Origin: Steroidobacteraceae bacterium
Lineage (GTDB): Bacteria > Pseudomonadota > Gammaproteobacteria > Steroidobacterales > Steroidobacteraceae
Length of the DNA stretch: 59,940 nucleotides
Reading direction: 5' to 3'
Assembly (NCBI GenBank): GCA_022865595.1
Contig: JALHTE010000184.1
Coordinates: 1 to 59,940 of the forward strand
This document shows, in pieces, positions 1 through 59,940 of this stretch (position 1 is its first letter; each line of letters opens with the position of its first letter). The translations under genes were made by a program, and so were the position numbers. The notes under the pieces are model-generated. The model was not told the DNA's origin. It was given only the letters and a program-made list of their open reading frames with translations, and did not search any database.

Positions 1-39
1 CGCAACGCCGAGGCGGCAGAAACCGCTCCGGCCTCCTGA
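1..39 (+). CDS. possible C-terminal end of an upstream gene (partial)
   Basis: Frame 1 reads twelve codons, ending in ETAPAS, and stops at TGA 24 bases before leuC. The Ala/Pro/Glu-rich tail is typical of the end of a real protein, but twelve residues cannot identify a family. It could equally be chance. If real, it lies in the same direction as leuCDB and may share its operon. Confidence 0.3.
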   Translation, partial: RNAEAAETAPAS

Positions 40-63
40 GCAAACCGGCCACCCGGAGCCCGC

Positions 64-1467
64 ATGACCGCGAAGACCCTGTTCGAGAAGGTCTGGGAGC
101 GGCACGAAGTCGTGCCCGAGACACCCGACACTCCCGCCGTGCTGTACATCGACCTGCACCTGGCACACGAAGTCACCTCGCCGCAGGCATTCTCGGTGCT
201 GCGCGGCAGGGGCCTCCAGGTGCGACGGCCGGATCGAACCCTGGTGACCATGGACCACTCGACGCCAACCGAGACCTCCCAGGTATTTGGTGGCGTGCCG
301 ATCGCGCTCGAGTCCGCGGCGAAGCAGGTCCGCCAGCTGGAACTCAACTGCGCGGAATTCGGGCTCGACCTGATCGGCCTGCGCGACGAACGGCGCGGCA
401 TCGTGCATGTCATCGGCCCGGAGCTTGGCGCAACGCAACCCGGCAAGACCATCGTGTGCGGCGACAGCCATACCAGCACGCACGGTGCGTTCGGCGCGCT
501 GGCGTTCGGAATAGGCACGACGGAGGTCGGGTACGTGCTCGCGACGCAGTGCCTGCTGCAGCGCAAGCCCAGGACACTGGCGATCGAATTTGCCGGCCAG
601 CTCGGCCCGGGCGTGACGGCCAAGGACCTGGTGCTCGCGGTCATCGGGCAGATCGGCGTGAACGGTGGCACCGGCCACGTGATCGAGTTCCGTGGACCGG
701 CTATCGAGGCGATGTCGATGGACGAGCGCATGACGATCTGCAACATGTCCATCGAGGCCGGCGCAAGGGCCGGCATGGTCGCCCCGGACGAAACCACGTT
801 CGCGTACCTCAAGGGCCGTCCGCGCGCCCCGCAGGGCGAGGACTGGGATCGAGCGATCGCTGACTGGCGCACGCTCGCGTCGGATCCCGGCGCCGTCTTC
901 GACCGGACGGTGCACATCGATGCGGGGGCGATCGAGCCGATGATCACCTACGGGACCAACCCCGGAATGGTCGTACCGATTTCCGGTGGAGTGCCGGACC
1001 GTCCGGGTGATGCGGTATTCGCGCGCGCGCTTTCCTACATGGGCCTCGAGCCGGGCCAGTCGCTGCGCGACCGGCCGGTCCAGGTCGTGTTCATCGGCAG
1101 CTGCACCAATGCCAGGCTGTCGGACCTCGAACTCGCCGCCCGTGTATTCGCGGGGCACAAGGTCGCACCGGGCGTGCGGGCGCTGGTGGTCCCCGGGTCG
1201 CAGCAGATCAAGCGCGAGGCCGAGGCCCTGGGGCTCGCGAAAATCTTCACGGATGCCGGCGCGGAATGGCGCGAGTCAGGCTGCTCGATGTGCCTGGGCA
1301 TGAACGGCGACACCGTTGACCCCGGTCTTTATTGCGTCAGCACCAGCAACCGCAATTTCGAGGGACGCCAGGGCGCGGGTTCGCGCACCCTGCTCGCAAG
1401 CCCGGCGACGGCCGCAGCGGCGGCGATCCGGGGCCGGGTCACCGACCCGCGCGAATTCATTCACTGA
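64..1467 (+). CDS. leuC: 3-isopropylmalate dehydratase large subunit
   Basis: Large subunit of the leucine-pathway isomerase that converts 2-isopropylmalate to 3-isopropylmalate with LeuD, in the cytoplasm. The 467 residues match the usual bacterial LeuC length. The three [4Fe-4S] ligands of the aconitase family are visible: Cys347 in GSCTNAR, and Cys407 and Cys410 in GCSMCLGMN. Other family motifs are MDHSTPT near the N-terminus and [13 protein letters not shown] around residue 140. The ATG is preceded by a GGAG ribosome-binding site about six bases upstream. leuD follows after six bases, so the two subunits are co-translated from one operon. No leader peptide with Leu codons can be seen because the window starts only 63 bases upstream. 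The identification is secure. Confidence 0.97.
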
Positions 1468-1473
1468 GGTCAC

Positions 1474-2049
1474 ATGGATCCGATCAAAGTCATCCGTTCG
1501 CGGACGGTCGTGATGTCGTCCACCAACATCGACACCGACCAGATCATCCAGGCGCGATTCCTCACCACTACCACGCGCGAAGGGCTCGGCGCGGCGTTGT
1601 TCGCGGACCTGCGCAACGCTCCCGACGGCTCACCGCGCCCCGAGTTCGTGCTGAACCGCCCGGAGTCGCGCGGTTGCCGGATCCTCGTGGCCGGTCGCAA
1701 CATCGGCTGCGGCTCCTCGCGCGAGCACGCGCCGTGGGCCCTGCTCGACTACGGGTTCCAGGCTGTCATCAGCACCGAGATCGCGGACATTTTCCGCAGC
1801 AACAGCCTGAAGAACGGCCTGTTGCCGATCGTCGTGGATGAAGCCACCCACCAGTGGCTGCTGGACAACCCGGGAGCCCCGGTCGAGATCGACCTGCCCG
1901 CCTCGGTCCTGCGACTTCCCGACGGCAGGGAGACAGCCTTTCCGGTCGAGCCATTTGCCCGCTACTGCCTGATGAACGGTGTCGATGAACTCGGCTACCT
2001 GCTCGGCCAGACCAGCGCAATTGCAGCCTACGAGAGCCAGCACACATGA
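1474..2049 (+). CDS. leuD: 3-isopropylmalate dehydratase small subunit
   Basis: Small (swivel-domain) subunit that completes the isopropylmalate isomerase with LeuC. The 191-residue protein carries the family signatures [10 protein letters not shown] near residue 20 and [13 protein letters not shown] near residue 80, which lines the substrate pocket. The gene starts six bases after leuC and its stop codon overlaps the ATG of leuB in an ATGA arrangement, so translation of leuC, leuD and leuB is probably coupled. Length and motifs are ordinary for the bacterial LeuD1 type. Confidence 0.96.
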
Positions 2050-3116
2050 AAGCACGCATCACGGTGCTGGCCGGGGACGGCATTGGTCCCGAAGTCACGG
2101 CAGCGGGGGTTCGGGTACTCGAATCCGTGGCAGGCGCATTCGGTCACGAGTTCGAGTTTGTCGATGCCCTGATCGGCGGGGCCGCCATCGACGCGAGCGG
2201 CTCACCGCTGCCGCCGCGCACCGTGGACGCCTGCCGCAGCTGCGATGCAGTGCTGCTCGGCGCCGTGGGCGGACCCAAGTGGTCGGACCCATCGGCCCGG
2301 GTCCGGCCCGAGCAGGGTCTGCTGGAACTGCGCCGGACACTGGGGCTGTTCGCCAACCTGCGTCCTGTCCGGACGCTGGAGTCGGTGCTCGATGTCTCAC
2401 CGCTGAAGGCGGAAGTCATCTCGGGTGTCGACATCATGGTCGTGCGTGAACTCACGGGCGGGATCTATTTCGGTCGCAAGAGCCGCACGGCGCTCGAGGC
2501 CGAGGACGTATGTTCCTATTCCGCACATGAGATCGAACGCGTAACCCGCACCGCCGGCCGCCTGGCCATGCAGCGCAAGCGCCGCATCGTCTCCGTCGAC
2601 AAGGCGAACGTGCTGGAGACCTCGCGGCTGTGGCGCTCGGTCGTGGAGCGCGTGATTTCGGAGGAGTTTCCCGACGTATCGCTGGAGCACATGCTGGTCG
2701 ATGCCGCGGCCATGCACCTGCTGCTGCGGCCGACCTCGTTCGACGTGCTGCTGACCGAGAACATGTTCGGCGACATCCTCACCGACGAGGCGTCGATGCT
2801 GGCTGGATCGCTCGGGCTGCTTCCCTCTGCGTCTCTCGGGGACGGAAGAGTCGGCCTCTACGAACCGATCCACGGATCGGCGCCGGACATCGCGGGTCGC
2901 GGCATCGCAAATCCCTGCGGCACGATCCTGAGCAGCGCGATGCTGCTGCGGCACTCGCTCGGTCTCGAGCGCGAGGCGGCGACGGTAGAGGCTGCGGTCG
3001 AGTCGTCCCTGTCCTCGGGCCTGCGGACCGCCGACATCGCCCGCAAGGGACAGGCGTCAATCGGCACCGAAGCGGTCGCTGACGCGATAATTGAGCGAAT
3101 TTTAACGGTACATTAA
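2046..3116 (+). CDS. leuB: 3-isopropylmalate dehydrogenase
   Basis: NAD-dependent oxidative decarboxylase of 3-isopropylmalate, the third leucine-specific enzyme (356 residues). Visible family features are GDGIGPEV at the N-terminus, the substrate-binding stretch ELTGGIYFG, the Mg-binding region [12 protein letters not shown] and the cofactor loop [13 protein letters not shown] that marks NAD-specific enzymes. It overlaps leuD by four bases. The stop codon TAA lies in the loop of an AT-rich inverted repeat (TTAACGG and CCGTTAA, 3102-3124). A strong intrinsic terminator lies about 240 bases downstream, so either the leu mRNA has a long 3' UTR or a separate small RNA occupies the gap. Confidence 0.96.
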
Positions 3117-3237
3117 CCCGTTAATAAACAATATCTTACAAGATTATTAACAGAAGATGGATAAAGATTCCGGCTCCGCACGGCGCTGACTGGAAAACCA
3201 TGTGCAAGCCCCGGAAAACCGGAGCTATACTGCGCGT

Positions 3238-3388
3238 CCGCAGACGGCTCCGACCGACCGAACCGCCGGACAGAGTCGCCAGAACATCGATCGTGTAGGA
3301 CTTGAGTCGGGTTAGTCATTGCCTCAAGGAATGAGGCACTCTTGTCCTGTCGCGAAAGGCCGGCATCACTGCCGGCCTTTCTTTTTTT
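3238..3388 (+). ncRNA. candidate small RNA or structured leu 3' UTR
   Basis: The gap between leuB and the convergent metB has no protein gene but is structured. A good -10 box (TATACT, 3226-3231) has only a poor -35. Downstream is a stem of TGCCTCA and TGAGGCA around an AGGAA loop (3319-3337), enclosed by a second stem formed by AGGAC..GAG and CTC..GTCCT. The region ends with a GC-rich terminator hairpin and a run of T. The AAGGA loop resembles a CsrA/RsmA-binding hairpin. The 5' end is a guess from the -10 box. It may instead be only the 3' UTR of leuCDB. Confidence 0.4.
3355..3388 (+). terminator. rho-independent terminator of leuCDB or of the small RNA
   Basis: A perfect ten-base stem, AAAGGCCGGC and GCCGGCCTTT with a six-base loop, is followed by CTTTTTTT. 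This is a canonical intrinsic terminator on the plus strand. It stands 27 bases before the end of the convergent metB. The A-rich left side may give weaker termination of minus-strand transcripts too. Confidence 0.93.
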
Positions 3389-3415
3389 GAGCATTGCCAG
3401 GATTGCCGGCGGCGT

Positions 3416-4582
3416 TCAAGCCGCGCGACCCGCAGCTGCCAGACCCTGCTCCAGGTCGGCAACCAGATCCGCGCCTTCCTCGATACCGATCGAAAGCCTG
3501 AGCAAGGTCTCCGAGATACCGGCGCGCTCGCGCGCCGCAGCGTCCATTGCCGCGTGCGTCATGCTGGCCGGGTGCGCGACCAGGCTTTCCACTCCACCCA
3601 GGGACTCGGCGAGTGAGAACAACTCCAGGGAGCCAAGCAGCGCCTTGACGTTGTCGACCGTTCCCTTCAGTTCGAAACTCGCCATCGCGCCGTACCCGCT
3701 CTGCTGGGCGCTTGCGATCGCGTGGCCAGGGTGCGACTCGAGCCCCGGGTAATAGACTTTCGATACCGCCGGGTGGCGGACCAGCAGTTCGACGACCTGC
3801 GCGGTGTTCTCGCCGTGGGCGCGCATGCGGGCGTGCAGGGTGCGCATTCCGCGCAGCGTCAGGTAGCTGTCAAACGGAGCGCCTGTCACGCCGGTGCAGT
3901 TGGCCCACCACGCGAGCTGCTCGTGCAACTCTCGCCTGGCTGCGACGACGGCACCGCCGACCACGTCGCTGTGGCCGTTCAGGTACTTGGTGGTCGAGTG
4001 CACGACCACGTCGGCACCAAGTGCGATCGGCCTCTGCCACACCGGGGAGAGGAAAGTATTGTCTGCGATCACCAGCGCGCCGGCCTCGTGCGCTGCCGCC
4101 GCTGCAGCGGCCAGGTCCACGATCCTGAGCAGCGGATTGCTCGGCGTCTCGATCCAGACGAGCGCCGGCCCGGATGCCAGCGCGTCCTGCAGCACACCCG
4201 CATCCTGGAAATCGACGAACCGCACGTCCAGCGAGCCACGCTCGCGGAGTGCGTTGAAGAGCCGGTAGGTGCCGCCGTAGCAATCGTGCGGAACCACCGC
4301 CACCTGGCCCGGCCGGAACAGCTGGGTGACCAGCGAGACCGCGGCCATCCCTGAGGAGGTGACGACCGCGCCCGCCCCTCCCTCCAGGTCGGCCAGCGCG
4401 TCGGCGAGCGCGTCGCGCGTCGGGTTGCCGGACCGCGAGTAGTCGTAGGCGCGCTTCTCGCCATAGCCGGCGAACGCGAACGTGGAAGTCAGGTGGATCG
4501 GCGGCACCACGGCCCCGAACTGCGTATCGGATTCCAGCGCCGCGCGCACCGTGCGGGTCTTCTGCGTCGTTTGTTTGCTCAT
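3416..4582 (-). CDS. metB: cystathionine gamma-synthase (trans-sulfuration PLP enzyme)
   Basis: PLP enzyme of the Cys/Met metabolism family, expected to join an activated homoserine with cysteine to give cystathionine. The 388 residues align closely with E. coli MetB from the start (VVPPIHLTSTF, AYDYSRSGNPTRD, LEGGAGAVVTSSGM). The PLP lysine is Lys199 in HSTTKYLNGHSD. It lies two bases after metX on the same strand, which fits an acyl-homoserine producer and user in one operon under the SAM riboswitch. Family members can act as cystathionine gamma-lyase or O-acylhomoserine sulfhydrylase. The MetB assignment rests on the N-terminal similarity and the partner gene. Confidence 0.88.
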   Translation of the reverse strand: MSKQTTQKTRTVRAALESDTQFGAVVPPIHLTSTFAFAGYGEKRAYDYSRSGNPTRDALADALADLEGGAGAVVTSSGMAAVSLVTQLFRPGQVAVVPHDCYGGTYRLFNALRERGSLDVRFVDFQDAGVLQDALASGPALVWIETPSNPLLRIVDLAAAAAAAHEAGALVIADNTFLSPVWQRPIALGADVVVHSTTKYLNGHSDVVGGAVVAARRELHEQLAWWANCTGVTGAPFDSYLTLRGMRTLHARMRAHGENTAQVVELLVRHPAVSKVYYPGLESHPGHAIASAQQSGYGAMASFELKGTVDNVKALLGSLELFSLAESLGGVESLVAHPASMTHAAMDAAARERAGISETLLRLSIGIEEGADLVADLEQGLAAAGRAA

Positions 4583-4584
4583 TT

Positions 4585-5631
4585 TCAGTCCAGGGCTTGC
4601 GCGAAAACGTCGCGCAGCACGTCGGTCTCCTTCAGGAATGCGTCGTGGCCATAAAGCGAACTGATCTCGACCAGCCGGCAGTTGCCTGCCAGGCGGTCGC
4701 GCAGTTCGCGCATGTCGGAAAGCGGCACCAGCTGGTCCTCCACCACGGCGACCAGAGTCACGGGCACGTTGATTGCCGCCGGATCGACGCGATGCAGGTC
4801 GATCGACTCGGACAGGCAGACGAAGGCCTCGGGCCGGTACTGTGCCGCATAGGCCTCACCGCGCGCAAAGAGGTAGGACTCCACTGGAAAGCGGAAGCCT
4901 TGCGTCGTCTGCTCGGGAGGACCGGAAAATCGCTCATCGAATTCACGTGACGAACGGTAAGTTGCCATCGCGAGCGCGCGCGCTAATGCCAGGCCGCGCT
5001 GTCCCTCGCCGTGGCCGAGCGCATAGCGCACAAACGCGCGCTGCACGCTGCGCCAGGCCGTGGACATCGGGTGCGTCCGGTGAGCGGCGCTGATCACGAC
5101 CGCGTGCCGCAGTCGCGCCGGATGCCGCTCGGCGAGTGCCAGCGCCACCATCCCGCCGTAAGAGGCACCGATGCAACCGTGCAGCTGCTCGATGCCGAGA
5201 TGGCCCATCAGGCCCACGATCATCGCCGCCTGGTCATAGGCGCTGACGGTCGGAAAGGCCTCCCCCGCCCCGGGGCCCGAGGTCGAGTGGCTGCCGCCAA
5301 GGAAGTCGATGCCGAGCACTCTGTATCGGTCGGTATCCAGCGCCCTGCCCGGCCCGATGCTTTCTTCCCACCAGCCGACGGGCTCGCCCGGCAGGCCGAA
5401 CACGTGCCGCCCGGCCGAGATGCCGCCGAGGACCGCGACCACCGGCGCCCCTGTTCGGCCGGCCAGGCGGTAGGCGACATCGACGGCCCCGAGACTGCCG
5501 CCGAAATACAGCGGAAACGTACCTGCGAGCCGCTGCACGGCGCTCACGCACTGGTACCCATCGGGTACTCTTCCGACGGGCAAACTCGAATCGGCTGCAG
5601 CACTGGGCGACATGTCGCGAACGTACTCCAT
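4585..5631 (-). CDS. metX: homoserine O-acyltransferase, MetX-type alpha/beta-hydrolase
   Basis: Activates homoserine by transfer of an acyl group (acetyl or succinyl), the first step specific to methionine synthesis. The protein has an alpha/beta-hydrolase fold. The nucleophile elbow GASYGG places Ser157, the acid is the Asp in EDQLVP and the base the His in YGHDAFL. The ORF track starts at 5775, but residues before MEYVRD are low-complexity Arg/Ser/Cys and would overlap the riboswitch aptamer. ATG at 5631 has an AGGTCG ribosome-binding site; ATG at 5613 is an alternative. Sequence alone does not settle acetyl versus succinyl specificity. Relatives in Xanthomonadales are reported to use succinyl-CoA. 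The unusually long gap to the riboswitch (105 bases) may be the expression platform. Confidence 0.85.
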   Translation of the reverse strand: MEYVRDMSPSAAADSSLPVGRVPDGYQCVSAVQRLAGTFPLYFGGSLGAVDVAYRLAGRTGAPVVAVLGGISAGRHVFGLPGEPVGWWEESIGPGRALDTDRYRVLGIDFLGGSHSTSGPGAGEAFPTVSAYDQAAMIVGLMGHLGIEQLHGCIGASYGGMVALALAERHPARLRHAVVISAAHRTHPMSTAWRSVQRAFVRYALGHGEGQRGLALARALAMATYRSSREFDERFSGPPEQTTQGFRFPVESYLFARGEAYAAQYRPEAFVCLSESIDLHRVDPAAINVPVTLVAVVEDQLVPLSDMRELRDRLAGNCRLVEISSLYGHDAFLKETDVLRDVFAQALD

Positions 5632-5736
5632 CGGCGACCTGTCTATGGGCCGCCCAGCAAGCTTCGAGACTCGCGTGGAGCACGATGGTCGCCACGACCG
5701 ACATCCCCGGCAGGAACCGGAGCAGCTTCGCGGCAA

Positions 5737-5846
5737 CTCATCTGTCGGTGGACCGTGTCCCCGTGGAGTTGGCACCTTTTCGGGCGGGTTGGTCCCGACG
5801 GTTGCCCCGGCTTCAAAGGGCCATTCCCTCAGCCGGTCTCGATGAG
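5737..5846 (-). promoter_or_regulatory. SAM-I (S-box) riboswitch controlling metX-metB
   Basis: Read on the minus strand, a P1 helix closes CTCATC with GATGAG at the two ends. Inside are the SAM-I core blocks in order: ATCGAGA, GGCTGAGGGAATGGCCC (the kink-turn and P2), TGAAGCC, GGCAACC, and AAAGGTGCCAACTCC. This is an almost complete match to the SAM-I consensus, which binds S-adenosylmethionine and turns off methionine genes. The aptamer lies in the 5' leader of metX, just after a sigma-70-like promoter. No poly-U terminator follows, so control is probably on translation or by Rho. Confidence 0.95.
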
Positions 5847-5853
5847 CGCGCGA

Positions 5854-5883
5854 AGTTTAGGTGGCACCGGCTCGGAGCGTCAA
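5854..5883 (-). promoter_or_regulatory. sigma-70 promoter for the metX-metB transcript
   Basis: On the minus strand, TTGACG (5883-5878) and TAAACT (5859-5854) are separated by 18 bases. This places the start of transcription just before P1 of the SAM-I aptamer, as expected for a riboswitch leader. Confidence 0.75.
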
Positions 5884-5910
5884 GGCAAAGGGCTTGCCCC
5901 GGTCGGGACG

Positions 5911-5940
5911 ATGTATTAATGTAGTAGCACATTATTACAT
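5911..5940. promoter_or_regulatory. 30-bp palindromic operator in front of the his operon regulator
   Basis: The arms ATGTATTAATGT and ACATTATTACAT are inverted repeats with 11 of 12 positions matching, separated by AGTAGC. The site ends 11 bases before the ATG of the TrpR-like regulator that heads the his operon. It overlaps the likely -10 region (TTGCCC at 5894-5899, 17 bases, TAATGT at 5917-5922). Position and symmetry fit autorepression of the operon by the encoded TrpR-family dimer. That the TrpR-like protein is the one that binds is an inference. Confidence 0.7.
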
Positions 5941-5951
5941 TGGATCACCCC

Positions 5952-6260
5952 ATGAAGACCCATCGCGGCATCTCGCAGCGGCAGGAAGCCGCCGCTGAAC
6001 GCTCGCTGTACCAGGCCGTGCTGACGCTTCGCACCATCGAGGAGTGCCGCGACTTCTTCCGCGACCTGTGCACGCCGGCCGAGCTGCAGGCCCTGACCGA
6101 CCGCTGGAACGTAGTCGGGCTTCTGCAACAGGGCATTCCCTATCGCGAGATCCACCGCGTCAGCGGCGTGAGCGTCACGACGATCGGCCGGGTCGCGCGC
6201 TACCTGGGCGGCGGCAACGGCGGCTACTCGCTGGCCGCCCGCCGGCTGTCGGAGCGCTGA
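5952..6260 (+). CDS. TrpR-family (YerC/YecD-type) regulator, probable his operon repressor
   Basis: A 102-residue all-helical DNA-binding protein of the TrpR/YerC/YecD family. The helix-turn-helix is visible from about residue 55 (GIPYREIHRVSGVSVTTIGR), preceded by the family block RDLCTPAELQALTDRW. The track opens at TTG 5940, inside the operator palindrome; ATG at 5952 is the natural start. The gene ends one base before hisG, so it is the first gene of the his operon. Relatives in this position are considered histidine-responsive repressors (called HisR in regulon reconstructions). The corepressor here is inferred, not seen. The 12-bp-arm palindrome immediately upstream is the likely target. 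Confidence 0.85.
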   Translation: MKTHRGISQRQEAAAERSLYQAVLTLRTIEECRDFFRDLCTPAELQALTDRWNVVGLLQQGIPYREIHRVSGVSVTTIGRVARYLGGGNGGYSLAARRLSER

Positions 6261-6261
6261 A

Positions 6262-7161
6262 ATGGAACGCAAACAGCGCCTGCGCATCGCGATCCAGAAA
6301 TCCGGGCGGCTCACCGAGGATTCGCTGGACCTGCTGCAGCGTTGCGGCCTCAAGTACAGCCGCGGCAAGGACCAGCTGATGTGCTACGGGGAGAACATGC
6401 CGCTCGACGTGCTGTTCGTCCGCGACGACGACATCCCCGACCTGGTCCAGGAAGACGTCTGCGACCTCGGCATCGTCGGGATCAACGTCATCGACGAGAA
6501 GCGGCTGGCGATGTCGGCGCGCGGCACCGAGCCCGGCTTCGAACTCGTGCAGCGCATGGACTTCGGGCGCTGCAGGCTGTCCATTGCGGTGCCGGACGAC
6601 TTTGCCTACAAGGGCCTGCCGAGCATTGCCGGCCGGCGCATCGCAACGACCTATCCCAACACGCTCGCGCGCTTCCTGCGCGAAAATTCGCTCGAGGCCG
6701 AGATCGTGACCCTGTCCGGGGCCGTCGAAATCGCCCCGCGCCTCGGCCGTGCCGACCTCATCTGCGACCTGGTGTCGACCGGGTCCACGCTCTCGGCCAA
6801 CCACCTCCGGGAAGTCACGACCGTGCTCGAGAGCGAAGCCGCACTGATCCGCACGCCGGTGCCCCTGCCGGACGAAAAAGCCGACTGGGTGCGCCGGTTG
6901 CTGCTGCGCATCGACGGCGTGCAGCAGGTTCGCGAGAGCAAGTACATCATGCTGCACGCGCCCCGCTCGGCGCTTGAAGAGATCAGGAAGCTGTTGCCGG
7001 GCAGCGAATCCCCGACGGTCATCCCGCTCGAGGGGCCGGGCAACAAGGTTGCCATCCACGCCGTGTGCCGCGAGAACGTATTCTGGGAGACCCTCGAGAG
7101 CCTCAAGGCGGCCGGAGCCAGCGCGGTGCTGGTCCTGCCGGTGGAGAAGATGCTGGCATGA
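6262..7161 (+). CDS. hisG: ATP phosphoribosyltransferase, long form
   Basis: Catalyses the first committed step of histidine synthesis, condensing ATP and PRPP. The 299 residues mean it is the long (HisG-L) type with a C-terminal ACT-like regulatory domain (from about residue 225, with LLPGSESPTVIPLEG) for histidine feedback. A HisZ partner is therefore not needed, and none is present. The N-terminal RLRIAIQKSGRLTEDS and the PRPP-binding block LVSTGSTLSANHL near residue 175 are visible. It overlaps hisD by four bases (ATGA). Confidence 0.97.
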   Translation: MERKQRLRIAIQKSGRLTEDSLDLLQRCGLKYSRGKDQLMCYGENMPLDVLFVRDDDIPDLVQEDVCDLGIVGINVIDEKRLAMSARGTEPGFELVQRMDFGRCRLSIAVPDDFAYKGLPSIAGRRIATTYPNTLARFLRENSLEAEIVTLSGAVEIAPRLGRADLICDLVSTGSTLSANHLREVTTVLESEAALIRTPVPLPDEKADWVRRLLLRIDGVQQVRESKYIMLHAPRSALEEIRKLLPGSESPTVIPLEGPGNKVAIHAVCRENVFWETLESLKAAGASAVLVLPVEKMLA

Positions 7162-8483
7162 GCACGACCCTGCAATCGATAGACTGGTCTGCCCTCGGCG
7201 ACGATGAGCGTCGCGAGCTCCTGCGTCGGCCTGCGCAGCGTGACACGGGCACGCTGCTCGCCAGCGCCGCGCTGATCGTGGACCAGGTGCGCAGTCGCGG
7301 CGACGCGGCGCTCCGCGAGTACACGGCGCGGTTCGACGGAGTCAAGCTCGAGTCGCTTGCCGTGACCGCGGCCGAGTTCGACGAAGCCGCGGCCGACATC
7401 ACCCGCGAACAACTCGCCGCACTGCGCCGCGCGATCGAGACCGTGACGCGCTTTCACGAGACCCAGTCGCTGGAACCGGTGCGCGTCCAGACGGCGCCCG
7501 GCGTGAACTGCGAGCGCGTGTTCGTGCCGATCGATGCCGTCGGCCTGTACGTGCCGGCCGGCACTGCACCGCTGCCCTCCACCGCCATCATGCTCGCAGT
7601 ACCGGCGCGCCTGGCACGGTGTCCGCTGCGTGTGCTGTGCACGCCGCCGCGGCCGGACGGTCGCGCGGACCCTGCCGTGCTCGTGGCGGCACGGCTCTGT
7701 GGAATCGAAACCGTGTTCAAGGTGGGCGGCGCCCAGGCCATCGCCGCGATGGCCTACGGGACCGAGAGCGTGCCGAAGGTAAACAAGGTGTTCGGGCCCG
7801 GAAACTCATGGGTCACGGCCGCCAAGCAGCTGGTCGCCGCCGATGCGGACGGCGCAGCGCTCGACATGCCGGCGGGACCGTCCGAAGTGCTGGTCATCGC
7901 CGACGACGCGGCCACTGCGGAGTTCGTCGCCGCGGACCTGCTCGCCCAGGCCGAGCACAGCGAGGATGCGCAGGTCGTGCTGGTCACGACCACGCGTGGA
8001 TTCGCCGAGCAGTGCATCGTCGAGGTCGAGCGCCAGCTTGCCTCCCTGCCCCGGCGCGAGATCGCGGCGCGTGCCATCGCCGGCAGCCGGGTCATCCTGG
8101 TTCCCGACCTCGACACCGCGCTCGAGGTGAGCAACATGTACGCCCCCGAGCACCTGATACTGCAGGTGCGGTCACCGCGCCGCTGGCTCGAGCGCGTCCG
8201 CAACGCTGGTTCCGTGTTCCTCGGCGCCTGGACGCCCGAGACCATGGGCGACTACTGCAGCGGCACCAACCACGTGCTGCCCACCTACGGCCATGCCCGG
8301 GCCTACAGTGGCCTCGGCGTGCTCGATTTCGTTCGCCGTATGACGGTCCAGGAAGTCACGCCCGAGGGCCTGGCGGACCTCGGGCTCACTGCCCGCGTGC
8401 TCGCTCGGCTCGAGGCACTCGAGGGCCACGCCAATGCGGTCACGGTACGCCTGGACGCGATCACCGCCGGGACACCGCAATGA
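7158..8483 (+). CDS. hisD: histidinol dehydrogenase
   Basis: Zinc-dependent enzyme performing the last two oxidations, histidinol to histidine, with NAD. The start was moved from the track position 7065 to ATG 7158, giving MSTTLQSIDW, an ATGA overlap with hisG and a normal length of 441 residues. Family blocks are VPAGTAPLPSTAIML, KVGGAQAIAAMAYGT, FGPGNSWVTAAKQ, PAGPSEVLV, the Zn-ligand region QAEHSEDAQ and the C-terminal YCSGTNHVLPTYG. Confidence 0.97.
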   Translation: MSTTLQSIDWSALGDDERRELLRRPAQRDTGTLLASAALIVDQVRSRGDAALREYTARFDGVKLESLAVTAAEFDEAAADITREQLAALRRAIETVTRFHETQSLEPVRVQTAPGVNCERVFVPIDAVGLYVPAGTAPLPSTAIMLAVPARLARCPLRVLCTPPRPDGRADPAVLVAARLCGIETVFKVGGAQAIAAMAYGTESVPKVNKVFGPGNSWVTAAKQLVAADADGAALDMPAGPSEVLVIADDAATAEFVAADLLAQAEHSEDAQVVLVTTTRGFAEQCIVEVERQLASLPRREIAARAIAGSRVILVPDLDTALEVSNMYAPEHLILQVRSPRRWLERVRNAGSVFLGAWTPETMGDYCSGTNHVLPTYGHARAYSGLGVLDFVRRMTVQEVTPEGLADLGLTARVLARLEALEGHANAVTVRLDAITAGTPQ

Positions 8484-9535
8484 GTTCCCTGCTGGCGCTG
8501 GCCCGTCCCGACATCCTGGAGCTGCAGCCCTACCAGCACGCGGCATGGGACCCGTCGCACGAGCGCATGCACGCCAACGAGATGCCCTGGCGTGCACAAG
8601 GCGACAACAGCGACGCCGGCCTGAACCGCTATCCTGAGCCGCAGCCCCGGGCGCTGGTGGAACGCATGGCGCGCCTCTACGACGTGCCCGCAAGCCAGCT
8701 GCTGGTCGGTCGCGGCAGCGACGAGGCAATCGACCTGCTGGTGCGTGCTTTCTGCCGTGCGGGTATCGACAGCGTCGTGACCTGCCCGCCGACCTTCGGC
8801 TTCTACAAGGTCGCGGCCCGGATCCAGGGTGCCGCGGTGATCGAGGTGCCGTTGCGCGGCGAGGATTTCCTGCTCGACACGCGCGGCGTGATCGGTGCCG
8901 GCGCGCGCGCGAAGATCGTGTTCCTGTGTTCCCCTAACAACCCTACGGGAAGGCTGCTCGACGAGCCGGACATTCTCGCGATCTGCCGTGCGCTCGAAGG
9001 CCGCGCACTGGTCTGCCTGGACGAGGCTTATCTCGAGTTCTCGGGGCGTGCCAGCCTGGCAAGCCGGATCGGTGAATATCCGAACCTCGTGATCCTGCGC
9101 ACGCTCTCGAAGGCCTACGCACTGGCCGGCGCGCGCTGCGGCACGCTGGTCGCGGCCGAGGATACCGTCGCGCTACTGAAGCGCATCATCCCCCCCTACG
9201 CAATTCCGTCATCCACCGTCGAGGATGTGCTGCGACTCACCGAGGCACCCCAACAGGCGATATCCGCGGAACGCATCCGTACGATCCTCGAGGAGCGTGA
9301 GCGGATGCGACTGCGCCTGGCCAACATGCCTTCTGTGCTGCAGGTATTCGACTCGGACGCCAATTTCCTGCTGGTCCGCTTCAGGGATGCACGCAGCACG
9401 CTGGAAGCTGGCAAGTCCGCTGGTCTGCTGGTCCGGGACTTCAGCACGGCGCCGCGACTCGAGGGTTGCCTGCGCATATCCATCGGGACCCCCGAACAGA
9501 ACGAGCGGCTGCTGGCCGCGGTGGAGCGCGCATGA
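8480..9535 (+). CDS. hisC: histidinol-phosphate aminotransferase
   Basis: PLP fold-type I aminotransferase that converts imidazole-acetol phosphate to histidinol phosphate. ATG 8480 overlaps the hisD stop by four bases and yields 351 residues. The track ORF that runs from 7619 is an open-frame extension through hisD. The PLP lysine is Lys211 in RTLSKAYALAGAR. The motifs SPNNPTG and CLDEAYLEF mark the active site. The gene overlaps hisB by four bases. Confidence 0.96.
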   Translation: MSSLLALARPDILELQPYQHAAWDPSHERMHANEMPWRAQGDNSDAGLNRYPEPQPRALVERMARLYDVPASQLLVGRGSDEAIDLLVRAFCRAGIDSVVTCPPTFGFYKVAARIQGAAVIEVPLRGEDFLLDTRGVIGAGARAKIVFLCSPNNPTGRLLDEPDILAICRALEGRALVCLDEAYLEFSGRASLASRIGEYPNLVILRTLSKAYALAGARCGTLVAAEDTVALLKRIIPPYAIPSSTVEDVLRLTEAPQQAISAERIRTILEERERMRLRLANMPSVLQVFDSDANFLLVRFRDARSTLEAGKSAGLLVRDFSTAPRLEGCLRISIGTPEQNERLLAAVERA

Positions 9536-10602
9536 CCCTCGAACGCATCCTGTTCATCGATCGCGACGGCACCTTGATCGAGGAACCCGACGACAAGCAG
9601 GTGGACAGCCTCGGCAAGCTGCGGCTCGCGCGCGGCGTCATTGCCGCGCTTCTGGACCTGCAGCGTGCCGGTTATCGACTGGTTCTCGTGAGCAACCAGG
9701 ATGGCCTCGGCACTACGTCGTTTCCGGAACCGAGCTTTCGCGAACCGCAGGACTTCATGCGCGAGATCTTCGCGTCACAGGGCATCGAGTTCGAGGCGGA
9801 GTTCTTCTGCCCCCATTTCCCTGCCGACGACTGCGCCTGTCGCAAGCCCAGGACCGGGCTTCTCACCGAGTTCATGGCCGGGCGCAGCATCGACCTCGAG
9901 CGAAGCTACGTGATCGGGGACCGCCAGACCGACCTGGACCTCGCGGCGAATCTCGGCGTCGGCGGAATCCGCATCCACGGTGACGGTGGCGTGTCCTGGA
10001 TGGAAATCGCCGCCCGCCTGTGCCGGCCCGAACGCACCGCGCGAGTCGAACGTCGCACGAAGGAAACCGACATCACGGTAGCGGTCAACCTGGACCGTGA
10101 AGCACCGGTCGCCATCTCGACCGGCATAGGCTTCTTCGACCACATGCTCGAGCAGGTTGCACGCCACGGCGCCTTTTCACTCGAGCTCAGCTGCAGCGGC
10201 GACCTCGGCGTCGACGAGCACCACACGGTCGAGGACTGCGCGCTGGCACTCGGCCAGGCCCTGCGCGAGGCGCTGGGCGAAAAGCGCGGCATCGGGCGCT
10301 ACGGCTTCGTGCTGCCGATGGATGAAGCCCTCGCCCAGGTCGCCATCGACCTGTCCGGCCGGCCGTACGCCGTGTTCACGGGCCGGTTCGGGCGCGACAT
10401 CGTGGGCACGCTGCCCACGGAACTCGTGCCGCACTTCTTCCGCTCGCTGGCCGACAGCCTCGGCGCGGCGATACACATCGAGGTCCGCGGCGAAAACACG
10501 CACCACATGATCGAGGCCTGCTTCAAGGGCGTTGGTCGCGCGCTGCGACGCGCAGTGCGGGTGCGCGGCGACGAGCTGCCGAGCACCAAGGGCGTGCTGT
10601 GA
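9532..10602 (+). CDS. hisB: bifunctional histidinol-phosphatase / imidazoleglycerol-phosphate dehydratase
   Basis: A two-domain fusion of 356 residues, as in enterics. The N-terminal HAD phosphatase carries Asp10 and Asp12 in FIDRDGT, plus a zinc-type Cys/His cluster (CPHFPADDCACRKPR) near residue 95. The C-terminal dehydratase domain starts near residue 165 (RTKETDITVAVNLD). It carries the metal-binding DEHHTVEDCALALG and the later ENTHHMIEACFK. ATG 9532 gives an ATGA overlap with hisC; the track start at 9466 lies inside hisC. Confidence 0.97.
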   Translation: MTLERILFIDRDGTLIEEPDDKQVDSLGKLRLARGVIAALLDLQRAGYRLVLVSNQDGLGTTSFPEPSFREPQDFMREIFASQGIEFEAEFFCPHFPADDCACRKPRTGLLTEFMAGRSIDLERSYVIGDRQTDLDLAANLGVGGIRIHGDGGVSWMEIAARLCRPERTARVERRTKETDITVAVNLDREAPVAISTGIGFFDHMLEQVARHGAFSLELSCSGDLGVDEHHTVEDCALALGQALREALGEKRGIGRYGFVLPMDEALAQVAIDLSGRPYAVFTGRFGRDIVGTLPTELVPHFFRSLADSLGAAIHIEVRGENTHHMIEACFKGVGRALRRAVRVRGDELPSTKGVL

Positions 10603-10612
10603 GCGGGCATCC

Positions 10613-11209
10613 GTGAGCAGCGTCGCCATCATCGACAACGGCGGAGCGAACATCGCCTCGTTGCGCTATGCGCTCGAGCGCCTGGGCGCCGACGCGCAAC
10701 TGACCGCCGATCCGGCAGTGCTGAAAACCGCGCCGCGGGTGATCCTGCCAGGCGTCGGTGCCGCCGCGGCGGCAATGCAGCGCCTCGAATCGCTTGGCCT
10801 GGTCCAGGTGATCCGCAGCCTGCGGCAACCTATGCTCGGGATCTGCCTCGGCATGCAGCTGCTGTTCGACACCAGCGAGGAAGGTGACACGGCCTGCCTC
10901 GGATTGTTGTCCGGCCGCGTGGAGCGCATCGCCGACCGCGACGCGTACCCGGTGCCGCACATGGGTTGGAACCAGCTCGAGTTCGGCTCGCCAGATCCGC
11001 TGCTCAAGGGAATCGCGCGCGGCGACCATGTCTATTTCGTGCACAGCTATGCCGCACCCGTCGGTCCGTGGACCATCGCCACCGCAGACTATGGCGGATC
11101 CTTCTCGGCGGTCGTTCGCCAGGATAATTTCGTCGGCATGCAGTTCCATCCCGAGCGCTCCGGGGCGACGGGCGCACGCCTGCTCGCGAACTTCCTGGAG
11201 ATCGCATGA
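10613..11209 (+). CDS. hisH: imidazole glycerol phosphate synthase, glutamine amidotransferase subunit
   Basis: Provides ammonia from glutamine to HisF. The class I amidotransferase triad is complete: Cys78 in GICLGMQ, and His179 and Glu181 in FHPERSG. The start is GTG at 10613 ([14 protein letters not shown]), ten bases after hisB, giving 198 residues. The track start at 10532 is a frame-open extension inside hisB. The stop overlaps the ATG of hisA. Confidence 0.96.
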
Positions 11210-11949
11210 TGCAGCTGATACCGGCAATCGACCTGCGCGACGGCCGGGTCGTGCGGCTGCTGCAGGGCCGGTTCGACGCGGAGACCATTTACGCCGACGA
11301 CCCGATGTCTGTCCTCGAAACGTACGCAGGACTCGGTGCGCGCCTGGTGCACGTCGTGGACCTCGACGGTGCGCGCGCCGGGGCCCAGGGCAACGCTGCG
11401 GCGATCGCTGCGCTCGCTGGGTCCGGACGCGCGGCGCTGCAGGTTGGCGGTGGCGTTCGCAACCGCGACACGGTCAAGCGCCTGCTCGAGGCGGGAGTCG
11501 CCAGGGTCGTCGTCGGCAGCGCGGCCGTCTCCGAGCCCGCGGAGGTCGCATCGTGGCTGCAGGAGTTCGGGCCCGAGCGCGTCGTGATCGCGTTCGACGT
11601 ACGCCTCGACGACGGTGGAGTACCCCGACTGGCCACTCACGGCTGGGAACGCCAGACAGCGCTCAGTCTGTGGGATGCCGTCGATCGTTTCGAACCGCAC
11701 GGGCTTCGGCACGTGCTCTGCACCGACGTGGCACGCGACGGTGCGCTGTCCGGGCCGAACCAGGCGCTCTACCAGGACGCCGTGCGCCGATTCCCCGGAA
11801 TCCGCTGGCAGGCGTCGGGAGGCGTGCGCGACGCCGACGACCTGCGGGCGCTCGCCTCCGCCGGCGTCTCCGGGGCAGTGAGCGGTCGGGCGCTTCTGGA
11901 AAAACGCATGCAGGCAGAGGAGCTCGCGCCATTCTTGCGAAACGAATAA
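11206..11949 (+). CDS. hisA: phosphoribosylformimino-AICAR ribotide isomerase
   Basis: TIM-barrel isomerase acting before the HisF/HisH step. The two catalytic aspartates lie in [14 protein letters not shown] near the N-terminus and [12 protein letters not shown] near residue 170. The phosphate-binding half-barrel repeats VGGGVRN and [11 protein letters not shown] are present. ATG 11206 overlaps hisH; a second ATG three bases later could also be used. The last 19 bases overlap the proposed start of hisF. Confidence 0.96.
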
Positions 11950-12698
11950 TTCCCTGCCTGGACGTGCGTGACGGCCAGGTCGTCAAGGGAGTGCGATTCA
12001 GCGACCACCGCGTCGTCGGCGACATCCTCGACCTTGCGAATCGCTACCGCACCGAGGGCGCGGATGAACTCGTCTTCTACGACATCACCGCGAGTCCCGA
12101 GGGCCGGTCCGTGGACCGGGACTGGGTATCGCGGGTCGCGCGCGTGCTCGACATCCCGTTCTGCGTCGCGGGTGGCATCCGCAACGTGGAGGACGCTGAG
12201 GCGGTACTGAACGCGGGTGCCGAGAAAATATCGGTCAACTCCCCCGCGCTTGCCGACCCTTCACTGATCGAGCGCCTGGCTAGGCGCTTCGGATCGCAGT
12301 GCGTCGTCGTCGGCGTCGACAGCCAGACCGTCGGTCGTGACTACCTCGTCTATCAGTACACCGGAGACCCGCAGCGGTCGAGCAGCACGGCGCGCCGCAC
12401 GCTGGACTGGGTCCGGGAGGCACAGGATCGCGGTGCTGGCGAGATCGTGCTCAACTGCATGGCGAGCGACGGCGTGCGCGAAGGCTACGACATCGAGCAG
12501 CTGCTGCTGGTCAGGGATGCCTGCCGTGTGCCGCTGATCGCCTCGGGTGGCGCCGGGGCCCCCGGGCATTTCGTTGATGTGTTCCTGCGAGCACGGGTCG
12601 ACGGCGCGCTGGCCGCCAGTGTGTTCCACTCGGGCGAGATCGCAATTCCCGAACTCAAGCGGCAACTGGCTGCAGCGAATGTGGAGGTACGACCATGA
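11931..12698 (+). CDS. hisF: imidazole glycerol phosphate synthase, cyclase subunit, with apparent AUU start
   Basis: TIM-barrel cyclase that forms imidazole-glycerol phosphate and AICAR with HisH. The reading [20 protein letters not shown] aligns from its first residue with E. coli HisF, which begins [11 protein letters not shown]. The codon in place of Met is ATT at 11931. There is no in-frame ATG, GTG or TTG nearby upstream, while a good ribosome-binding site (GAGGAG, 11915-11920) sits about ten bases before it. Catalytic Asp11 and the second Asp (MASDGVREG) are intact, and the length is a normal 255 residues. It overlaps hisA by 19 bases and hisIE by four. The identity is certain; the start codon is inferred. 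Confidence 0.93.
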
Positions 12699-13324
12699 CG
12701 CCGGATCAGGTTCGGACACTGGCCTGGGACAAGGGCGCAGGCCTGCTCCCGGCGATCGTGCAGCACGCGCGCACCGGGCAGGTACTGATGCTCGCATTCA
12801 TGAACCAGGAGGCGCTCCGCCTGACACTCTCCACCGGGCGCGCCGTCTTCTTCAGTCGTTCGCGCGGCGAGCTGTGGACCAAGGGAGAAACCTCGGGCAA
12901 CTACCTGAACGTGGTGGACGTCAGTGTCGACTGCGACGCCGACTCGATACTGGTACTGGCCGACCCACTCGGCCCGACCTGCCACAATGGCACCGAGTCG
13001 TGCTTTGCCGACGCTGCGCCCACTGACGTGCAGACGCTCAGCTTCCTGCGCGTGCTCGAGACGACGATCGCCAACCGCATGGCAGAGAAGCCCGAAGGCA
13101 GTTACACCGCGCGGCTGGTGGCCGAGGGTCCCGGGCGAATCGCGCAGAAAATCGGCGAGGAAGGCGTGGAGACCGCGCTTGCAGCCGTGACCCGGGACGA
13201 CGCGGGCCTGCTGTCGGAGTGCGCGGACCTCGTCTATCACCTGGTCGTGCTGCTGAAGTCGCGTGACCTCGAGCTCGACGACCTGGTCGCCGAATTACGC
13301 TCGCGACACGACCGACGGCCCTGA
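12695..13324 (+). CDS. hisI: bifunctional phosphoribosyl-AMP cyclohydrolase / phosphoribosyl-ATP pyrophosphatase
   Basis: HisIE fusion for steps two and three of histidine synthesis. The N-terminal cyclohydrolase (residues 1 to about 115) has [16 protein letters not shown], the metal-binding DCDADS and the Cys-containing [12 protein letters not shown]. The C-terminal pyrophosphatase domain has the helical [10 protein letters not shown] motif. It is 209 residues long and closes the his operon. Its last 30 bases overlap the 3' end of the convergent MFS gene, leaving no room for a terminator between them. Confidence 0.96.
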
Positions 13325-14488
13325 CCTTCCGCCCGCGGCGAGCGACAGCATCAGGACCGCGGCCGCGGCGGTCACCAAAGCCGACACTGCAAATGCGGTC
13401 GTGGAGCCGAAGCGCTCCCAGATCAGGCCGAACAGGACCGCACCGGGCAGCGCGAGCAAGCCGCTCGCCAGGTGATAGAGCCCGAACGCCGTGCCGCGCT
13501 CCTCGGCAGCCGCGTGGTCCCCGATCACCGATCGTTCCGCGGGCTCCGTGATCGCAAGCGTGGCCGAATAGGCGATGAACAGCGCCCAGACGCCCAGTTT
13601 TCCCGGACCGGCGAAGGCCAGCAGCGACAGCACGACCACTCGAAGTGTCCAGCCCCCAAGCAGCAGCGGCAGCCGCCCTATGCGGTCGGAGAGGATGCCG
13701 GCCGGCATCGCGATCAGCATCTTGGCCACGCTGGCCGCGGCCCAGACCAGCGGCACCCAGACCACCTGCAGCCCGGCCTGCCGCGCCCAGAGCACGACGA
13801 ACACCTCCGGCACGCTCGCGAGCGCAAGCAGGCCCGCGGCGACGATCATCGCGCGCAACCGGCCGTGCAGCGCGCCCCAGGAGAATTTCGGTGGTGCCGG
13901 TACCGCCGCCGCCTGCGCAGGGGGCACGCCGAAATAGAGCAGCAGCAGCACCATCACGCCCGGCACGGCCGATGCCAGGAACACGTGCTTCAGGTCCACC
14001 TGCGACGACAGCAGCGCGAAAGCGAGCAGCGGACCGATCACCGATCCTGCGTGGTCCATTGAGCGGTGGAAGCCGAAAGCCCGCCCGCGCTGCTCAGGCC
14101 CAGCCGCCGCCGCGATCAGCGCGTCACGAGGCGCGGTGCGGATGCCCTTGCCGACGCGGTCGAGGAAACGCAGCACCAGCACTGCGGGCCAGCCCACGGC
14201 CAGCCCGATCAGCGGCCGCATCGAGTTCGATAGCGTATAGCCGCCGAGCACCAGCGACTTCGCGCGCACGCCTCGGTCGGCCATGCGGCCCGAGACCAGT
14301 TTCAGGACACTCGCCGTCGCTTCGGCCAGCCCCTCGACCAGTCCGACGATCGCCGGCCCGGCACCCAGCGCGGCGGTAAGAAAGATCGGCAGCAGCGGCG
14401 TGATCATTTCGCTCGCCGCGTCGTTCAGCAGCGAGACCAGACCGAGCACGACGACCGCACGTGGCAGCGCAGAACGCACGGCTGTCAT
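13295..14488 (-). CDS. major facilitator superfamily transporter
   Basis: Inner-membrane transporter of 397 residues with about twelve hydrophobic segments. The family loop between helices 2 and 3 is seen as KLVSGRMADRGVRAKSL, and a second copy is ILSDRIGRLPLL near residue 260. The start was moved from 14554 to the ATG of MTAVRSALPRA, since the residues before it are Cys/Ser-rich and lie in asd. It follows asd by ten bases and could be co-transcribed with it. The substrate cannot be told from the sequence. The 3' end overlaps hisIE by 30 bases, tail to tail. Confidence 0.85.
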   Translation of the reverse strand: MTAVRSALPRAVVVLGLVSLLNDAASEMITPLLPIFLTAALGAGPAIVGLVEGLAEATASVLKLVSGRMADRGVRAKSLVLGGYTLSNSMRPLIGLAVGWPAVLVLRFLDRVGKGIRTAPRDALIAAAAGPEQRGRAFGFHRSMDHAGSVIGPLLAFALLSSQVDLKHVFLASAVPGVMVLLLLYFGVPPAQAAAVPAPPKFSWGALHGRLRAMIVAAGLLALASVPEVFVVLWARQAGLQVVWVPLVWAAASVAKMLIAMPAGILSDRIGRLPLLLGGWTLRVVVLSLLAFAGPGKLGVWALFIAYSATLAITEPAERSVIGDHAAAEERGTAFGLYHLASGLLALPGAVLFGLIWERFGSTTAFAVSALVTAAAAVLMLSLAAGGRSGPSVVSRA

Positions 14489-14498
14489 CGCCGGTTCG

Positions 14499-15614
14499 TC
14501 AGTGCGGCTGCTCGAGCAGGATGCGCAGCATCCTCCTGAGAGGCTCGGCGGCACCCCACAACAACTGGTCGCCGACCGTGAAGGCGGTCAGGTATTCGCC
14601 TCCCATGGCCAGCTTGCGCACTCGTCCCACCGGCACCTCGAGAGTACCGCTCACGCGCGCCGGCGTGAGCTCGCGGATCGACGACTCGCGATCGTTGGGC
14701 ACCAGTCGCACCCAGTCGTTGGCGCCCGCGATCAACTGCTCGATCTCGCCGAGCGGCAGGTCGCGTTTCAACTTGATGGTCACAGCCTGGCTGTGGCAGC
14801 GCATCGCACCGACGCGCACGCAGACGCCGTCCACCGGGATCACGTGTACGACGCGTCCCAGGATCTTGTTGGTCTCGGCGCCACCCTTCCATTCCTCGCG
14901 GCTCTGGCCATTGCCCAGGTCCTTGTCGATCCACGGAATGAGGCTGCCCGCCAGCGGCACGGAGAAATGCTGCGTCGGCAGGCCCGGGCTTCGCAGCGCA
15001 TCGATCACCGCGCGGTCGATGTCGAGGATCGCGCTGCCCGGATCGGCCAGCTGCCCTGCGGCTGCCGCGTGCAGGGCACCCATCTGCTCGAGCAATTCGC
15101 GCATGTTCTGCGCGCCCGCACCGGATGCCGCCTGGTAGGTCATGGTGGTGATCCACTCGACCAATCCTTCGCGGAACAGCCCGCCGAACGCCATCAGCAT
15201 CAGCGATACCGTGCAGTTTCCGCCGATGAACTCCCGGACTCCTCCGCGCAAGCCCTCGTCAATGACAGTGCGGTTCACAGGGTCGAGGATGATGACGGCG
15301 TCGTCCTTCATCCGCAGCGCTGAGGCAGCGTCTATCCAGTAGCCGTTCCAGCCGGCGGCTCGCAGCCGCGGATGCACTGAACTCGTGTATTCGCCGCCCT
15401 GGCAGCTCAGGATCACGTCGCAAGCCGCCAGCGCGCCGAGGTCATTGGCATCGCCGAGAACGCCCGGCCCACGACCGACGTCGGGAGCCTGGCCACCCGC
15501 CTGCGAGGTGCTGAAAAACAGCGGCTCGAACAGCGCGAAATCACGTTCCTCGGCCATGCGTTGCATCAGGACCGAGCCCACCATACCCCGCCAGCCGACG
15601 ATGCCTGTTTTCAC
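14499..15614 (-). CDS. asd: aspartate-semialdehyde dehydrogenase
   Basis: NADP-dependent reduction of aspartyl phosphate to the semialdehyde, the branch point to Lys, Met and Thr. The 371 residues begin [20 protein letters not shown], the gammaproteobacterial Asd type. The catalytic cysteine is in [11 protein letters not shown] near residue 135, and ASGAGAQNM follows. It lies 17 bases after lysAC, the enzyme making its substrate, so the two form a compact aspartate-pathway operon. Confidence 0.96.
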
Positions 15615-15631
15615 CCTCTACTCCGCCGCCG

Positions 15632-18220
15632 CTAGATGACCAGTTCCCGCGCGGGTTGGCGCAGGTTGTAGGAGGAACTCATCACGTGACCATACGCTCC
15701 CGCGTTCGCGATCAGGATCGTGTCGCCTTCCACGGTCGGCGGCAACAGGCGCTCGTGCCCGAGGTAGTCGGCGGATTCGCAGATCGGCCCGACCACGTTG
15801 TACACCTCGGTGCCCGGCTCTCCGAGACGTGTAAGGTTCACGATGTCATGGTGGGAGCCGTACAGCGCCGGTCGCAGAAGCGAGTTCATGCCGGTCGCGA
15901 CACCCACGTACTGGACCGTTCCCTTGCCCTTGAGCTGGGTGACCTGCGCCAGCAGCACCCCGGCCTGCGCGACCAGGAATCGTCCCGGCTCGAGCCAGAT
16001 GGCGAGCTCGGGCCAGCGCACCTTGAGATCCTCGATCACGCCCTGCAGCATCGCGAGATCCACCGGGACCTGGCCCGGTTTCTCGGGCACGCCCAGGCCG
16101 CCGCCCAGGTCGATGACCTTCACGTCGGGGAATCGCGCAGCGAGACCGCCGAGCAAGTGCCCGACCTGCTGCCAGTTGCGCACGTCGAACACACCACTGC
16201 CGGTGTGGGCGTGCAGGCCAACGATGCGGGCGCCCGCCGTGGCGACCAGGCGTTCGAGTTCGTCGAGCTCGAACAGCGGAACGCCGAACTTCGAATGCAC
16301 GCCCGCGGTGCGGACGTGGTCGTGGTGCCCACGGCCAAATCCGGTGTCGAGCCGCACCAGCACGTCGCGACCGCGGAACAGCTCCGGCCAGTGACGCAGC
16401 GCATGCAGGTTGTCGAGCGTGAGGTGTATGCCCTGCTCGAGCGCCCACTCGTACTCTGAGCGTGGCGCGAAATTCGGCGTGAAGAGGATGTTGCCCCTGT
16501 CGATGCCAGCCAGCGTCTCGAGCACCCGCTCACACTCACCCTGCGATACGCACTCGAACGCGAGCCCGAGGTCGGCGAACGCGCGCAGGATCTCGGCGTG
16601 CGGATTGGCCTTGATCGCGTAGAAGATCCGCTCCACGCCGCCGATCGCCAGCAGCTGCCGGGCGGTGTGCTCGAGCGTCGCGCGGTCGTACACATAAGCG
16701 CAGGTCTCGGCCCTGGCGATGCGCACGAGTTCGTCGCGCCGGTCCTGCCACCATGGCGGACCGCCCACCGGGATCGGCGCACCGACACCGTGGATCTGCT
16801 CCCAGGTCGGCCCGAGGACGTGATCGGACGGGGCGTTCCTGACGATCACGTCGTGCAGCCGGCTCACCAGCCGGTCGCCCTGCTCCTCGTCCACCACGAA
16901 GGTGATGTTGAGGTCGTTCGCCGCCTGCGTGACCAGGTAGATGCGCTGCTCCTCGAACAGTTCCAGCGCGTCCCCGAGACGGTGCAGCGTGGCGCGGATA
17001 CTACGGCCGACCAGGCTGACCGCCGCGCAGGGTCCGATCACCTGCACCCGGCACAGCTTCGCAAGCGAAGTCACCAGCGCCTCGAGCGCGCGGGCGTCCA
17101 GTGCGTTGGCCGACGGGTCGAGCGATACCGTGACGCTGGTCTCCGACGTGGAAACCAGGTCCACCGACACGCCGTGATCCTTGAAGACCGAGAAGGCATC
17201 ACCGAGGAAACCCACCTGGTGCCACATGCCCAGCGTTTCCATCGAGAGGAGCGTGACACCCTTCCTGCTGCAGACGGCCTTGACCCTTGCACCGCCGTTT
17301 CCGCCCGTGGCCGTGACGACCGTGCCCTCGAGATCGGGCTGGTGGGTCGCGTGGACGGAAACCTGGATCCCGTACTGCTTCGCCGGCAGGATGCAGCGTG
17401 GGTGCAGTACCTTGGCGCCGCTGCTCGCGATTTCCTGCGCCTCGTCGTAGTCGAGCGACTTCAGCAGCCGCGCATTCGGCACGGCGCGCGGATTCGCGGT
17501 GAACATGCCGGGCACGTCGGTCCAGATCTCGAGGCGCCGGGCGTGGAGCTTGGCGGCGAAATAGCTGCCGGACGTGTCCGAACCGCCACGGCCGAGCAAC
17601 ACCGTCTCGCCCTTCGCGTCGCTGGCGATGAAACCCTGCGTGAGCAGCACGCTGCTGCCCGATGCGAGCCGACGCTGCAGCTCGGCGTCTGGCTCGAAAT
17701 TGCAGGTCGCGGACAGGTACCCGGCGCGCTGCGTCGCACCTACGCGCTCCTCGGCGTGCAGGATGGTGCGCGCATCGATCCACTGGACGTCGAGCCCTTC
17801 GGACGCGAGGAAATCGGCGCCGATCCGGGTCGCCATCAATTCGCCGGACGCCATGACCCGCGCCCGCAGGCGATCGCTGACCTCGCCGATCAGGTGGACA
17901 CCGGATGCCATCCTGCGCAGTTCGAGGAAATAGCGCTCGAGTTCCGGGCTGATCTCGATCCCGAGATCACGCGACAGGTCGGCGTGGCGAAGCTCGATCT
18001 GGTCCATCACCGGCTCCCAGTCGCCGGCCAGTGCCTTGTCGAGCAGCTGCTCGAGGCGGTCGGTGATCCCGGAGAGCGCCGAGTGGACGACCAGGGGCCT
18101 GAGCCCTTCGTCCAGCCGGGCGCGTACGACGCCGGCCACGTTCTTCCAGTTGCTTACGCTCGAGACACTGGTGCCGCCGAACTTGAGGACGACCCAGTGG
18201 AAATCTGCATTGCTAGTCAT
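15632..18220 (-). CDS. lysAC: bifunctional aspartokinase / diaminopimelate decarboxylase
   Basis: A fusion of the first and last enzymes of lysine synthesis, 862 residues from ATG 18220. The N-terminal kinase has VLKFGGTSVSS, the LGRGGSDTSG block and regulatory ACT segments (STSETSVTVSL; TQAANDLNITFVV). The C-terminal half, from about residue 470, is a fold-III PLP decarboxylase with the PLP lysine in FYAIKANPH near residue 536, and GLHAHTGSGVFD and DLGGGLGVP later. Such LysAC fusions are known in Xanthomonadaceae and a few relatives. The ORF track extends to 18355, but that part crosses the preceding small gene. Confidence 0.95.
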   Translation of the reverse strand: MTSNADFHWVVLKFGGTSVSSVSNWKNVAGVVRARLDEGLRPLVVHSALSGITDRLEQLLDKALAGDWEPVMDQIELRHADLSRDLGIEISPELERYFLELRRMASGVHLIGEVSDRLRARVMASGELMATRIGADFLASEGLDVQWIDARTILHAEERVGATQRAGYLSATCNFEPDAELQRRLASGSSVLLTQGFIASDAKGETVLLGRGGSDTSGSYFAAKLHARRLEIWTDVPGMFTANPRAVPNARLLKSLDYDEAQEIASSGAKVLHPRCILPAKQYGIQVSVHATHQPDLEGTVVTATGGNGGARVKAVCSRKGVTLLSMETLGMWHQVGFLGDAFSVFKDHGVSVDLVSTSETSVTVSLDPSANALDARALEALVTSLAKLCRVQVIGPCAAVSLVGRSIRATLHRLGDALELFEEQRIYLVTQAANDLNITFVVDEEQGDRLVSRLHDVIVRNAPSDHVLGPTWEQIHGVGAPIPVGGPPWWQDRRDELVRIARAETCAYVYDRATLEHTARQLLAIGGVERIFYAIKANPHAEILRAFADLGLAFECVSQGECERVLETLAGIDRGNILFTPNFAPRSEYEWALEQGIHLTLDNLHALRHWPELFRGRDVLVRLDTGFGRGHHDHVRTAGVHSKFGVPLFELDELERLVATAGARIVGLHAHTGSGVFDVRNWQQVGHLLGGLAARFPDVKVIDLGGGLGVPEKPGQVPVDLAMLQGVIEDLKVRWPELAIWLEPGRFLVAQAGVLLAQVTQLKGKGTVQYVGVATGMNSLLRPALYGSHHDIVNLTRLGEPGTEVYNVVGPICESADYLGHERLLPPTVEGDTILIANAGAYGHVMSSSYNLRQPARELVI

Positions 18221-18279
18221 CGAGCGGTCCTCAGCGAAGGCTCCCGGGATTCGGAGCCGGGGGCCGCGGTTCGGAATCG

Positions 18280-18489
18280 TCAGACGTCGTCGTAGACGTC
18301 TTTCAGCTGCTTCAGCAGCCGCTTCTCGGCGAGCACGTCCTCGAGCTTGCTCCACGCGGCCTTGCCGCGCTTCACGGCCGCCGCCTGCTTGCGCCGGTCG
18401 GGGCGGTCGATGAAACGGTCGTAGTCCTCTTCGTCGGCGTTCGCCACGAAGTCGCCGTCCAGGTCGAACTGTTCCGCTTCCCGTTCCAT
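18280..18489 (-). CDS. small PA3496-like protein
   Basis: A 69-residue charged protein with an acidic start (FDLDGDFVANADEED) and a basic, helical C-terminal half (KLEDVLAEKRLLKQLKDVYDD). The LED.LAEKRL..L...YDD pattern resembles the small family named after Pseudomonas PA3496, whose function is poorly known. It has an ATG, a good promoter upstream and ends 59 bases before lysAC, so it probably heads the lysAC-asd transcript. No signal peptide or membrane segment is visible. Confidence 0.65.
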   Translation of the reverse strand: MEREAEQFDLDGDFVANADEEDYDRFIDRPDRRKQAAAVKRGKAAWSKLEDVLAEKRLLKQLKDVYDDV

Positions 18490-18526
18490 GTGACGACCTT
18501 GAGAAAGTCCTGAGTTTTCAATGCGC

Positions 18527-18544
18527 TGCCCGAAATTTCGGGCA
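18527..18544. repeat. 18-bp perfect palindrome in the leader of the lysAC operon
   Basis: TGCCCGAAA is followed directly by TTTCGGGCA. The site lies 12 bases downstream of the -10 box at 18556-18561 and before the small PA3496-like gene. It could be an operator for a dimeric repressor or an RNA hairpin in the 5' leader. No lysine riboswitch or T-box core is visible around it. Confidence 0.6.
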
Positions 18545-18555
18545 CAGGGCTGCGA

Positions 18556-18583
18556 ACTATATACGAATCACTTGGCTTCACAA
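18556..18583 (-). promoter_or_regulatory. promoter of the small gene-lysAC-asd transcript
   Basis: On the minus strand, TTGTGA (18583-18578) and TATAGT (18561-18556) are 16 bases apart. The predicted start of transcription falls next to the 18-bp palindrome. Confidence 0.6.
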
Positions 18584-18655
18584 GGGCCTGCTGTTGCAGC
18601 GCAGCGGGCCGGCGGTCTGGATTCAATAAATATCTTTTACTACAGATGCTTACGA

Positions 18656-19471
18656 CTACTTCCGAGACACAGCTATCGGCGCGCCCCTGGCAACCCCCAG
18701 GCCTTCGGCAGCACTTCCCTCGGCCCTTGCGACCTCGACGACGGCGAACGAATTCACCAGCGCGAGGTACTCGCCTGGCCTTGCGTCCGAGTAGGTCCGG
18801 CGCAGCGGCAGGTCCCTGCCCGCCACCCGGATGACCGGCTGCGCGATGCCCAGCAGGTGCCGCCGGTCGATGTTCGTGAGCAGGTTTCCGAATCGGTCCA
18901 CGGTCACGACCGTGCCCGTGACCTGGCCCGGGGCTACGACCGGGTCCTCGATCCAACCGGGGATCAATTCATCGACCAGCGGGCCGAGACCGGCCGGCTG
19001 CTCCCGCCCGGACGCCAGCTCGGCCGCGAGCGGTGCGAACACGTCGCGCCCGTGAAACGTCGCGCTCGGCGTGTCGAGAGCCAGTCGCCGCAGGCTGTCT
19101 GCCGACACGCGCCGCAGCACCGGCGCATCGGCAGCGTCCACCACGGCCGCGAGCAGTCCGTTGTCCGGCGCAAGGAACACGTGGCCTTCCGCCACGACGA
19201 TCGCAAAATCCCGCTCACTGCCGACGCCGGGATCGACGACGGCCACGTGGACGGTCCCGCCGGGGAAGTAGCGGAACGACCGGGACAGCCAGAAACCGGC
19301 TTCCGCGGGCCAGTGCGCCAGCACCTCGTGCGTGAGGTCCACGATGCTCGCATCCCTGTATCGCGCCAGGACCTGGCCCTTCATCACCCCGACGAACGGA
19401 TCCTTGAGCCCAAAATCCGTCGTCAGAGTCACGACGCCGGATGCGCTGAATTGCCGGTGCCCCGAAGTCAT
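18656..19471 (-). CDS. SAM hydroxide adenosyltransferase (DUF62 family)
   Basis: Member of the family that splits S-adenosylmethionine to adenosine and methionine by hydroxide attack; fluorinase and chlorinase are relatives. From ATG 19471 it is 271 residues. The family signatures are TLTTDFGLKDPFVGVMKG at the N-terminus, VDLTHEV near residue 45, VVDPGVGSERD near 80, FLAPDNGLL near 100 and FHGRDVFAPLAA near 145. The physiological role in most bacteria is unclear. The track extension to 19657 runs into the divergent phosphatase gene. It has no evident operon partner. Confidence 0.85.
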   Translation of the reverse strand: MTSGHRQFSASGVVTLTTDFGLKDPFVGVMKGQVLARYRDASIVDLTHEVLAHWPAEAGFWLSRSFRYFPGGTVHVAVVDPGVGSERDFAIVVAEGHVFLAPDNGLLAAVVDAADAPVLRRVSADSLRRLALDTPSATFHGRDVFAPLAAELASGREQPAGLGPLVDELIPGWIEDPVVAPGQVTGTVVTVDRFGNLLTNIDRRHLLGIAQPVIRVAGRDLPLRRTYSDARPGEYLALVNSFAVVEVARAEGSAAEGLGVARGAPIAVSRK

Positions 19472-19552
19472 CCGATCATTCCACTGGCAGGGCCCGCAAG
19501 GCGCGGGCGGCGACAGGTTAGACTGCCCCGCTCCTTCCTGCCACGCGAACGC

Positions 19553-20224
19553 ATGCCCTACCTCTACCTGGTGCGCCACGCACAGCCGGACTTCGCCGGC
19601 CACTACGATTCGGTGACCGGACTCGGACTCCAGCAGTCGGCCTGGCTCGGCGAACATCTTGCAGCCTGCGGGCTGCAGTTCTCACGCGTGATCAGCGGCA
19701 GCCTGCAGCGCCAGCGGCAGACGCTCGCGACGATGCTCGACTGTCTGCCGGAGGCACCTGCGCCAATCACCGATCCACGCTTCAATGAATACGACGCGGC
19801 GAGCGTGCTCGGCGCGTTCGAGTTCGGCGACGAGCGCGCGATGCGCGCAACCGGCGACCGGCCACGCTATTTCACGGCCGTGCGCGATGCCTTGCAGGCC
19901 TGGTCGCGCCGGGATGTGGCGATCCCCGGCGGAGAGTCCTGGGCCCAGTTTGGAGCGCGGATCGAGGCCGGTGTGGCGGACGCCTGCGACGGGCTCGACC
20001 GCGACGAGAAGGTGATGGTGGTGACTTCGGGCGGCGTGATCGGCCGGGTGATCGCGGGAATCCTGCGCGCGGGCCCGGACGCGGCGATTCAACTCAACCT
20101 GCAGACGCGCAATACCGGGGTCAGCGAGATCGCGCGCGGCCAAACGGCAACGCGGCTGGTCGTATTCAATGCGGTACCTCACCTCGAGCGTGCGGATCGC
20201 GCGCACGCGGTGACGCATTCGTAG
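19553..20224 (+). CDS. histidine phosphatase family protein
   Basis: Phosphoglycerate-mutase-like phosphatase of 223 residues from ATG 19553. The phosphohistidine motif LVRHAQ begins at residue 6, and the second conserved His position corresponds to VVTSGGVIGRV, where a Gly replaces the usual His of the H-G motif. The glutamate segment FNEYD is present. The substrate is unknown. The 567-residue track ORF starting at 18521 is an antisense extension through the SAM hydrolase gene. Confidence 0.8.
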   Translation: MPYLYLVRHAQPDFAGHYDSVTGLGLQQSAWLGEHLAACGLQFSRVISGSLQRQRQTLATMLDCLPEAPAPITDPRFNEYDAASVLGAFEFGDERAMRATGDRPRYFTAVRDALQAWSRRDVAIPGGESWAQFGARIEAGVADACDGLDRDEKVMVVTSGGVIGRVIAGILRAGPDAAIQLNLQTRNTGVSEIARGQTATRLVVFNAVPHLERADRAHAVTHS

Positions 20225-20236
20225 ACGGAAGCGCCC

Positions 20237-21247
20237 TCAGGCCGACTTGATCAGCGACGCAAGGTTGCGTGTATCGATGCGCCCCGCCATCTGCTCGATC
20301 TGGCCGTGGTACCGAGGGGCGAGGCCTTTCGCTTCCTCCAGCATGGAAACGAAGGCCTGCTTCAGCGTCGTCGCGTCGATGCTGCGTCCCGACGCGTAGT
20401 AGCGCTGCGCGACCCGCCCGAGCGCGTAGGTGGTTGCGAACGACATGCCGGAACTCGCGGCCTGCCGCCCGATCGAGCGTCCCAGCCCGCCGCCGATACC
20501 GCCCAGCAATCCACCGAGCAGCTTGCGTCCGAACTGCTCCAGGTACTGGCCAGTGAGGCCAACGCCGACCGTTGCAAGGAAATCCCTGGCCTGGCTGGCG
20601 TCCATCGGATAGCCGTGGGCCTTGCCGATCCGGTAGACCAGCCTCACCTGCAGCGGGATGATGGCCATCGAGGCCAGCGACTCGGGCAGGATTTCCAGTG
20701 CCGCGTTCGTTATTGCCGCTTTCAGGATCAACGCGTCGGTCTCGGCATCCGTCATCGACGAACGCCCTGTCACGGTTCCCGACAGGCCCGCCGCATCGCT
20801 GGCCGCGGCGCCGGGTTGCCGGGCAGCAGCCGCCGAAGCGCTAGTGGGTTGTCCCGGCCCGGCAGCGAACGCCGCATCGACGACAGCGTCTGCCTGTTGG
20901 CTGGTCGCGGCAACTGCGGCCGCATCGAGGCCAAGTGCATGCGCAAGCCGCTGGATGAATTCGCGCTCGGCCGGGTTCTGCGCGCCGTCCGCATCGCAGA
21001 CGCCCAGCGCCATTTCAAACGCGAGTTGTCGCGCTTCCGGCGAACCCAAGGCTCCCGCCACCTGCGCGAGGTCGGGTTTGTCGATCAGCACTTCGCGGTA
21101 AAGACCGGGCAGGTCGAATCCGGCGTCCGCTCCCAGCGCATCGGCGACGCGCTTGACCTCGGCGCGCTCGCGCTCGTCCTTCAGGCCGTCGGCAAAAGCG
21201 GCCATCAGCGCGATGGTTAGGATGGGGCGTATATCTTGAGGATTCAT
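20237..21247 (-). CDS. TerB-like N-terminal domain protein with a glycine-rich, DUF697-like C-terminal region
   Basis: A 336-residue protein of unknown function. Residues 1 to about 110 form a helical TerB-like domain (IALMAAFADGLKDERERAEV; GVCDADGAQNPAEREFI). This is followed by an Ala/Gly/Pro linker. The rest (LILKAAITNAALEILPESLASMAIIPLQ; GGLLGGIGGGLGRSIG) resembles the hydrophobic DUF697/YcjF type and could associate with the membrane. TerB domains often have acidic metal-binding clusters, but a role in tellurite resistance should not be assumed. The start was moved from 21307 to ATG 21247, because the upstream part lies within tRNA-Pro. Confidence 0.7.
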   Translation of the reverse strand: MNPQDIRPILTIALMAAFADGLKDERERAEVKRVADALGADAGFDLPGLYREVLIDKPDLAQVAGALGSPEARQLAFEMALGVCDADGAQNPAEREFIQRLAHALGLDAAAVAATSQQADAVVDAAFAAGPGQPTSASAAAARQPGAAASDAAGLSGTVTGRSSMTDAETDALILKAAITNAALEILPESLASMAIIPLQVRLVYRIGKAHGYPMDASQARDFLATVGVGLTGQYLEQFGRKLLGGLLGGIGGGLGRSIGRQAASSGMSFATTYALGRVAQRYYASGRSIDATTLKQAFVSMLEEAKGLAPRYHGQIEQMAGRIDTRNLASLIKSA

Positions 21248-21262
21248 ATGGGGAATTCGAAC

Positions 21263-21339
21263 TGGTCGGAGCGAGAGGATTCGAACCTCCGACCCCTTGC
21301 ACCCCATGCAAGTGCGCTACCAGACTGCGCCACGCTCCG
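21263..21339 (-). tRNA. tRNA-Pro(GGG)
   Basis: On the minus strand the 77-base gene folds as a cloverleaf with acceptor stem CGGAGCG/CGCTCCG, D arm GCGC..GCGC, anticodon stem CTTGC/GCAAG with loop ATGGGGT (anticodon GGG), T loop TTCGAAT and an encoded CCA end. It decodes CCC/CCU proline codons. Confidence 0.98.
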
Positions 21340-21350
21340 ACCGGGCGCGG

Positions 21351-21356
21351 ATTATA
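21351..21356 (-). promoter_or_regulatory. -10 box for tRNA-Pro
   Basis: A perfect TATAAT on the minus strand stands 11 bases before the mature 5' end and is followed by a GC-only discriminator (CCGCGCCC), as in stringently controlled stable-RNA promoters. No clear -35 is seen. Confidence 0.6.
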
Positions 21357-21395
21357 GCCGAAAGTCGCCTGCCGCCAGTGATTGGATGCCTTCTG

Positions 21396-21422
21396 AAAAG
21401 AAAAAGGCCGGCAATGCCGACC
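21396..21422 (-). terminator. rho-independent terminator of the thrS-merR operon
   Basis: On the minus strand the stem GGTCGGC/GCCGGCC (one G-U pair, three-base loop) is followed by TTTTTCTTTT. It lies 38 bases after the merR-like gene and separates the operon from tRNA-Pro. Confidence 0.88.
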
Positions 21423-21460
21423 CCGGGTTCAATCCACGCGCGTATCCAGGAGCGGCTCGT

Positions 21461-21817
21461 TCAGCGCCTGAGGATCTTAGCGATTTCCTCGAGTTCACCG
21501 CGCAGCTGCCGCGACAACTGGTGCGTCTGTGTCACGTCCTCGCGGGCTTCCTCGCCCTCGAGACGATTGCGAGCACCGCCGATGGTGAACCCCTGGTCAT
21601 AGAGCAGCGCACGGATCTGGCGGATCACCAGCACATCCTGCCGCTGGTAGTAGCGACGGTTTCCACGACGCTTGACCGGCTTCAGCTGCGGGAACTCCTG
21701 TTCCCAGTAGCGCAGCACATGCGGCTTCACGCCGCAGAGCTCACTCACCTCACCGATAGTGAAGTAGCGCTTTCCCGGGATCGCCGGCAGTTCGTCGTTA
21801 TTGCTGGGTTCCAGCAT
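21461..21817 (-). CDS. MerR family transcriptional regulator next to ihfA
   Basis: A 118-residue regulator with an N-terminal winged helix: [22 protein letters not shown], then [13 protein letters not shown]. The C-terminal helix is short, with no cysteines placed for metal sensing. Genes of this type follow ihfA in many gammaproteobacteria, and their ligand is unknown. Its ATG overlaps the end of ihfA by 20 bases, so it is the last gene of the operon and is translated from within ihfA. Confidence 0.88.
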
Positions 21818-22097
21818 AAGCTTCCACGCGCGCCTTCAGTTTCTGACCCGGCCGGAACGTCACCACGCGACGTGCACTGATCGGAATCTCCTCGCCGGTC
21901 TTTGGATTTCGTCCCGGGCGCTGGTTCTTGCTGCGCAGGTCGAAATTTCCGAAGCCCGACAGCTTGACCTGCTCACCCATCGCCAGCGAAGAGCGCAGCT
22001 CCTCGAAGAACAGGTCCACGAGCTCGCGCGCCTCACGCTTGTTGAGACCGAGCTGGTCGAACAGTGCTTCTGCGATTTCGGCCTTGGTCAATGCCAT
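21798..22097 (-). CDS. ihfA: integration host factor alpha subunit
   Basis: DNA-bending nucleoid protein that acts as a heterodimer with IhfB. The 99 residues start [23 protein letters not shown] and contain the beta-arm motif [12 protein letters not shown] with the intercalating proline. It starts two bases after the pheT stop, the classic pheT-ihfA arrangement of gammaproteobacteria. Confidence 0.97.
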
Positions 22098-22099
22098 CT

Positions 22100-24478
22100 T
22101 TATTTGTCTCGAATCGCGGCGTTGTGCTCCCGCTCCAGGTCAGTCACGACCTGCGCCACGACGGCATCCGTATCAACGTCAGTTAGGGTGCGGGAAATAT
22201 CCTGTAAATTCAAGCCTATCGCCACACTTTTACGACCCGGTGTGATGCCCGCGCCGCGGTAGATATCGAACACCAGCAGGTCGGTCAGCAGCGGTCCGGC
22301 GCTCGCCCGGATTCTGTCCAATAGCGCCTGCACCGGAATGGCCTCGTCGACGACGATCGCGATGTCCCGTCGCACCGAAGGAAACCGCGAAATTTCGCGG
22401 TGCTGAGGCGCGGCGGCAGCAAGGCCGGGGCCGGTCTCTATCTCGAAGACCAGCGCGGAATATGTAAGATCCAGCTCGCCCTCGAGTTCCGGGTGCAGGC
22501 GCCCCAGCCAGCCAACCGGGCGGCCATCGCGAAGGATTCGCGATGACTGGCCGGGATGCAGCGCCGGGTGCTGGCCCGCGGCGAAGCGGAATTCACCGCT
22601 CGTGCCGGTGGCTCGCAGCAGCGCCTCGATGTCCGACTTCACGTCGAAGAAATCCACGGGCTCTGACCGCGTGCCCCACTGCTCGGGCAGCGCAGTGCCC
22701 GCCGCGAGGCCGGCGATCACCGGCACTTCGGTAAGCAAGCCATCTTCCAGCGAAAACCGGCGGCCGATCTCGAACAGGCGGACTCGCGGCTGCTGGCGGC
22801 GCTGGTTTTCTGCCAGCGCGCGCACCAGGCCCGGCCAGAGCGACACGCGCATCGCCGCCAGGTCGGACGCAATCGGGTTCGAAAGTTCGAGTGCCGCAGC
22901 CCCGGGGCAGAACAGCGACTGCAACGCCGGATCCACGAAGCTGTAGGTAATCGCCTCGAAGTAGCCACGCTGAACCAGCAGGTCCGCAGCGGTCTCCTCG
23001 GAGACACGCGTTTCTGTCAGCGCCGGCATGGCCTGGCGCACCACCGGATCCGTCTCCGGGATCTGGTCGAATCCGTGCACCCGGGCGACCTCCTCGACCA
23101 GGTCTTCCTCGATCGCGATGTCGAAACGCCACGGCGGGCTGCGCACCTGCCATTGGTTGCTGCTGCGATTCACGACCATTCCCAGCCGATCGAAAATAGT
23201 GGCTATGGTTTCGTCGCCGATCGGCGCCCCGATCACGCGGCGCGCGCGCTCCGGACGGAACGGCACCGGCGTCCGCTGCGGAAGCTCGTCGCGCAGCTCG
23301 GTCGCTTCAACCGGACCGGGCACCCCACCCGCGCACTCGAGGAGCAGTTGGGTTGCACGCTCGATCGCGCGTTCCTGCAGCGTGGGGTCCACGCCGCGCT
23401 CGAAGCGTTGCGATGCATCGGTCACGATCCCGTAGCGCCGCCCGCGCCCAGCAACGGCATCTGGCAGGAAAAACGCGACTTCGAGCAGCACGTCGGTGGT
23501 AGACGCCGAGATGCCCGAGTGGTCACCGCCCATGACGCCCGCAAGCGCCAGCGGCTTGGAACGATCCGCGATCACCATCACCGTGCCGTCGAGCGCCACC
23601 TCGCGTCCGTCGAGTAGCTTGAGCGTCTCGCTCGCGTGCGCGCGCCTCACGACGATGCCGCCGTCGAGTTCGCGCAGGTCGTAGGCATGCATCGGCTGGC
23701 CGAGTTCCAGCATCACGTAGTTCGTGACGTCCACTATCGCGCTGATCGGCCGGAGCCCCGCACGCCGTAGTCGCTCGCGCATCCACAGCGGCGCCTGCGC
23801 ATCGGCCCGCACGCCTCGAATCACGCGGGCCGCGAAGCGCGCGCAACCGGCGCCGGCCTCGAGTTCGACCGGGAATCGCTCGGTCGACTGCGCTGGCACC
23901 GGCGCGCATGCAGGCCCACGAAGCGCGCCACCGGCCAGCAGCGCGGCCTCGCGCGCCACGCCCTGCACGCTCATGCAGTCGCCGCGATTCGGGGTGAGAT
24001 TGACCTCGAGGACGGTGTCGTCGAGCCCGAGCGCATCGCTGATCGAGGCACCGGTGTTCGTCTCGCCGGGCAGTTCCATCAGCCCGCTAGCATCCTCGGA
24101 CAGGCCGAGTTCGCTGGCCGAGCACAGCATCCCGAACGACTCCACGCCGCGCAGCTTCGCCTTGCGGATTTCCATCCCGCCCGGCAGCTTTGCGCCGATG
24201 GTCGCAAGCGGCGCCTTGAGGCCGACCCTGGCATTCGGCGCGCCGCAGACGATCTGCACCACCTCGGCACCCGTGCTGACCTTGCAGACGCTGAGCGTGT
24301 CCGCATCCGGATGCTTCGCGCGCTCGATGATCTCGCCGACGACGACGCCAGGCAGTGGTGGCGCCGCAGGCTCGACCGCCTCGACTTCGAGGCCCGCCAT
24401 CGTCAGCCGCGATGCCAGCTCACGCGGCTCCGGCGCCGACCCCAGCCACTCGCTCAACCACTGGATGCTGATGCGCAC
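22100..24478 (-). CDS. pheT: phenylalanyl-tRNA synthetase beta subunit
   Basis: Beta subunit of the (alpha-beta)2 enzyme that charges tRNA-Phe; it carries editing and tRNA-binding domains. The 792 residues are of normal length. In order: the EMAP-like tRNA-binding domain (residues about 40-150, [16 protein letters not shown] and VCGAPNAR), the B3/B4 editing domain ([19 protein letters not shown]), the B5 domain, a core catalytic-like domain and a C-terminal anticodon-binding domain ([16 protein letters not shown]). It starts 15 bases after pheS. Confidence 0.98.
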
Positions 24479-24493
24479 GCCGCGTCCTTCCGC

Positions 24494-25528
<1,035 letters not shown>

Positions 25529-25540
25529 TCAACCATTGGT

Positions 25541-25666
25541 GACTGTCCCCGCTGGGGACTGTCCCCTGATAGTCCCGAGGACCGTCCCCTGGTCGCCCTG
25601 CGGACTGTCCCCGAAGGGGACAGTCCCCGGACGTCCTGGGACAGCCCCCTGCGGGGACTGTCCCCC
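25541..25666. repeat. cluster of GGGGACTGTCCCC-type palindromes
   Basis: About seven full or partial copies of GGGGACTGTCCCC or GGGGACAGTCCCC fill the rplT-pheS gap, separated by short degenerate spacers. Each copy is itself palindromic and neighbours can also pair with each other, so the RNA would be strongly folded. No Phe-rich leader ORF was found. The motif is not repeated elsewhere in the window. Confidence 0.8.
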
Positions 25667-25671
25667 AGTCG

Positions 25672-26031
25672 TCAGGCTTCCAGGCTCGCCTTGGCCTGCT
25701 CGGCGAGCTTGCCGAACGCGTCGATATCGTGAACCGCGAGGTCCGCGAGCATCTTGCGGTCGACCTCGAATCCGGCCGCCTTCAGGCCCGCCATCAGGCG
25801 GCTGTAGGACAGGTCGAACCCGCGGGCAGCCGCGTTGATGCGCGTGATCCACAGCGCACGCATGTCGCGCTTCTTGGCGCGACGGTCGCGGTAGGCGTAC
25901 TGGCCGGCCTTGATGACCGCCTGCTTCGCCGTGCGATACACCTTGCGGCGCGCGTTGTAGTAGCCCTTCGCCTTGGCGAGGACCTTCTTGTGTCGGCGTC
26001 CAGCGATGACGCCACGCTTTACTCTAGCCAT
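25672..26031 (-). CDS. rplT: 50S ribosomal protein L20
   Basis: Ribosomal assembly protein of 119 residues: [33 protein letters not shown], an almost invariant N-terminus, with the globular end [25 protein letters not shown]. In many bacteria L20 represses its own operon by binding the rpmI leader. It follows rpmI by ten bases. Confidence 0.98.
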
Positions 26032-26041
26032 GGGTCACCTC

Positions 26042-26236
26042 TTAGAGATTAGGAAGAAGCTTGTCGAGCCGGCCGGCGTCCTGCTTGGCAACCATGGTGG
26101 TGCCGCGCAGGTTGCGCTTACGCTTGCTCGTCTTCTTGGTGAGAATGTGTCGTTTCTGGGACTGGCCGCGCTTGTAGCCTTTCGCCGTTTTGCGAAAACG
26201 CTTGGCCGCCCCCCGGTTGGTCTTCAACTTGGGCAT
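26042..26236 (-). CDS. rpmI: 50S ribosomal protein L35
   Basis: A 64-residue basic protein starting [30 protein letters not shown], typical of L35. The start is ATG 26236; the ten extra residues in the track are upstream. The gap to infC is 77 bases and would contain any L20 operator, although no pseudoknot was traced. Confidence 0.97.
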
Positions 26237-26313
26237 GTCTACTCCTGTTTGTATGGCCCGTTTCACCGCAGGCGAACCAGCGGATCGAGGGCGAAGGACG
26301 GATTGCTCCGGCC

Positions 26314-26838
26314 TTACTTCTTTTTCGGCCCCATCATCATCACCATCTGCCGGCCTTCCATCAGCGGGTGCTGTTCGACCACCGCGTAATCCGCGAGGTC
26401 TTTCTGCAACCGGATCAGGACCTGGCGTCCGATGTCGGTGTGGGCCATCTCACGACCACGGAACCTCAGGGTTACCTTGGCCTTGTCACCTTCCTCGAAA
26501 AAGCGAATCAGATTCCTGAGCTTGATCTTGTAATCGCCTTCGTCGGTTCCGGGACGAAACTTCACTTCCTTGACCTGGATCTGCCGCTGCTTCTTCTTCG
26601 CAGCGTGGGTCTTCTTGTTCTGTTCGAACACGAATTTCCCGTAATCGACGATCCGGCATACCGGCGGCTCCGCGGTCGGCGAAACCTCCACCAGGTCGAG
26701 TTCCTGCGAGGCAGCGAGCTGCAGCGCGTCGTACCGGCTCATCACGCCGACCTGCTCGCCGTCTTCGCCGATGATGCGAAGCTGCGGGGCCGTGATCTCG
26801 TCGTTGCGCCGGGCGCGCTTGGTCGTTGGGGCAGCGAT
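26314..26838 (-). CDS. infC: translation initiation factor IF-3, with AUC start
   Basis: Prevents premature 50S joining and proofreads the start codon. The ORF track begins at an internal ATG (26745), which would remove the N-terminal domain ([23 protein letters not shown]). Reading further upstream in frame reaches ATC at 26838, seven bases after a perfect GGAGGT, giving 174 residues, the normal IF-3 size. A rare AUU/AUC/AUA start is known for infC and lets IF-3 repress its own translation. The nearby ATG at 26845 is in another frame. The C-terminal domain is intact ([23 protein letters not shown]). The ribosome-binding site lies in the last codons of thrS. Confidence 0.95.
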
Positions 26839-26841
26839 ACT

Positions 26842-28767
26842 TCATACCTCCAAAATATTTCGGCCGCGGCTCGCGACTTCATCGGCAAGTTTCGCGGCGA
26901 TCGTCTCCAGTGACATCGCCCCGAGGTCCTTGCCGTTGCGCGTGCGCACGGCCAACGTACTCGAACCCGACTCGCGGTCGCCCGCGACCAGCAGGTACGG
27001 GACCCGCTGCAGGGTGTGCTCGCGGATTTTAAAGCCGACTTTCTCGTTTCGCAAATCCAATTCGACCCGAAGCCCCTGATTTTTCAGGAATTCAGCGGCT
27101 TTGCGGCAATATTCAGCCTGCCCGTCGGTGATATTCATCACCACGGCCTGGACCGGGGCCAGCCAGGTCGGGAACCGCCCGGCATGGTGCTCGATCAGGA
27201 TGCCAATGAAGCGCTCCATGGACCCGAGCACGGCCCGGTGCAGCATCAGGGGGGTATGGGCCGCCCCGTCCTCGCCGATGTACTCGGCGCCCAGCAGCAC
27301 CGGCAGGATCGGGTCGAGCTGGAACGTCCCGCACTGCCAGTCCCGGCCGATGGCGTCACGCAACACGAACTCGAGCTTTGGCCCGTAGAACGCGCCCTCG
27401 CCCGGGTTCAGCGTGTACTTGAGGCCGGCAGCCTCGCAGGCATCCGTCAGCGCTTTCTCCGCCATGTCCCAGGTCTCGTCCGACCCGGCCCGCTGTGGCG
27501 GCCGGTCCGAGAACTTGATCTCGACCTCGTCGAATCCGAAATCCGAGTAGACGCTCTTCAGCAAGGCGACGAACTTCGCCGTCTCGGCATTGACCTGCTC
27601 CGGCGTGCAGAAGATGTGCGCGTCGTCCTGGGTGAAGGCGCGCACCCGCATGATCCCGTGCAGCGCGCCCGATGGCTCGTTGCGGTGGCAGGCGCCGAAC
27701 TCGGCCATGCGCAGCGGCAGGTCGCGGTAAGACTTGGTGCCCACCTTGTAGATCTGTATGTGACAGGGGCAGTTCATTGGCTTCACCGCGAGCGTGCGCC
27801 CTTCGGATTCGGCGATGAACATGTGTGGTGCGTAGTTTTCCCAGTGGCCTGATTTCTCCCAGAGCCCCCGGTCGACGAGCTGCGGGGTGCGGACTTCGAC
27901 GTAGCCCGCCTCGGCGAGCCGCTCGCGCATGTACTGCTCGATCGTGCACCACAGCGTCCAGCCCTTCGGGTGCCAGAACACGCTGCCGACCGCTTCTTCC
28001 TGCGTGTGGAACAGCCCGAGCTCGCGGCCGACGCGACGATGGTCCCGCTTCTCGGCTTCCTCGAGGCGGGTCAGGTAGGCCTTCAGGTCTTTTTCGCTGG
28101 CCCAGGCCGTGCCGTAGATGCGCTGGAGCATCTCGTTGTTCGAGTCGCCGCGCCAGTAGGCGCCGGCGACCTTCATCAGCTTGAACGCGCCGAGCTTTCC
28201 GGTGCCCGGCACATGGGGCCCGCGGCACAGGTCGAACCAGTCGCCCTGCCCGTAGAGGCTGATGTCCTCGTTGGCCGGGATGCTGGCGATGATCTGCGCC
28301 TTGTAGTGCTCGCCGATCTTCTTGAACGTCTCGACGGCCGCGTCGCGCGGCATCACCCGGCGCTCGACCTTGAGGTCGACCTTCACCAGCTCGTGCATCT
28401 TCGCTTCGAACTTCTCGAGGTCATCGGGCGTGAACGGCCGACTGAACGCGAAGTCGTAGTAGAAGCCGTTCTCGATCACCGGCCCGATCGTAACCTGTGC
28501 GTCAGGGTAGACGGCCTGCACGGCCTGCGCGAGCAGGTGCGCGGTCGAGTGGCGGATGACCTCCAGGCCCTCGGGATCCTTGCCGGTGACGATGGCGAGA
28601 GTCGCGTCGCCTTCGATCAAGAACGAGGTATCGACCAGGCTGCCGTCTACTTTCCCTGCCAGCGCCGCCTTTGCGAGCCCCGGACCAATATCGGCCGCGA
28701 CCTGCGCCACCGTGACCGGCTCGGCGTAGGTTCGTTGGCTGCCATCTGGCAGGGTAATGACGGGCAT
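26842..28767 (-). CDS. thrS: threonyl-tRNA synthetase
   Basis: Class II synthetase for Thr, 641 residues from ATG 28767 ([14 protein letters not shown]). Domain order is TGS (1-60), the editing N2 domain with [11 protein letters not shown] and YYDF, the catalytic core with the zinc-binding [11 protein letters not shown], motif 2 region [20 protein letters not shown] and motif 3 ([11 protein letters not shown]), then an anticodon-binding domain. It begins only 26 bases after tRNA-Val, so tRNA and mRNA probably come from one transcript. The track extension to 28872 lies in that tRNA. Confidence 0.98.
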
Positions 28768-28793
28768 GTTCGGATCCTTGGCAGGACAGGGTC

Positions 28794-28868
28794 TGGTGGG
28801 CGCACGTGGGATCGAACCACGGACCCCTACCATGTCAAGGTAGTGCTCTACCGCTGAGCTATGCGCCC
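28794..28868 (-). tRNA. tRNA-Val(GAC)
   Basis: On the minus strand a 75-base cloverleaf: acceptor GGGCGCA/TGCGCCC, anticodon stem CTACC/GGTAG with loop TTGACAT (anticodon GAC), T loop TTCGATC and an encoded CCA. It lies directly upstream of thrS, the same neighbourhood as in Pseudomonas. Confidence 0.98.
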
Positions 28869-28883
28869 TCAAACGAGCCGCGA

Positions 28884-28913
28884 AGGATACCTGAGGGGCC
28901 GGCAGCGAGGCAA
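28884..28913 (-). promoter_or_regulatory. promoter of tRNA-Val-thrS
   Basis: On the minus strand, TTGCCT (28913-28908) and TATCCT (28889-28884) have an 18-base spacer. The predicted start is a few bases before the tRNA, which makes this the likely main promoter of the whole thrS-infC-rpmI-rplT-pheST-ihfA operon. Confidence 0.6.
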
Positions 28914-28929
28914 ATTCGGCCGGATGCGG

Positions 28930-28995
28930 AAAACAGGTGCCAAAAAACAGGTGCCAGGCACCGATTTAATAAATCGGTGCCTGGCACCTGTTTTT
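28930..28995. repeat. perfect 26-bp inverted repeat (GGTGCCAGGCACC type) plus a partial direct copy
   Basis: Arms at 28943-28968 and 28970-28995 are exact reverse complements around a single A. Each arm contains the smaller palindrome GGTGCCAGGCACC. A partial direct copy of AAACAGGTGCCA lies just to the left. The T-run at the minus-strand end makes it able to terminate uvrB, whose stop codon is five bases away. The form resembles REP/RAYT-associated palindromes, but no transposase is in the window. Confidence 0.85.
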
Positions 28996-28999
28996 CTGA

Positions 29000-31018
<2,019 letters not shown>

Positions 31019-31041
31019 GGGTCCCGCGGGAAAAGCCGCGT

Positions 31042-31070
31042 TTGGGAGGAACGGCAGATTACCCTAAAAT
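31042..31070 (+). promoter_or_regulatory. promoter of the aspartate aminotransferase gene
   Basis: TTGGGA (31042-31047) and TAAAAT (31065-31070) are 17 bases apart. The track's TTG start codon at 31042 is thus better explained as the -35 box. Confidence 0.75.
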
Positions 31071-31104
31071 ACCAGCCCCCTCCCGCCCCTCCCGGAAGAC
31101 TCCA

Positions 31105-32292
31105 TTGACACTGGTCCTCGCAGAGCGCTTGAAGCGCGTCAAACCCTCGCCCACCGTCGCACTCACCGGCCGCGTCGCCAGGCTCAAGGCCGAAGGCCGC
31201 GACATCATCGGCCTTGGCGTCGGCGAACCCGACTTCGACACGCCGGTGCACGTTGCCGACGCGGGCGTCGAGGCAATACGCAAGGGCTTTACGCGCTACA
31301 CGGCAGTCGAGGGAATACCCGACCTCAAGGACGCCATCATCGCCAAGTTCAGGCGTGACAACGGCATCGAATACGCGCGACCGCAGATCCTGGTTTCCAC
31401 CGGCGCGAAGCAGACGATCTACAACCTGTTCATGTCGGTGATCGACCCGGGCGACGAGGTGATCATTCCTGCGCCCTACTGGGTCTCGTATCCCGACATG
31501 GCGTTGCTCGCCGAAGGCACACCGGTCACTCCCTACGCGGGCCCCGAACAGGGCTACAAGATCACGCCGGCGCAGCTCGTGGCGGCGATCACCCCGAAGA
31601 CCAGGCTCTTCATGCTGAACAGCCCGTCGAACCCGACCGGCGCGGCCTACACCAGCGCCGAACTGCACGCGCTCGGTGCCGTGCTCCGCCGGCATCCTGA
31701 CGTGCTGGTCGCCACCGACGACATGTACGAGCACATCTACTGGGCGAAGGAGCCGTTCGCCAGTTTCCTCACGGCCTGCCCCGACCTCTACGACCGCACC
31801 ATCACGATCAACGGCGTGTCGAAGAGCTATGCGATGACAGGCTGGCGCATCGGCTACTGTGGCGGGCCGGCGGCGATCGTGGAAGCGATGTCCACGATCC
31901 AGAGCCAGAGCACGTCGAACCCGTCCTCGATCGCCCAGAAGGCCGCGGTGGCGGCACTGAACGGCGACCAGGCCTGTGTCGCCGAGATGAACCGGCACTT
32001 CAAGGCCCGGCACGATTTCTTCAACGCGGGCCTGAATGCCCTGCCGGGCGTCCGCGTGCTGCCCGCCGCGGGAACGTTCTACGCGTTCTGCGATGTCTCG
32101 CAGGCAATCGCGAGCCGTGGCCTGGCCGATGACCACGAATTCGCCGAAATGCTGCTGGACAAGGCCGGCGTCGCCGGGGTCCCGGGCACCGGATTCGGCG
32201 CCCCGGGACACATCCGGTTCTCTTTCGCCGTCAGCATGGAGACGCTCGAGAAGGCGCTCGAGCGGATGGGCACGGTCCTGCGCGAGGGTTGA
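31105..32292 (+). CDS. aspartate aminotransferase-type class I PLP aminotransferase
   Basis: Cytoplasmic aminotransferase, probably Asp/2-oxoglutarate. The PLP lysine is in NGVSKSYAMTGWRIGY near residue 235. GLGVGEPDFDTP near residue 32, LNSPSNPTGA near 175 and the carboxylate-binding Arg in GHIRFSFA are typical of the Ib subgroup. The start is taken as TTG 31105 (LTLVLAERLKRVKPS), as GGAAG lies eight bases upstream and the promoter starts transcription near 31077. This gives 395 residues, the normal length. Other subgroup Ib substrates (prephenate) cannot be excluded. Confidence 0.88.
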   Translation: MTLVLAERLKRVKPSPTVALTGRVARLKAEGRDIIGLGVGEPDFDTPVHVADAGVEAIRKGFTRYTAVEGIPDLKDAIIAKFRRDNGIEYARPQILVSTGAKQTIYNLFMSVIDPGDEVIIPAPYWVSYPDMALLAEGTPVTPYAGPEQGYKITPAQLVAAITPKTRLFMLNSPSNPTGAAYTSAELHALGAVLRRHPDVLVATDDMYEHIYWAKEPFASFLTACPDLYDRTITINGVSKSYAMTGWRIGYCGGPAAIVEAMSTIQSQSTSNPSSIAQKAAVAALNGDQACVAEMNRHFKARHDFFNAGLNALPGVRVLPAAGTFYAFCDVSQAIASRGLADDHEFAEMLLDKAGVAGVPGTGFGAPGHIRFSFAVSMETLEKALERMGTVLREG

Positions 32293-32301
32293 CCGCCTTC
32301 C

Positions 32302-32330
32302 TTGACTAAAGCACCCTCAATCCGGAGAAT
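32302..32330 (+). promoter_or_regulatory. promoter of tRNA-Asn
   Basis: TTGACT (32302-32307), 17 bases, then GAGAAT (32325-32330), followed by a GC-rich discriminator (TCCGCGCCC) before the tRNA. Confidence 0.6.
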
Positions 32331-32345
32331 TCCGCGCCCTCCAGT

Positions 32346-32420
32346 TCCGACATAGCTCAGCGGTAGAGCAGCTGACTGTTAATCAGCGGGTCCCTGGTTC
32401 GAATCCAGGTGTCGGAGCCA
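32346..32420 (+). tRNA. tRNA-Asn(GTT)
   Basis: A 75-base cloverleaf: acceptor TCCGACA/TGTCGGA, anticodon stem GCTGA/TCAGC around CTGTTAA (anticodon GTT), T loop TTCGAAT and an encoded GCCA end. Confidence 0.98.
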
Positions 32421-32441
32421 ATCCACCAGCCTCGCCGGCCC

Positions 32442-32463
32442 GACCGCTCCGGAACGGGCGGTC
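32442..32463. terminator. hairpin between tRNA-Asn and terC, possible weak terminator
   Basis: GACCGC and GCGGTC pair around a GC-rich loop in the short gap between the 3' ends of tRNA-Asn and terC. There is no uridine run on either strand, so termination activity is uncertain. Confidence 0.35.
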
Positions 32464-32470
32464 AAACGCT

Positions 32471-33499
32471 TTACCCTTCCCTGGCCTCGGGTGCGGACTG
32501 GAGTTTCGCCGCTGGCGCGCTTGCCAGGCTGCTCGTACCGGGCCGCTTGGGCACAGTACGGGCCGGAATCAGCACCGACAGCACCATCGTCGCCATCAGT
32601 ATCAGCGCCGTCGCGGCGAGCGACCAGCCGACCGGGATCTTGTAGACGTCAATCATCAGCATTTTGGTGCCGATGATCCCGAGGATCAGCGCGAGGCCGT
32701 ACGAGAGCAGGTGGAACTTCTCGTGCATGTTCGCGAGCAGGAAGTACATCGCGCGCAGGCCGAGGATCGCGAACACGTTCGAGGTGAGAACGATGAACGG
32801 GTCGAGCGTGATGGCGAATATCGCTGGAATCGAGTCGACGGCGAAGATGACGTCCACGACGCCGATCATCACTATCACTACGAACAGCGGGGTCGCCATC
32901 CGGACGCCATCATGCACCGTGAAGAATTTCTCGCCGTCGAGGGTCGGCGAGATCTTCAGTCGCCTGTGGATCCACTTCAGCACCGGGTTGCCGGCCAGGT
33001 CGGGCTCCTGCCCCGCGGCCCACCACATCTTGATGCCGGTCAGCAGCAGGAACGCGCCGAACACATACAGCAGCCAGTGGAAGTGCTGCAGCAGCCATGC
33101 CCCCACCAGGATCAGCACGGCCCGCAGCGCGATCGCCCCCAGGATGCCGATCATCAGCACCCGCTTCTGGTATTCGGCGGGTACGCCGAAATACGTGAAC
33201 ACCATCAGGAACACGAAGATGTTGTCGACCGCGAGCGCCTTCTCGACCAGGTAGCCAGTGACGAACTCGAGCGCCTTGGTGTTGGCGAACTCCGGGCCCT
33301 GAGCGTCGCGCAGCCTCCACCAGAGCCATGCGACGAACACGAACGAGACCAGCACCCAGATGATCGACCAGATCGCTGCCTCGCGCATGCCGACCCGATG
33401 GGCACCCTGGCCGCGCATCGCCGCGAAATCGACGACCAGCGCCACGAGTACGAACGCGACGAAGATGCCCCACATCGTGGGGGTGCCTATTCCCATCAT
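32471..33499 (-). CDS. TerC family integral membrane protein
   Basis: A 342-residue inner-membrane protein with about nine hydrophobic segments. The family block VEKALAVDNIFVFLMVF (near residue 85) and its second half DVIFAVDSIPAIFAIT (near 220) carry the membrane aspartates characteristic of TerC/Alx, linked to metal (manganese) homeostasis in some bacteria. No yybP-ykoY manganese riboswitch precedes it. Instead its ATG overlaps the stop of gabT by four bases, so it is translated from that operon. A second ATG follows directly. Confidence 0.9.
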   Translation of the reverse strand: MMGIGTPTMWGIFVAFVLVALVVDFAAMRGQGAHRVGMREAAIWSIIWVLVSFVFVAWLWWRLRDAQGPEFANTKALEFVTGYLVEKALAVDNIFVFLMVFTYFGVPAEYQKRVLMIGILGAIALRAVLILVGAWLLQHFHWLLYVFGAFLLLTGIKMWWAAGQEPDLAGNPVLKWIHRRLKISPTLDGEKFFTVHDGVRMATPLFVVIVMIGVVDVIFAVDSIPAIFAITLDPFIVLTSNVFAILGLRAMYFLLANMHEKFHLLSYGLALILGIIGTKMLMIDVYKIPVGWSLAATALILMATMVLSVLIPARTVPKRPGTSSLASAPAAKLQSAPEAREG

Positions 33500-34803
33500 G
33501 CGTTTGCAGCTGTCTTGACAGCAGGCCCCGCCAGCTCACGCAACGATTCTGCAACGATACCCATGCCCTCGCTCACGATCGCATCCGACGCGGTCAACGG
33601 TACCAGCAGGCGGATCACGTTGCCGTAGATGCCGCAGGACAGCAGCACCAGCCCCTTCTGCGCCGCGAGCCTGGTCAATGCCTTGGCGAGGTCGGCATCG
33701 GGCGAGTGCGGGTCGCGGTTCCTGACCAACTCCATCGCCACCATCGCGCCGAGGTTTCGCACTTCGCCGATCGCCAGGATTTCGCGCGCCAGGTCGCGCA
33801 ACGCACCGACCATGAGTTTGCCGATGGCCACGGCACGCTCGCAGAGTCTTTCCTCCTCGATCACCTCGAGCACTGCGAGACCGGCAGCACAGGCTATCGG
33901 TGAGCCCGCGTAGGTGCCGCCAAGCCCGCCCGGTCCCGGGGCATCCATGATCTCGGCCTTGCCGACGACCGCCGCCAGCGGAAAGCCACCGGCCAGGCTC
34001 TTGGCCATGGTCATCAGGTCGGGTTCCACGCCGGCATGCTCGATCGCGAACATGCGGCCAGTGCGCGCGAAACCAGTCTGGATCTCGTCGATCACCAACA
34101 CGATTCCGTGCTGGTCGCAGAGCCTGCGCAGCGCCTTGAGGAACTCGGGCGGCGCTATATAGAAACCGCCTTCGCCCATCACGGGTTCGATAACGATCGC
34201 CGCGACGCGCGCGGGCTCGATGTCGCTCTTGAAGATATGTTCGAGCGCCGCAAGGCTGTCCTCGACGCTGACCCCGTGGTAGGCGATCGGAAACGGCGCG
34301 TGATAGACCTCGGCCGGAAACGGCCCGAACCCGGCCTTGTACGGCGTGACCTTGCCGGTGAGCGCCATCGCCATGAACGTGCGCCCGTGGAAACCGCCGC
34401 CGAAAGCGATCACCCCCGAGCGGCCGGTGTGCGCGCGGGCAATCTTGATGCAGTTCTCGACCGCCTCCGCACCGGTAGTCACGAAGATCGCCTTTTTCGG
34501 CGAAGGCCCCGGTGTCAGGTGGATCAGTTTTTCAGCCAGCGCGACCGCCGATTCGTAGGGCGTGATCATCAGGCAGGTATGGCTGAACGCATCGAGCTGC
34601 TTCGCTACCGCGGCCTGCACCTTCGGGTGCAGGTGACCGGTGTTGAGCACGGCAATTCCCGCGGCGAAGTCGATGTATCGCTTTCCATCCACATCCCACA
34701 TTTCCGCGTTGCGCGCGCGCTCGATGTAGACGGGAAGCTGGTTGCCCAGTCCGCGCGCGAATGCAGTGTCACGACGCTTCTGCAGGTCATGGTTGCGCGA
34801 CAT
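33496..34803 (-). CDS. gabT: 4-aminobutyrate aminotransferase
   Basis: Class III PLP aminotransferase, transferring the amino group of GABA to 2-oxoglutarate. Seen in the 435 residues: FVTTGAEAVENCIKIARAHTGR (cofactor phosphate binding), the PLP aspartate in VLVIDEIQTGFARTG and the PLP lysine in TMAKSLAGGFP. A clear GGAGA ribosome-binding site precedes ATG 34803. It follows galU by 37 bases and overlaps terC. No gabD is near, so the exact substrate (GABA or another omega-amino acid) is an inference. Confidence 0.88.
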   Translation of the reverse strand: MSRNHDLQKRRDTAFARGLGNQLPVYIERARNAEMWDVDGKRYIDFAAGIAVLNTGHLHPKVQAAVAKQLDAFSHTCLMITPYESAVALAEKLIHLTPGPSPKKAIFVTTGAEAVENCIKIARAHTGRSGVIAFGGGFHGRTFMAMALTGKVTPYKAGFGPFPAEVYHAPFPIAYHGVSVEDSLAALEHIFKSDIEPARVAAIVIEPVMGEGGFYIAPPEFLKALRRLCDQHGIVLVIDEIQTGFARTGRMFAIEHAGVEPDLMTMAKSLAGGFPLAAVVGKAEIMDAPGPGGLGGTYAGSPIACAAGLAVLEVIEEERLCERAVAIGKLMVGALRDLAREILAIGEVRNLGAMVAMELVRNRDPHSPDADLAKALTRLAAQKGLVLLSCGIYGNVIRLLVPLTASDAIVSEGMGIVAESLRELAGPAVKTAANA

Positions 34804-34840
34804 GATTTCTCCGGAAAATTGCCTGTTCGAATGAAACTAT

Positions 34841-35725
34841 TCAGCCCGGACGACGGCGGACTGCCAGCCTGTCGAGATAACCGGCGAACCGCTCGCCGAC
34901 ACCGGGGTGCATCAGCGCGAGTTCGACCGTCGCCTCCAGGTAACCGAGCTTCGAGCCGCAGTCGTAGCGGCGACCCTGGAATGCGTACGCGTAGACAGGC
35001 TCGTCGGCAATCAGCGCCGCGATGCCGTCAGTGAGCTGTATTTCACCGCCTGCGCCACGGCCTGTGGTCTCGAGCTTATTGTAGATCGCGGGCGTCAGCA
35101 GGTAGCGTCCCACTACCGCGAGCGTGGATGGCGCATCCTCCGGCTTCGGCTTCTCCACGATACGTTCGACCCGGGACAAGCGGCCCTCGACCGGCGTCGT
35201 GGCAACGATGCCGTATTTTTCCGTCTGGTCACGCTCAATCGTCTCAACGCCGAGCACGCTCGCCGGCCGCCCACCCAGGGCCTTCGCCATCTGCCCCAGG
35301 CATGGCTCCGCCGCGTCGATCAGGTCGTCGGCCAGGTGAACGAAGAACGGCTCGTTGCCCACGGCTGCACGGGAGCAGAGCACCGCGTGCCCGAGCCCCA
35401 GCGGCGCTGGCTGGCGGATGTAGATGCAGCTCGCGTAGGACGGCACGATGCCGCGTACCGCGTCGAGCAGGTCCTGCTTGCCCTGTGCCTCGAGTTCCCT
35501 CTCGAGTTCCTGGTCCGTGTCGAAGTGATCCTCGATTGCGCGCTTGCCGGACCCCGTGATGAATACCAGCTTCTCGGCGCCGGCCGAGAGCGCCTCCTCG
35601 GCCGCGTACTGGATCAGCGGCTTGTCCACGATCGGCAGCATTTCCTTCGGGCTGGCCTTGGTGGCCGGCAGGAATCGTGTTCCGCGACCGGCGACTGGAA
35701 ATACGGCCGTCCTGATTCGTACCAT
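34841..35725 (-). CDS. galU: UTP-glucose-1-phosphate uridylyltransferase
   Basis: Makes UDP-glucose for polysaccharides and LPS. The nucleotide-binding signature [27 protein letters not shown] is at the N-terminus. [11 protein letters not shown] near residue 165 and the final [12 protein letters not shown] are typical. ATG 35725 (MVRIRTAVF) has AGGAA upstream and is preferred over the track's GTG at 35746. The length is then 294 residues. Confidence 0.94.
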
Positions 35726-35798
35726 TCGCGTTTCCTGCTGATTCACTGCTTAGCTTGCGAATCATAGCGGATCGCGACCCAGGCTCCACGTGGTGCAG

Positions 35799-35835
35799 CA
35801 CGGTGGCCGGTCCTGGACACGGGCCGGCCACCGTG
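35799..35835. other. 12-bp perfect stem-loop between comEA-like gene and galU
   Basis: CACGGTGGCCGG and CCGGCCACCGTG pair around a 13-base loop, which itself contains GTCC/GGAC. It lies just downstream of the comEA-like stop. No T run follows on either strand, so it may slow or protect RNA rather than terminate by itself. Confidence 0.7.
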
Positions 35836-35845
35836 TCAAGGCTCG

Positions 35846-36172
35846 TCAGGAACCGCCTGCGGACTTCCTGGCCGCTGCATTCTGCGGTGCCGCAGGCTGC
35901 GCCGCCGACCCGACCCGGATGTTTTCGCGGTTCAGGTCAAATACCTTCTCACCGATGCCCTGCACCTTGAGCAGATCTTCGGCGCTCTTGAACGGCCCGT
36001 TCTTCTGCCGGTACTCGACGATGGCCTGGGCCTTGGCAGGCCCAACGCCGTCGAGTTCGCGGGCGAGCGTGCCTGCGTCTGCCGAATTAATGTTGACCGG
36101 CCCGCTCCACGCGACCATCGGCACCAGGCTCGCGATAAGCGCCCGGACCGCTGTCCGGTATCCCTGTTTCAT
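35846..36172 (-). CDS. ComEA-like helix-hairpin-helix protein with signal peptide
   Basis: A 108-residue exported protein. Residues 1 to about 23 (MKQGYRTAVRALIASLVPMVAWS) look like a signal peptide. The rest is one (HhH)2 DNA-binding domain: VNINSADAGTLARELDGVGPAKAQAIVEYR and FKSAEDLLKVQGIGEKVFDLNRENI. ComEA-type proteins bind incoming DNA in the periplasm in competent bacteria; many gammaproteobacteria have such stand-alone copies with no proven role. The start is ATG 36172, with an AAGGAGG ribosome-binding site. The long track ORF upstream is an antisense frame. Confidence 0.88.
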   Translation of the reverse strand: MKQGYRTAVRALIASLVPMVAWSGPVNINSADAGTLARELDGVGPAKAQAIVEYRQKNGPFKSAEDLLKVQGIGEKVFDLNRENIRVGSAAQPAAPQNAAARKSAGGS

Positions 36173-36290
36173 GACTGCCTCCTTGGCTTCGACTACCCGC
36201 AGACCCGGAATGGGTGCGGTCGATGCAAACGTAGCCGAAGGCAGCCGGTGTCGCGCGCCGAGATGCTGGCGCGTTCGCGCAGAAATGCGT

Positions 36291-37475
36291 TCAGTCCGGG
36301 GGGGAGCCCGGGCGAGCCGCCTTCGGCAGGAACTCGAGCGCGGCAATCGCGCGCTGGGTGTCCCATGACTTGCAGCCCGGGCACTGCCAGAGGAACGTCG
36401 AGCTGTCGATGCCGCAGACGCTGCACCGATAGCGCGCGTGGCGCAGCACCACGTTGCGAAGGGCAGCGGCCACCGAGAGGAGCTGGGCCGGTCCCGGCTC
36501 GACGCCCGGCGCCAGCAACGCACAGGACAGGTCGCGCAGGTCGCTGTCGGTTGCGAGCAGTTCCTTCACGCACTCCAGGATGACCGGGTTGTCGTAGTAG
36601 CCGCTCACGATGGCTGCGTAGGCGATCTCGGAGCGATTGCCGACGCCGTTGCGCATCAGTTCGCGCAACGACTCGTCGAACATTTCCGTGTCGCCCGCCT
36701 GGCGTGCGGCCTCCGCGAGTCGCGGCAGCACCAGCGGCAGCAGGTGGAAGTCCAGCCGCACGACCCGCCGGTAGAGCTGGACCGCGAGAGCAGGATCGCC
36801 CTGCATGCGCGCGACGTCGCCACGCAGTATTGAAACCCGGCCTGAATCCTTCTGCTGGTGCCTCGCCGTGCGCAGGTGCGCCCGCGCCAGGTCCAGGTCG
36901 CGCTGACCGATGGCCGACTCCGCGAGTTCGCACCAGTGGTGCGCCGCCGCCCCCGGCTGGCCGGGCACGCCGACCGCGCGCAGTCGTTCGTGCATGGCCG
37001 CGGCCTGCGCCCAGTCGTGCTGCAGTTCGTTGATACGCACCAGGTGGGTGAGCGCCACGGCGGACTCGATGCCGTCCTCGGCGAGCTGCAGGAAAATCTT
37101 CTCCGCGCGGTCGTAGAGTCCGGCCCGGAAGTAGTCGCGCGCCAGTTCCACCAGCGCAGCGTTTCGATGGCGCGGGTCAAGGCCCGCCCGGCCCACGATG
37201 TGCTCGTGCACCCGGATCGCGAGATCGACCTCGCCGCGCCGCCGGTAGAGACTGCCGAGTGCGAAATGCGTATCGATGGTCTCGTCGTCGCTCGCCGCCA
37301 ACCCGAGGAATACCTCGAGTGCGCGATCGGGCTTGTCGTCGAGCAGGTAGCGAACGCCTTCGAGATACCGTTCGCGCCGCCGCGCACGCCGGCGCCGACG
37401 GTACTCGGCATAGGCGGCCGTCGCGCCCCAGCCTGTGGCAAGCGTCCCGGTGAACACCATCCAGAACGTGTTCAC
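36291..37475 (-). CDS. lapB: lipopolysaccharide assembly protein LapB (YciM)
   Basis: Membrane-anchored TPR protein that guides FtsH to degrade LpxC and so balances LPS synthesis. From GTG 37475, four bases after lapA, it is 394 residues, as in E. coli (389). The first 20 residues form the anchor. About nine TPR-like helical repeats follow (for example VRYLLDDKPDRALEVFLGL and THFALGSLYRRRGEVDLAI). The C-terminus has the rubredoxin-like zinc/iron site CSVCG and CPGCKSWDT. Confidence 0.95.
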   Translation of the reverse strand: MNTFWMVFTGTLATGWGATAAYAEYRRRRRARRRERYLEGVRYLLDDKPDRALEVFLGLAASDDETIDTHFALGSLYRRRGEVDLAIRVHEHIVGRAGLDPRHRNAALVELARDYFRAGLYDRAEKIFLQLAEDGIESAVALTHLVRINELQHDWAQAAAMHERLRAVGVPGQPGAAAHHWCELAESAIGQRDLDLARAHLRTARHQQKDSGRVSILRGDVARMQGDPALAVQLYRRVVRLDFHLLPLVLPRLAEAARQAGDTEMFDESLRELMRNGVGNRSEIAYAAIVSGYYDNPVILECVKELLATDSDLRDLSCALLAPGVEPGPAQLLSVAAALRNVVLRHARYRCSVCGIDSSTFLWQCPGCKSWDTQRAIAALEFLPKAARPGSPPD

Positions 37476-37479
37476 GGGG

Positions 37480-37779
37480 TCAGGCGGATTCCGGTGGTTC
37501 GTCTTCCGGCGGCCGCCGTCGCGATTCCGCCAGCCGCAATGCCTCGCGCAGGCGTCCGCGCTCGGCCAGCAGCCGCGCGATCCAGTTGGAGCGCCACAGC
37601 GCACCACCGAGGAAGCCAGCTGAAAACGCGATCAGCAGCGCCAGCCCCGAGGAGACCTCGAAGCGCACCATCGCGAAGTCCACGGCGAAATGCTGCTGGT
37701 TCAAGGCAGTGAATATCACGGCCAGGACGACCAGCAGGACAATGGCGATGGTTAAGGCGATTCGCCGCAGCATTTTCAA
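37480..37779 (-). CDS. lapA: lipopolysaccharide assembly protein LapA domain protein
   Basis: A 99-residue membrane protein with two hydrophobic segments (ALTIAIVLLVVLAVIFTAL and GLALLIAFSAGFLGGALW) and a charged C-terminal coiled coil (LLAERGRLREALRLAESRRR), the LapA/YciS pattern. It precedes lapB in the same order as in E. coli and is thought to act with it. ATG 37779, or the third codon ATG, can be the start. Confidence 0.9.
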   Translation of the reverse strand: MKMLRRIALTIAIVLLVVLAVIFTALNQQHFAVDFAMVRFEVSSGLALLIAFSAGFLGGALWRSNWIARLLAERGRLREALRLAESRRRPPEDEPPESA

Positions 37780-37828
37780 ACGGACGAATGATTGGCTGAC
37801 GGCAGTCTAGCACCCGCTGGGGCGCACG

Positions 37829-37872
37829 CCGGTCACTGGCCGGTCACTGGCCGGTCACTGGCCGGTCACTGG
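37829..37872. repeat. four tandem copies of an 11-bp unit
   Basis: CCGGTCACTGG occurs four times without a spacer and overlaps the last codons of ihfB: the stop codon of ihfB lies within the fourth copy. The unit has a near-palindromic core (CCGGTCACTGG; CCNGTNACNGG symmetry). Confidence 0.9.
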
Positions 37873-38180
37873 CCGGGCGCGGGCGCGTCGTCGACGGCCG
37901 CCGGTTCGTTGACCCGTTCGCGCAGGTCCTTGCCCGGCTTGAAATGAGGCACGTACTTCCCGGCAAGCGCGACCGACTCGCCGGTTTTCGGATTGCGGCC
38001 CTGCCGCGGCGGCCGGAAATGCAGGCTGAAGCTGCCGAAGCCCCGGATCTCTATGCGCTGCCCCTGGGCAAGCGCGTCGCTCATGATCTCGAGGATCTGC
38101 TTGACCGCGAGTTCCACGTCCTTGGCCGGCAGGTGACTCTGCTTGGCGGCGATGAGTTCGATGAGCTCGGACTTGGTCAT
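37866..38180 (-). CDS. ihfB: integration host factor beta subunit
   Basis: Partner of IhfA. From ATG 38180, 104 residues: [31 protein letters not shown] and the DNA-binding arm [11 protein letters not shown]. The C-terminal tail [13 protein letters not shown] is longer than usual, and its stop codon lies in the 11-bp tandem repeat. The gene follows rpsA by about 100 bases, the classical order. Confidence 0.97.
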
Positions 38181-38239
38181 GCTGCGCTCGCCGTCCACTC
38201 TGAATCTCCCGCGCTGGATCCCTGCCTGTCCGATGCGTT

Positions 38240-38271
38240 GGTCCTCACGGCGGCAACCCGCCGGGAGGACC
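38240..38271. other. stem-loop between rpsA and ihfB
   Basis: TGGTCCTC/GAGGACCA and an inner GGCGG/CCGCC stem pair across a CAAC loop. The hairpin lies about 15 bases after the rpsA stop, with no T run. It may be a partial terminator or an RNA-stability element separating rpsA and ihfB expression. Confidence 0.65.
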
Positions 38272-38285
38272 ACGCCCGGCTCTTG

Positions 38286-39953
38286 TTACTGTCCCGAGAT
38301 CTGCTCCTTGAGCAGGTCACCGAGGCTCGTGCCTGTCGAGGAATCCGAACGATAGCTCTCCATCGCCTCCTGTTCCTCGGCCATGTCCTTCGCCTTGATC
38401 GACAGGGCGATCGTGCGGACCTTGCGATCCACGGCAGTGAACTTGGCCTCGACCTCGTCACCGACCTTGATCAGCGTACGGGCATCCTCGACGCGGTCAC
38501 GCGACAATTCCGAGGCACGCAGGTAGCCGTCGATCCCGCCGCCGAGGTCCACGATGGCGCCCTTCGGGTCCACCTCGCGTACCAGCCCGCGGACAATGCT
38601 GCCCTTGGGGTGTTCTGCAATCCAGGTCGAGAACGGGTCCTTCGCGAGCTGCTTGACGCTGAGCGAAATGCGCTCGCGCTCCGGGTCGATCGCGACCACG
38701 ATGGCCTCGACCTCCTGGCCCTTCTGGTAACCGCGCACCGCTTCCTCGCCCGGTACGTCCCAGGACAGGTCGGAGAGGTGTACCAGGCCGTCGATACCAC
38801 CGGGAAGCCCTATGAACAGGCCGAAGTCGGTGATCGAGCGGATCTGACCCGTGACGTGGTCGCCACGGTTGTAGTTGTCGCCGAACTCACGCCACGGATT
38901 GGGCTTGCACTGCTTCACGCCGAGCGAGATGCGGCGGCGCTCCTCGTCGATGTCCAGCACCATAACCTCGACTTCCTCGCCGGTGTGCACGACCTTGGAC
39001 GGGTTGACGTTCTTGTTCGTCCAGTCCATCTCGGAGACGTGCACCAGGCCTTCGACGCCTTCTTCAATCTCGACGAAGCAGCCGTAGTCCGCGATGTTCG
39101 TGACCTTTCCGAACAGGCGCGTCTGCGCCGGATAGCGGCGTGCGATGTCCTGCCACGGATCGGCGCCGAGCTGCTTGAGGCCCAGGCTGACCCGCTGGCG
39201 CTCGCGGTCGAACTTGAGGATGCGCACGTCGATCTCGTCGCCGACGTTGACCACTTCCGACGGGTGCTTGACGCGCTTCCACGCCATGTCGGTGATGTGC
39301 AGCAGGCCATCGATGCCACCGAGGTCCACGAACGCACCGTAATCGGTGAGATTCTTGACTACGCCCTTGATCACGGTGCCTTCGTTCAGCTTGTCGAGGA
39401 GTTCACTGCGCTCGGCGCTGTACTCCTGCTCGACGACGGCGCGGCGCGAGACCACGACGTTGTTGCGTTTCTGGTCGAGCTTGAGGACCTTGAACTCGAG
39501 CGTCTTGCCCTCGAGGTAGCTCGGGTCGCGCACCGGGCGCACGTCCACGAGCGAGCCCGGCAGGAAGGCGCGCACGAAATCGATCTCGACGGTGAAACCG
39601 CCCTTTACGCGGCCATTGATCAGGCCGGTGACGACCTCGCCCTGCTCGAACGCCGTCTCGAGGCGCTCCCAGGTGCGGGCCCGCTTGGCCTTCTCGCGCG
39701 ACAGGCGCGTCTCGCCGGATCCGTCCTCGACGCTGTCGAGGGCCACCTCGACGTCGTCGCCGACCTTTACTTCGATTTCTCCGCGCTCATTCTTGAACTG
39801 GCTGAGGTCGATCACGGCTTCGGACTTGAGGCCGGCACTCACCACGACCTTGTCGGGACCGATTTCGATCACGCGGCCGGTGAGGATCTGACCCGGGCGA
39901 ATGCGCTGACTCGCCAGGCTCTCTTCGAACAGTTGGGCAAAACTCTCGGTCAT
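38286..39953 (-). CDS. rpsA: 30S ribosomal protein S1
   Basis: mRNA-binding ribosomal protein of 555 residues with six S1 (OB-fold) repeats. Typical are [25 protein letters not shown], the later [29 protein letters not shown] and four similar copies. It begins [18 protein letters not shown], as in other proteobacteria. The 101-base gap to cmk probably contains its own promoter and the S1 autoregulatory leader, although no structure was traced there. Confidence 0.98.
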
Positions 39954-40054
39954 TTAGGTTATCTTCCAGGGGTCTCGCGACCCGTATTCCCGCCGGCATC
40001 ATGCCAACAGGGGTTAACGACAAAACGCCCACATCCGTTCGGGCGACGGTACGA

Positions 40055-40738
40055 TCAAAGGTCCACAGGGACCCGGCTTCTGGCGACGGCGAGAACCCGT
40101 TCAACCACCGCATCGATCGGCATGCCGGTCGAGTCGAGGATGACCGCATCCGACGCCGGGCGCAGTGGCGCCACGGGCCGGGTGGAATCACGCCGATCCC
40201 TGTCCAGGATCTCCTGGGAAAGGCCGGCGAGGTTAGCAGTAAGTCCCTTTTCTTTCAACTGCTTATAGCGTCTGAGCGCGCGTTCCTCGGCACTGGCCGT
40301 AAGGTAGACCTTTACCGGGGCTTCGGTGAAAACCACCGTGCCCATGTCCCGGCCGTCCGCGACCAGGCCGGGAGGCGCGGCAAAAGCCCGCTGGCGCCCA
40401 AGCAAGGCGGCACGCACCGACGGCATCGCGGCGACCCGCGAGGCCGCGGCACCGGCCGACTCGGTGCGCAGATTCCGCGTCACGTCACGGCCCTCGAGCA
40501 GCACCCGCTCATTGCCGTCGGCGTCGGTCTCGAACCGGGTGTCCAGCGTGCCGGCAATGGCCGCATATCCCGCCTCGTCGTCGGCGGCGAGTCCGTGGGC
40601 CCCGCCGGCCATCGCGACCAGCCGGTACAGGGCGCCGCTGTCGAGCAGATGCCAGCCGAGCCGGCTGGCCAGCAGCCGGGCAACGGTACCCTTGCCCGAT
40701 CCGCTCGGCCCGTCGATCGCAATGACTGGAACGTCCAT
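40055..40738 (-). CDS. cmk: cytidylate kinase
   Basis: Phosphorylates CMP and dCMP. P-loop IDGPSGSGKGTVARLLASRL near the start, GRDMGTVVFTEAPVKVYLTASAEERALRRY near residue 140. The length of 227 residues is normal. It follows aroA by eight bases, in the widespread aroA-cmk-rpsA order. Confidence 0.97.
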   Translation of the reverse strand: MDVPVIAIDGPSGSGKGTVARLLASRLGWHLLDSGALYRLVAMAGGAHGLAADDEAGYAAIAGTLDTRFETDADGNERVLLEGRDVTRNLRTESAGAAASRVAAMPSVRAALLGRQRAFAAPPGLVADGRDMGTVVFTEAPVKVYLTASAEERALRRYKQLKEKGLTANLAGLSQEILDRDRRDSTRPVAPLRPASDAVILDSTGMPIDAVVERVLAVARSRVPVDL

Positions 40739-40746
40739 GGCGTGCC

Positions 40747-42048
40747 TCAGGCGACTTCTTCGATGCCGAGGCCCACAGACCGGCCAAGCGTCGCAAATCC
40801 GGGGAACGAGGTCGCAACATTGGCAACGTCGAGGATCTCGATCGGTGCAGACGCGCGCAGGCTCGCAATCGCGAAGGACATCGCGACGCGATGGTCCCCG
40901 CCGCTGTCGACGACACCGCCGCCGAATCCGCCACCCTCGATGCGCAACCCGCCCGGCAGCACTTCGTGGCGAATGCCGAGCACGCCCAGGCCGCGCGCCA
41001 TGACGGCGATACGGTCACTTTCCTTGACCCGCAATTCCTCGGCGCCGGTTACCAGCGTCTCTCCCTCCGCGCAGGCCGCTGCTATGAAGAAGGCAGGAAA
41101 TTCGTCAATGGAGAGCGGCACCAGCCGCTCGGGCACGCGGATGCCACGCAGGACCGCGGGGCGGATCTCGATGTCGGCCACCGGCTCCGCGCCGCAGGTC
41201 CGTCGGTTCACGAGGCGCAGGTCCGCGCCCATCAGTTCCAGCATCTCGAGCAGACCGGTGCGGGTCGGGTTCACGCCGACTCCCCGGACCACGAACGGCG
41301 CGTGGGCACCGATGCACGCGGCAACGATGAAGAACGCGGCGGACGAGAAATCGCCTGGGACTTCCACGTTGGCGGCCTCGAGTCTCGCTGGCGGCCTGAG
41401 TGTCACGACGCCGTCAACCGACGAAACCTCGCATCCGAATGCCTGCAGCATGCGCTCGGAGTGGTCGCGCGTGACGGCGGGCTCGATCACGGTGGTGTCG
41501 CCTGCGGCGCGCAGCCCGGCGAGCAGCAGCGCGGACTTGAGCTGTGCGCTCGCGACCGGCATCTCGTAGCGGATGCCATGCAGGGGCATCCCACCAGAAA
41601 TTCGCACCGGCGGCCGCCCGTCGCTGGTCTGGATCGTCGCCCCCATCGCCCGAAGTGGCGTCGCGACGCGTTCCATCGGCCGGCGCATCAGCGACTCGTC
41701 ACCGACCAGCACCGAGTCGAATGCCTGCGAACTCAGAAGGCCCATGAAGAGGCGGATAGCGGTGCCGGCATTGCCCATGTCCAGTGGCGCGGACGGTGCC
41801 CGGAAGCCATCGAGACCCACGCCTTCGATCACGACCTCGCCCGGCCCCGGACGGCTGACCTGCACGCCGAGTGCAGCTACTGCGCGCATCGTGGCAAGGC
41901 AATCCTCGCCCTCGAGGAAACCGCTGACGCGCGTGGTGCCCGACGCAATCGCGCCGAGCATCAGCGCGCGGTGCGAGATCGACTTGTCACCCGGGACCCT
42001 GGCCTCACCTGCGATGCCGGTGGACGGCGCCACCCTGTAGCGGATCAT
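40747..42048 (-). CDS. aroA: 3-phosphoshikimate 1-carboxyvinyltransferase (EPSP synthase)
   Basis: Sixth shikimate-pathway step. ATG 42048 (MIRYRVAPSTGIAGEARVPGDKSISHRALML) gives 433 residues. NAGTAIRL near residue 95, ESLMRRPMERV, the MPVASAQLKSALLLAGL stretch and EELRVKESDRIAVM are typical and nearer to the Gram-positive/CP4-like group than to the E. coli enzyme. In Pseudomonas the equivalent is fused to tyrA; here it stands alone, and follows pheA by two bases. The 881-residue track ORF is an open frame running through pheA. Confidence 0.96.
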   Translation of the reverse strand: MIRYRVAPSTGIAGEARVPGDKSISHRALMLGAIASGTTRVSGFLEGEDCLATMRAVAALGVQVSRPGPGEVVIEGVGLDGFRAPSAPLDMGNAGTAIRLFMGLLSSQAFDSVLVGDESLMRRPMERVATPLRAMGATIQTSDGRPPVRISGGMPLHGIRYEMPVASAQLKSALLLAGLRAAGDTTVIEPAVTRDHSERMLQAFGCEVSSVDGVVTLRPPARLEAANVEVPGDFSSAAFFIVAACIGAHAPFVVRGVGVNPTRTGLLEMLELMGADLRLVNRRTCGAEPVADIEIRPAVLRGIRVPERLVPLSIDEFPAFFIAAACAEGETLVTGAEELRVKESDRIAVMARGLGVLGIRHEVLPGGLRIEGGGFGGGVVDSGGDHRVAMSFAIASLRASAPIEILDVANVATSFPGFATLGRSVGLGIEEVA

Positions 42049-42050
42049 CG

Positions 42051-43307
42051 TCAGAGCACGGCCTTCGGATACGAACCGAGCACGCGGCACAGCGACGTTC
42101 GCGCCTTCAGTTCGGCCAGCGCCGACGCGAGCGGCTCGAGCTTCGCGTGGCCTTCCAGGTCGATGAAAAAAACATAGTCCCACTTGCGCCGCCGGGACGG
42201 ACGCGACTCGATGCGCGTCAGGCTCACGTTGCTGCGCGCAAGCGGCTCGAGCAGGCGGAACAGCGCACCCGGCGCGTCGGTGTGGGCCGCGGACACCAGC
42301 AACGTGGTCTTGTCCGTGCCGCTCGGCTCGAATGCCTTGCTGCCGACGACCAGGAAGCGCGTCGTATTGTCCGCCCGGTCCTCGATCTCGGGAACCAGCA
42401 TGTTGAGGCCGTACACGACGGCGGCCGCAGCGCTTGCGATCGCAGCCGTGCCCTCCTCGTCCCGCGCCCGACGTGCGCCCTCCGCGTTGCTGGCAACCGG
42501 CAGGCGTTCGACCCCCTGCAGGTGCTCGGCAAGCCACCCCCGGCACTGTGCCAGCGCCTGCGGGTGCGCGCAGATGCGCTGCACGTCCTCGAGCGAGGTC
42601 ATGCGACCCATCAGGTTCTGGTGCACGCGCAGTTCCACCTCGCCGCACACCCCGAGCGGCGAGGTCAGGAACATGTCGAGCGTGTTGTTGACCGTGCCTT
42701 CGCTGGAATTCTCTATAGGCACCACGCCGAAGTCCGCGGTGCCCGACTCGACCTCGCGGAAGACTTCCTCGATCGACGTGAGCGGCAGCGCACGCACGGA
42801 CTGCCCGAAATGCTTCAGCACCGCCTGTTGCGTAAACGTGCCCTCCGGCCCGAGGAACGCGACCTTCAACGGGTCCTGCTGGGCGAGGCAGGCCGACATG
42901 ATCTCGCGGAACAGGCGCGCGATCTCTTCGTCCGACAGCGGGCCACGGGCCTTGCGATTTCGCTCGATGGCCATGCGCAGCACCTGCGCCTCGCGCTCGG
43001 GACGGTAGAAATCCACCGTGTGCCCGGCGGCGTGCTTCGAAATACCGACCTTCTGCGCGAGCAGCGCCCGCTTGCTGATCAGTTCGTGGATCTGCGCATC
43101 CACAGAGTCGATGAGTTCCCGGATGCCGCCTATTCCTGGCGGGTCTGCGTGCGGCGGCGTGCCCTTGCTCGACACGCCTCGGGTCCTGGTGGCTGGCTTT
43201 TTCGCCTGCGCGGCCGCGATCCGCGGGCCCGTCCTGGCCGGGTTGCCCGCCTTGGGCTTGCTCGCCTTGCTGGGTCGCCTGGCGGCCCTGGGCACCTTGC
43301 GCGCCAT
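42051..43307 (-). CDS. pheA: bifunctional chorismate mutase / prephenate dehydratase
   Basis: P-protein of phenylalanine synthesis, 418 residues. A basic low-complexity N-terminal extension of about 55 residues (Lys/Ala/Pro/Arg) precedes an AroQ-type mutase (IRELIDSVDAQIHELISKRALLAQ). The dehydratase domain begins VAFLGPEGTFTQQA, with VPIENSSEGTVNNTLD; the C-terminal ACT domain (GALFRLLEPLARSNVSLTRIESRPSRRR) binds phenylalanine. It lies between serA and aroA with two-base gaps. Whether translation starts at the track ATG or later, before the mutase, is not certain. Confidence 0.95.
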   Translation of the reverse strand: MARKVPRAARRPSKASKPKAGNPARTGPRIAAAQAKKPATRTRGVSSKGTPPHADPPGIGGIRELIDSVDAQIHELISKRALLAQKVGISKHAAGHTVDFYRPEREAQVLRMAIERNRKARGPLSDEEIARLFREIMSACLAQQDPLKVAFLGPEGTFTQQAVLKHFGQSVRALPLTSIEEVFREVESGTADFGVVPIENSSEGTVNNTLDMFLTSPLGVCGEVELRVHQNLMGRMTSLEDVQRICAHPQALAQCRGWLAEHLQGVERLPVASNAEGARRARDEEGTAAIASAAAAVVYGLNMLVPEIEDRADNTTRFLVVGSKAFEPSGTDKTTLLVSAAHTDAPGALFRLLEPLARSNVSLTRIESRPSRRRKWDYVFFIDLEGHAKLEPLASALAELKARTSLCRVLGSYPKAVL

Positions 43308-43309
43308 GT

Positions 43310-44476
43310 TCAGACGAGCCTCGCCCGCAACACGCCTTCGATCCCGCGCAGACGCTCGAGCAACTCCGCGGGGATCGGAGAATCCGTGTCAATCAGCGTG
43401 TAGGCCAGGTCGCCACGCGACTTGTTCAGCAGGTCGGCGATATTGAGCCTGGCCTCCGCAAGGCAAGTCGAGATCTGCCCGACCATGTTCGGCACGTTCC
43501 GGTTGGCGACCGCGATGCGGTTGTCGCCGACCCTGGGCAGCACGACCTCCGGGAAATTCACCGAATTGCGGACGTTGCCGTTCTCGAGGTAGTCGCGAAG
43601 GGTCTCGGCCGCCATGATCGCGCAGTTTTCCTCGGGCTCCCCGGTGGACGCGCCCAGGTGGGGAAGTGCGACCACGCGGGGGTGGTCCTTGATCGCCCGT
43701 GTCGGGAAGTCGCAGATATAGGTTGCCACCTGGCCCTGCTCGAGTCCGGCCAGGATGGCCGTCTCGTCCACGATCTGCGCGCGCGAGAAGTTGAGTACCG
43801 CACTGCCGCGACGCATGAGCTGGATGCGCACCTCGTTCACCAGGCCGCGCGTCGAATCGTTCAGCGGCACGTGCACGCTGATCATGTCGCTGCGCGCAAA
43901 CAGGTCGTCGAGGCTGAGCGCCTGCTCGACTCCGGAAGACAACTGCCATGCGCGCTGCACGGTGATCTGCGGGTCGTATCCGCGCACTTTCATTCCAAGG
44001 GCGAGCGCCGCATTCGCAACCTCGACGCCGATTGCGCCCAGGCCGACGACGCCGAGCGACCGGGTCGGAAGCTCGTGGCCGACGAACTTCTTCTTGCCCT
44101 TCTCGATCGCCGCCTCGATAGCTTCGTCGCCGCCTTCGAGCGAGCGCACGAATTCCCATCCCTGGCAGATGTTCCGCGCCGCAAGGAAAAGCCCGGCCAG
44201 CACCAGTTCCTTGACCGCGTTGGCATTCGCGCCCGGCGCGTTGAACACCGGGATGCCACTGCCGCTCATGCTGGCGACCGGGATGTTGTTCGTTCCGGCC
44301 CCTGCCCGGGCGATCGCGATCACGCTGGCCGGAATGTCCATCGAGTGCATGTCCGCCGATCGAAGCAGGATGGCATCGGGGTGGCCTATCTCCGAAGCAA
44401 TCTCGTAGCGCTCGCGCGGCAGGCGCTCCAGGCCGCGGACCGAGATGTTGTTCAGCGTAAGGATCTTGAATGACAT
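43310..44476 (-). CDS. serA: D-3-phosphoglycerate dehydrogenase
   Basis: First step of serine synthesis. The NAD-binding Rossmann part has GVVGLGAIGVEVANAALALGMKVRGYDP, the catalytic Arg/Glu/His are in the FSRAQIVDET and VVALPHLGASTGEPEENCA regions, and a C-terminal ACT domain (MVGQISTCLAEARLNIADLL) provides serine feedback. The 388 residues make it a shorter type without the intervening ASB domain. It follows serC closely. Confidence 0.96.
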   Translation of the reverse strand: MSFKILTLNNISVRGLERLPRERYEIASEIGHPDAILLRSADMHSMDIPASVIAIARAGAGTNNIPVASMSGSGIPVFNAPGANANAVKELVLAGLFLAARNICQGWEFVRSLEGGDEAIEAAIEKGKKKFVGHELPTRSLGVVGLGAIGVEVANAALALGMKVRGYDPQITVQRAWQLSSGVEQALSLDDLFARSDMISVHVPLNDSTRGLVNEVRIQLMRRGSAVLNFSRAQIVDETAILAGLEQGQVATYICDFPTRAIKDHPRVVALPHLGASTGEPEENCAIMAAETLRDYLENGNVRNSVNFPEVVLPRVGDNRIAVANRNVPNMVGQISTCLAEARLNIADLLNKSRGDLAYTLIDTDSPIPAELLERLRGIEGVLRARLV

Positions 44477-44502
44477 GAAGGGGCCTCAGCCATGAATGAT
44501 TT

Positions 44503-45585
44503 TCAGCCGTGCTTCTGCTGGAAGTCCTGCATGTACCCGACAAGTGCCTCGACGCCCGCCATCGGCATGGCGTTGTAGATGCTGGCCCGCATTCCACCGA
44601 CCGATCGATGTCCTGCCAGGGCCACGAGGCCCTCCGCCCTGGCGCCCTCGAGGAAGGGCTTGTCGAGGTCGGCGGACGGCAGGACGAACGGGACGTTCAT
44701 CCACGACCGGCAATCCGGCCGCACGGGATTTCGGTAGAAACCCGAACCGTCGATCGCCGCGTAGAGGCGTTCGGCCTTCGCGCCGTTCAGGCGCGCCATG
44801 GCCTCGAGGCCGCCCTGGCGCTTGATCCACTGGAATACCGCTCCCGCGACGTACCATGAGTACGACGCCGGCGTGTTGAGCATCGAGCCGTCAGCGGCCA
44901 TGGCCGTCCAGTCGAATACGGTCGGAGTGTCGGGCCGCGCGCGACCGAGCAGGTCGTCGCGCACGATCACCACGGCCAGGCCGGCCGGGCCGATGTTCTT
45001 CTGCGCACCCGCATAGATCACGCCAAAGCGACCCACGTCTATCGGCCGCGACAGGATGGTCGAGGACATGTCCGCGACGAGCGGCACGTCGCCCACGTCC
45101 GGCACGGAGAGGAATTCCACGCCGCCGATGGTCTCGTTCGGCGTGTAGTGCACGTAGGCCGCGCCCGGCGTCAGCCGCCAGCCGGCGCGATCCGGGATGC
45201 TCGAATAATTGTCCGCCGCCGCGTCGGCGGCGACGTTGACCTTGCAGTAGCGCTTCGCCTCGCCGATGGCTTTCTTCGACCAGGCGCCGGTGTTGATGTA
45301 GTCGGCGACCGAATCGGGCCGCGTGAGATTGAAAGGTATGGCGGCAAACTGCGCAGTCGCTCCGCCCTGCAGGAACAGGACCTTGTAATCCGACGGGATC
45401 GACAGCAGTTCACGCAGGTCGGCTTCGGCCTGCTGGGCGATGCTGCCGAAGGGCTTGCCTCGATGGCTCATTTCCATCACCGACATGCCCTCGCCATGCC
45501 AGTCGAGCATCTCGTCGCGCAACTGCGCGAGGACTTCCTCCGGCAGTGCGGCCGGCCCGGGGCTGAAATTGAAGACGCGGCTCAT
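44503..45585 (-). CDS. serC: phosphoserine aminotransferase
   Basis: PLP enzyme for serine and pyridoxine synthesis. The start ATG 45585 (MSRVFNFSPGPAALPEEVL) matches the family N-terminus; the track's MPP extension is nine bases longer. The cofactor block LQGGATAQFAAIPFNL and the PLP lysine in GAQKNIGPAGL are present. 360 residues. It heads the long serC-serA-pheA-aroA-cmk-rpsA operon. Confidence 0.96.
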   Translation of the reverse strand: MSRVFNFSPGPAALPEEVLAQLRDEMLDWHGEGMSVMEMSHRGKPFGSIAQQAEADLRELLSIPSDYKVLFLQGGATAQFAAIPFNLTRPDSVADYINTGAWSKKAIGEAKRYCKVNVAADAAADNYSSIPDRAGWRLTPGAAYVHYTPNETIGGVEFLSVPDVGDVPLVADMSSTILSRPIDVGRFGVIYAGAQKNIGPAGLAVVIVRDDLLGRARPDTPTVFDWTAMAADGSMLNTPASYSWYVAGAVFQWIKRQGGLEAMARLNGAKAERLYAAIDGSGFYRNPVRPDCRSWMNVPFVLPSADLDKPFLEGARAEGLVALAGHRSVGGMRASIYNAMPMAGVEALVGYMQDFQQKHG

Positions 45586-45618
45586 GGGGGGCAATTCTCC
45601 GCAACGATGTTGCAGCGC

Positions 45619-45624
45619 AGTGTA
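45619..45624 (-). promoter_or_regulatory. extended -10 of the serC operon
   Basis: TGCTACACT on the minus strand is an extended -10, located 34 bases before the serC ATG. A weak -35 (TGACCG) is 18 bases upstream. Confidence 0.5.
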
Positions 45625-45668
45625 GCAGCGCGGTTGGCCCGGCGGTCACCCTGCGCCGGGCAGCGCGC

Positions 45669-48323
<2,655 letters not shown>

Positions 48324-48373
48324 GTTTTTCGGGTCGTGGATTGCGGCCGGCTTATGCCGTCCAAAGACGCGGA

Positions 48374-48379
48374 ATAATA
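48374..48379 (-). promoter_or_regulatory. -10 box of gyrA
   Basis: TATTAT on the minus strand, 51 bases before gyrA, in the divergent gap. No convincing -35 was found. Confidence 0.4.
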
Positions 48380-48442
48380 CCACAAGAGACCGCCACGACC
48401 GGCAGCGGCGGCGTGCGCGCGGCCTGCCCGCGGGCGGCTCGG

Positions 48443-48448
48443 TATACT
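48443..48448 (+). promoter_or_regulatory. -10 box of mtaD
   Basis: TATACT, 28 bases before the mtaD ATG, with a GC-rich discriminator (GCGCGCCCC). The -35 is weak. Confidence 0.45.
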
Positions 48449-48476
48449 GCGCGCCCCGCCCTTTTTCCGGCCCGCA

Positions 48477-49817
48477 ATGGAACCCATCGATACCCTGATC
48501 ACCGCACGCTGGGTCGTTCCGGTAGAGCCCGATGGGCGCGTGCTCGAGGACCATGCGGTTGCCATCCGCGGCGGCCAGATCGTTGCGGTACTGCCGGCGG
48601 CCGAGGCGCAAGAGCGCTACGAGGCGCGCGAATTGATCGAGCGGCCGTCGCATGTGCTGATGCCCGGATTCGTCAATGCTCACACGCACGCGGCGACCAC
48701 ACTGTTGCGTGGTCGCGTGCAGAACCAGCGTCCGGGACCGTGGCAACCAGGCGCCGTGCGCTCGCTCGAACGGCGCTGGTCCGGCCCCGAGTACGCACGT
48801 GACGGCACGGAGCTCGCGATTGCGGAGATGCTGCGCGCCGGCGTCACCTGCTTTTCCGACATGCACCTCTGGCCGGATGTGGTTGCGCAGACAGCCGCTG
48901 AATGCCACGTTCGCGCCAGCATTGGCCTGCTGGTGAGCGAAGCGGCGACTGCGTGGGCTTCGACTGCGGACGAGCACATCGATCGCGGCATGCACCTCCG
49001 CGACCAGTACCGCGGCGATCCGCTGCTCAGTACCCACTTCGCGCCCGACACCCCCCATTCGCTCAGCGACGCCACACTTGCGCGGGTCCGGCGCCTGGCC
49101 GACGAACTGGACCTGCCGGTCGCGCTGCACCTGCATGAGACTGCATGGGAAATCGAGGAGAGCGAGGGCAATTTCGGCATGCGCCCCCTGGCACGAATGG
49201 CAGGTCTCGGGCTCGCGAGTCCCCAGCTGGTCGCCGTGCACATGGTGCATGTGACGCCGAGCGACCTTGAAATGCTGGCCGGTTGCGGCGCAAGCGTGGT
49301 CCATTGCCCCGAGTCGAACCTCAAGCGCGGCGCTGGCGTCTGCCCGCTGCCCGACCTGCTCGGCCGGGGCGTGCCGGTATCGCTCGGCACAGGCGACGCG
49401 GCCTCGAACGACGATCTCGACGTACTCGGCGAAGCCCGTACCGCGGGCCTGCTCGCCTCGGGCGTTTCATCGACACCCGGCGCCGTCATCGCCTCGGACC
49501 TGCTGCGAATGGGCACGCTCGAGGGTGCCCGTGCCGTGGGCCTGGGCGAGGTGACCGGCGGCCTGGTCCCCGGGAAATGGGCTGACCTGTGTTGCATGAA
49601 CCTCAGAAGTCCGCGCAGCTGGCCGGTCAGCGATGTCGTGGCCGCAGTGATCTATGCCGCCTCGTCGCGGCAGGTGACCGATACCTGGGTGGCCGGACGC
49701 CGGTTGCTCGCCGACGGGGCGCTTGTATACCTCGACGAAGCTGCCGTGCTCGAGCGCGCCGAGTCCTGGCGCGTCAGAATGGACGGCGCAAGCCCGGAGG
49801 CCGCCGCTGATGAATGA
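48477..49817 (+). CDS. mtaD: 5-methylthioadenosine / S-adenosylhomocysteine deaminase type amidohydrolase
   Basis: Amidohydrolase of the TRZ/ATZ family, 446 residues. Metal ligands: [16 protein letters not shown] near residue 68, the His in LHLHETAWE near residue 220 and the Asp in [10 protein letters not shown] near residue 305. In Pseudomonas the orthologue next to ubiG deaminates methylthioadenosine. This connects to SAM salvage and fits the SAM-related genes elsewhere in the window, although the substrate is inferred. It overlaps ubiG by eight bases. Confidence 0.85.
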
Positions 49818-50535
49818 GCCTGTCAACGTCGACGCTGCAGAGATCGCACGATTCCAGGCGACGGCCAGCCGCTGGTGGGACCCGGCGGGCGAGATGCGCC
49901 CGCTGCATGACCTGAATCCCGCGCGACTCGGGTACGTGGAACGCAGTGGCGCGCTTGCCGGGCAGAGAATCGTCGATGTCGGCTGCGGTGGTGGACTGCT
50001 GGCCGAGGCCATGGCCGCCAGGGGCGCCAGCGTGACCGGCCTCGACCTCGCTTCCGAGCTGCTGCAGGTCGCCAGGCTGCACGCAATGGAATCCGGCGTG
50101 GCCGTCGACTACAGGCTCGAGGCCGCCGAGCAACACGCCATCAAGCATGCTGGCGCCTACGACCTGGCAACCTGCATGGAGATGCTCGAGCACGTGCCGG
50201 ATCCGCGCTCAGTCGTTGCGGCGCTCGCGGAGCTGGTGCGCCCGGGCGGACAGGTCTTCGTCTCCACGATCAACCGCACGCCACGCGCCTACCTGCACGC
50301 AGTGGTCGGCGCAGAGTACCTGCTGCGACTGCTGCCACGCGGCACACACACCTACGACAAGTTCATCCGTCCCTCGGAACTCGCCGGCTGGGGCAAGGCC
50401 GCAGGACTCGAATTGCTGGACGTCGCGGGCCTCGATTACGATCCGTTTGCACGCACTGCGGGCATCACTGGCGATGCGCGCGTGAATTACCTGGTGCATT
50501 TCCGCAAGCCGCAGCCGGCTGGAGCCCGCGCGTGA
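49810..50535 (+). CDS. ubiG: ubiquinone biosynthesis O-methyltransferase
   Basis: SAM-dependent methyltransferase for both O-methylations of ubiquinone. From ATG 49810 it is 241 residues: [24 protein letters not shown] is the SAM-binding motif, [10 protein letters not shown] follows, and [21 protein letters not shown] and [13 protein letters not shown] are UbiG signatures. Its ATG lies within the end of mtaD and its stop overlaps mupP. Confidence 0.96.
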
Positions 50536-51221
50536 CGCGCAGCCACTCCGCACTGCTGCTCGACCTCGACGGCACGCTGCTCGACACCGCGCCGGACATG
50601 GGCGGGGCGCTGAACCGGCTGCGGGCGGAAAACGGCCTCGACCCCCTGCCCGCTTCGGTCATGCGGCCGGTTGTCTCGCACGGATCTGCGCGGCTGGTCT
50701 CGCTTGGATTCCCGGCGGCGACCGGCGACGAGTACGAACGGCTTCGCCTGCGTTTCCTCGACATCTATTCGTTGAACCTTGCCGATGACACACGCCTGTT
50801 CCCGGGCGCAGAAACGCTGCTCACCGAGATCGAGCGCCTTGGCCTGCCGTGGGGCATCGTGACCAACAAGCCGGGCTGGCTGACCGACCCGCTGCTCGCG
50901 GCGCTGGACCTCGGTCGCCGTGCCGCGTGCGTCGTGAGCGGCGACACGCTGCCGGAACGCAAGCCTCACCCGCTGCCGCTGCTGCATGCGGCGCGCGTCA
51001 TCGGTATTGAGCCGGGACGCTGTGTGTACGCCGGCGACGCGGAGCGAGACATCCAGGCTGGGCGCGCAGCGGGAATGACGACCGTGGTCGCTGCCTACGG
51101 CTACATTTCCGCCGAGGACGACCCTCGATCGTGGCAGCCGGCCGGCATGGTCACCGAGCCACTGCAACTGCTCGAGTGGATGGATGCCACGCTCGCGCAC
51201 GCCGTCGGGCACCTGCAGTGA
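50532..51221 (+). CDS. mupP: HAD phosphatase, probable N-acetylmuramic acid 6-phosphate phosphatase MupP (Gph-like)
   Basis: HAD-family phosphatase of 229 residues with GTG start overlapping the ubiG stop. Motif I is [15 protein letters not shown], motif II IVTNKP, motif III KPHPLPL and motif [14 protein letters not shown]. It resembles phosphoglycolate phosphatase, but the gene between ubiG and yciK in Pseudomonas is MupP, which dephosphorylates MurNAc-6-phosphate in cell-wall recycling. Context favours MupP, while sequence alone allows Gph. Confidence 0.75.
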
Positions 51222-52486
51222 CCGCGGCGTCTTACGCGCTCTTCTTCCTGGCGGTCGTCCTGGCCTTCGGCGCCGGCTGGTTCCTCGCACGCCGCAGGAC
51301 GCACGCCGTCGAACTCGAGCTCGCCGCCTCGCGCGCCGAGCTGCGTTCCGCGGCCGACCTTGCCCGCGAGCGCGAACAGGCACTCGATCTCGCGCTGGCC
51401 CGGCTGCGCACCGGATTCGACTCGGTGGCCAGCGACGCACTTCGCGGCAACAGCGAAGTCTTCCTGCAACTCGCCGGCCAGGTCATGGGGCAGCAACAGG
51501 AACTCGCCAAACGCAACTTCTCGGAGCGCGAGAAGGCCGTCGAATCCATGCTCGCGCCGGTGCGCGAAGCGCTGGAACGCACCAGCCAGCAGATCGCCCG
51601 GATCGAGAAAGAGCGTGCCGAGACCTTCGGCTCACTGCGCAGTTCCATCGAGGGCGTCGCGCTCGGCCAGCAGGCACTGCAGCGCGAGACCCGCAACCTG
51701 GTCACCGCGCTGCGCCGGCCCGAGGTGCGAGGCCAGTGGGGCGAGATGACGTTGCGACGTCTCGCGGAACTCGCGGGCATGGTCGAGCACTGCGACTTTT
51801 CCGAGCAGGTCACGGTGCAGGGCGAGGATGGCGCGCTGCGGCCCGACATGATCGTCAACATGCCGGATGGCCGGCAACTGGTCGTAGACGTCAAGACGCC
51901 ACTCGATGCCTACCTGTCGGCGGTCGAGGCTGCCACGGATGACGAGCGCGCCATCGCGCTGCGGCGACATGCGCAGGCGGTGGTCGAACGAGTCCGGCAG
52001 CTGGCATCGAAAGCCTACTGGACGCAGTTCGACAAGAGCCCCGAATTCGTCGTGCTGTTCATTCCCGGTGACCAGTTCCTCGGCGCCGCGATCAGCGAGG
52101 TACCGACTCTGCTCGAGGATGCCATCCGCCAGCACGTCATCATTGCCACGCCGACCAGCTTCGTCGCGCTGCTGAAGGCCGTGGCCTACGGCTGGCGGCA
52201 GAACGCGCTCGCGGAAAACGCCGCGCGCATCCAGGAACTCGCAGAGGACCTTTACCGCCGGCTCGCGAAATTCGGCGAGCACATGGGCAGGATCGGCCGC
52301 TCGCTCGGCCAGAGCGTCGACGCGTACAACAGCGCGGTCGGCTCTCTCGAACGGCAGGTACTGCCGGGCGCCCGCAAGTTCACGGAACTGGGCCTGCGGC
52401 CGGGGCGCGAGATCGAGGAAATCCTTCCCGTCGAGAAGCTCGCCCGCGAGCCGCGCCCCAACGAGGGAGACAGCACCGATGGCTGA
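51218..52486 (+). CDS. rmuC: DNA recombination protein RmuC
   Basis: 422 residues from GTG 51218, overlapping the mupP stop. An N-terminal membrane helix (ALFFLAVVLAFGAGWFLARRR) and a long coiled coil to about residue 150 are followed by the nuclease-like domain (RGQWGEMTLRRLAELAGM; VVDVKTPLDAYL; FIPGDQFLGAA; WRQNALAENAARI). RmuC limits inversions between short repeats, with a poorly known mechanism. The insertion between mupP and yciK is different from the Pseudomonas order. Confidence 0.93.
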   Translation: MTAASYALFFLAVVLAFGAGWFLARRRTHAVELELAASRAELRSAADLAREREQALDLALARLRTGFDSVASDALRGNSEVFLQLAGQVMGQQQELAKRNFSEREKAVESMLAPVREALERTSQQIARIEKERAETFGSLRSSIEGVALGQQALQRETRNLVTALRRPEVRGQWGEMTLRRLAELAGMVEHCDFSEQVTVQGEDGALRPDMIVNMPDGRQLVVDVKTPLDAYLSAVEAATDDERAIALRRHAQAVVERVRQLASKAYWTQFDKSPEFVVLFIPGDQFLGAAISEVPTLLEDAIRQHVIIATPTSFVALLKAVAYGWRQNALAENAARIQELAEDLYRRLAKFGEHMGRIGRSLGQSVDAYNSAVGSLERQVLPGARKFTELGLRPGREIEEILPVEKLAREPRPNEGDSTDG

Positions 52487-53234
52487 CCAGGAGCCGCGGG
52501 ACTACGTCGCGGTGCCCGGCGCGCTGCAGGACCGCGTGATACTTGTGACCGGCGCCAGCGGCGGAATCGGCGCGGAACTTGCGCGCAACTGTGCCGCGTT
52601 CGGCGCCCGGGTCGTGCTGATGGGACGCAACGTCAAGAAGCTCGAGTCCGTATACGACTCGATCCTGGCGGCTGGTGGCCCGAGGCCGTCCATTGCACCG
52701 CTCGACTTCGAGAAGGCCGACGCGAGCCACTACTCCGCACTGGTGGACGGCGTGCGTGGTGAATTCGGCCACCTCGACGGACTCGCACACCTCGCCGGCC
52801 AGTTGGGCGAAGTCGCGCCTATCGAGCACCAGGACGTCGTGACCTGGATGCGAGTCATGCACGTGAACGTCAACGCGGCCTTTATCCTGACGCAGGCGCT
52901 GCTGCCGCTGCTGAGACTCTCGCAGGACGCGTCGATCGTGTTCACCACCAGCGGTGTCTCGCAGCGTGCGCGAGCCTACTGGGGCGCGTATGCCGTCTCC
53001 AAGTTCGCGATCGAGGGACTGATGCAGGTGCTGGCTGACGAAACCGATACGCTCACCAGCATCCGGGTCAACAGCGTGAATCCGGGCAGGATCCGCACGT
53101 CAATGCGCGCCAGGGCATACCCCGGCGAAGACGCCGGCAGCGTGCCCCTCCCATCAGAGGCAATGCCGGCTTACCTGTACCTGCTCGGACCCGCGAGCCG
53201 CGGCGTCACCGGCCGCCGGTTCGACGCGCAGTAG
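52479..53234 (+). CDS. yciK: YciK-type short-chain dehydrogenase/reductase
   Basis: Oxidoreductase with NAD(P)-binding ILVTGASGGIGAELAR near the N-terminus, the NAG-like HLAGQLG, and the catalytic Tyr/Lys in YWGAYAVSKFAIEGL near residue 170. The 251 residues match YciK. The substrate is unknown. It overlaps rmuC by eight bases and the 3' end of the convergent rluB-like gene by 29 bases. Confidence 0.92.
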   Translation: MADQEPRDYVAVPGALQDRVILVTGASGGIGAELARNCAAFGARVVLMGRNVKKLESVYDSILAAGGPRPSIAPLDFEKADASHYSALVDGVRGEFGHLDGLAHLAGQLGEVAPIEHQDVVTWMRVMHVNVNAAFILTQALLPLLRLSQDASIVFTTSGVSQRARAYWGAYAVSKFAIEGLMQVLADETDTLTSIRVNSVNPGRIRTSMRARAYPGEDAGSVPLPSEAMPAYLYLLGPASRGVTGRRFDAQ

Positions 53235-54003
53235 GTCTACGCCGGCCGGGCGGCCGCGACGGTCGCGCAATCCCCGACATCGCGACCAGCGCATCCAGTT
53301 CCGGACCCTCGAGTTCGCGCGAACGTCCGCGCGGCAGGTCGCGAGGCAGCGCCACCGGGCCCCACTGCACCAGCATGGTACGGCTGACCTTGAGTCCGGC
53401 CGAATCGAACAGCGCGCGGATCGCACCCTTCGGCAGCGTGCGCTCCGCAGCGACCTTGAACCATGCATTCGTCGCACCGCCCTCGAGGCGCTCCACGGCC
53501 GAGAAATCGACCGTGATGCCGTCCGCGTTTACCGTCTTCGGCATCTTAGGCCAGTCCTCGGCCTGTCGCGGTCGCAGCGCGCGCACCCGGTACTCGACTG
53601 GAACTTCATGCGCACGCCGCGTCACACCCGAGACGAATGCGCCGTCGCTGGCCATGATCAGCAAGCCGTCTTCGCCGAATCCAAGGGCGTTGACCGGCAG
53701 CCAGCGTCCGCCGCGCAGCGTCGGCAGGCGGGCCTCGACCCCCGCGCGCTCGTCGCCCGCCTGCTTGCGCAGCATCTCGCCCTCTGGCTTGTGATACAGG
53801 ATGACCTGCAGCTCGTGATCGAACGCGAGGCGCTTCGTGACGTCCCGGCCATCGACCACCACACGGTCGCCCGCCTTGACCTGCTGGCCGATCTCGGCGG
53901 GCCGGCCGTTGACCAGCACGCGCCCTTCCGCGATCCATGACTCTGCCTGGCGCCGGGAACCGATGCCGTGTCGAGCGAGAAGCTTGTGCAGGCGTTCTTC
54001 CAA
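53206..54003 (-). CDS. RluB-like pseudouridine synthase family protein with altered active site
   Basis: Homologue of RluB (pseudouridine 2605 of 23S rRNA), 265 residues. The N-terminal S4 domain (RLHKLLARHGIGSRRQAESWIAEGRVLVNG) is normal and the rest aligns along the whole length (ARLPTLRGGRWL; VEYRVRA; GLKVSRTMLVQWGPVALPRDLPRG). But the catalytic motif GRLD of the family is replaced: VNALGFGEDGLL has Gly where the Asp should be. The conserved NREVRR is also lost (LPKGAIR). It is therefore probably not an active synthase and may be an RNA-binding remnant or have another role. Its location after scpAB is that of rluB in many bacteria. Confidence 0.85.
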   Translation of the reverse strand: MEERLHKLLARHGIGSRRQAESWIAEGRVLVNGRPAEIGQQVKAGDRVVVDGRDVTKRLAFDHELQVILYHKPEGEMLRKQAGDERAGVEARLPTLRGGRWLPVNALGFGEDGLLIMASDGAFVSGVTRRAHEVPVEYRVRALRPRQAEDWPKMPKTVNADGITVDFSAVERLEGGATNAWFKVAAERTLPKGAIRALFDSAGLKVSRTMLVQWGPVALPRDLPRGRSRELEGPELDALVAMSGIARPSRPPGRRRPTARRTGGR

Positions 54004-54012
54004 GGGCCGGCG

Positions 54013-54744
54013 CTAGCGTGATTCGTTGCCGGGCGGCGGTTGATCGTCGGACGAGAGTTCCACCTGGACCGACGGCGGCTCGACCTCGGGCGACTGCTCG
54101 CCATCGAGCGAGGGTTCGACGCCTGGCAACGGGTCGGCCTCGGCCGAGTCAGCGTTCGCCGCAGACGGCGCCGGCAGTTCCGGCGCGCCGGGAAGCTCCA
54201 ACTGCTCGTTTATGTCCTCGAGGTCCTGCAACTGCGCGAGCGTCGGCAGGTCGTCGAGGCTCTTCAGCCCGAAGTAGTCGAGGAACTCACGTGTGGTGCC
54301 GAGCAGCTCGGGGTGGCCGGGAACCTCGCGATGACCGACCACCCGGATCCAGCCGCGCTCCTGGATGGTGCGCATGATCGTGGAAGCGACCGTGACGCCG
54401 CGTATGTCCTCGATCTCGCCGCGTGTGATGGGTTGCCGGTAGGCGATCAGCGACAGCGTCTCGAGCAACGCCCGCGAATAACGGCTCGGGCGCTCCTGCC
54501 ACAGCCGCGAAACGGTTCCCGAATACTGCTGTCGCACCTGCACGCGCCAACCGCTGGACACCTCGCGAACCTCGATGCCGGTTCCCTCGAATCGGCGATC
54601 GAGGTCGGCGAGCGCGTCACGCAGGTCCGCGGCGGCTGGACGCTCGTGCTCGTCGAACAATTCGAGCATCTGGTCGATCGTGACCGGCCGACCGGCCGCC
54701 ATCAGCACGGCCTCGACGACGTTGCAAAGAGGGTGGTCGCTCAT
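54013..54744 (-). CDS. scpB: segregation and condensation protein B
   Basis: Winged-helix subunit of the SMC-ScpAB complex. VVEAVLMAAGRPVTIDQMLELF at the start, and SRALLETLSLIAYRQPITRGEIEDIRGV near residue 95 are typical. A long acidic, Pro-rich tail of about 70 residues follows the folded part. The ATG overlaps the scpA stop by four bases. Confidence 0.95.
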   Translation of the reverse strand: MSDHPLCNVVEAVLMAAGRPVTIDQMLELFDEHERPAAADLRDALADLDRRFEGTGIEVREVSSGWRVQVRQQYSGTVSRLWQERPSRYSRALLETLSLIAYRQPITRGEIEDIRGVTVASTIMRTIQERGWIRVVGHREVPGHPELLGTTREFLDYFGLKSLDDLPTLAQLQDLEDINEQLELPGAPELPAPSAANADSAEADPLPGVEPSLDGEQSPEVEPPSVQVELSSDDQPPPGNESR

Positions 54745-55655
54745 GGTTCCGTCCGGTCTCCGCTCTCTGGCTGTTCGTTGTCTGAGAAGATCGCCACGTG
54801 CCGTGGCGCGCCGGCGCGCACGTGTATCGGCGCGAACTGTTCGGCCTGCACGATGTCGATCAACCCTTCGCGCAGCAGTTCGAGGATCGCCGAGAACGTG
54901 ACTGTGACGCCCATGCGGCCTTCTTCGGGCCGGAAAAGCTGCGTGAACTCTACGAACGACTGCGTACGCAGCGCGTCGAGCACGTCCGACATGCGCTGCC
55001 GCACTGACAGGCGCTCGCGCTGGACCTGGTGATGCGCGAACATCTCGCCGCGCGACATGACGTCCTTCAGCGCGACCAGCATTTCCTGCATCGTGACGAC
55101 CGGCAGGATCTTGACGACCCGGCGGTCGACCAGCTCCGCGGACACCGGGAACGTATCCCGATCGACGCGCGGCAGCGTTTCCATGCGTTCGGCTGCGCGC
55201 TTGAAGCGCTCATACTCCTGCAGGCGACGAACCAGCTCGGCGCGCGGGTCGTCGCCATCCTGGTCAGCATCGCCCTGCGGGCGCGGCAACAGCATGCGCG
55301 ACTTGATCTCCGCGAGAGTCGCGGCCATCAGCATGTACTCGCCGGCGAGCTCGAACTGCAGGTCGCGCATCACCTCGATGTACTTCATGTACTGGCGCGT
55401 GATCTCCGCCAGCGGGATGTCGAGGATGTCGAGGTTCTGCCGGCGGATCAGGTAGAGCAGCAGGTCGAGCGGGCCTTCGAAGGCCTCGAGGAAGACCTGC
55501 AACGCGTCCGGCGGAATGTAGAGGTCGCGCGGCATCACGGTAAGCGGCTCGCCCTCGACCACCGCAAACGGCATTTCCGCCTGCTCGTGGTTCTCTGGCG
55601 CGAGCGAAGCCTTCGGCAGCCCGCCCTCGATCAGCCTAAGGTCCGGCTTGCTCAT
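54741..55655 (-). CDS. scpA: segregation and condensation protein A
   Basis: Kleisin subunit binding SMC and ScpB. FEGPLDLLLYLIRRQNLDILDIPLAEITRQYMKY is the N-terminal signature and the C-terminal winged helix contains VTVTFSAILELLREGLIDIVQAE. 304 residues, slightly long because of N-terminal addition. GAGG before ATG 55655 overlaps the trpS end. Confidence 0.95.
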   Translation of the reverse strand: MSKPDLRLIEGGLPKASLAPENHEQAEMPFAVVEGEPLTVMPRDLYIPPDALQVFLEAFEGPLDLLLYLIRRQNLDILDIPLAEITRQYMKYIEVMRDLQFELAGEYMLMAATLAEIKSRMLLPRPQGDADQDGDDPRAELVRRLQEYERFKRAAERMETLPRVDRDTFPVSAELVDRRVVKILPVVTMQEMLVALKDVMSRGEMFAHHQVQRERLSVRQRMSDVLDALRTQSFVEFTQLFRPEEGRMGVTVTFSAILELLREGLIDIVQAEQFAPIHVRAGAPRHVAIFSDNEQPESGDRTEP

Positions 55656-55664
55656 GCGCGTTCC

Positions 55665-56882
55665 TCAACGGTAGCCGAGGCCCATGGCCTGCTTCACGTC
55701 GTCCAGCGTCTGGCCCGCCACGGCGCGTGCCTTCTCACAACCCTCTGCGATGATGCCGCGCACGAGGTCCGGGTTCTCCTCGAATTCCCTGCCTCGCTGC
55801 CGCATGGCGGTGACGTCCTCGACCACGCGATCGATCAGCGGCTTCTTGCACTCGATGCAGCCGATGCCCGCACTGCGACAACCCTCATCCACCCAGCGCC
55901 GGGTCTCTTCCGTCGAATACAACTTGTGCAGGTCCCAGACCGGACATTTCTCCGGATCACCCGGGTCGGTGCGGCGCATCCGGGCAGGATCGGTCTGCAT
56001 GGTCCGGAGCTTCGCTGCGACTGCGTCGGGGTCCTCGCGGAGCCCGATGGTGTTGCCGTAGGACTTGGACATCTTGCGGCCGTCGAGCCCGGACACCTTG
56101 GGAGTGGCAGTAAGCAACGCCTCGGGCTCCGGCAGGATCGTCCTGCCGGTGCCCTCGAGGTAGCCGAGCAGGCGCTCCTTGTCGGCGAGCGTGAGGCGCG
56201 AATTACCCTCGAGCAGCGCCCTGGCCTCGCCAAGCGAATGCTCCTCGCCACGCTCCTGGTATGCACGGCGCAGGTCGCGATACAGCGCTGCCTTCTTCGC
56301 GCCGAGGTTCTTCACGGCGCGCTCGGCCTTGGCCTCGAAATCCGCCTCCCGGCCGTAGATGAAATTGAAGCGCCGGGCGATTTCGCGCGTGATCTCCACA
56401 TGCGCCACCTGGTCCTCGCCTACCGGGATGTACATCGGTCGATACAGCAGGATGTCCGCGCTCTGCAGCAGCGGGTAGCCCAGGAACCCGTAGGTCGCCA
56501 GGTCTTTTTCCTTCAGCTGCTCCTGCTGGTCCTTGTAACTCGGGACGCGCTCCAGCCAGCCGAGCGGCGTGATCATCGACAGCAGCAGGTGCAATTCCGC
56601 GTGCTCGGGCACCTTCGACTGGATGAACAGCGTCGCCACTGAAGGATTGACGCCGGCCGCCAGCCAGTCGATCACGATGCGCCAGGAGTTGGCCTCGAGG
56701 TCGCTGGTGTCTTCATAGCCGGTCGTGAGAGCGTGGTAGTCGGCGACGAAGAAATAGCAGTCGTACTCGTACTGCAGCTCGATCCAGTTGCGGAGAGCCC
56801 CGTGGTAGTTGCCAAGGTGCAGGGCGCCGGTCGGGCGCATACCCGACAACACGCGCCGGGGGGTCGTCACTAGTGAACTCAA
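55665..56882 (-). CDS. trpS: tryptophanyl-tRNA synthetase, probably with Fe-S cysteine motif
   Basis: Class I synthetase for Trp, 405 residues. HIGH-like motif TGALHLGNYHGAL, KMSKS in DGRKMSKSYGNT. An insertion of about 50 residues (residues ~190-240) is present as in other non-enteric proteobacteria. After KMSKS, four cysteines follow with spacing C-x21-C-x6-C-x2-C (ending GCIECKK), close to the [4Fe-4S] motif described for Thermotoga TrpRS. The start is TTG 56882 with AAGGGA upstream; GTG 12 bases later is an alternative. Confidence 0.95.
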   Translation of the reverse strand: MSSLVTTPRRVLSGMRPTGALHLGNYHGALRNWIELQYEYDCYFFVADYHALTTGYEDTSDLEANSWRIVIDWLAAGVNPSVATLFIQSKVPEHAELHLLLSMITPLGWLERVPSYKDQQEQLKEKDLATYGFLGYPLLQSADILLYRPMYIPVGEDQVAHVEITREIARRFNFIYGREADFEAKAERAVKNLGAKKAALYRDLRRAYQERGEEHSLGEARALLEGNSRLTLADKERLLGYLEGTGRTILPEPEALLTATPKVSGLDGRKMSKSYGNTIGLREDPDAVAAKLRTMQTDPARMRRTDPGDPEKCPVWDLHKLYSTEETRRWVDEGCRSAGIGCIECKKPLIDRVVEDVTAMRQRGREFEENPDLVRGIIAEGCEKARAVAGQTLDDVKQAMGLGYR

Positions 56883-56994
56883 CGTGGTCCCTTGCGATTC
56901 ATCGCCTAGATAATTGCTTTATTTTCAAAGCACTACGAGACATTCCTGATCAACATAGCAGGTAACTACAAGCCTGAATCGTTGTGAGTCGGCG

Positions 56995-57000
56995 ATTATA
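56995..57000 (-). promoter_or_regulatory. -10 box upstream of trpS
   Basis: Perfect TATAAT on the minus strand in the AT-rich 139-base gap after yciO. The leader to trpS is about 110 bases, with no Trp-rich peptide or T-box core visible. Confidence 0.45.
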
Positions 57001-57021
57001 CGCAGCGGCCCTGCCCTGCGT

Positions 57022-57642
57022 TCACTCGAAAGTTGAAACGTCGCCTTTGCCGTGGCGGACCACGACCGGCGCCGCACCGGTCAGGTCCACGACGCTCGAG
57101 GGCTCAAACCCGCCCTGCCCGCCGTCAATGACCAGGTCGACTGCGTGGCCGAGCCGCTCCTTGACCTCGTGGGGATCCGTGATGGGCATCTCGTCACCCG
57201 GCAGAAGAAGCGTGGAACTCATGATCGGCTCGCCGAGCTCGGCCAGCAGCATCCGCACGATCGGGTTGTCCGGAACTCGCAGCCCGATCGTGCGCCGTTT
57301 CGGGTTCTGCAGGCGCTTCGGAACCTCCCGGGTTGCCTCCAGCAGGAACGTATACGGCCCCGGCGTGAAGGTCCGCAAAGTGCGGTACTGGATGTTGTCC
57401 ACGCGAGCGTATTTGGCTATTTCCGAAAGGTCCCTGCACACCAGCGTGAAATTATGGTCCTTGCCGGCGTCGCGGATGCGCCGGATGCGTTCCATCGCGT
57501 CCTTGTCGCCAATCAGGCAGCCGAGCGCATAGCAGGAGTCAGTCGGATAGGCGACGACACTGCCTTCGCGGATGGCAGCTATCGCCTGGCGAATGAGCCG
57601 CGGCTGTGGGCTCATCGGGTGTATTGATAGGAGCAGCGCCAT
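57022..57642 (-). CDS. yciO: YciO-type Sua5/YrdC family protein
   Basis: 206 residues closely following E. coli YciO: IHPMSPQPRLIRQAI, VVAYPTDSCYALGC, DHNFTLVCRDLSEIAKYA, RRTIGLRVPDNPIVRMLL. The family contains the threonylcarbamoyl-AMP synthases TsaC/Sua5, but YciO members seem to have weak or different activity. AAGGA before ATG 57642. It precedes trpS. Confidence 0.92.
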   Translation of the reverse strand: MALLLSIHPMSPQPRLIRQAIAAIREGSVVAYPTDSCYALGCLIGDKDAMERIRRIRDAGKDHNFTLVCRDLSEIAKYARVDNIQYRTLRTFTPGPYTFLLEATREVPKRLQNPKRRTIGLRVPDNPIVRMLLAELGEPIMSSTLLLPGDEMPITDPHEVKERLGHAVDLVIDGGQGGFEPSSVVDLTGAAPVVVRHGKGDVSTFE

Positions 57643-57661
57643 GATCCTTTACGAGCCGTCA

Positions 57662-57690
57662 TTGGGCGCGACGGTCGAGTTGGCTATGAT
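57662..57690 (+). promoter_or_regulatory. promoter of yciB-yciI-bolA
   Basis: TTGGGC (57662-57667), 17 bases, TATGAT (57685-57690), 45 bases before the yciB ATG in the divergent gap with yciO. Confidence 0.7.
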
Positions 57691-57734
57691 ACCCGCCCCG
57701 GCCCAGGGCCGTCCCAGCCGAACACCCTACCAGC

Positions 57735-58280
57735 ATGCAGTTTCTCGTAGACCTCCTGCCGGTCATAGCCTTCTTCGTCACCTACAAGTTTGCGGGCATC
57801 TACACCGCGACTGGAGTGCTGATCGTTGGCGTGCTCCTGCAGACCCTGGTCAGCTGGATCCGCTTCCGCAAGGTGAGCCCCATGCTGCTCGCAACGGCCG
57901 CACTCGTGCTCGTTCTCGGCGGCCTGACGCTCTACCTGCACGACGCCAACTTCATCAAGTGGAAGCCTTCGATCGCCAGCTGGATTTTCGCGGCGGTGTT
58001 CCTCGCCAGCCATTTCGTGCCCGGGCCAACCATCATCCAGCGGATGCTCGGCGAGAACGTGACGCTCGGGGCGCCGGACTGGTCGCGGCTCAGCCTGGCC
58101 TGGGTAGCGTTCTTCGTACTGAGCGGCGCACTCAATCTTTATGTTGCTTACAACTACCCGGAAGCGACCTGGGTGAATTTCAAGTTGTTCGGCCTGACGG
58201 CTCTCACGCTGCTGTTCGCCGTCGCCCAGGGCCTCTGGATCGCCCGCAAGGCCGAGCCATCAGAAGCGGAGAAGACCTGA
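57735..58280 (+). CDS. yciB: inner membrane-spanning protein YciB (septation protein A)
   Basis: 181-residue inner-membrane protein with five hydrophobic segments. MQFLVDLLPVIAFFVTYKFAGIYTAT, DANFIKWKPSIASWIFAAVF and NLYVAYNYPEATWVNFKLFG are conserved in the family, which affects cell-envelope synthesis and division. It is followed after one base by yciI, giving a compact yciB-yciI-bolA operon. Confidence 0.96.
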   Translation: MQFLVDLLPVIAFFVTYKFAGIYTATGVLIVGVLLQTLVSWIRFRKVSPMLLATAALVLVLGGLTLYLHDANFIKWKPSIASWIFAAVFLASHFVPGPTIIQRMLGENVTLGAPDWSRLSLAWVAFFVLSGALNLYVAYNYPEATWVNFKLFGLTALTLLFAVAQGLWIARKAEPSEAEKT

Positions 58281-58281
58281 C

Positions 58282-58581
58282 GTGCTCTACGTGATCATTG
58301 GGCGCGACGCACCGGGGTCGCTGGCAACACGACTTCGTGTGCGCGCCCGGCACCTCGACAGGATCTGCGAACTTTCCGACGCTGGACGGGTCGTACTGGG
58401 CGGTCCCTGCCCCGCGACGGATTCTCCGGATCCGGGCGAGGCGGGTTTCAATGGCAGCGTGATCGTGGCTGAATTTCCCTCACTCGCCGATGCCCGCGAG
58501 TGGATCGCAGACGACCCGTACGTGACCGAGGGCGTGTTCGCGTCATATGAAGTGATGCCTTTCGTGAAGGTGCTCCCGTGA
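58282..58581 (+). CDS. yciI: YciI family protein
   Basis: 99 residues, GTG start: [51 protein letters not shown]. The conserved His and Asp of the YciI ferredoxin-like fold are visible (RARHLDR, DDPY). The function is unknown; a hydrolase-like role has been suggested for the family. It overlaps bolA by four bases. Confidence 0.93.
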   Translation: MLYVIIGRDAPGSLATRLRVRARHLDRICELSDAGRVVLGGPCPATDSPDPGEAGFNGSVIVAEFPSLADAREWIADDPYVTEGVFASYEVMPFVKVLP

Positions 58582-58859
58582 CGGCGACCCGGCTGGAGCG
58601 CCTGACTGACCGGTTGAGCCGCGCCCTTGAGCCGGAACAACTCGAGGTTGTGGACGACAGTCACCGGCACGCGGGACACGCCGGCGCGGCGGACGGGCGC
58701 GGCCATTTCACGGTGCTCATCGCATCGCCGAGGTTCGCGGGACTGGGCACCTTGAGGCGTCACCGACTGGTATACGAAGCCGTCGGCGACATGATGACCA
58801 CCGACATTCACGCGCTTTCCATCCAGGCCCTCGCCCCGGGCGAGGCCGCAACCGACTGA
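58578..58859 (+). CDS. bolA: BolA family protein
   Basis: 93 residues, GTG start overlapping yciI. The BolA fold is seen in LEVVDDSHRHAGHAG, FTVLIASPRFAGLGTLRRHRLVYEAVGDMM and IHALSIQALAPGE; the conserved His after RRHRLV is the cluster-ligand position used with monothiol glutaredoxins. Likely roles are Fe-S trafficking or stress morphology. Confidence 0.94.
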   Translation: MTATRLERLTDRLSRALEPEQLEVVDDSHRHAGHAGAADGRGHFTVLIASPRFAGLGTLRRHRLVYEAVGDMMTTDIHALSIQALAPGEAATD

Positions 58860-58883
58860 TCGAGACTCCAAACCCAGAGGCAA

Positions 58884-59732
58884 ATGATGCGTACCCAAAG
58901 AATATCCCTCGTACTTCTCGCAGCAGCCAGCCTGCTGGTCGGCTGCACCAAGCCGGCCGGTGATACCGGCGATGCGGCGAAGCCGGCAGCTGACGCCGCA
59001 AAGCCGGCGACTGGCACCGTTGCGACCGTGAACGGACAGAAGATCCCAGCCGAGAGCTTCGACGTCTTCCTGCAGGCCGTGACCGGCAAGCCAGCTACTG
59101 AAGCGACGCCCGAGCAGAAGTCCCAAGTGCTCGACCAGTTGATCGACATGACGATCGTGGCGCAGGCGGGAGAGAAGGAAGGCCTGCAGGACCTGCCTGC
59201 AACCAAGGCCCGCATCTCGCTGCTGACCACGCAGATCCTTGCGCAGGCCACTACCGAGAAGTACCTGAAGACGCATCCGGTGTCTGAAACCGAGGTCAAG
59301 GCTGACTACGACGCGCAGGTTGCGAGCGTACCGATGGAGTACAAGGCGCAGCACATCCTCGTAGACACAAAGGAGCAGGCCGAGGCGATCATCAAGGAAC
59401 TCGACGCCGGTGCCGATTTCGCCAAGCTCGCTGCCAAGGACTCAAAGGACCCGAGCGGGAAGAACGGCGGCGACCTGGGTTGGTTCAGCCTGCAGTCGAT
59501 GGTCAAGCCGTTCTCCGACGCCGTCGAGGCGCTCAAGAAGGGTGAGATCACGCAGCAGCCGGTTGAGACTCAGTACGGCTGGCACGTCATTCGCCTCGAA
59601 GACACGCGGACGCCGACCATCCCGGAATTTGACGACGTCAAGCAGCAGGTCGAACAGATGACCCAGCGCAAGAAGATCGAGGCTTACCTGGAAGAGCTTC
59701 GCAAGAGCGCGAAAATCCAGAAAACAGAATAA
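58884..59732 (+). CDS. lipoprotein peptidyl-prolyl isomerase (parvulin/PrsA-like foldase)
   Basis: 282 residues. A lipoprotein signal peptide with lipobox LLVGC (Cys about residue 21) is followed by an Ala/Lys/Pro/Asp linker. A SurA-like N-terminal helical part is next (VATVNGQKIPAESFDVFL; LDQLIDMTIVAQAGEKEG). One parvulin domain follows (YKAQHILVDTKEQAEAIIKEL; SGKNGGDLGWFSLQSMVKPFSDA; YGWHVIRLED). It is expected to fold outer-membrane or periplasmic proteins from a membrane anchor. AGAGGC lies upstream of the ATG pair. It is the last gene before a strong terminator. Confidence 0.92.
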   Translation: MMRTQRISLVLLAAASLLVGCTKPAGDTGDAAKPAADAAKPATGTVATVNGQKIPAESFDVFLQAVTGKPATEATPEQKSQVLDQLIDMTIVAQAGEKEGLQDLPATKARISLLTTQILAQATTEKYLKTHPVSETEVKADYDAQVASVPMEYKAQHILVDTKEQAEAIIKELDAGADFAKLAAKDSKDPSGKNGGDLGWFSLQSMVKPFSDAVEALKKGEITQQPVETQYGWHVIRLEDTRTPTIPEFDDVKQQVEQMTQRKKIEAYLEELRKSAKIQKTE

Positions 59733-59755
59733 CTGTCAAGTCCCCTAACGAAGCC

Positions 59756-59797
59756 AAACGGCCGGATTCCCGAGAGGGGATCCGGCCGTTTTCTTTT
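59756..59797 (+). terminator. rho-independent terminator after the foldase gene
   Basis: AACGGCCGGAT and ATCCGGCCGTT form an 11-base stem around a 12-base loop, then TTCTTTT. The A run on the left side could also serve minus-strand transcripts. Confidence 0.92.
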
Positions 59798-59940
59798 GCA
59801 TCGCGTCGCGCTGCCGCCGACTCGGGCGCGCGCCACTGGGACGACGTTAGACGGCCCCCGAGCGCCGGTTGGCGCTGCATTGTTCCGACGCTCTGCCGGC
59901 ACCGCCGCCGCCGGTTGGCGATGGGTCGGCGGCCCGTCAA
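59798..59940. other. end of window, no supported gene
   Basis: 143 GC-rich bases follow the terminator. Open frames on the minus strand are arginine-rich and run through the terminator, so they look like chance. A small hairpin AGCGCC/GGCGCT is present and CGCCGGTTGGCG occurs twice. The start or end of the next gene could lie outside the window. Confidence 0.5.

Follow-up and report, generated by a model that had tools for sequence, protein, structure and literature searches.

A SAM-I riboswitch upstream of metX-metB in a Steroidobacteraceae bacterium, common in its lineage and predicted to act on translation initiation

The leader of the metX-metB operon in the window (the whole stretch of 59,940 nucleotides that was analysed, from a Steroidobacteraceae bacterium, contig JALHTE010000184.1) carries a real riboswitch of a kind usual in its lineage. 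By its sequence it is a genuine riboswitch in front of two methionine-making genes, and it would be expected to sense SAM. It probably represses both genes at translation initiation, with closure of helix P1 displacing an antisequestor segment (e1) and an anti-Shine-Dalgarno segment then covering the Shine-Dalgarno (SD) sequence of metX.

Aptamer, promoter and operon

The locus comprised the following features:

5854..5883, minus strand: sigma-70-like promoter, TTGACG (5883-5878), 18 nt, TAAACT (5859-5854), directly upstream of the aptamer
5735..5848, minus strand: SAM-I (S-box) riboswitch aptamer, P1-P4 (RF00162, 75.4 bits, full length)
5626..5629, minus strand: Shine-Dalgarno sequence GGAG of metX, aligned in same-genus relatives, with a predicted accessibility shift with P1
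4585..5613, minus strand: metX, homoserine O-acyltransferase (O-succinyltransferase type), ATG at 5613-5611 (NF006449, 354 bits, cut-off 296)
3416..4582, minus strand: metB, cystathionine gamma-synthase (TIGR02080, 591 bits, cut-off 505)

A preliminary description, made from the letters of the DNA, had placed a SAM-I element with a full core at 5737-5846 on the minus strand, and had proposed an Infernal search with RF00162. That search (cmscan, Rfam 15) was run on the whole window and gave a single SAM-I match, at 5848-5735 on the minus strand, so that the earlier coordinates were correct to within 2 bases. The score was above the gathering cut-off (75.4 bits versus 44.4; E 6.5e-16), and the model was covered in full (positions 1-108 of 108) by a match that was not truncated. 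Only the top-scoring model of clan CL00012 was retained in the output, and at this locus it was RF00162 rather than the SAM-IV or SAM-I/IV variant; SAM-II (RF00521) was absent among the matches at the locus. Alignment to RF00162 and inspection of the sequence showed an intact SAM-I core, with P1-P4, the kink-turn, GGCAACC, UGAAGCC and GGUGCCAA. The letters GGCAACC and AAAAGGTGCCAACTCC were found on the minus strand as described, and the two P1 strands were complementary (GCTCATC/GATGAGT). No other SAM-I was present in the genome, which gave a total of one for the assembly.

The aptamer lies in the 5' leader of the methionine genes metX and metB, which follow it on its own strand. The promoter ends 5 bases upstream of the aptamer, and a consensus scan found one promoter-like site near the aptamer where 0.1 were expected in shuffled sequence. 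A TTGAC-TA promoter-like pair was found directly upstream in 116/128 representative leaders and in none of the shuffled leaders. Both protein assignments scored above their cut-offs and only 2 bases separate the metX stop from the metB start, which upheld the operon proposed earlier. The start of metX is most likely the ATG at 5613-5611, because this was the only start common to the genus and the upstream reading frame diverges. A longer open reading frame from 5775 in a mechanical list passes through the aptamer and was rejected as metX. The spacing between the metX SD and the ATG is long, at 12 nt.

On the other side of the promoter, a TrpR-family gene (YerC/YecD, TIGR02531) at 5940-6260 on the plus strand heads the adjacent his operon, with hisG next at 6262, and is possibly a repressor of histidine genes. 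AT-rich inverted repeats (ATGTAATAATGTGCTACTACATTAATACAT) at 5910-5945 lie in the promoter of this gene and turn up again ahead of its counterparts in relatives.

MetJ was not found in the genome (PF01340, no match), and the E. coli control was positive; the preliminary description, which had seen no MetJ box, was right on this point. The riboswitch had also been described as standing alone. This applied to the metX-metB operon and failed for the genome, as a SAH riboswitch (RF01057, 61 bits) was found between metK and ahcY (locus L112, G000:C268:13554-13632, minus strand). The two may divide the labour, with SAM-I on homocysteine synthesis and the SAH switch on the SAM cycle.

Occurrence in Steroidobacterales

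The preliminary description had considered SAM-I taxonomically unexpected here, a view that the survey of relatives and a precedent from Xanthomonas (PMC7270179) did not support. SAM-I was found in 174/296 genomes sampled from the order Steroidobacterales, to which the family Steroidobacteraceae belongs; the leader DNA was matched in 189/217 genomes of the family, and SAM-I was upstream in 78 of the 80 nearest metX loci. SAM-I is thus the rule in the family and common in the order, and on these three counts the riboswitch is a trait of the lineage rather than a stray acquisition. It is rare in the gammaproteobacterial class beyond Steroidobacterales: a class-wide sample had SAM-I in 10/369 genomes, four of them from Steroidobacterales, leaving 6/~365 elsewhere. 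Methionine control in this large gammaproteobacterial order, most of which is uncultured, thus normally relies on SAM-I, and to label SAM-I as a Firmicutes device is misleading.

The nearest named MetX homologues came from Steroidobacteraceae (Steroidobacter, Povalibacter) and from gammaproteobacterial MAGs. One of the 80 nearest metX loci, L072, had no SAM-I match in a record with only ~320 bases upstream. A Gemmatimonadetes MAG whose metX is related (L111) had SAM-II at 2606-2683 in the position of SAM-I, which exchanges one riboswitch class for another in front of homologous genes.

The first gene behind the leader was metX in 145/216 collected leaders and metB in 69/216. The same kind of riboswitch stood directly before metB in L002-L010, L023, L024 and other leaders of another family of the order. 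One copy per genome was usual, and two genomes of the order sample (G129 and G032) had two SAM-I matches each. A metX of the window type with SAM-I was present in a MAG labelled Thermoanaerobaculia (Acidobacteriota; L109), reflecting either horizontal transfer or a binning error. Two further records of this gammaproteobacterial metX, L059 and L060, come from MAGs under the names Candidatus Planktophila lacus and Janthinobacterium lividum, which look wrong.

Expression platform and mode of action

The following elements were assigned between the aptamer and metX:

5835..5847, minus strand: a1, P1 5' strand plus J1/2 (GCUCAUCGAGACC), paired with e1 in the free minimum-energy fold; complementarity enriched across the clade
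5688..5737, minus strand: helix after P1, GUUGCCGC (5737-5730) with GUGGCGAC (5695-5688), closing a hairpin in both predicted states and in the genus consensus fold
5676..5683, minus strand: candidate anti-Shine-Dalgarno GUGCUCCA, complement of UGGAGUAC (5630-5623), read from the sequence
5661..5670, minus strand: e1 (antisequestor), GUCUCGA-AGC, complement of UCGAGAC and GCU in the P1 5' strand; paired with a1 in the free fold

The genus consensus fold is a hint only, as its five members are too few and are misaligned near the start codon. The e1 letters GAGUCUCGA were retained in 4/5 aligned genus members.

Under the preferred model, when SAM is scarce e1 would pair with the P1 5' strand, P1 would be open and the metX SD would be accessible. 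Binding of SAM would close P1 and displace e1, and the downstream leader would refold so that the anti-SD segment, probably GUGCUCCA, covers GGAG and metX is untranslated. Translation of metB would also be prevented, through its tight spacing to metX. The model builds on what was observed, namely the aptamer, the operon, the lack of a terminator and a set of complementarities that relatives conserve; we infer that SAM binds, which way it acts, that translation is coupled and exactly which segment pairs with the SD.

In the free fold of the window the P1 5' strand paired with e1, part of the P1 3' strand paired with the leader, and the probability of P1 was 0.001. With the effect of SAM modelled only as enforced P1, and with fold energies that are unreliable for G+C-rich RNA, the predicted unpaired probability of GGAG fell from 0.71 in the free state to 0.28, at a cost of 5.0 kcal/mol. 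Among shuffled leaders, an SD drop as large was seen in 1/100 and a P1 cost as large in 5/100. Close relatives shifted likewise (SD unpaired from 0.75 to 0.07 in L033, and from 0.38 to 0.01 in L032). The SD of the window is therefore predicted by the folding model to be sequestered when P1 is formed. The SD region was complementary to the leader beyond shuffles (z -1.92, p 0.016), and its partner within the leader is likely to be GUGCUCCA (5683-5676); the enrichment for the P1 5' strand by itself had p 0.066. A Xanthomonas-like anti-AUG element was considered for the window and rejected, as the predicted unpaired probability of the AUG was 0.55 in the free state and 0.66 with P1, which is no greater burial.

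SAM might instead act on transcription, with the bound leader exposing a Rho-utilisation site or forming a non-canonical terminator so that the transcript ends before metX. A scan found no intrinsic terminator, with 0 terminator-like sites (hairpin with T-run) within 5500-6000, and a T-tract between aptamer and start was seen in only 9/128 representative leaders. Rho sites can escape detection in sequence, and SAM-I_Xcc, the riboswitch of the Xanthomonas campestris met operon, has a weak transcriptional effect, with repression of ~24% in a transcriptional fusion against ~98% in a translational fusion (PMC7270179). The complementarity to the SD was nevertheless conserved and covarying in relatives, and action on transcription is considered unlikely.

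The platform was examined across relatives in 123 representative leaders, where its complementarity to the SD region and to 12 segments of the aptamer was compared with that in 60 dinucleotide shuffles of each. Complementarity of the platform was clearly enriched for the P1 5' strand (mean z -1.12), P1/J1-2 (-0.76) and the ACUCC+ segment (J3/4-P4; -0.93), and for the SD region (-1.24). For the nine other aptamer segments the mean z was between -0.18 and +0.17. By this sequence measure, the platform of the clade exceeds shuffles in its complementarity to just three targets: the P1 5' strand, the ACUCC segment preceding P4, and the SD region. The classical antisequestor use of the P1 3' strand was not supported, being unenriched across the clade (mean z +0.08). 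Each platform bound its own partners better than partners swapped in from other genomes, with differences of -0.70 (a1), -0.84 (a2) and -1.75 kcal/mol (SD), compared with -0.08 to -0.36 for three controls; the representative leaders share ancestry, so that t values overstate the significance. Enforcing P1 lowered SD accessibility by more than 0.1 in 25% of 112 leaders and raised it in 5%, compared with 13% and 18% in shuffles. Over the relatives the mean SD unpaired probability was 0.23 free and 0.15 with P1, and the modelled change was small in most.

In the commonest type of platform the two segments lay side by side with a nested arrangement (L002, for instance, has UCCGCAGGG and then CGAUGAG), and both could therefore pair with the aptamer simultaneously. 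We tentatively propose, with slightly less than even confidence, that the Steroidobacterales platform complements two aptamer strands, CUCAUCGAGACC (P1/J1-2) and CUCCUGCGG (J3/4-P4), in an order permitting simultaneous pairing, and that this nested antisequestor would unzip the SAM site and compete with an anti-SD that overlaps that same segment. Hundreds of uncultured gammaproteobacteria would then have in common a distinct SAM-I platform, of which the window, with the P1 5' strand half alone, would be a reduced example. This nested use of two aptamer strands in relatives, a computational result with a significance that common ancestry inflates, appears to be undescribed in the literature accessible to us. 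Pairing of the ACUCC segment by the platform of the window itself was unsupported (z +0.63), and in relatives such as L033 it extends to at least 9 bp.

The loss of the ACUCC pairing, part of the platform of relatives, might indicate that the window holds a decayed or unregulated relic which scores as SAM-I and no longer switches. Against this, the RF00162 match is full-length with its core letters intact, the order of promoter, aptamer and operon is kept across the family, and the SD response to P1 in the window exceeds 99% of shuffles. A relic is considered highly improbable.

Comparison with known systems

Characterised SAM-I members are mostly found in Firmicutes and work through intrinsic terminators. 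The window resembles RF00162 SAM-I in its full aptamer architecture, its core letters and its place before methionine biosynthesis genes, and differs from most characterised members in having no intrinsic terminator. SAM-II (SAM_alpha, RF00521) also occurs before metX. Its placement, as in L111, is like that of the window, but its aptamer fold is unrelated.

SAM-I was recorded in gammaproteobacteria in 2007 and was thought to be sporadic (PMC2258182), and a proteobacterial survey of methionine regulation did not include SAM-I in its scan (PMC4239095). A 2004 study described S-boxes before metX and metIC of Geobacter and Desulfuromonas (PMC545781). They are like the window in being proteobacterial SAM-I before metX, but a strong hairpin and poly(T) come after them, which implies attenuation of transcription, whereas no terminator was found at the locus in the window.

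SAM-I_Xcc, characterised in 2020 as a terminator-free translational switch (PMC7270179), was the only bench-studied example of this type found in the literature searched. The leaders collected here offer a naturally occurring panel of a few hundred SAM-I switches, predicted to be translational, in which covariation can reveal how a terminator-free aptamer communicates with the SD. One collected leader, L229, is presumably a Xanthomonas-type sequence, as it fits the published numbering (AUGGC at 172-176, CC at 181-182; PMC7270179), and its platform contains CUCGAUGG, a complement of the P1 5' strand CCAUCGAG.

The anti-SD of SAM-I_Xcc binds uncharged initiator tRNA (PMC7270179). The leader of the window might likewise be a dual sensor, in which this tRNA would bind the anti-SD and free the SD. 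Its anti-SD contains UGCUCC, the same letters as the tRNA-binding anti-SD of SAM-I_Xcc as located by its numbering, and the initiator tRNA of this genome has, in GUGGAGCA, a complement of UGCUCCAC. The genus does not conserve the segment, however (GUAGCUCC, GCAGCUCC, GCGCUCGC), which led us to reject tRNA sensing by simple complementarity; most of the order carries CUCCGCAGG-type elements instead, and the authors of the SAM-I_Xcc study state that simple base pairing is not how the tRNA is recognised (PMC7270179). A dual sensor is judged to be quite improbable.

For repression at translation initiation, SAM-I_Xcc, which controls a homologous operon by translation (PMC7270179), was counted as supporting analogy. 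Both riboswitches are gammaproteobacterial, precede a homoserine O-acyltransferase-metB operon and are terminator-free, and both have predicted SD sequestration and a platform segment complementary to the P1 5' strand. The operon of the window differs in lacking hom, its e1 does not overlap an anti-AUG element, and the remaining sequence of its expression platform is unlike that of SAM-I_Xcc. The tRNA-binding segment is not conserved in the genus of the window, where tRNA sensing is putative.
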